Virus record (IMG/VR): IMGVR_UViG_3300031772_000373
Span: 1 to 20,080 of that record
Length of the DNA stretch: 20,080 nucleotides
Reading direction: 5' to 3' (one strand)
Source of the DNA: a virus
Below, in pieces: positions 1 through 20,080 of the stretch (within the stretch, counting starts at the first letter, position 1; each line of letters starts with the position of its first letter). A program made the translations under genes and the position numbers. Below the pieces are notes generated by a model. That model worked only from the letters and a program-made list of their open reading frames with translations. It was not told the DNA's origin and did no database searches.

Positions 1-8
1 TTCCCCTA

Positions 9-68
9 CCTTTACCAAACTGCCGCTGTATGCCCTTCTAGGCCCTTCTAGGGCATAATTGGTAAAGG
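9..68. repeat. Nested inverted repeat at the window's left end
   Basis: A perfect 10-bp outer inverted repeat (CCTTTACCAA at 9-18, TTGGTAAAGG at 59-68) encloses a perfect 8-bp inner one (TATGCCCT at 29-36, AGGGCATA at 50-57). The inner loop carries the direct repeat GCCCTTCTAG twice in tandem. As RNA this folds into a long interrupted hairpin; as DNA it could be a protein-binding site. A run of six T lies near 95-101, too far from the stem for a standard terminator. The structure is seen directly; its role is unknown. Confidence 0.55.
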
Positions 69-157
69 CCCCCTTCCGGGAACTATTTGAGACTTTTTTA
101 TCAATTTTCTCCCCAAAATTGGTAAGAATGTCGTATATATAGGTAGAAGTACGCAGT

Positions 158-368
158 ATGAAAAACGGGGCCGGAAGGACGGGGACGAAAAACCCGTAAG
201 AACGGCAAGCGTACCAAGAAATTGCGCGAGGGTCCGGATGCTGGGGTTGGTCCTCCAGTGACGGGGCGCAAGGGTTCCCAAAACGGGGCCGCGCTGAGGC
301 GGGGTAAAAACGATCCGCCCGATTTTGCTTTTACAGAAAATCCGGTAACGGGTATCGGATCGAAATAA
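158..368 (+). pseudogene. Possible broken or frameshifted small basic ORF
   Basis: An ATG at 158 opens a 13-codon frame (MKNGAGRTGTKNP) that stops at a TAA at 197-199. The +1 frame across the same place is open from 162 to a TAA at 366-368 and reads as a Lys/Arg-rich segment followed by a Gly/Pro/Asn-rich one, but it has no ATG of its own. The two halves together would make a coherent small basic protein of about 70 residues. A one-base indel, a decayed gene, an unusual start codon, programmed frameshifting or chance are all possible. The ribosome site before 158 is weak. No function can be assigned. Confidence 0.22.
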
Positions 369-408
369 CCATAAGCGACAAGCAAGGCAAAAGAAGATTT
401 CCAATTTA

Positions 409-433
409 GGCCAGCGGACTTCAAACGCTGGTC
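409..433 (+). promoter_or_regulatory. Leader hairpin upstream of the 29-residue ORF
   Basis: GGCCAGCG (409-416) pairs with CGCTGGTC (426-433), eight pairs with one G-U, around a 9-base loop. It is followed at 440-458 by a GGAAACCTTTTTGAGGAGG leader nearly identical to the leaders at 2824-2842 and 3276-3298. The hairpin sequence differs from the TACGGTCC family further on, but its position just upstream of this leader is the same. Probably a translation, processing or mRNA-stability element; inferred from position only. Confidence 0.4.
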
Positions 434-465
434 CTCATCGGAAACCTTTTTGAGGAGGATGGAAA

Positions 466-555
466 ATGCACAAGGGGATGGTGGTAGTGACGTTGATCGG
501 TTGCGCGGTTGCTCTTCTGGCGTCCTTCCCCTGGAGCGCGGTTTTCGGAGGGTGA
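466..555 (+). CDS. 29-residue single-pass membrane peptide
   Basis: This short gene begins with MHKGMVVVTLIGC and is hydrophobic almost throughout (residues 4-24: Val, Leu, Ile, Ala, Gly, Cys), so one membrane-spanning helix or a signal-anchor is likely; the Cys at residue 13 within the hydrophobic stretch is a weak lipobox-like feature at best. A textbook GAGGAGG at 452-458 sits 7 bases before the ATG, within a leader shared with the genes at 2850 and 3307, which argues for real translation. An ATG at 450 in another frame precedes the ribosome site and is unlikely to be used. A small phage membrane effector is one possibility; function unknown. Confidence 0.5.
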   Translation: MHKGMVVVTLIGCAVALLASFPWSAVFGG

Positions 556-560
556 GAAAA

Positions 561-647
561 ATGAGATGCGATAAGAGCCGCAAGCGGAACTTCCTCACGG
601 TTTGGGGGATGAGGAAGTTGGGGGAAAAGTCAATGTCGCGGAAATAA
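561..647 (+). CDS. Possible 28-residue basic peptide
   Basis: The frame encodes a 28-residue, Arg/Lys-rich peptide (MRCDKSRKRN at its start). GGAGGG at 547-552, overlapping the end of the preceding ORF, lies 8 bases before the ATG. Its coding sequence contains the 10-bp inverted repeat at 588-619, and its last codons form the first copy of the TGTCGGAAA-type repeats, so this stretch may be regulatory rather than coding. No family recognised; chance ORF remains likely. Confidence 0.25.
   Translation: MRCDKSRKRNFLTVWGMRKLGEKSMSRK
588..619 (+). promoter_or_regulatory. Perfect 10-bp hairpin upstream of the 705 gene
   Basis: AACTTCCTCA (588-597) pairs perfectly with TGAGGAAGTT (610-619) around a 12-base loop. 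No T-run follows, so a Rho-independent terminator is unlikely. It lies 86 bases before the next strong start (705), in front of three direct repeats. A mRNA stability or operator element is plausible but unproven. Confidence 0.4.
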
Positions 648-684
648 CAAACATGTCGGAAATAAAAGCTTTGTCGGAAACGAA
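633..684. repeat. Three direct repeats, possible operator
   Basis: Three near-identical units occur at 633-647 (ATGTCGCGGAAATAA), 653-665 (ATGTCGGAAATAA) and 671-684 (TTGTCGGAAACGAA). Their starts are spaced 20 and 18 bases apart, roughly two helical turns, just before the ribosome site of the 705 gene. That spacing is what a protein binding one face of DNA, or repeatedly along an mRNA leader, would use. Role inferred from layout only. Confidence 0.4.
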
Positions 685-704
685 GGGTTAGAAAGGAGAC
701 AGTT

Positions 705-1148
705 ATGAGTGCTTGGGGTGAAGGCATGCAAGCCAACGACACGGTTCTCGATGCCATCGGGCCGTTCCGGAACTATGAGGTCAAGGGGCTCCCTCTCAAC
801 AAGAAGGGGCAGGCTGTCGTGGACGGCAAGGCTCCGCTCTTCGATGTTCTCGTTCAGGCTGTGAAGAAGAATACCTGGGATCCTGACATGAGCATCCTGG
901 GGCTGACCGAGTTCTTCCTCGACCAAGGAACTGTGATCGACGCTGACAGCCGGGAGTACGTCCTCGAGGCCATCAAGCGGGAACTCCGACCCAAGCAGCT
1001 CGAACGCTGGGCCGGAGACGAAGGTCGTAAGGCTGCGCTTCGGCGCTTCAGGGACCGGATCATGGGGAAGCCCGCGGATTCGGCGGCGGTCGCCCAGGAC
1101 AACGAGGGGCTGATCTCCAGGATGAGCCGGGCAAGGGATCAGGCCTAG
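705..1148 (+). CDS. Hypothetical protein with DUF4259-like N terminus
   Basis: A 147-residue soluble protein. Its first residues follow the pattern WG-x-G-x3-ND-x2-LD, which recalls the start of DUF4259 proteins; this is a resemblance from memory, not a search result. The middle (residues 40-100) is predicted helical, and the C-terminal third is Arg-rich (KAALRRFRDR). There is no signal peptide or membrane segment. The start is supported by AAAGGAG about 8 bases upstream. Base composition is more GC-rich, with fewer AT-rich codons, than the replication genes later in the window. Three direct repeats lie immediately upstream. Function unknown. Confidence 0.8.
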   Translation: MSAWGEGMQANDTVLDAIGPFRNYEVKGLPLNKKGQAVVDGKAPLFDVLVQAVKKNTWDPDMSILGLTEFFLDQGTVIDADSREYVLEAIKRELRPKQLERWAGDEGRKAALRRFRDRIMGKPADSAAVAQDNEGLISRMSRARDQA

Positions 1149-1193
1149 CGTTTTCGAAGAAGTTGTATTTTGATTGAGAGGCGGCAGGATGGT

Positions 1194-1388
1194 ATGACGC
1201 GGAAAATGGAAATGGAGATGGACAAGTTTTACTATATTCAGTTTCAGGCCCCGGCAGGGAATTGGGTTGATTCTATTGGGACGCAGGACTTGAAGGACGC
1301 GAAGCGCCATTTGTCTTATGAGAAGAAGCTGAAGCGAGAGAAGAACTGGAGAATCATCCGCCGTTACAGCGAAGTAATCGAGAGCTAA
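1194..1388 (+). CDS. Small hypothetical protein, 64 residues
   Basis: The likely start is the ATG at 1194, since an in-frame TTG at 1170 precedes the purine-rich ribosome site (GGCAGGATGG at 1183-1192, a variant of the GAGGAGGATGG used by neighbours). Its N terminus is Met-rich (MTRKMEMEMD). A compact alpha/beta segment follows: YYIQFQAP, then a charged helix, then WRIIRRYSEV at the end. This layout recalls many short phage proteins that finish with a basic beta strand, but I do not recognise a named family. The stop codon is the first part of the hairpin at 1387-1451. Function unknown. Confidence 0.65.
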   Translation: MTRKMEMEMDKFYYIQFQAPAGNWVDSIGTQDLKDAKRHLSYEKKLKREKNWRIIRRYSEVIES

Positions 1389-1451
1389 TCAATCCTAGTA
1401 CGGTCCCCCTTCCCCTCACTTCCGGGAGGCGGGGCCCGCGTTTGGATTGAT
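1387..1451 (+). promoter_or_regulatory. Intergenic hairpin, family member 1
   Basis: The outer stem ATCAATCC (1387-1394) pairs with GGATTGAT (1444-1451). The inner stem CGGTCCCC pairs with GGGGCCCG, one G-U included, and a short CCTC/GAGG tip closes it. It overlaps the stop codon of the upstream gene and ends 5 bases before the GAGGAGG of the next. The left-arm string TACGGTCC is shared with other members. No T-run follows it. Confidence 0.65.
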
Positions 1452-1467
1452 AAATGAGGAGGATGGT

Positions 1468-2325
1468 ATGCAGAAGCGCGAGGACGCACACAAACCCAGC
1501 GCGATTGTCCCGGAGGATTACGAGTACGTTGCCCAGGAGTGTATCAAGGTCGAAGGAATCGAGACGTGCGAAATTCTGATGATGAATCGGGCGAAGATCG
1601 AGGCTCATATGGCCCGCACGGGCGGGACGTACAGCGGTCATGAGCATGGCGGGAACTGTATGGTATGCGGGAGCGTGAACGCTATCTATACGGTTCTCTT
1701 CTACCATAAGAAGACCAATTCGTACATCCGCATGGGTAGCGATTGCGCGGAGAAGTGCGAGTGCGGGAATTCGGCAGACTTTCGTTACTTCCGGACGGCG
1801 GTTCAGGACGCTCTCGCCCGCAAAGCTGGACTCGCCAAAGCGGAAGCGACTCTGAAGACTCTGAACCTTTCAAAAGCATGGGAGATTCACGGCGGGACCG
1901 TGAACGGCAATGAGGAGTCAATCATCCGCGATATCGTTGGGAAGTTAATCCAGTACGGCGGGCTTAGTGAGAAGCAAATCGCCTTCGTCGGCAAGCTCCT
2001 GAATCAAATCGAGACAAGGCCGGAACGCGAGGCGAAGAAAGCGGCCGAAGCCGCTGCCGCTCAACCTTGCCCCAGTGGGCGGGTTGAAATCCGGGGTGAA
2101 GTGTTATGCACAAAGATTCAGGAGTCCTATTTCGGGGATACGCTCAAGATGTTGGTTCGGGCCGATGAGGGCTTCAAGGTTTGGGGTTCGGTCCCCAACA
2201 GTATTGACCCCAAAAATGGAGACGTGGTTTACTTCATGGCGCAAGTGGAGCCGTCGAAGGATGATCCGAAGTTCGGATTCTTCAAGCGGCCTACGCGGGC
2301 GGAAGTGGTGAGGGCGGCTCAATAG
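1468..2325 (+). CDS. Zinc-binding protein with C-terminal OB-like domain
   Basis: A 285-residue protein. The ATG at 1468 follows GAGGAGG (1456-1462); an in-frame TTG at 1447 lies before that site and was rejected. Residues 58-99 carry a His/Cys cluster (H58, H60, C64, C67, C93, C97, C99) framing a strand-rich stretch (YTVLFYHKKT), consistent with a zinc-binding fold. A helical middle with an Ala/Glu linker (about 190-205) leads to a C-terminal domain from about 207 to 285. That domain is beta-rich and contains KVWGSVP and FGFFKRPTRA, a pattern suggesting an OB-like nucleic-acid-binding fold. I infer a DNA- or RNA-binding accessory protein; no named family recognised. Confidence 0.8.
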   Translation: MQKREDAHKPSAIVPEDYEYVAQECIKVEGIETCEILMMNRAKIEAHMARTGGTYSGHEHGGNCMVCGSVNAIYTVLFYHKKTNSYIRMGSDCAEKCECGNSADFRYFRTAVQDALARKAGLAKAEATLKTLNLSKAWEIHGGTVNGNEESIIRDIVGKLIQYGGLSEKQIAFVGKLLNQIETRPEREAKKAAEAAAAQPCPSGRVEIRGEVLCTKIQESYFGDTLKMLVRADEGFKVWGSVPNSIDPKNGDVVYFMAQVEPSKDDPKFGFFKRPTRAEVVRAAQ

Positions 2326-2388
2326 TCCATCCTCTTACGGTCCCCCCTCCTCCCCCTGTAGGGGAGGGGGCGGGGCCCGCGAGTGGAC
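2325..2388 (+). promoter_or_regulatory. Intergenic hairpin, family member 2
   Basis: The outer stem GTCCA (2325-2329) pairs with TGGAC (2384-2388). Inside it, CGGTCCCC pairs with GGGGCCCG, and a long C-rich arm pairs with a G-rich arm (CTCCCC with GGGGAG at the tip). It begins at the last base of the upstream stop codon. It has the same TACGGTCC left-arm string and GCCCGCG right-arm string as member 1, although the tip sequence differs. Confidence 0.65.
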
Positions 2389-2428
2389 GGGTTAGATTCG
2401 GTGGCCCCTAATATAGTGGAGGATGGTT

Positions 2429-2770
2429 ATGGCGTGCATCATTTACGTTGTGGAATTGTGGGCATGGGCAAACGGGAAAAAGCGCGAAGTCAAGGTTCCG
2501 TATACGGGGCAGAAATTGAGGGATGTAAAAGAAGTTCTTGAGGATATTTTCAAGTGGGGGCAGAATGACTTTCAGCCTCTTCCCCTTCCTTCCGTTTCGG
2601 TCGGAGATGTCGCTATCGTGGGGAGCAAGCGGTATCGGTGCTGCGGGTGCGGCTGGCGCGAGTTGGAACCTGGAGAGGATGGAACGGATTTCGGACTAAT
2701 GGGCGAGTACAAGCGGGGCGGGAAGTCCGGAGTCAAATGCGTGGTTGATAAAGACGGATACTTCACCTAA
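2429..2770 (+). CDS. Hypothetical protein with Cys cluster
   Basis: A 113-residue protein. An ATG at 2423 directly abuts the ribosome site, so the second ATG at 2429 (MACIIYVVEL), 6 bases after GTGGAGG, is the better start by comparison with the neighbours. Residues 71-74 read CCGC, followed by GWRELEPGE, and another Cys occurs at 104; a small metal site is possible but incomplete. The remainder is mixed alpha/beta, with a Pro-rich stretch near 50-56. No membrane segment. It lies between hairpin members 2 and 3 in what is probably one transcript. Function unknown. Confidence 0.75.
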   Translation: MACIIYVVELWAWANGKKREVKVPYTGQKLRDVKEVLEDIFKWGQNDFQPLPLPSVSVGDVAIVGSKRYRCCGCGWRELEPGEDGTDFGLMGEYKRGGKSGVKCVVDKDGYFT

Positions 2771-2771
2771 T

Positions 2772-2824
2772 CAATCCTGTACGGTCCTCCCCCGCGCAAG
2801 CGGGGCGAGGACCGCGTAGGATTG
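2772..2824 (+). promoter_or_regulatory. Intergenic hairpin, family member 3
   Basis: CAATCCT (2772-2778) pairs with AGGATTG (2818-2824). After a small internal loop, CGGTCCTC pairs with GAGGACCG, and CCCCGC with GCGGGG closes on a GCAA tetraloop. It starts two bases after the upstream stop codon. A T5 run follows at 2831-2835, and then GAGGAGG. This is the clearest member because its arms are long and the loop is a stable GNRA tetraloop. Confidence 0.7.
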
Positions 2825-2849
2825 GAAAACTTTTTGAGGAGGAGAAAAA

Positions 2850-3221
2850 ATGAAAAAGGAAATGCGTAAGGTTTTCGCGGAAGCTATTTCTAATCTTGGA
2901 AAACTTTTTGAAGAGAAGAAAATCTGCACCATAATGATCGGAGGAACGCTTCACGTCTACTCGAAGGAAATGAGGTCCGTCATAGAGGAAAGAATCAAGC
3001 GGGCTCTCGATGAAGGGAAATCGGTTAAGGAGAATGGAATAACAAAGTGGAAGCGGTTCATGGCCGTTATCAATCCGGGGAGGGAAGGATCGGCCCGCTA
3101 TATTTGGGATAAGAGCGGGAATAAGGTTAAGGCAGAAGTTTTCCTCTACACTAAGGTTAGAGAAAACAATCCTACCCGTGAGTCAGTAGGATTTAAGTAT
3201 ATAAGCTGGGATGAAGTTTGA
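2850..3221 (+). CDS. Hypothetical protein, 123 residues
   Basis: The ATG at 2850 follows GAGGAGG (2836-2842) in the shared GGAAAACTTTTT leader. The N-terminal half is helical and charged (MKKEMRKVFA onward). The C-terminal half is beta-rich and includes WKRFMAVINP and ARYIWDKSG. No cysteine motif, signal peptide or membrane span is apparent apart from single cysteines. The last codons overlap an alternative ATG at 3211 that would extend the next gene, but that extension precedes the next ribosome site. Function unknown. Confidence 0.75.
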   Translation: MKKEMRKVFAEAISNLGKLFEEKKICTIMIGGTLHVYSKEMRSVIEERIKRALDEGKSVKENGITKWKRFMAVINPGREGSARYIWDKSGNKVKAEVFLYTKVRENNPTRESVGFKYISWDEV

Positions 3222-3225
3222 TTAT

Positions 3226-3276
3226 CAATCCTGTACGGTGTCCCGTCCGAAAGGACGCGGACCCCGCGTAGGATTG
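3226..3276 (+). promoter_or_regulatory. Intergenic hairpin, family member 4
   Basis: CAATCCT (3226-3232) pairs with AGGATTG (3270-3276). An inner GCGTCC-type arm closes on a GAAA loop (CGTCC, GAAA, GGACG). It has the same TACGGT left-arm start and CCCGCG right-arm end as the other members. A GAAAAC and T8 run (3282-3290) follow it and then GAGGAGG, so weak termination or attenuation in front of the AAA+ gene is conceivable. Confidence 0.65.
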
Positions 3277-3306
3277 GAAAACTTTTTTTTAGAGGAGGAT
3301 GGAGAT

Positions 3307-4461
3307 ATGAGCAGCGAGAAGGATTTAGTAAACCCGTATGGGAACAATTCCAAGTGTCGGGACTTTTTCAAGCTCTTGCAGGAGGGCCCGAAGACCGCGC
3401 AACAGTTGATTGACTCCGGGATTGTGAAGCATCCCAGGAGAATCCGGGAACTGGCGACGATTCTCAATATGCTGGACGGGCTTCGCGTGCGGGCCCAATA
3501 CAAGAAAGACGTTTTTGACTTGGATGCCGTCTGGAGTATCAACGTTACGGCTCTTTCTTGCCCGCTCATTCAGAAACCGGGAGCGGCGACAGTGGCGGTT
3601 CAGACGGGCCCAACGATTCCGGTCATTCCCGCGAAGATCGGGCGGTATATCCCGCACAAGAAATTTGGGCTTGCTCTCGTCAGCGTGCGCGAGGGAAACA
3701 ACATTTTCCTGTACGGGCCCAGCGGCTCCGGGAAAACTGAAATGGCCTTACAGTTGGCCAAGGCAGACGGAAACCGCGAAACCATCCGAACCAATTTCCA
3801 CAAGGACACCGGAGAAGCGGAGGTTATCGGGGAGGTTTCGCTCAGACAGGAGGCGGGAGTTACGGTTACGGAATGGCACGAAGGGGATTTCGGACGGGCT
3901 TGCCGCCTTGCAAGTGAAGGGAAAAAAATTCTCTTCATTGCGGACGAAATCACGGCTTCTCCCGCCGAAACGTGCTTTCGGTTTCATCGGGTTTTGGAAT
4001 TGCGAAAGGACGGCTCAAGGGAGATCGAGATTCACGGCGAGTTACTAAAGATTCCGGCGGGGAATCTTACCATCGTGGCAACGTCGAATACCTTCCGGCT
4101 CGATGAGCATGGCGAATTTCCCGGAGTCAATACGATGAATCCCGCGTTTTGCAGAAGGTGGACGGGCGGCGTTTTCTTCGTTGACTACGCGGAGAATGAG
4201 GCCGATATCATCGAAGCCAACGGGGTGGGGCGCGAAATGGCACGGGCCCTCACGCAGATGGCCAAGGCAATCCGGAGGCGTTCGATAGACGAGCATCTTC
4301 CCGTCCTCTGTTCCATGGGAACAATGATTGCCGTGGGGCTCAAGGCCCGTCAGTGGGGGATAGAAGAGGCTCTCGCTAATATCTATCTCTCTACACTCCT
4401 GGCGGATGAGAGGGAGCGGGTTGTTGATCCCGTCGTTAGGATTATCAATTTCCCACAGTAA
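3307..4461 (+). CDS. MoxR/CobS-like AAA+ ATPase with N-terminal wHTH
   Basis: A 384-residue AAA+ ATPase expected to couple ATP hydrolysis to remodelling of a partner. Residues about 18-75 look like a winged-helix domain (FFKLLQEG to VFDLD). The ATPase core carries Walker A GPSGSGKT at 137-144, Walker B ILFIADE at 208-214, a sensor-1 stretch IVATSN near 256-261 and an arginine pair in FCRRW near 281-285. This layout matches the MoxR/CobS branch (cobaltochelatase CobS, RavA), whose members work with VWA-domain partners. Such a partner follows 96 bases downstream. The ATG at 3307 follows GAGGAGG; an ATG at 3211 upstream would translate through the hairpin and was rejected. CobS-like genes are known in phages; the target here is unknown, and no cobalamin pathway is implied. 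Confidence 0.88.
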   Translation: MSSEKDLVNPYGNNSKCRDFFKLLQEGPKTAQQLIDSGIVKHPRRIRELATILNMLDGLRVRAQYKKDVFDLDAVWSINVTALSCPLIQKPGAATVAVQTGPTIPVIPAKIGRYIPHKKFGLALVSVREGNNIFLYGPSGSGKTEMALQLAKADGNRETIRTNFHKDTGEAEVIGEVSLRQEAGVTVTEWHEGDFGRACRLASEGKKILFIADEITASPAETCFRFHRVLELRKDGSREIEIHGELLKIPAGNLTIVATSNTFRLDEHGEFPGVNTMNPAFCRRWTGGVFFVDYAENEADIIEANGVGREMARALTQMAKAIRRRSIDEHLPVLCSMGTMIAVGLKARQWGIEEALANIYLSTLLADERERVVDPVVRIINFPQ

Positions 4462-4481
4462 GATATATAAAATCTCCATAT

Positions 4482-4510
4482 CGTTACTCATGATGAGAAC
4501 ATGAGTAACG
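4482..4510. promoter_or_regulatory. Perfect 11-bp inverted repeat between AAA+ and VWA genes
   Basis: CGTTACTCATG (4482-4492) and CATGAGTAACG (4500-4510) are perfect complements around a 7-base loop. GAACGGGGTTTTT follows, so a T5 run starts about 9 bases after the stem. The element may act as a weak intrinsic terminator or attenuator that sets the AAA+ to VWA protein ratio, or as a dyad operator. The sequence alone does not decide. Confidence 0.5.
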
Positions 4511-4557
4511 GAACGGGGTTTTTATGGCTAAGGGTTTGGTAATGATCGGAGGATGGT

Positions 4558-6054
4558 ATGTCAGACGAAACGATTTTCGGTTCGGAGTACGGCAAGGAAG
4601 ATTCGGGGATTTGCCCGAAGTGCGGCGAGTGGAACTGCAAGGATCATGCGGACGTGAACGACGCCTTTCGGCAGGATACGGGATTCGGAGGCGGGCCCGG
4701 GGCCTTCATGGGCGCGGTTCTCATGATCCCGCTTTCCGACAAGGTTAAGGAGATGCTGAAGCGGGGCGAAGGGATCGTTATCAATACGGGGAAGGCCAAC
4801 ACTTTCGAGAAAGTGGAAGCCGACAAAGACGAAGAGCAGGACGAACAGGAGGCGGAAGAGCAGGACGAACAGGAGGAACAGGAGGAAGAGGACGAAGACG
4901 AAGACAGGGAAGTAAGCGAGGACGAGAAAAAGGCGATTGATGATATGGAGGCAATCGCCTCGCCCGAAGTTGTGGATACGACGGGGGGAAAGAAAGTTCC
5001 GAAGTTTGGTAAAGTCAATCTTCCTCCGATCCATATCAGCGGGCGGCATACTCGATATGACGATGAGGAGCGGGAAATCGCCCCGAATAGCAAGGGCGAG
5101 GCGATGCACCTTGATTTAGTCAAAGAAGAAATGGTTATGACGAGCCGCAAGGGGCTGATGATGTCTTGGCGGCAGTATCGAGCGAAGAAAACTCCGATGG
5201 CTCCGATGTATGCGGAGCGTTTCCTCGCCGTCCAGAAGAAGGCCGAAGAAATCATCCCCAACCTTCGGAGGCAGATTTCCGCCGCTCTGGAAGCCGAAGC
5301 GAAGATTGCCCAGGAGCGCGGAACGAAGAAGGGCAAGATTGACGCGGGGCTTGTGCATAAGGTCGCTACGGAGGCCAGCGTCAATATCTTCTCCCGCAAG
5401 GCCGCGAAGAAGTCCTTCAAGTCCGCCGTTTCTATCGTGCTGGACGATTCCGGCTCGATGGCGGAAACTCCTGCTGGTATCAGAGCAACGGCAAGCATCC
5501 TTTCAATGGGGGTGGAAGAGTTCCTCGCGTGCAAGGCGGGAGCGGTTTCGGTTTTGACATACGCGCTGGGCGAGGTCTTCAATTCGCTTGGCGTCAAGTT
5601 CGAGATCGTTTCCTACCAGATGAATTTCCGTTGTCCCAGTGAAAGGAATTGGGGAAGTTTCCATTGGGACGGTCACTACGCGATTCAGTACAAGGGATTC
5701 AATGAGGCGTGGAATGCGGTAAAGGGACGTTTGGTAAACTACATTCCGTTGGGGGCCTTTCTTCCGTATGAGGCCGCAAATTACGCCATGGATCATTTGC
5801 TCAAACAGGATGCACAGAAGAGAGTGTGCATTATGTTGACGGATGCGGATGATTCCAACAAAGGTTCCGGAGAGCTTGGCTATCTCTCCACCGAAGTTGA
5901 TCGGAGGTATAACATTCAGTTTGTCGGCATCGGGATTCTTCAGGACAATATCAAGAGTCAGATGCCTGGAAAATCCGAAGTGGTCATGAAATTGGAGGAT
6001 TTGAATTCGGCGGTATTCAATAAGCTGGCGAAGCTGATACATCCGGCTTCCTAG
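4558..6054 (+). CDS. CobT-like VWA-domain protein
   Basis: A 498-residue protein that probably partners the AAA+ ATPase just upstream. The start follows CGGAGGATGGT. Residues 19-30 hold CPKCGEWNCKDH, a likely zinc knuckle. Residues about 87-125 are almost entirely Glu, Asp and Gln. A helical middle leads to the VWA domain from about 285 to the end, with an intact MIDAS start D296-D-S298-G-S300-M and a later LTDADDS. The segment just before the MIDAS (KIDAGLVHKV to SRKAAKKSF) matches the order of elements in CobT, as does the acidic stretch. In the family, CobT and CobS form a chelatase complex; RavA-ViaA is a parallel. In phages such pairs have unclear roles. Confidence is high for the fold and low for the substrate. 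Confidence 0.87.
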   Translation: MSDETIFGSEYGKEDSGICPKCGEWNCKDHADVNDAFRQDTGFGGGPGAFMGAVLMIPLSDKVKEMLKRGEGIVINTGKANTFEKVEADKDEEQDEQEAEEQDEQEEQEEEDEDEDREVSEDEKKAIDDMEAIASPEVVDTTGGKKVPKFGKVNLPPIHISGRHTRYDDEEREIAPNSKGEAMHLDLVKEEMVMTSRKGLMMSWRQYRAKKTPMAPMYAERFLAVQKKAEEIIPNLRRQISAALEAEAKIAQERGTKKGKIDAGLVHKVATEASVNIFSRKAAKKSFKSAVSIVLDDSGSMAETPAGIRATASILSMGVEEFLACKAGAVSVLTYALGEVFNSLGVKFEIVSYQMNFRCPSERNWGSFHWDGHYAIQYKGFNEAWNAVKGRLVNYIPLGAFLPYEAANYAMDHLLKQDAQKRVCIMLTDADDSNKGSGELGYLSTEVDRRYNIQFVGIGILQDNIKSQMPGKSEVVMKLEDLNSAVFNKLAKLIHPAS

Positions 6055-6076
6055 CTCCCGAAGCAAGGGCTTCTAT

Positions 6077-6126
6077 CTGCCGTTCCTCTTCCACGGGGAG
6101 CGGCAGGACAGGGGCCTTACTTTTTT
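6077..6126 (+). terminator. Hairpin plus T-run after the VWA gene
   Basis: CTGCCGTTCC (6077-6086) pairs with GGAGCGGCAG (6097-6106), ten pairs including one G-U, and a T6 run occupies 6121-6126. The 14-base gap between the stem and the T-run is longer than in a classical intrinsic terminator, so the call is tentative. It marks the end of the AAA+/VWA block. Confidence 0.4.
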
Positions 6127-6165
6127 GGTAATCTTTTAAGGGGATTGGAATGTGTCCGATTTGTG

Positions 6166-6279
6166 ATGAAGCACCGTTGCCGGAAGTGCGGAGGCTTTCT
6201 CCGCGAGAAATACGATGGGGGCCGTAAATTCCGTTGTCGTAAATGTGGTTTTGAGAATGTCTTAGAGGAAGGAGCGTAA
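6166..6279 (+). CDS. 37-residue zinc-ribbon mini-protein
   Basis: A 37-residue protein with two Cys pairs, C5-x2-C8 and C24-x2-C27, separated by 15 residues rich in Arg and Lys, the pattern of a minimal zinc ribbon. It ends one base before the next ATG, so the two genes are probably translationally coupled. The ribosome site in front of the ATG is poor; an in-frame TTG at 6145 would add seven residues. An ATG at 6150 in another frame gives a 25-residue peptide starting MCPICDE. The regular ribbon spacing makes the 6166 frame the better candidate. Nucleic-acid or protein binding is inferred. Confidence 0.6.
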   Translation: MKHRCRKCGGFLREKYDGGRKFRCRKCGFENVLEEGA

Positions 6280-6280
6280 G

Positions 6281-6559
6281 ATGTCCAGAAAACATCGTTC
6301 TCTGACAGACGCAACGTTTATTATCAATCGTCTTTTCTGTTCGATGCCGTATGGGGGGAGTGCCGGATTTCAGCACGGCGAACCCGGGGTAGAAACTTCG
6401 TTCGATATAATCGAGCGGGTCATTCACAATTTGGAAAAGCTAAAGGACACATTAATATACCATCAAGAATCTTGCAGTAGGATGGAAGAGGAGTATAAGA
6501 GAGTGAAGGGCATTCTTCGGGGGGCGAAGGAGTTTATTGAGTATATGAAGGGGGCCTGA
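6281..6559 (+). CDS. Small coiled-coil hypothetical protein
   Basis: A 92-residue protein. GGAAGGAG ends about 8 bases before the ATG. The second half (residues about 42-90) is a long charged helix with heptad-like spacing of hydrophobic residues (ERVIHNLEKL, then EEEYKRVKGI), suggesting a coiled coil and oligomerisation. The N-terminal half is Gly/Pro-containing and without recognisable motif. It follows the zinc ribbon by one base. Function unknown. Confidence 0.65.
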   Translation: MSRKHRSLTDATFIINRLFCSMPYGGSAGFQHGEPGVETSFDIIERVIHNLEKLKDTLIYHQESCSRMEEEYKRVKGILRGAKEFIEYMKGA

Positions 6560-6560
6560 A

Positions 6561-6662
6561 ATGAGAATAGGGAGAGAATGGGGGTTTCTGTCTATAGTGA
6601 TACTCCCTAGAGTTCTTTTTCAATTTTTTCAATTGACATTCGGGGATGGATCGTTATATTAA
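6561..6662 (+). CDS. Possible 33-residue membrane peptide
   Basis: This short frame begins MRIGREWGFL and has one strongly hydrophobic, Phe-rich stretch (residues about 7-28) that could span a membrane, with a basic N terminus. AAGGGGG (6548-6554) is well placed 6 bases before the ATG, which lies one base after the preceding stop codon. Its 3' end overlaps the promoter at 6633-6660, whose A/T-rich upstream tract accounts for part of the Phe content. Either a real small protein or a chance frame over a promoter. Confidence 0.35.
   Translation: MRIGREWGFLSIVILPRVLFQFFQLTFGDGSLY
6633..6660 (+). promoter_or_regulatory. Sigma-70-type promoter
   Basis: A perfect -35 box TTGACA (6633-6638) is separated by 16 bases from TATATT (6655-6660). 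An A/T-rich tract at 6614-6632 resembles an UP element. The predicted start site, near 6667, falls inside the GGAGGG ribosome site of the gene at 6678, so the leader would be very short. The promoter at 9919-9946 has the same spacing and shares CGTTATAT and a downstream GTGG. Confidence 0.65.
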
Positions 6663-6677
6663 GTGGAGGGCGAAGAC

Positions 6678-6962
6678 ATGGCTTCAAATCATTGTCTAGA
6701 ATATGCGGTTGCCGTAGGGGTCGGGGAGTTTCCGTTCGATATGCTTCGATACGATCAAGCATATCCGGCAATCGAGAATGAGATGTATGTCTTAACTGAA
6801 TCCGATCCTACGCGGGAGCGGGCCATTGTGCTGAATCGGTGGAAGTGCCAGCCCGGGAGTTTTACTCCCCAACGCTGGCAATCGTTTCTGTGGAAGATCG
6901 AATTCTTTAAGCACATTGAAGACGCCAGGAATTATTCTGAGAAAATAAATCAGAGGGTGTAG
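6678..6962 (+). CDS. Hypothetical protein, first gene after the promoter
   Basis: A 94-residue protein. A GTG at 6663 would extend it by five residues, but GGAGGG (6665-6670) lies after that codon, so the ATG at 6678 is preferred. The sequence is mixed, with aromatic residues concentrated in the second half (RWQSFLWKIEFFKHIE), and ends in a short charged helix. No metal motif, membrane segment or known domain was recognised. It is driven by the strong promoter directly upstream and is followed closely by a second small gene. Function unknown. Confidence 0.7.
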   Translation: MASNHCLEYAVAVGVGEFPFDMLRYDQAYPAIENEMYVLTESDPTRERAIVLNRWKCQPGSFTPQRWQSFLWKIEFFKHIEDARNYSEKINQRV

Positions 6963-6964
6963 TG

Positions 6965-7174
6965 ATGCGGTGTCGCCCCGTCCAATTTCCCGGAGAAAGT
7001 TGCTCCGGGGAAATAAATCGAATCCTGAAATATGTTCTTCCCGGTCAATCGGAAGAGGAAGAGCATTTTTGCCAGATGCACGCTTATCGGCGTAGGATAG
7101 ATTTGGTAAAGATAGGGGCGAGGGTGACCGTTGAAGAAGTCCCCGATTCCTGGAAGTCGATGATGGAGCGTTGA
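6965..7174 (+). CDS. Small hypothetical protein, 69 residues
   Basis: The ATG at 6965 lies two bases after the preceding stop codon and seven bases after AGGG, so translational coupling is likely. A GTG at 6962 immediately before it is an alternative. The protein is charged, with cysteines at residues 3, 13 and 36, a Glu-rich helix (QSEEEEHFCQ) and a basic YRRRIDLVKI strand. The cysteines are not paired as in a zinc finger. Function unknown. It ends six bases before the tRNA gene, in the same orientation. Confidence 0.65.
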   Translation: MRCRPVQFPGESCSGEINRILKYVLPGQSEEEEHFCQMHAYRRRIDLVKIGARVTVEEVPDSWKSMMER

Positions 7175-7180
7175 TAATGC

Positions 7181-7251
7181 GGGCCTGTACTTCAAGGGTA
7201 GAAGGGTTGACTCATAATCAACTAATTCGGGTTCGATTCCCGGCGGGCCCA
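7181..7251 (+). tRNA. tRNA with CAT anticodon (elongator Met or Ile2)
   Basis: A full cloverleaf folds by eye. The acceptor stem is 7181-7187 with 7244-7250 (one G-U). The D arm is CTTC/GAAG. The anticodon stem GTTGA/TCAAC encloses a CTCATAA loop with anticodon CAT at 7213-7215. The variable loop has 4 bases. The T arm is TCGGG/CCCGG (one G-U) around TTCGATT, and the discriminator is A7251. CCA is not encoded. The anticodon stem lacks the three G-C pairs of initiator tRNA, so it is either elongator Met or an Ile tRNA read after lysidine modification; sequence alone cannot separate them. Confidence 0.9.
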
Positions 7252-7265
7252 CTATGGGAATAAAA

Positions 7266-7904
7266 ATGAGTATTGATAATCATATTCGTATGTATCGGGG
7301 CCGCTTGCCCATCTCCGATAATCGCCCGATGAAGCGGAGGCAAGCCGTTTACAGCGTAGAGAATTCCGGAGTTTATCGGGCCGTCAGGAATTCTCTTAAC
7401 GGCCCCATGCATACTATTATCACTCTGTCAAGTACCCCTAATCATCGGCCTATGTCCCGGTTGCCGCGGCACGGGGCTTGCGCCCTTCTTATCCATGTGG
7501 CGCATAGGCCGAATTTAGAGGCTCTTGATAATCTCGCCGTAGGGCGCACGGGTACTAACGGGAGCTTGATCGACTCTCAAATGTCTCAAAGGGGACTGGA
7601 GATTTCCTTCCCTGAGAAAGCCCGTGCTTCTTACGGCGAGATTACCAATTTTTTTATGGAGGGTCTATGTTCCCAACGTGCATTAGCTGGCGATCTGAAA
7701 CGTGCAGGGGGCCCCGCCTTGAGGCGCGGGGTTGGTATGCCGTTGCGCCCTGTAAGGAAAATATGGGGGCAGTCCCCCATACGAATACTTACATCCACGG
7801 CTAAATCCTCCCGTGCTGTGAACGGGCCCCCGAAATTATTTCTCTCTGGACGCTTAGATAATTCAATCGAAGCAGGGAAAGAGAGAAACAAACGATTAGA
7901 TTAG
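7266..7904 (+). CDS. Uncertain hypothetical ORF downstream of the tRNA
   Basis: An open frame of 212 residues starting at the ATG at 7266, with a partial GGGA ribosome site; a second ATG at 7254 lies only three bases after the tRNA. The protein is basic and rich in Arg, Ser and Pro, with few hydrophobic core stretches and no recognised motif (RALAGDLKRAGG is typical of it). It contains a perfect 8-bp tetraloop hairpin at 7762-7781 and a C/G-rich stem near 7691-7711, unusual inside coding sequence. Codons look similar to neighbours, so a real orphan gene is possible, but part of the region could be non-coding RNA. From 7905 to 7998 I see only short ATTAG repeats and no gene. Confidence 0.42.
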   Translation: MSIDNHIRMYRGRLPISDNRPMKRRQAVYSVENSGVYRAVRNSLNGPMHTIITLSSTPNHRPMSRLPRHGACALLIHVAHRPNLEALDNLAVGRTGTNGSLIDSQMSQRGLEISFPEKARASYGEITNFFMEGLCSQRALAGDLKRAGGPALRRGVGMPLRPVRKIWGQSPIRILTSTAKSSRAVNGPPKLFLSGRLDNSIEAGKERNKRLD

Positions 7905-7998
7905 ATTAGAATGACGGCAAATTGGATTAGGAATTTATGGTAACAAATTGTAATCCGGTGGGAGGATATTTATATGATTTAGAGATTTAACAATTTGC

Positions 7999-8039
7999 GG
8001 GGGCCCTCCTCTTAAAACAATTGTACGGGGAGGGCCCCC
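7999..8039 (+). terminator. Strong GC hairpin, likely terminator
   Basis: GGGGGCCCTCC (7999-8009) pairs perfectly with GGAGGGCCCCC (8029-8039) around a 19-base loop. The downstream sequence is T-rich (TTGATCTTTT) but not a pure T-run. The loop end TTGTACGG resembles the TGTACGG of the intergenic hairpin family. Just upstream, GGGAGG precedes an ATG-ATT-TAG triplet frame near 7974. Termination between the tRNA block and the next gene block is the best reading. Confidence 0.5.
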
Positions 8040-8078
8040 TTGATCTTTTGATTTCTAGGATTTCCAGGAAGGTGAGAA

Positions 8079-8291
8079 ATGGCAAACCCAAAACCATCCG
8101 ATCAAATTCCGGCATCTCCAGAAAAACCGAAGAAGGTCCGTAAGCCTTGGGGATACTGGAGGAAAAAGCGCGGGCGAAGGGGAAGGCAATTCATCAGCAT
8201 GAGTAAGAATCCGAAGACAATTGCCATTCCTTTGAAGTGCTGTCCCAATTGCGGATTTAGGCTCCCAGTTTCGATGAATGTGGAGGTCTAA
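8079..8291 (+). CDS. Small basic protein with Cys pair
   Basis: A 70-residue protein starting at the ATG at 8079, after AGGAAGGTGAG. The N-terminal half is very basic and Pro-rich (PEKPKKVRKP, then KKRGRRGRQ), fit for nucleic-acid contact. Residues 54-58 read CCPNC followed by GFRLP, half of a zinc ribbon; the second pair of ligands is absent, so it may dimerise around metal or be a reduced finger. It ends at the next start, and the GGAGG for the next gene lies within its last codons. Function inferred only as nucleic-acid binding. Confidence 0.7.
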   Translation: MANPKPSDQIPASPEKPKKVRKPWGYWRKKRGRRGRQFISMSKNPKTIAIPLKCCPNCGFRLPVSMNVEV

Positions 8292-8576
8292 ATGCCGCTA
8301 TTAAAAAAGAGAGGAACAACGGCCCCGCTCTGGAGAAATGTCTCTCCGGATCAACGGGACAATCTATTCCGCCTAATTGAGTATATGGCGGAATACGGAT
8401 TCCATCGGAGGTTGATTGCGGATACGGCGGGGATTACAGAGAGTCAAGTTTATCTCGCTCTCCAGAAACTTCGCATTAGGCTCCGCGATTACCGGGACGG
8501 GAAGACAATGGCGGCACGGCGAGTAATTGCCGTCGCTCCCCCTGTGGCGCGTGTAAAGTTCCGCAAGGCCAATTGA
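8292..8576 (+). CDS. Helix-turn-helix DNA-binding protein
   Basis: A 94-residue protein. The ATG directly follows the preceding stop codon and has GGAGG at 8282-8286. Residues about 25-65 look like a helix-turn-helix: a first helix (LFRLIEYMAE), a second with LIADTAGIT at the turn, and a recognition helix (ESQVYLALQKLRIR). The C-terminal tail is basic and Ala/Val-rich. This is probably a small transcription regulator or a DNA-binding replication accessory. It sits in a tight cluster with the genes at 8079, 8595 and 8968. Confidence 0.7.
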   Translation: MPLLKKRGTTAPLWRNVSPDQRDNLFRLIEYMAEYGFHRRLIADTAGITESQVYLALQKLRIRLRDYRDGKTMAARRVIAVAPPVARVKFRKAN

Positions 8577-8594
8577 TAAATTGATGGAGGATAC

Positions 8595-8951
8595 ATGGCA
8601 TTCTCGAAAAAGGATATGGCGGCTCTTTTGGCAAGTCAGACTTCGATGTTGAAGGAATTGGCGAAGGCCAATCCCGCCCTCCTCAAGACGGTTGAGGAGA
8701 TGGAGAAGAAAATCTCCGATGGATTGGGGGCGACGAAGACCATTGGGCCTTGCGCAATGTGCAAGAATGCCGAAGTGGTCAAGGAAGAGAAGTACGAGTT
8801 GAAGGCGGCGGCTTGGTTCAAGTGCCCTCATGGCGATCTTTTCTGCCCCTCTTGCATTCATCGGGAGCTTGAGACACTCCGCGAAAAGCGGAAGGAAGCG
8901 AAGGAGAAGGACGCGAAGACGGAGAAGAAGGACGAAAAGAAGAAGAAGTAA
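8595..8951 (+). CDS. Zinc-finger protein with Lys/Glu tail
   Basis: A 118-residue protein with GGAGG five bases upstream. A helical N terminus (residues 1-45) precedes a metal-binding module with C53, C56, C77, H79, C84 and C87 (CAMC, then CPHGDLFCPSC), resembling a treble-clef or RING-like site. The C-terminal 30 residues are an alternating Lys/Glu helix ending in KKEKKKK-type sequence, probably a flexible charged tail. Similar lysine-rich or charged tails occur in the AT-hook protein and the SSB of this window. Function unknown; protein or nucleic-acid binding is inferred. Confidence 0.72.
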   Translation: MAFSKKDMAALLASQTSMLKELAKANPALLKTVEEMEKKISDGLGATKTIGPCAMCKNAEVVKEEKYELKAAAWFKCPHGDLFCPSCIHRELETLREKRKEAKEKDAKTEKKDEKKKK

Positions 8952-8967
8952 GAAACGGGGGATTATC

Positions 8968-9474
8968 ATGGCGCAAGTGCTGAGACATAATAAGACGGGC
9001 GATATCTATAGGATTGCGGAGGGATGGGGCCAGAGTGCCGCTACCTTTGGTAATCCTGTTCAAGTCCGCGTCGATTGCGTGCGCCGGGGAAAGACCGTGC
9101 AGGAGCGAAGGGCTTGGATTGTTTTCGATCAAAACTTCACTCTTGCGGACGTGCATAGCGAAGTGATTGAGGACGCGGAGGCAGAGCGGGCCATGGAGCG
9201 GCTCTGCCTCCGCTCTCATCCGCACAAGGTTTCTCCTCCGGATTATTTTGTTCCGGCTCCGACATTTACCGAAAGGAGTGAAAAGTCCGTTATCGGAAAT
9301 ACGGAGTGGATTGGTAAAGAGACGCGGAGGCTCCTGGATAGGACGTATGCATATCTCTTTAAGCCGTCCGTTGTCGAGTTATCAATCCTGAAATTCGATC
9401 TAAAGAATCTCTTTGACATCATTGCTAAATCGGAGAAGGGGGGATTAGATGGTAACGCAAAAGCGGTATCTTGA
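8968..9474 (+). CDS. Hypothetical protein, 168 residues
   Basis: The start at 8968 follows a GGGGGA ribosome site; an upstream in-frame ATG at 8830 would add an artificial poly-Arg segment read out of frame from the Lys/Glu tail of the previous gene, and was rejected. The N-terminal half is beta-rich (QVLRHNKTGD, RRAWIVFDQN). The C-terminal half is helical (KETRRLLDRT onward, ending in a SILKFDLKNL helix). No known motif. It overlaps the sigma-like gene by 26 bases, which suggests coordinated translation. Function unknown. Confidence 0.72.
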   Translation: MAQVLRHNKTGDIYRIAEGWGQSAATFGNPVQVRVDCVRRGKTVQERRAWIVFDQNFTLADVHSEVIEDAEAERAMERLCLRSHPHKVSPPDYFVPAPTFTERSEKSVIGNTEWIGKETRRLLDRTYAYLFKPSVVELSILKFDLKNLFDIIAKSEKGGLDGNAKAVS

Positions 9475-9922
9475 GCATATGGACCTTCTGAATTCCTATA
9501 TCCGGTCGATTGCCAGTAGATGCAGGAGACAGAGCATTTTATTGGGCAAAGAGGACTTGATTCAGGAGGCGTCCTTCGTTCTTTGGCGAGTGGTAAAGCG
9601 ATATCCAAAAGCGCACGGCGAAGAGATTGTTAAACTTTTCAAGGTATCTTTCAGAAGGCATCTAGCGGATTTGTTCGGAGCGAAGAATAGGATTGATAAA
9701 ATGGAATCCCTGGATAACATCGGGGAATCCATCGAAGTTCATGTCAATCTGTCCAGTTCCGGACTCCTTCCATGGGATTATTATCGTTACCATATCCGTT
9801 GCCTTGAGATGGCATTGGGCCGTAAAGAGGTTAGGGATATGATTGATAATGTTAGTCTCCGGAAGGCGCGGGATGTTTCCTTCAGGAAGCGAAAGGAGGC
9901 TATATTGAGAAAATTAGGTTGA
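9449..9922 (+). CDS. Sigma-70 region-2-like protein
   Basis: A 157-residue protein whose residues about 12-80 follow the layout of sigma-70 region 2: a first helix (LNSYIRSIAS), then the conserved acidic-hydrophobic core GKEDLIQEASFVLWRVV, then a stretch ending RRHLADLFGAKNR where sigma factors contact core polymerase and the -10 element. The C-terminal part is short and basic (KARDVSFRKR) and lacks a clear region 4. Phages commonly encode such reduced sigma factors, T4 gp55 being an example. The ribosome site GGGGGATTAG is adequate. Its stop codon overlaps the promoter at 9919. It may direct middle or late transcription; other helical proteins could mimic region 2, so moderate confidence. 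Confidence 0.6.
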   Translation: MVTQKRYLEHMDLLNSYIRSIASRCRRQSILLGKEDLIQEASFVLWRVVKRYPKAHGEEIVKLFKVSFRRHLADLFGAKNRIDKMESLDNIGESIEVHVNLSSSGLLPWDYYRYHIRCLEMALGRKEVRDMIDNVSLRKARDVSFRKRKEAILRKLG

Positions 9923-9946
9923 CTTCCTAGCTGGAGACGTTATATC
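9919..9946 (+). promoter_or_regulatory. Second promoter of the same type
   Basis: TTGACT (9919-9924) and TATATC (9941-9946) are separated by 16 bases, as in the promoter at 6633. Shared positions include TTGAC, GGA in the spacer, CGTTATAT and a GTGG just downstream. The predicted start site, near 9953, coincides with the ATG at 9954, which has no Shine-Dalgarno site, so the first transcript may be leaderless. Confidence 0.55.
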
Positions 9947-9953
9947 TTGTGGT

Positions 9954-10124
9954 ATGAGAATAAGATATCCGTCTTTGGCGAAAAGGGAATTCAAAGGAGA
10001 CTGTTTTGGACGTTTGATGAAGCCATTTAATTTGGATTGTGGGATTTGCGTCGTCCGTAGACGTTGCCAACGGTCGATGCTACAAACTGAAGCGATGAAA
10101 GGAAAAAAGCATGGCAAAGCATAA
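9954..10124 (+). CDS. 56-residue Cys-motif mini-protein, possibly leaderless
   Basis: A small basic protein starting MRIRYPSLAK. Cysteines at residues 17, 29, 32 and 38 occur as CFGRLMKPF, then DCGICVVRRRC, a spacing seen in small metal-binding phage peptides of the C-F-G ... C-x2-C ... C type (recalled, not searched). It has no Shine-Dalgarno site, but the promoter at 9919-9946 predicts transcription starting at the ATG. It overlaps the AT-hook gene by 14 bases in another frame. The motif plus promoter support a real gene; function unknown. Confidence 0.55.
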   Translation: MRIRYPSLAKREFKGDCFGRLMKPFNLDCGICVVRRRCQRSMLQTEAMKGKKHGKA

Positions 10125-10512
10125 GAAGGGAAAGCGGGGCCGTCCTCCTGGCAGTAAAAATAAGACGAGTAAGAAGGATCGGAAGGCCGCAAAGCTGGAG
10201 AAGAAGGCGAAGAAGTCCGCGAAAGCGGAGAAGGTCGAAAAGGTCGAGAAGAAGAAGGGGAAGAAAAAGGGCGACTCCCCATTTCGGGAAGGTACTTTTA
10301 TTTGGGCTTTTTGGGCTGTGATTTCCGGACTCTATAAGGAGTCCGATAAGATCGAGATCAACGATCTGAAAGCCAAGATAACCAAATTCTGTAAGCTGCC
10401 CGAAGTGAAGATCAAGTTCGCCCCCGCCCGAATCAACGTCCTGATTTACTGGTTTGGGCAGATGGGATGGATCAAGCGCGTTGCTCATGGAGTCTATAAG
10501 CGGGCCGTGTAA
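10111..10512 (+). CDS. AT-hook protein with C-terminal winged-helix-like domain
   Basis: A 133-residue protein. Residues 9-14 are RGRPPG, a canonical AT-hook core for binding the minor groove of A/T-rich DNA. A long lysine-rich tract follows (to about residue 55). The C-terminal 75 residues form a compact domain with helices and an aromatic strand (IWAFWAVISG, LIYWFGQMGW, VYKRAV) that resembles a winged helix. The start follows AAAGGA. Likely a nucleoid-type or regulatory DNA-binding protein, perhaps acting on the phage origin or on host DNA; inferred. It lies directly before the polymerase gene. Confidence 0.75.
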   Translation: MAKHKKGKRGRPPGSKNKTSKKDRKAAKLEKKAKKSAKAEKVEKVEKKKGKKKGDSPFREGTFIWAFWAVISGLYKESDKIEINDLKAKITKFCKLPEVKIKFAPARINVLIYWFGQMGWIKRVAHGVYKRAV

Positions 10513-10526
10513 TCCCCCTCAAAAAG

Positions 10527-10598
10527 CGGTCCCCTCCCGCTACCACCATGGCGGGAGGGGGCCGTAACCGGGGCTCTCGCGTAGAGCCTCGATTACGG
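10527..10598 (+). promoter_or_regulatory. Two abutting hairpins between AT-hook and polymerase genes
   Basis: Hairpin A: CGGTCCCCTCCCGC (10527-10540) pairs with GCGGGAGGGGGCCG (10551-10564), 14 pairs with one G-U; its CGGTCCCC arm matches the intergenic family of 1387-3276. Hairpin B: CCGTAA (10562-10567) pairs with TTACGG (10593-10598), with an inner GGCTC/GAGCC stem. The two share three bases, so they may compete. No T-run follows. Termination, processing or attenuation before the polymerase is possible. Confidence 0.5.
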
Positions 10599-10629
10599 AA
10601 AACACGCTGGCCTAAATCGGAAATCTTCG

Positions 10630-10679
10630 CTATGCACAAGGATTATCAATCAAATCTAAACTCTCCGGAGCGTGCATAG
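10630..10679 (+). promoter_or_regulatory. Inverted repeat enclosing the polymerase ribosome site
   Basis: CTATGCAC (10630-10637) and GTGCATAG (10672-10679) are perfect 8-bp complements. The second arm abuts the ATG of the polymerase gene, and the loop between them carries the only ribosome site (CGGAG at 10666-10670, itself part of the palindrome CTCCGGAG). Folding could hide or present the start codon, so translational control of polymerase synthesis is plausible. Confidence 0.45.
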
Positions 10680-13600
10680 ATGAAGAACAGAGATTTTGTT
10701 CAGCTACATAATCATACGGAACATTCACTTCTAGACGGCGCGATAAAACTGGAGCGGCTCTGCAAGGGGGCCCAAGAAAGCGGTTACAAGGCTCTGGCAA
10801 TCACCGATCATGGCAACATGGACGGGGCCGTAAGATTTTCAAATCTGTGCGCTGAGAACGGGCTCCAGGGAATCTACGGGGTTGAACTCTATCTCCTGGA
10901 AAATTGGGAACCGGAGTTCAAAGATTACCAAAAGAATTTACATCTAACCATACACGCTAAAAACGCTGAAGGATTCCAAGCCCTGATGAAGGGGCTCTCG
11001 TATGCGAACCTTGAAGGCGTCCGGAAAGCCGGATATGCAGCACGCCCTTTCCTCCCCCTGGAATACCCCCTGGAAGCTCCAGGATGGCGTAGGAACGTTG
11101 TAATCTCTACGGGCTGCGTAGGGAGTCCATTTTGGAACACTGAGGGCGGTATAGGGCTTCTGGAGCGTTATTCGGAAGTCTATGGGGAAGACCTATACGC
11201 GGAAACGATGCCCCTGGACGATATCGAGCGTCAAAAGACCGTCAACAAATGTGCTTTGGAAATGTCCCGGAGGCTGGGGATTAAACCTATAGTTACTTGT
11301 GACGCCCATTACTTACGGGCCGAAGATTACCAAACTCATGAAGTCCTTCTAGCCGTGAGTCAGCATGGCGTATCATGGGATGATCCGAAGCGTTGGAAAT
11401 TTGATTCCAAGAAAAATTACCTTCAAGACGCAAACGAAGTTTATCATTCTCTTAGACGTATGCACGTCGATTCTGAAACGGCGAAACGATGCATTCTGAA
11501 TACCAGAGAAATAGCGGAGAAATGTACATTCAAGTTGGAAAGAATTCCCGTTGAATTGCCCCGCGTATTTTCGTGGGATGAAAAAAAATATCTCGTAAAG
11601 AAATGCATGGCTGAAATGAGTCGGCGGGGCTTCGACAAGAACAATACATATAATCGGCGTCTTGAATATGAGCTTGACGTAATTATCAATAGTGGATTCA
11701 CTCGATATATTTTGCTTGTCGCGGATGTAGTTTCATTTGCAAAAGAGGCCGGAATTCTAGTCGGGCCCGGACGCGGATCGGTGGGGGGTTCCCTTGTCGC
11801 TTACCTTATGCATATCACCGAAGTTGATCCAATAAAATACGGGCTCGTCTTCGAGCGGTTCCTGGCGGCGGGTCGAGTCGATCTTCCAGATATTGATTTG
11901 GATTTCGAGGACCGTAAACGCTACATGATTGAAAATTATCTCCGCGAGAAATACGGAGAGTGGCACGTCGCGCACGTTGCCACGTTCGGGACCATGCGCG
12001 GGAGGCAAGCGGTCCAGGATGTATCCAGGGTATTCGGAGTCCCTCGCCCCGAAGTCATGCAAATGACGAAATGCATACTATTTCGTCCGGACAATGACGC
12101 GAGAGCGGAAAGCTCGATATCGGATAGCGTAAAGATTTTCAAAGAAGCTAAAGAATTCAAGCATCGGCATCCGAACGTTATCAAGCACGCGATAAAGTTA
12201 GAGGGGCAAGTCCGCTCCGCTGGCGTCCATGCGGCGGGCCTTGTTGTAAGCAAACGGGATTTGCGCAAACATGGCAATTGCTATTTAATCAATCGCAAGG
12301 GGAAAATAACCGTCAATTGGGATAAGAGGGATTTAGAATTCCAGGGGCTCATGAAACTTGACGTGCTAGGATTATCAACGCTGTCCGTTATGAGCGCGGC
12401 GAAGGATTTGATATTCGAGAGGCACGGGAAGACGATAGACTTTTATCAATTATCACTTGACGATCCAAAAGTATACAAAGAGATAGCAGAAGGAAGTACA
12501 GTTTGTGGATTCCAAATCGGATCGAAGGGGTTGCAACAGTATTGTGCCGAATTAAAGGTTGATGAGTTCTCGATCCTTGCCGATGCTATCGCTCTCTGGC
12601 GTCCAGGATGTCTACAGGCCGGGATAACCAAGAAATATTCGGAGTGCCGGAATAAACGTGAGAGGCCGAAGTATTATAACTCTGTGCATAAGCAAATCAC
12701 GGGCGGCACGCAAGGCCAGATAATTTACCAAGAACAAGTTATGTTTCTGCTTTCTTTTATGGCGGGATTCCCATGGGAAGAGGCTGATAAGGTCCGTAAA
12801 ATTATAGGTAAGAAGGAAGGCTTCGAGGCATGGGGAGAGTACAAAGAAAAATTCGTCAAGGGATGCGTCAAGAAAAAGATGCTGGAAGAAGAAGAGGCGG
12901 AAGAGTTCTTTGATAATCTTCGCTTCTTCTCGCAGTATGCTTTCAACCTTAGCCACAGTATCGAATACGCCATGCTTGCGTATTTGACTATGTGGCTTAA
13001 AGTTTATTATCCAACAGAATTTATTTGTGCATATCTCGATTGCGGAAACGTTGACAACAAAGAATCCGCGAGTGAGGAAGAAAAGATTGATATCGTCCTG
13101 AAGGAAGGGAAGCGTTTGGGTATCGACGTTAAACTTCCCGATATAAATAAATCGCTTCCGGGATGGAAGATTATCAAAGATAAAAAGCTCTTGGCTGGAT
13201 TGGCTCAAGTGGCGAATTGCGGGCCCAAGGCGCAAGAGACGATCCTGGAAGCACGCGCAAAGATGGGCGGGCCCTTCCAGAATCTTCAACACTTCATTGA
13301 TAATATTGACCGTAGACGTTGCAATAAAAGAGTCGTCGAGATGCTCATAAAGGCCGGGGCTTTCGATAACATTCTATCCGAAGACGATTCAAAACTCTGG
13401 AAGATTCACTTTGAAGAACTGTATGCACAGATTGGGACGAAAAATAAACTCTCCGAAACCCTGGAGGGTATGAAGAAAAATCTTGAGCATGATTGGAAGT
13501 TGAATGAGGATAAAGTTTTTCAATATCAAACCGACGCTCTTAATTTCAATGCGTATAGCAATATTATGGGCCCCTATAGAAAGCTGGCGCAAGTAATCCG

Positions 13601-14546
13601 GGATCATCTGCATATCCATAATGTAGGATTGATAAAGAAAGAATTGGGCGAAATGTCCCGGCTTTATATTGCTCAGGCTATGTCATTGAAATTCTCGTAT
13701 CAGGAGAAGGCCAAAAAAGCCAGCGAATCTCTTGGGGGAGTGTTTGGTAATCTTGACGATGGGACGGGATTTGTTTCTGCCGTCTATCCTCACGATTTAT
13801 ATACCAAGAGACAAAAGACGATAGAGAGATTGAGGGGCGAAGCGGCGGTATTCAGACTTACTAAACCAGAGAGATTCAGGGGAGCGTCAATTAATAAGTG
13901 CCTTGTCGAGGATGTAGTCACGCTTGATAGTATCTCCAGGGGGAAACCCGGTTTCCTGAAACTCGATATGTTGGGGGAAGTCCCTAAAGATTTTCCCGTG
14001 AAAGAATATCGGGAGGCCGTGCATAGTTGTAAACAATGTCCCCTGTATAAGGGTTGCCGGAAACCCGTTCCCGCCACGATTGGTAATAATAATATCCTCA
14101 TATTGGGGGAGGCTCCTGGCGGGGAAGAGGACGATGCCAACGAAGGATTTATCGGGAAGAGTGGTCAATTGCTATTCAGAGAATTAAAGAGGGCCGGGAT
14201 TGATCGGGAAGATTGTATCATTGGTAATTGCGTATGTTGCCGTCCTCCCGGGAATAAACTCAAGACTCCGGAACCGATCAAACGTTGTCCCTGGATTACC
14301 ATTCTGATTGAGACTTTGAAACCGAAATTCATCTTGTCATGCGGTAATAGCCCGTTATATCTAGTGAAGGGTTTGACTAAGGGGATTACAGCATTGAGTG
14401 GGAAAACGGAATTCATCCCTCGATTTGAAGCATGGACAACTTTTTCAATTCATCCGGCTTCCGTTCTCTATGACGTTCGAGAAATGAAAACTTTAAGACT
14501 TGCGGTTAGAGAATTTGCAACAGTAATTACAAATCTTTCTAGATAA
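10680..14546 (+). CDS. DnaE-type DNA polymerase fused to a uracil-DNA glycosylase
   Basis: A 1288-residue C-family replicative polymerase. The N-terminal PHP domain (to about 290) has all nine expected metal ligands: H10, H12, D19, H44, E69, H88, C146, D208, H210. That predicts proofreading exonuclease activity within this chain. The palm carries GPGRGSVGGSLVAY, PDIDLDF with D404 and D406, and the third aspartate D561 in KLDVLGL. A helix-hairpin-helix region (GLAQVANCGP to LIKAGAFD) follows, then a degenerate OB-like stretch. From about residue 1110, a family-4-type UDG domain has four iron-sulfur cysteines C1117, C1120, C1187, C1203, motif GEAPG at 1143-1147 and HPAS at 1258-1261. SPO1-type polymerases carry a related UDG-like domain at the N terminus; here it is C-terminal. 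E. coli DnaE has 1160 residues and no such domain. Confidence 0.95.
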   Translation: MKNRDFVQLHNHTEHSLLDGAIKLERLCKGAQESGYKALAITDHGNMDGAVRFSNLCAENGLQGIYGVELYLLENWEPEFKDYQKNLHLTIHAKNAEGFQALMKGLSYANLEGVRKAGYAARPFLPLEYPLEAPGWRRNVVISTGCVGSPFWNTEGGIGLLERYSEVYGEDLYAETMPLDDIERQKTVNKCALEMSRRLGIKPIVTCDAHYLRAEDYQTHEVLLAVSQHGVSWDDPKRWKFDSKKNYLQDANEVYHSLRRMHVDSETAKRCILNTREIAEKCTFKLERIPVELPRVFSWDEKKYLVKKCMAEMSRRGFDKNNTYNRRLEYELDVIINSGFTRYILLVADVVSFAKEAGILVGPGRGSVGGSLVAYLMHITEVDPIKYGLVFERFLAAGRVDLPDIDLDFEDRKRYMIENYLREKYGEWHVAHVATFGTMRGRQAVQDVSRVFGVPRPEVMQMTKCILFRPDNDARAESSISDSVKIFKEAKEFKHRHPNVIKHAIKLEGQVRSAGVHAAGLVVSKRDLRKHGNCYLINRKGKITVNWDKRDLEFQGLMKLDVLGLSTLSVMSAAKDLIFERHGKTIDFYQLSLDDPKVYKEIAEGSTVCGFQIGSKGLQQYCAELKVDEFSILADAIALWRPGCLQAGITKKYSECRNKRERPKYYNSVHKQITGGTQGQIIYQEQVMFLLSFMAGFPWEEADKVRKIIGKKEGFEAWGEYKEKFVKGCVKKKMLEEEEAEEFFDNLRFFSQYAFNLSHSIEYAMLAYLTMWLKVYYPTEFICAYLDCGNVDNKESASEEEKIDIVLKEGKRLGIDVKLPDINKSLPGWKIIKDKKLLAGLAQVANCGPKAQETILEARAKMGGPFQNLQHFIDNIDRRRCNKRVVEMLIKAGAFDNILSEDDSKLWKIHFEELYAQIGTKNKLSETLEGMKKNLEHDWKLNEDKVFQYQTDALNFNAYSNIMGPYRKLAQVIRDHLHIHNVGLIKKELGEMSRLYIAQAMSLKFSYQEKAKKASESLGGVFGNLDDGTGFVSAVYPHDLYTKRQKTIERLRGEAAVFRLTKPERFRGASINKCLVEDVVTLDSISRGKPGFLKLDMLGEVPKDFPVKEYREAVHSCKQCPLYKGCRKPVPATIGNNNILILGEAPGGEEDDANEGFIGKSGQLLFRELKRAGIDREDCIIGNCVCCRPPGNKLKTPEPIKRCPWITILIETLKPKFILSCGNSPLYLVKGLTKGITALSGKTEFIPRFEAWTTFSIHPASVLYDVREMKTLRLAVREFATVITNLSR

Positions 14547-14557
14547 CGAAATTATTT

Positions 14558-14694
14558 GGGGGCTGTGGGAATGAGACGCGGGTCGGTAGCATCGGAAGAG
14601 TATATCACTTTCTCCGATATTTATGAGGGGGATGAACTCCCCCGTCTTCGTGCCCCGTTCTCCAGGATCAAATCCCCCACAGCCCCCCTTTTTT
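14558..14694 (+). ncRNA. Structured RNA element closed by a 12-bp stem
   Basis: GGGGGCTGTGGG (14558-14569) pairs perfectly with CCCACAGCCCCC (14676-14687), and T6 follows at 14689-14694. Within the 106-base interior are ATCGGA/TCCGAT (14591-14596 with 14613-14618) and GGGGGA/TCCCCC (14627-14632 with 14638-14643). This is the geometry of a small RNA with its own intrinsic terminator, or of a large terminator after the polymerase gene. It also contains a 41-codon frame, listed separately. It lacks the cloverleaf of a tRNA, and I do not recognise a known RNA family. Confidence 0.5.
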
Positions 14695-14696
14695 AA
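14571..14696 (+). CDS. Possible 41-residue protein inside the structured element
   Basis: The frame starts MRRGSVASEE, includes YITFSDIYEG and ELPRLRAPFS, and reads like ordinary protein with no low-complexity bias. Its start has only GTGGGA just upstream, part of the 5' arm of the long stem, so translation would be hindered while the stem is closed. Its stop codon lies five bases before the next ATG, whose own ribosome site is absent, so translational coupling is plausible. The last codons are the terminator-like T-run. No family recognised. Confidence 0.35.
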   Translation: MRRGSVASEEYITFSDIYEGDELPRLRAPFSRIKSPTAPLF

Positions 14697-14701
14697 TAGA
14701 T

Positions 14702-14893
14702 ATGAGTACGTTGTGGCCTATGGCGCGTCTATGCATATGCGGTCACTACAGGAAATCTCACGTCCATTATATTCCGGCGAAGATAAAAAAGTTTATTAAT
14801 ATTCGTGGAGCAGATTCTCCCGGCCCGTGTAGAAAGTGCAGATGTAGAAATTTTAGGGATGCACAGAAAATTATTAAGGAGAAGACGGCATGA
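14702..14893 (+). CDS. Small CxCGH-type zinc-finger protein
   Basis: A 63-residue protein with the pattern C11-x-C13-G-H15 ... H20, then C43-x2-C46-x-C48 and a following RNF. This Cys/His order (CxCGH, a second His, then CxxCxC) recurs in short phage proteins and suggests a two-zinc or single-zinc fold. The ATG at 14702 lacks a clear ribosome site, so expression may depend on coupling to the frame at 14571. Its stop codon overlaps the next ATG by four bases (ATGA). Role unknown; nucleic-acid binding inferred. Confidence 0.65.
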   Translation: MSTLWPMARLCICGHYRKSHVHYIPAKIKKFINIRGADSPGPCRKCRCRNFRDAQKIIKEKTA

Positions 14894-15351
14894 AGATGAA
14901 TTTTGTTGTAAAGATTGACAAGGATCGAATTTATAAATTTGATCTGGAAGAGGAACTGAAAATAGAGCGTGATGATCTGGATAGCCAATTAGGGGAACAA
15001 CCAAGTAAATTCGCGTGGTTTGCCTCTATGTGCGCGATGGCGCACGCGAAGGCAGAGAAGGCCGAATATCGGCTGAAGCAATATGAAGCGGAAATAGATT
15101 TGAAAATCCGCGAGAGCAAGGGAGATGCAAAACTGACGGAAGCCGCGATTAAGGCAAAGGTGATGAATGATTCTGAGCGATTGGCTTTGGTAAATAGATT
15201 GATTGCGGCGAAGGAGCAGTATGAAATAGTACAGGCGGCTAGAGATGCATTCGATCAACGGAAGGATTGTCTGATAAGCATCGGTGCTAATCGGAGGGCA
15301 GAGCATGACGTAGAATGTTTCCTGAAGGAAAAGAAAAAGAATCGTGATTGA
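14890..15351 (+). CDS. UvsY-like recombination mediator (tentative)
   Basis: A 153-residue, mostly helical protein. The order of elements (an acidic LEEELKIERD start, a W-containing helix with AMAHAKAEKAEYRLKQYE, a Lys/Glu helix, then AAIKAKVMNDSERLALV and a closing helix) parallels T4 UvsY, which loads UvsX onto gp32-coated single-stranded DNA. No enzymatic motif is present, as expected for UvsY. The strongest argument is position: it is followed directly by the gp32-like SSB and the RecA/UvsX gene. It overlaps the zinc-finger gene by four bases (ATGA). An unrelated coiled-coil protein would look much the same, so the call is moderate. Confidence 0.5.
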   Translation: MKMNFVVKIDKDRIYKFDLEEELKIERDDLDSQLGEQPSKFAWFASMCAMAHAKAEKAEYRLKQYEAEIDLKIRESKGDAKLTEAAIKAKVMNDSERLALVNRLIAAKEQYEIVQAARDAFDQRKDCLISIGANRRAEHDVECFLKEKKKNRD

Positions 15352-15365
15352 TAAAGGAGAAAAGC

Positions 15366-16799
15366 ATGGCCGTCAATGTAGCGAAAATGCGGAAGAAGTT
15401 GCATCGGTGGAATAAAGACAAGGAAAGGAGGCAGAGCGGAGGAAGATTCTGGCGTCCAGAGGACGGGGAGAACAGGATTCGGATTCTTCCCCCGAAGCGT
15501 GGGGATGAATTCTGTTTAGAGTATATGCGGCATTTCGGAATCCTGAAGCGCCCCGTTCCGTGTCCCCAGTCCATCGGAAAGCGTTGTCCTGCCCATGAGG
15601 TTACGGCGAAGTTATTCAAGTCCCGCCGTAGTGGTGATATTGAGTTGGCGAAGCGCCTTGCGGGGAAGAGGACGTTCGTTACCAATATCATAGATCGAAA
15701 TGGCGATCCGAATATCCCTCTAGTTTGGGAATTCGGTCCTCAGATTTACGAGCAGTTGCTTTCCTATTTTGCTGATGATGAGTGGGGCGATATCACCGAT
15801 GGGGAAAAAGGATATGATGTAAAGATAGAGAAAAGTGGAGAAGGGCTTGATACGTCTTATCAAGTCAAAGTTGCTAAGAATCCGTCTAAGTTGAAAAACT
15901 GGAGGAAACTTATGTCGAAAGCGCAAGACATCGAGGAATTTGTGGAGTATCCTTCGGCGCATGAAATGGAAACCATGCTTGAAGGGGATTACGAAGAGGC
16001 GAAGGAAGAGGACGCCGACGAAGAGGAGGAGGACGAAGAGGGGGAAGAGGAGGAGAAGAAGGTTAAGAAGGGAAAGAAGTCCAAGTCTTCCAAGAAATCC
16101 AAAAAGGATGATGACGACGAAGAGGAAGAGGATGAGGAGGAAGACGAAGAGGAAGAGGAAGAAGACGACGACGAAGACGCGGAAGAGGAAAAGCCCTCCA
16201 AGAAAAAGAAGAAGTCCAAAAAGTCAAAGGCCAAGGATGAGGATGATGAGGAGGAAGAGGACGACGACGAAGAGGAAGATGATGAGGATGATGAGGAAGA
16301 CGACGATGAAGACGAAAAGCCCGCAAAGAAATCCAAAAAGTCTAAGTCCAAGGGAAAGAAGTCTGATGAAGACGATGACGACGATGAGGAAGATGATGAA
16401 GACGATGAGGAGGACGATGAAGACGATGATGACGATGATGAAGAGGACGATGAAAAGCCTGTAAAGAAATCTAAGAAGTCCAAGAAATCCAAGCCTAAGT
16501 CTAAGTCCGATGATGAGGACGAAGAGGAGGATGAGGACGACGAAGAGGAGGATGAGGACGACGAAGAGGAAGAGGAGGAGAAGCCGAAGAAGAAGTCCAA
16601 GAAATCCAAGTCCAAGTCCAAGGACGACGAAGAGGACGACGACGAAGAGGAGGATGAGGACGACGACGAAGACGACGAAGAGGAAGACGACGATGACGAA
16701 GAGGAAGACGACGACGAGAAACCTAAGAAGAAGGATAAGAAGGGGAAGAAGTTCGATGTAAACGATGCGCTTGATAAGATAAGGAAGGGAAAGAAGTAA
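15366..16799 (+). CDS. gp32-like ssDNA-binding protein with giant charge-block tail
   Basis: A 477-residue protein. The ATG at 15366 follows AAAGGAG; an in-frame TTG at 15348 was rejected. The N-terminal core (1-208) has a gp32-like order: basic LAST-like start (KKLHRWNKDK), a strand ENRIRILPPK, and a metal site H56, C66, C74, H77, comparable to H64, C77, C87, C90 in T4 gp32. It likely binds single-stranded DNA cooperatively. From residue 209 onward more than half of the protein is tail: six Asp/Glu runs, each followed by a Lys block (consensus KPxKKSKKSKSK), ending in a basic stretch (KIRKGKK). In T4 the acidic C-terminal tail, about 50 residues, binds replication proteins. This one is several times longer and alternates sign, so a condensate-forming or partner-recruiting disordered region is plausible. 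Confidence 0.82.
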   Translation: MAVNVAKMRKKLHRWNKDKERRQSGGRFWRPEDGENRIRILPPKRGDEFCLEYMRHFGILKRPVPCPQSIGKRCPAHEVTAKLFKSRRSGDIELAKRLAGKRTFVTNIIDRNGDPNIPLVWEFGPQIYEQLLSYFADDEWGDITDGEKGYDVKIEKSGEGLDTSYQVKVAKNPSKLKNWRKLMSKAQDIEEFVEYPSAHEMETMLEGDYEEAKEEDADEEEEDEEGEEEEKKVKKGKKSKSSKKSKKDDDDEEEEDEEEDEEEEEEDDDEDAEEEKPSKKKKKSKKSKAKDEDDEEEEDDDEEEDDEDDEEDDDEDEKPAKKSKKSKSKGKKSDEDDDDDEEDDEDDEEDDEDDDDDDEEDDEKPVKKSKKSKKSKPKSKSDDEDEEEDEDDEEEDEDDEEEEEEKPKKKSKKSKSKSKDDEEDDDEEEDEDDDEDDEEEDDDDEEEDDDEKPKKKDKKGKKFDVNDALDKIRKGKK

Positions 16800-16831
16800 C
16801 CGGGGTTGATAACTATAGGAGCCGTTCCCCA

Positions 16832-17791
16832 ATGGCTAAGAAAAAGGTATTCCTGGCGGAAGCCGTTCGATTGTTGATCCGCAAACTGGGCCAGCCACCT
16901 AAGATCGAATGGAAGAGGACGGGAATTCATGCCTTTGATCTGGCCTTGGGGAACGGAATTCCTATAGGCAGAATACTGGAAATCTACGGGGATGAGAGTA
17001 CGGGGAAAAGTCTTTTGGGATGGGAGATAGCGAAGGCATTCCAGAAGATAGGGGCTGTTGTAGTTATATTCGATACTGAAGCAACAGCCCCTAAAAAGTT
17101 TATGCACAGAGTCGGGCTTAATGTCGATCAAGTAATTTATAGAAAGCCTGAAACCATAGAGGAATTGGAAAAAGAATTCTTTATCATTCTTGACGCTCTA
17201 AAGAAGATTGATAAGGATATCATGGTTTTATTCCTCCATGATTCCGTTGCCGCTACTTCATCAGAAGGTGAATGGACATACGATGCCAAACTCAAGAGGA
17301 AGATGCCGAAAGAGACTGAAATGGGCGCGAGGGCGCGGGCCATGTCCCGGCTCATGCGCCATATTGCCCGTGATGTATCAAAGAGTAGGGCTACTTATAT
17401 CGCCATTAATCAAGTACGGGATAAGATCGGAGTTATGTTTGGAGAGAAAACCACTACTCCCGGAGGGCGGGCTCTAAAATTCCATGCATCAGTTAGAATT
17501 TCTCTTGGAAGGGGAGGCCGGATAGACGCTCCCGGCGGCGTTCCTGTCGGCGTCATATGTAATATGTTTGTGAAGAAAAATAAATGTGCGGAGCCATTCA
17601 GAAAGGCTCCTTTAAAGATACTTTGGAAGCAAGGCTTTGATAGATTTGGGGGCCTTGCCGAATTTCTGGAATCTCAGGGGAAGATTGAAAAAGTTAAGAA
17701 TCGGTATAAGTATCGTAACATGAGATTCAGAGCGAAGAATATCGAGAGGGTTGTCCGCAAGCACCGTGAATTGATAAAGGCTATATACTAG
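16832..17791 (+). CDS. RecA/UvsX-family recombinase
   Basis: A 319-residue strand-exchange ATPase, slightly shorter than E. coli RecA. Walker A is GDESTGKS at 53-60, the catalytic Glu is E83 in IFDTEATA, and the Walker B region reads IMVLFLHDS with D137. The L2-side sequence includes INQVRDKIGVMFG, followed by TTPGGRALKFHASVRI, both typical of RecA proteins. The C terminus is strongly basic (KNIERVVRKH) and lacks the acidic tail of bacterial RecA. A GGAG precedes the ATG by about 10 bases. With the UvsY-like and SSB genes directly upstream, it should form filaments on phage single-stranded DNA to start recombination-dependent replication and repair. Confidence 0.93.
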   Translation: MAKKKVFLAEAVRLLIRKLGQPPKIEWKRTGIHAFDLALGNGIPIGRILEIYGDESTGKSLLGWEIAKAFQKIGAVVVIFDTEATAPKKFMHRVGLNVDQVIYRKPETIEELEKEFFIILDALKKIDKDIMVLFLHDSVAATSSEGEWTYDAKLKRKMPKETEMGARARAMSRLMRHIARDVSKSRATYIAINQVRDKIGVMFGEKTTTPGGRALKFHASVRISLGRGGRIDAPGGVPVGVICNMFVKKNKCAEPFRKAPLKILWKQGFDRFGGLAEFLESQGKIEKVKNRYKYRNMRFRAKNIERVVRKHRELIKAIY

Positions 17792-17799
17792 GGGGATTT

Positions 17800-18099
17800 A
17801 TGATTATTGAAATAAGAGGCTTGCAGATACAGGAGAAAAAGGAATATTATTATACGCTGGGGGCCAAACCTTCCTTACAGGATTATGAAGTTAATGAGCC
17901 TATTGCAATAACGTTCATAGACAACGAATTTGCGGGATGTAGATTTAATTTTACGGGGATGTTTAATCTCCGTCAGTGGGCGATATTAGCTAAGACATAC
18001 GAATTGATAATGAAGCACGTCCAGGAACATAATCATATAAAGGCTCATAGGAGTGAGAGGACGGAGATAGAAGATGGAAGAAAAGAAGCCGAATCATAG
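17800..18099 (+). CDS. Hypothetical protein, 99 residues
   Basis: The ATG at 17800 follows TAGGGGGATTT. The N-terminal two thirds are beta-rich (IIEIRGLQIQ, YYYTLGAKPS, ITFIDNEFAG, GMFNLRQWA). A closing helix (AKTYELIMKHVQ) leads to a charged tail with His and Arg. No metal or ATP motif. It ends 26 bases into the next gene, so the two share mRNA and probably translation. Lying between the recombinase and the SbcD-like nuclease, it may be a recombination accessory; that is position only. Confidence 0.7.
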   Translation: MIIEIRGLQIQEKKEYYYTLGAKPSLQDYEVNEPIAITFIDNEFAGCRFNFTGMFNLRQWAILAKTYELIMKHVQEHNHIKAHRSERTEIEDGRKEAES

Positions 18100-18400
18100 A
18101 AGTCTCGTCGCTCTCGCGGGAGCGGCGGCGGCTCTAGGGATGCCGATGCCAGATATTATCAATGCCGAAAAGTCTGGCGAGGCCGCGCATTGTCCACGGT
18201 GTAAGGCGAGACAGCCCGCTAAATGGCCTTATGCATATTGTCCGGATCAAATAGTAGTGAATTGTTATAAGTGTAAGATGGCTTTTAGCGATTCCAAAGA
18301 ACGTATGCAGATATTTATTAATGAATTTGGTAGCAAACTTCTATGCCCATCCTGTAGAGACGAAAAGAGCGCCGAAGGAATAGCCGATAGAAGGCCATGA
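18074..18400 (+). CDS. Zinc-ribbon protein
   Basis: A 108-residue protein with an Ala-rich N-terminal helix (LVALAGAAAALG). Cysteine pairs appear in CPRC, in CYKC following YCPDQIVVN, and in CPSC near residues 91-94. The first two pairs could form one zinc ribbon and the last pair a second site or a dimer interface. GAGG/GGAG ribosome sites lie in the end of the preceding gene. It is one of an unusual number of Cys-pair mini-proteins in this window. Nucleic-acid binding is inferred. Confidence 0.7.
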   Translation: MEEKKPNHRSLVALAGAAAALGMPMPDIINAEKSGEAAHCPRCKARQPAKWPYAYCPDQIVVNCYKCKMAFSDSKERMQIFINEFGSKLLCPSCRDEKSAEGIADRRP

Positions 18401-18406
18401 TTTGTT

Positions 18407-19504
18407 ATGGCAAAATTTTTAGTCTTCTCCGATCTTCATGCATATCGTTGGCCCGCGTTTGCCCATCTATCTAAACGCGGCGTGAATTCCCGCTTATTAT
18501 CAATCATCTCTGTCCTGAAGAATATTCTTCAGGCATCCAAGGATAATAATTGCGATGCTATATTATTCGCGGGAGATTTATTTCATACTCCTAAGATAGA
18601 CGTAACGGAATACGATTTGGTAGCGCGGCAATTGCGGGCATCTCCAATTCCAATAGTAATGATCCCCGGGAATCACGATGAAGCGGAAGCGGGCCCGCAC
18701 TATCATTCGATGCGGGCTCTTGTGGGCAAAGGCCGTATTTTACTTGATCCTAGAGAAGGCTGTATTACCAAACAGGGGGATACGGTTATAGGCGGAATCC
18801 CCTTCTGCAAGGATGTTTTATCAGAGATGAAGGCGATAAGAGGGGCGGATATAATCCTTATGCATACCGGGTTTGCAGGGGCGCAAGCCGGGTTTGACTA
18901 TATAGCAGAGCAGAAGAAATTTCTTCAGGCATCAAAACTCTACAAGTATGATTATAGATTGATAATCGCCGGACATTTTCATACGCCTCAATTAATTTAT
19001 AAAAGGGAGGAATATCCTACACCGTGTAATGACGGCGTGGAATATCCTATTAGGAATAAATTGATTCTTATTCCAGGGGCTCCTCTTCCGCATACATTCG
19101 GAGATGTAGGGCCGCGAGGATATTGGATTATAGATGATAAGAGGGCGAAGTTTACCAAGATGGGGGCCCCTCAATTCGTCAAGCTCGATCCTTCCAGAGA
19201 ATCGCATATGACCGTGGACCTTTTAAGATCGTTGATAGCCGGAAACTATGTCCACTATACGGCGCATTCGATGGAAGAATATAAAATGGCTCATGAGATT
19301 TTATCGGTCGATGCCGTAGGATTTTCAATCACTCTGGAGGAAAAGAGGAAGAAGGAGGCCAATCGAATCAATATATGTCTGGACACTCCACGGCTTAAAG
19401 CATTGAAGCGATACGTCAAGGCTAATCCTATGCATAAGATTGATAATGACAGGCTGATTGACATTGGACTTAATCTGTTGTCGATGGCGGAATCAAATGC
19501 TTGA
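18407..19504 (+). CDS. SbcD/gp47-like Mre11-family nuclease
   Basis: A 365-residue metallophosphoesterase. All five signature motifs are present: D9-x-H11 (FSDLH), D57 in GDLFH, N89-H90 in PGNHDE, H153 in LMHTG, and H190-F-H192 in AGHFH. These coordinate two Mn ions in Mre11-type nucleases. SbcD and T4 gp47 use them for 3'-5' exonuclease and endonuclease activity with an SMC-type ATPase (SbcC or gp46). The C-terminal third (residues about 250-365) has the capping-domain character expected. The ribosome site is weak (AAGG about 11 bases upstream). The partner ATPase is not in this window but would be expected just downstream. Confidence 0.92.
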   Translation: MAKFLVFSDLHAYRWPAFAHLSKRGVNSRLLSIISVLKNILQASKDNNCDAILFAGDLFHTPKIDVTEYDLVARQLRASPIPIVMIPGNHDEAEAGPHYHSMRALVGKGRILLDPREGCITKQGDTVIGGIPFCKDVLSEMKAIRGADIILMHTGFAGAQAGFDYIAEQKKFLQASKLYKYDYRLIIAGHFHTPQLIYKREEYPTPCNDGVEYPIRNKLILIPGAPLPHTFGDVGPRGYWIIDDKRAKFTKMGAPQFVKLDPSRESHMTVDLLRSLIAGNYVHYTAHSMEEYKMAHEILSVDAVGFSITLEEKRKKEANRINICLDTPRLKALKRYVKANPMHKIDNDRLIDIGLNLLSMAESNA

Positions 19505-19581
19505 TCCAATCAAACATTCGGATTCATAACTAAACTTTGCCTAATGGAGAATAGCATACAAAAGGCCGTTACGGGCAAATC

Positions 19582-20007
19582 ATGATAAAGAAGCTGGAGA
19601 AATACGAAGGCCCCCCGCGCTGGGGATGTTGTTGGGGGGATTACCGTTGCAAGGATGATATCGCCTATATCCTGACGCTGTACGGGCGCGAGTATCCAAT
19701 GTGTAAGAGGCACAAAAAAGTAATTCCGTTGAAAGGGAAACGAAAGAAAGAAGCGCGGCTGGCGTGGATTAAATTTCTCCGTATGCAGAGAAGAGGGAAG
19801 GTCCGCTATCCAAGGACAACGGGAAGGCGGCTGATATGCATACAGAGATTAGTTCGCTATACCGCAAGGCACGCCGATGAGATTACCAAAAAAGATTTAA
19901 GGCGTATCTTTGGTAAATGGTGCGAGATGCAGGACCGGGACGCGGATCAAAATATGATGGATAAATTTATAGAGCGGATTCGGAAGACCAGAAAAAGGCG
20001 CAAATGA
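19582..20007 (+). CDS. Basic hypothetical protein with Cys/His residues
   Basis: A 141-residue, very basic protein. The N terminus has CCWGDYRCKD with a later MCKRHKKV, a possible zinc site (C16, C17, C23, C41, H44). The rest is Arg/Lys-rich and helical (LAWIKFLRMQRRG, then DKFIERIRKTRKRRK at the end). It may bind RNA or DNA. The ribosome site is weak; a 13-codon frame at 19544-19585 ends overlapping this ATG (ATGA) and may couple translation. Function unknown. Confidence 0.65.
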   Translation: MIKKLEKYEGPPRWGCCWGDYRCKDDIAYILTLYGREYPMCKRHKKVIPLKGKRKKEARLAWIKFLRMQRRGKVRYPRTTGRRLICIQRLVRYTARHADEITKKDLRRIFGKWCEMQDRDADQNMMDKFIERIRKTRKRRK

Positions 20008-20022
20008 TTACTAGTGTGTAGA

Positions 20023-20053
20023 CCCTCCCCCGGCAAGGCCGTAGTGGGGAGGG
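20023..20053 (+). terminator. Hairpin after the last gene
   Basis: CCCTCCCC (20023-20030) pairs perfectly with GGGGAGGG (20046-20053) around a 15-base loop. No T-run is visible within the remaining bases, so it is a candidate terminator or another intergenic hairpin of the kind seen earlier in the window. Confidence 0.4.
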
Positions 20054-20080
20054 AAAGGTTGGACGTGTGGAGTATACACC

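Follow-up and report, generated by a model that had tools for sequence, protein, structure and literature searches.

A phage DnaE-type DNA polymerase with a conserved C-terminal family-4-like uracil-DNA glycosylase domain, an architecture already known but scarcely described

The window, by which we mean the whole stretch of DNA analysed here, is a 20,080-base IMG/VR virus record and carries on its forward strand a single uninterrupted frame at 10680-14546, running from ATG to stop and encoding 1288 aa. Its product joins a DnaE-type polymerase to a uracil-DNA glycosylase (UDG) domain, and the remaining genes of the window are phage-like, including a tRNA-Met. The features referred to below are the following, with UDG site numbering throughout according to Thermus UDGa (PMC5387724).

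3211..4461, + strand, AAA_5 ATPase (CobS/MoxR-like)
4558..6054, + strand, CobT-like VWA protein
10680..14546, + strand, DnaE-type C-family DNA polymerase with C-terminal family-4-like UDG, 1288 aa
10704..11021, + strand, PHP domain, residues 9-114 (Pfam 3e-28)
11586..12371, + strand, DNA_pol3_alpha catalytic core, residues 303-564, with D404/D406/D561 (Pfam 1.4e-78)
12378..12875, + strand, finger domain, residues 567-732 (Pfam 2.3e-37)
13119..13373, + strand, helix-hairpin-helix HHH_6, residues 814-898 (Pfam 9.7e-19)
13659..13922, + strand, OB fold, residues ~994-1081, between HhH and UDG (five predicted strands, Taq DnaE alignment)
13995..14543, + strand, family-4-like UDG domain, residues 1106-1288 (PF03167, TIGR00758, NF040953, 1ui0 superposition)
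14028..14039, + strand, CxxC, C1117 and C1120, cluster cysteines 1-2
14106..14120, + strand, motif 1 GEAPG, residues 1143-1147, E1144 being Tth E41 (numbering PMC5387724)
14238..14288, + strand, cluster cysteines 3-4, C1187 and C1203, flanking N1192 (Tth N89)
14451..14462, + strand, motif 2 HPAS, residues 1258-1261, H1258 being Tth H155, the main catalytic residue (PMC5387724)
15348..16799, + strand, single-strand DNA-binding protein (phrog_1192)
16832..17791, + strand, UvsX/RecA-like recombinase
18407..19504, + strand, SbcD-like nuclease

Pfam matches along the protein follow the order PHP, DNA_pol3_alpha, finger, HHH_6 and UDG, all of them above the cut-off, and TIGR00594 (DnaE type) gave 738.9 bits compared to a curated cut-off of 434.35. 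The catalytic aspartates are found in the contexts PDIDLDF (D404 and D406) and LKLDVLG (D561). As criterion for an active PHP domain we used the ligand motif HHDHEH[C/H]DH as defined in PMC12926913; all nine residues are present in the window protein (H10, H12, D19, H44, E69, H88, C146, D208 and H210), and judged by its sequence the domain thus has the ligand motif of an active exonuclease. A preliminary description of this DNA had claimed one frame with a DnaE core and its three aspartates, a UDG-like domain with four cysteines, a distance of 16 residues between C1187 and C1203 and the motifs GEAPG and HPAS, and all of these could be located as claimed.

The C-terminal part does match PF03167 (residues 1136-1268, 3.6e-15, 56.7 bits with a gathering score of 24.3). 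With the two NCBIfam family-4 models it scored 91.1 bits (TIGR00758, curated cut-off 125.3) and 95.3 bits (NF040953, curated cut-off 250), and because both scores lie under the cut-offs we call the domain family-4-like; by sequence, family 4 is the nearest family. Key residues of family-4 UDG are E41, E47, F54, N80 and H155 together with N89, H155 and N80 being central to the chemistry (PMC5387724), and the ten family-4 sites in the window read CCEEFNCNCH, covering the four cysteines, the equivalents of E41/E47/F54/N80/H155 and that of N89. Structure prediction, which had been proposed as a check, supports this assignment: in an AlphaFold2 model of residues 286-1288 built with 45 homologues (mean pLDDT 89, pTM 0.78), the UDG half is predicted to fold as a UDG, with model residues 821-1003 superposing on the Thermus UDG 1ui0 at 1.6 Å over 181 residues (Z 26.2; 1.5-1.6 Å from Tth UDG overall). 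Model residues 1-803, corresponding to 286-1088 of the protein, align with residues 285-1127 of Taq DnaE (3e0d) at 3.5 Å over 724 residues. As this alignment runs through the OB fold and the match to 1ui0 lies beyond it, the OB fold is retained ahead of the UDG, and the UDG occupies the site of the tau-binding C-terminal domain (CTD) of DnaE1-type polymerases, which the window polymerase does not have. We also considered UdgX, whose hallmarks are, according to PMC10359453, a GEQPG motif A and a KRRIH loop with His109. This identity was rejected, as the window protein shows GEAPG instead of GEQPG, has CRPPGNKLKTP without a KRRIH loop and reached 62.8 bits with TIGR03914 compared to 189.95.

Relatives were collected by three UDG-based scans of viral contigs and one DnaE-core-based scan. 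Listing other genomes with this domain order had been proposed as well, and in the viral-contig scans 102 distinct DnaE proteins turned out to share one frame with a UDG or UDG-like domain, which is C-terminal in each of the fused ORFs listed; cultured phages also carry this order in one frame. The full set of four cysteines and the E41, N80 and H155 equivalents is present in 68 of the 102 proteins, and four more depart from it only by E41 to Q. Relatives with the conserved set share only ~33-42% identity with the window protein over 1003 residues. A chance motif is ruled out because this residue set is co-conserved in so many fused proteins and the domain superposes so closely on 1ui0. The alignment-based scans found relatives where a viral-contig scan with the single window protein gave no matches. 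Similarly, INPHARED held no record matching the whole window protein at 80% coverage, and a search with the UDG domain of a relative uncovered a degenerate form in a Rhizobium phage. None of the 80 cellular UDG loci listed by one genome-contig scan is fused to DnaE, but that scan is biased to free family-4 UDGs and does not show that cells are without the fusion. Of 42 contigs, 41 gave no second UDG gene and the remaining one holds another DnaE-UDG; the fused domain is therefore the only detectable UDG of these phages.

Not all fused domains look functional. In ~27 of the 102 proteins the catalytic histidine has given way to N, S, A or G and N80 to T, A or S, D mostly stands at the E41 site, and the cysteines are lost in part or entirely: several of these members hold three cysteines although the pocket is gone, and others have none. 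All copies from cultured phages that we examined (RHEph10, RHph_Y2_11, B1VFA, Cyrano, SSU5, nickie and BUCTxx99) belong to these degenerate forms. For one of the degenerate domains (L293) the UDG fold is nevertheless still predicted, with a TM score of 0.85 to 1l9g. The degeneration extends to the other end of the polymerase, as 17 of 19 degenerate proteins have lost the metal ligands of the PHP domain, all of which the window protein and the full-length active-like proteins have kept. Within the active-like proteins the N89 site deserves attention; it is N in 80/80 cellular UDGs listed, in 32/34 PolA-linked UDGs and in the window (N1192), whereas most active-like DnaE-linked UDGs carry T or S there, and from the sequences the chemistry of these relatives may be weakened or altered. 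The branch of the window, which keeps the OB fold, the four cysteines and the uracil-pocket residues, is large and apparently undescribed.

In order to follow the origin of the fusion we reconstructed quick trees of the DnaE core and of the UDG domain. A single branch of the DnaE tree (117 rows; SH-aLRT 88, supported yet not starred) separates 86 rows on the UDG side from 31 without UDG; among the latter are E. coli DnaE and the enzymes of other cultured phages. UDG-bearing polymerases are confined to one side of this branch, and the fusion is thus old and retained. The degenerate copies for the most part fall into a single starred group, and L285, within the active branch, was inactivated separately. 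In the UDG tree the DnaE-linked domains, active and degenerate, fall into one starred set of 76 rows, joined there by a single PolA-linked UDG and a single free viral one, and are apart from nearly all PolA-linked UDGs. The preliminary suggestion that this pairing is independent of the SPO1-type PolA-UDG is borne out by this grouping. The trees fit a DnaE-UDG fusion that arose once and apart from the PolA-UDG fusions and was followed by at least two putative losses of catalysis.

The gene content of the contigs differs between the two forms. A trimeric dUTPase (PF00692) is encoded in 8 of 13-14 degenerate contigs versus 0 of 29 active-like ones (Fisher p ~2e-5 with kinship ignored), and none was found in six additional active-like contigs. 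A DnaQ-like exonuclease (PF00929) occurs in 3/29 active-like versus 11/13 degenerate contigs. These contigs are fragments, and both patterns comprise only 2 independent contrasts confounded with lineage, so that the associations cannot reach significance with kinship counted and are suggestive, as a hypothesis. DnaE phages without UDG are mostly without dUTPase too. That a DnaQ compensates for a dead PHP domain is already known from bacteria (PMC12926913). In L290 the UDG is dead, the PHP domain intact and a dUTPase present, while a DnaQ-like gene was not found, showing that loss of UDG and loss of PHP are separable; in L285 the UDG is dead and the PHP domain intact, and its 50-kb contig has no dUTPase. 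Searches for TS (PF00303), dUTPase_2, MazG and AP_endonuc_2 gave no clean separation of the active and degenerate groups, and the contigs searched hold no AP endonuclease of the PF01261 type. A uracil-DNA phage similar to PBS1 is also not supported, as the active-looking UDG speaks against it and several relatives encode ThyX.

From the conserved residues and the predicted fold we favour, with somewhat better than even confidence, uracil excision in cis by the window enzyme: a glycosylase tethered just after the OB fold would remove uracil at the fork of its own polymerase. A replicative DnaE of tailed phages would have lost its tau-binding CTD and gained, once, a [4Fe-4S] family-4-like UDG behind the OB fold. 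As the OB fold deals with template DNA close to the fork, the UDG would be tethered there, meeting uracil that arises from cytosine deamination or dUTP incorporation while the DNA passes the OB/UDG end and flipping it out. N1183 would read the uracil, H1258 stabilise the leaving uracilate and N1192 place the water, and the resulting abasic site might stall the replicase and be handed over to host base-excision repair or to recombination genes of the phage (UvsX, SbcD). Together with the intact PHP exonuclease at the opposite end, polymerase, proofreader and uracil surveillance would be united in one chain. We infer the activity of the window UDG, its action on the polymerase's own substrate and the events after excision. 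Excision in cis is favoured by the co-conservation of the four cysteines, E41, N80 and H155 across divergent sequences and by the loss of the same residues in the sister branch. It is disfavoured by the SSU5/RHEph10 branch, whose domain, with the fold kept and catalysis apparently gone, is not there for catalysis alone, and by the hazard of a replicase carrying an active UDG, which could create abasic sites in front of the fork. The T or S at the N89 site of most active-like relatives, the UDG-less DnaE phages that mostly have no dUTPase either, and the negative search for PF01261-type AP endonucleases in the contigs weigh against it as well. A wider scenario, to which we give somewhat less than an even chance, is that of a self-policing replicase, in one lineage of which both fidelity domains became pseudo-enzymes while a separate DnaQ-like exonuclease and a dUTPase came in, moving fidelity from cis to trans.

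A structural or DNA-binding role must be regarded as the chief rival, and in the degenerate branch it has to account for at least some of what the domain does. The UDG fold would then serve mainly as a CTD substitute, in processivity or in docking of a partner, any catalysis being incidental or weak, which would agree well with a whole branch (SSU5, Cyrano, nickie, BUCTxx99, RHEph10 and B1VFA) keeping the fold in place without the catalytic histidine and without most or all cysteines, as well as with the fold still predicted for L293. A precedent is given in PMC10253040, where the UDG D4 of vaccinia is a polymerase processivity factor. For the window itself we nevertheless hold this for distinctly less probable than excision, since its branch keeps cluster and pocket set despite its divergence and a scaffold alone needs neither. 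Less likely again is a read-ahead sensor, in which template uracil is bound, left uncut or cut slowly, and makes the polymerase stall. Archaeal B-family polymerases stall on template uracil in this manner via an N-terminal pocket; a UDG directly behind the OB fold would be well placed for it, and the T or S that most relatives have at N89 could make hydrolysis slower and still allow binding. The archaeal pocket is unrelated, however, and the window retains N1192 with the full family-4 set.

The [4Fe-4S] cluster could also be a redox or stability switch of the polymerase with uracil chemistry being secondary, and the four cysteines are indeed invariant in all 46 sequences of the alignment. We regard this as improbable, as the pocket residues are just as strictly conserved and the degenerate members show cysteines kept in part without a pocket or lost altogether. 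Hardly any weight is left for two genes joined by an assembly or frame artefact. Although the near relatives L088 and L008 each have one frame break inside the polymerase, the frame of the window is unbroken, and the homologues refute an assembly join, the same order being found in a single frame in numerous independent contigs and in cultured phages. The functional options offered in the preliminary description therefore divide between the branches: catalysis suits the residues kept in the branch of the window, and the non-catalytic role suits the SSU5/RHEph10 branch with its lost histidine and cysteines.

It has long been asked how polymerases cope with uracil at the replication fork, and to our knowledge the read-ahead stalling of archaea is the main answer built into a polymerase itself. 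Replicases with an intact-looking UDG, with an inactivated UDG (including that of SSU5, which is a phage of laboratory Salmonella) and with no UDG now form a natural matched set, by which excision in cis could be distinguished from sensing of uracil and from a role that is structural only. The results also explain why hundreds of SSU5-type plasmid polymerases match PF03167 or are labelled ‘uracil-DNA glycosylase’, although in the copies we examined the catalytic residues are gone.

Contrary to the preliminary view, the architecture as such is not unknown. An additional DnaE of some Yersinia pestis and Salmonella enterica strains, in which a PF03167 domain replaces OB and CTD, was described in PMC3919608 (2013), and a GenBank note on gp048 of the Rhizobium phage RHEph10 reads ‘uracil-DNA glycosylase-like’. 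Using the C-terminus of Cyrano as query, 923 plasmid and 30 phage records were matched, SSU5 included, and judged from its description, with SSU5 as stand-in, the variant of PMC3919608 most probably corresponds to the phage-plasmid polymerase of SSU5 type. For a catalytically intact, OB-retaining DnaE-UDG we found no paper in a search of mainly open-access literature. DnaE-UDG is real and well conserved, and it belongs to a kind that is known but has hardly been described.

The nearest system is the DnaEX-UDG of Timinskas et al. (PMC3919608; here SSU5 gp052, Cyrano gp49 and RHEph10 gp048), which like the window protein combines PHP-Pol3-HhH with a C-terminal PF03167-type domain, has no CTD and groups with the window protein in the DnaE tree, on the UDG side of the dividing branch. 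In RHEph10, too, a CobS/CobT-like pair is near the polymerase gene and again upstream of it. In contrast to the window protein with its OB fold, intact PHP ligands, four cysteines and complete uracil pocket, the DnaEX-UDG variant also has its OB replaced, has lost the PHP ligands, carries N or S for the histidine and has lost the cysteines wholly or partly. The SPO1/PaBG-type PolA-UDG (described for PaBG in PMC7412058; PDB 9qhs by sequence match) likewise combines a family-4-like UDG with a phage polymerase, and 29 of 34 such loci keep the cysteines and the catalytic set, but here the UDG is N-terminal on an A-family polymerase whereas it is C-terminal on a C-family core in the window. With family-4 UDG (Thermus thermophilus 1ui0, Thermotoga maritima TM0511) the window shares a predicted fold within 1.5-2 Å, the four cysteines, the GEAPG and HPA motifs, N80 and N89; those enzymes are free-standing in cells, while the domain of the window is fused and stays below the NCBIfam cut-off. 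Bacterial DnaE1 (Thermus, M. tuberculosis, E. coli) has PHP, palm, fingers, HhH, OB and the catalytic aspartates in common with the window polymerase, whose PHP ligands are intact as in the exonuclease-active DnaE1 of M. tuberculosis (PMC5636811), but a UDG stands in place of the tau-binding CTD. Finally, vaccinia D4 is also a UDG serving a viral replicase, but it belongs to family 1, is a separate protein and works with an unrelated polymerase.

In the window and in the Rhizobium phage RHEph10 a CobS/CobT-like pair (AAA_5 and VWA) lies upstream of the gene for DnaE-UDG, the C-family polymerase with a C-terminal uracil-DNA glycosylase (UDG), and the phage-plasmid Cyrano likewise has cobalamin-annotated genes upstream of its DnaE-UDG gene. 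The CobS/CobT-like regions or cobalamin-annotated genes are located as follows:

Window, 3211-6054
Relative locus L244, 1-1745
Relative locus L254, 1-1811

In the nearest relative (L088) the DnaE frame is broken once, at 5188-5216, where an ATGA stop/start overlap is found, and in L008 a single break lies near 5500 at an A-rich run; judged from the sequence, these could be either split genes or sequence errors. Three DnaE-UDG frames reach 1898 (L012), 2195 (L035) and 1689 aa (L097) while all others are much shorter, and their extra length suggests that the polymerase holds inteins or insertions of another kind. On the 215 kb contig G031, which carries L294, PF03167 was matched twice (49493-49828 and 156744-157094), each time within a DnaE-UDG frame of 1149 aa, pointing either to a concatenated assembly or to two related genomes joined.

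Seven loci (L264, L266, L268, L270, L283, L284 and L289) encode a DnaE close to the UDG-bearing branch that is only about 890-906 aa long and ends past the HhH region. As no UDG was detected in their fetched DNA, a secondary loss of the entire C-terminal part is possible. At the viral loci L040, L047, L048, L062, L079 and L085 the UDG sits in an ORF of about 400 aa, and a PolA-like ORF of its own, about 470-510 aa long, follows downstream; these are split forms of the PolA-UDG enzyme.

Some PLSDB records (e.g. CP043255.1, CP052552.1 and NZ_CP050908.1) give the label 'uracil-DNA glycosylase' to polymerase genes of the SSU5 type or to the C-terminal parts of these genes, even though the catalytic UDG residues are lost in the copies examined (SSU5 and Cyrano). 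In most active-like DnaE-linked UDGs the equivalent of window N1192 is Thr or Ser, unlike the free and PolA-linked UDGs, which keep the water-positioning Asn of family 4 at this position.
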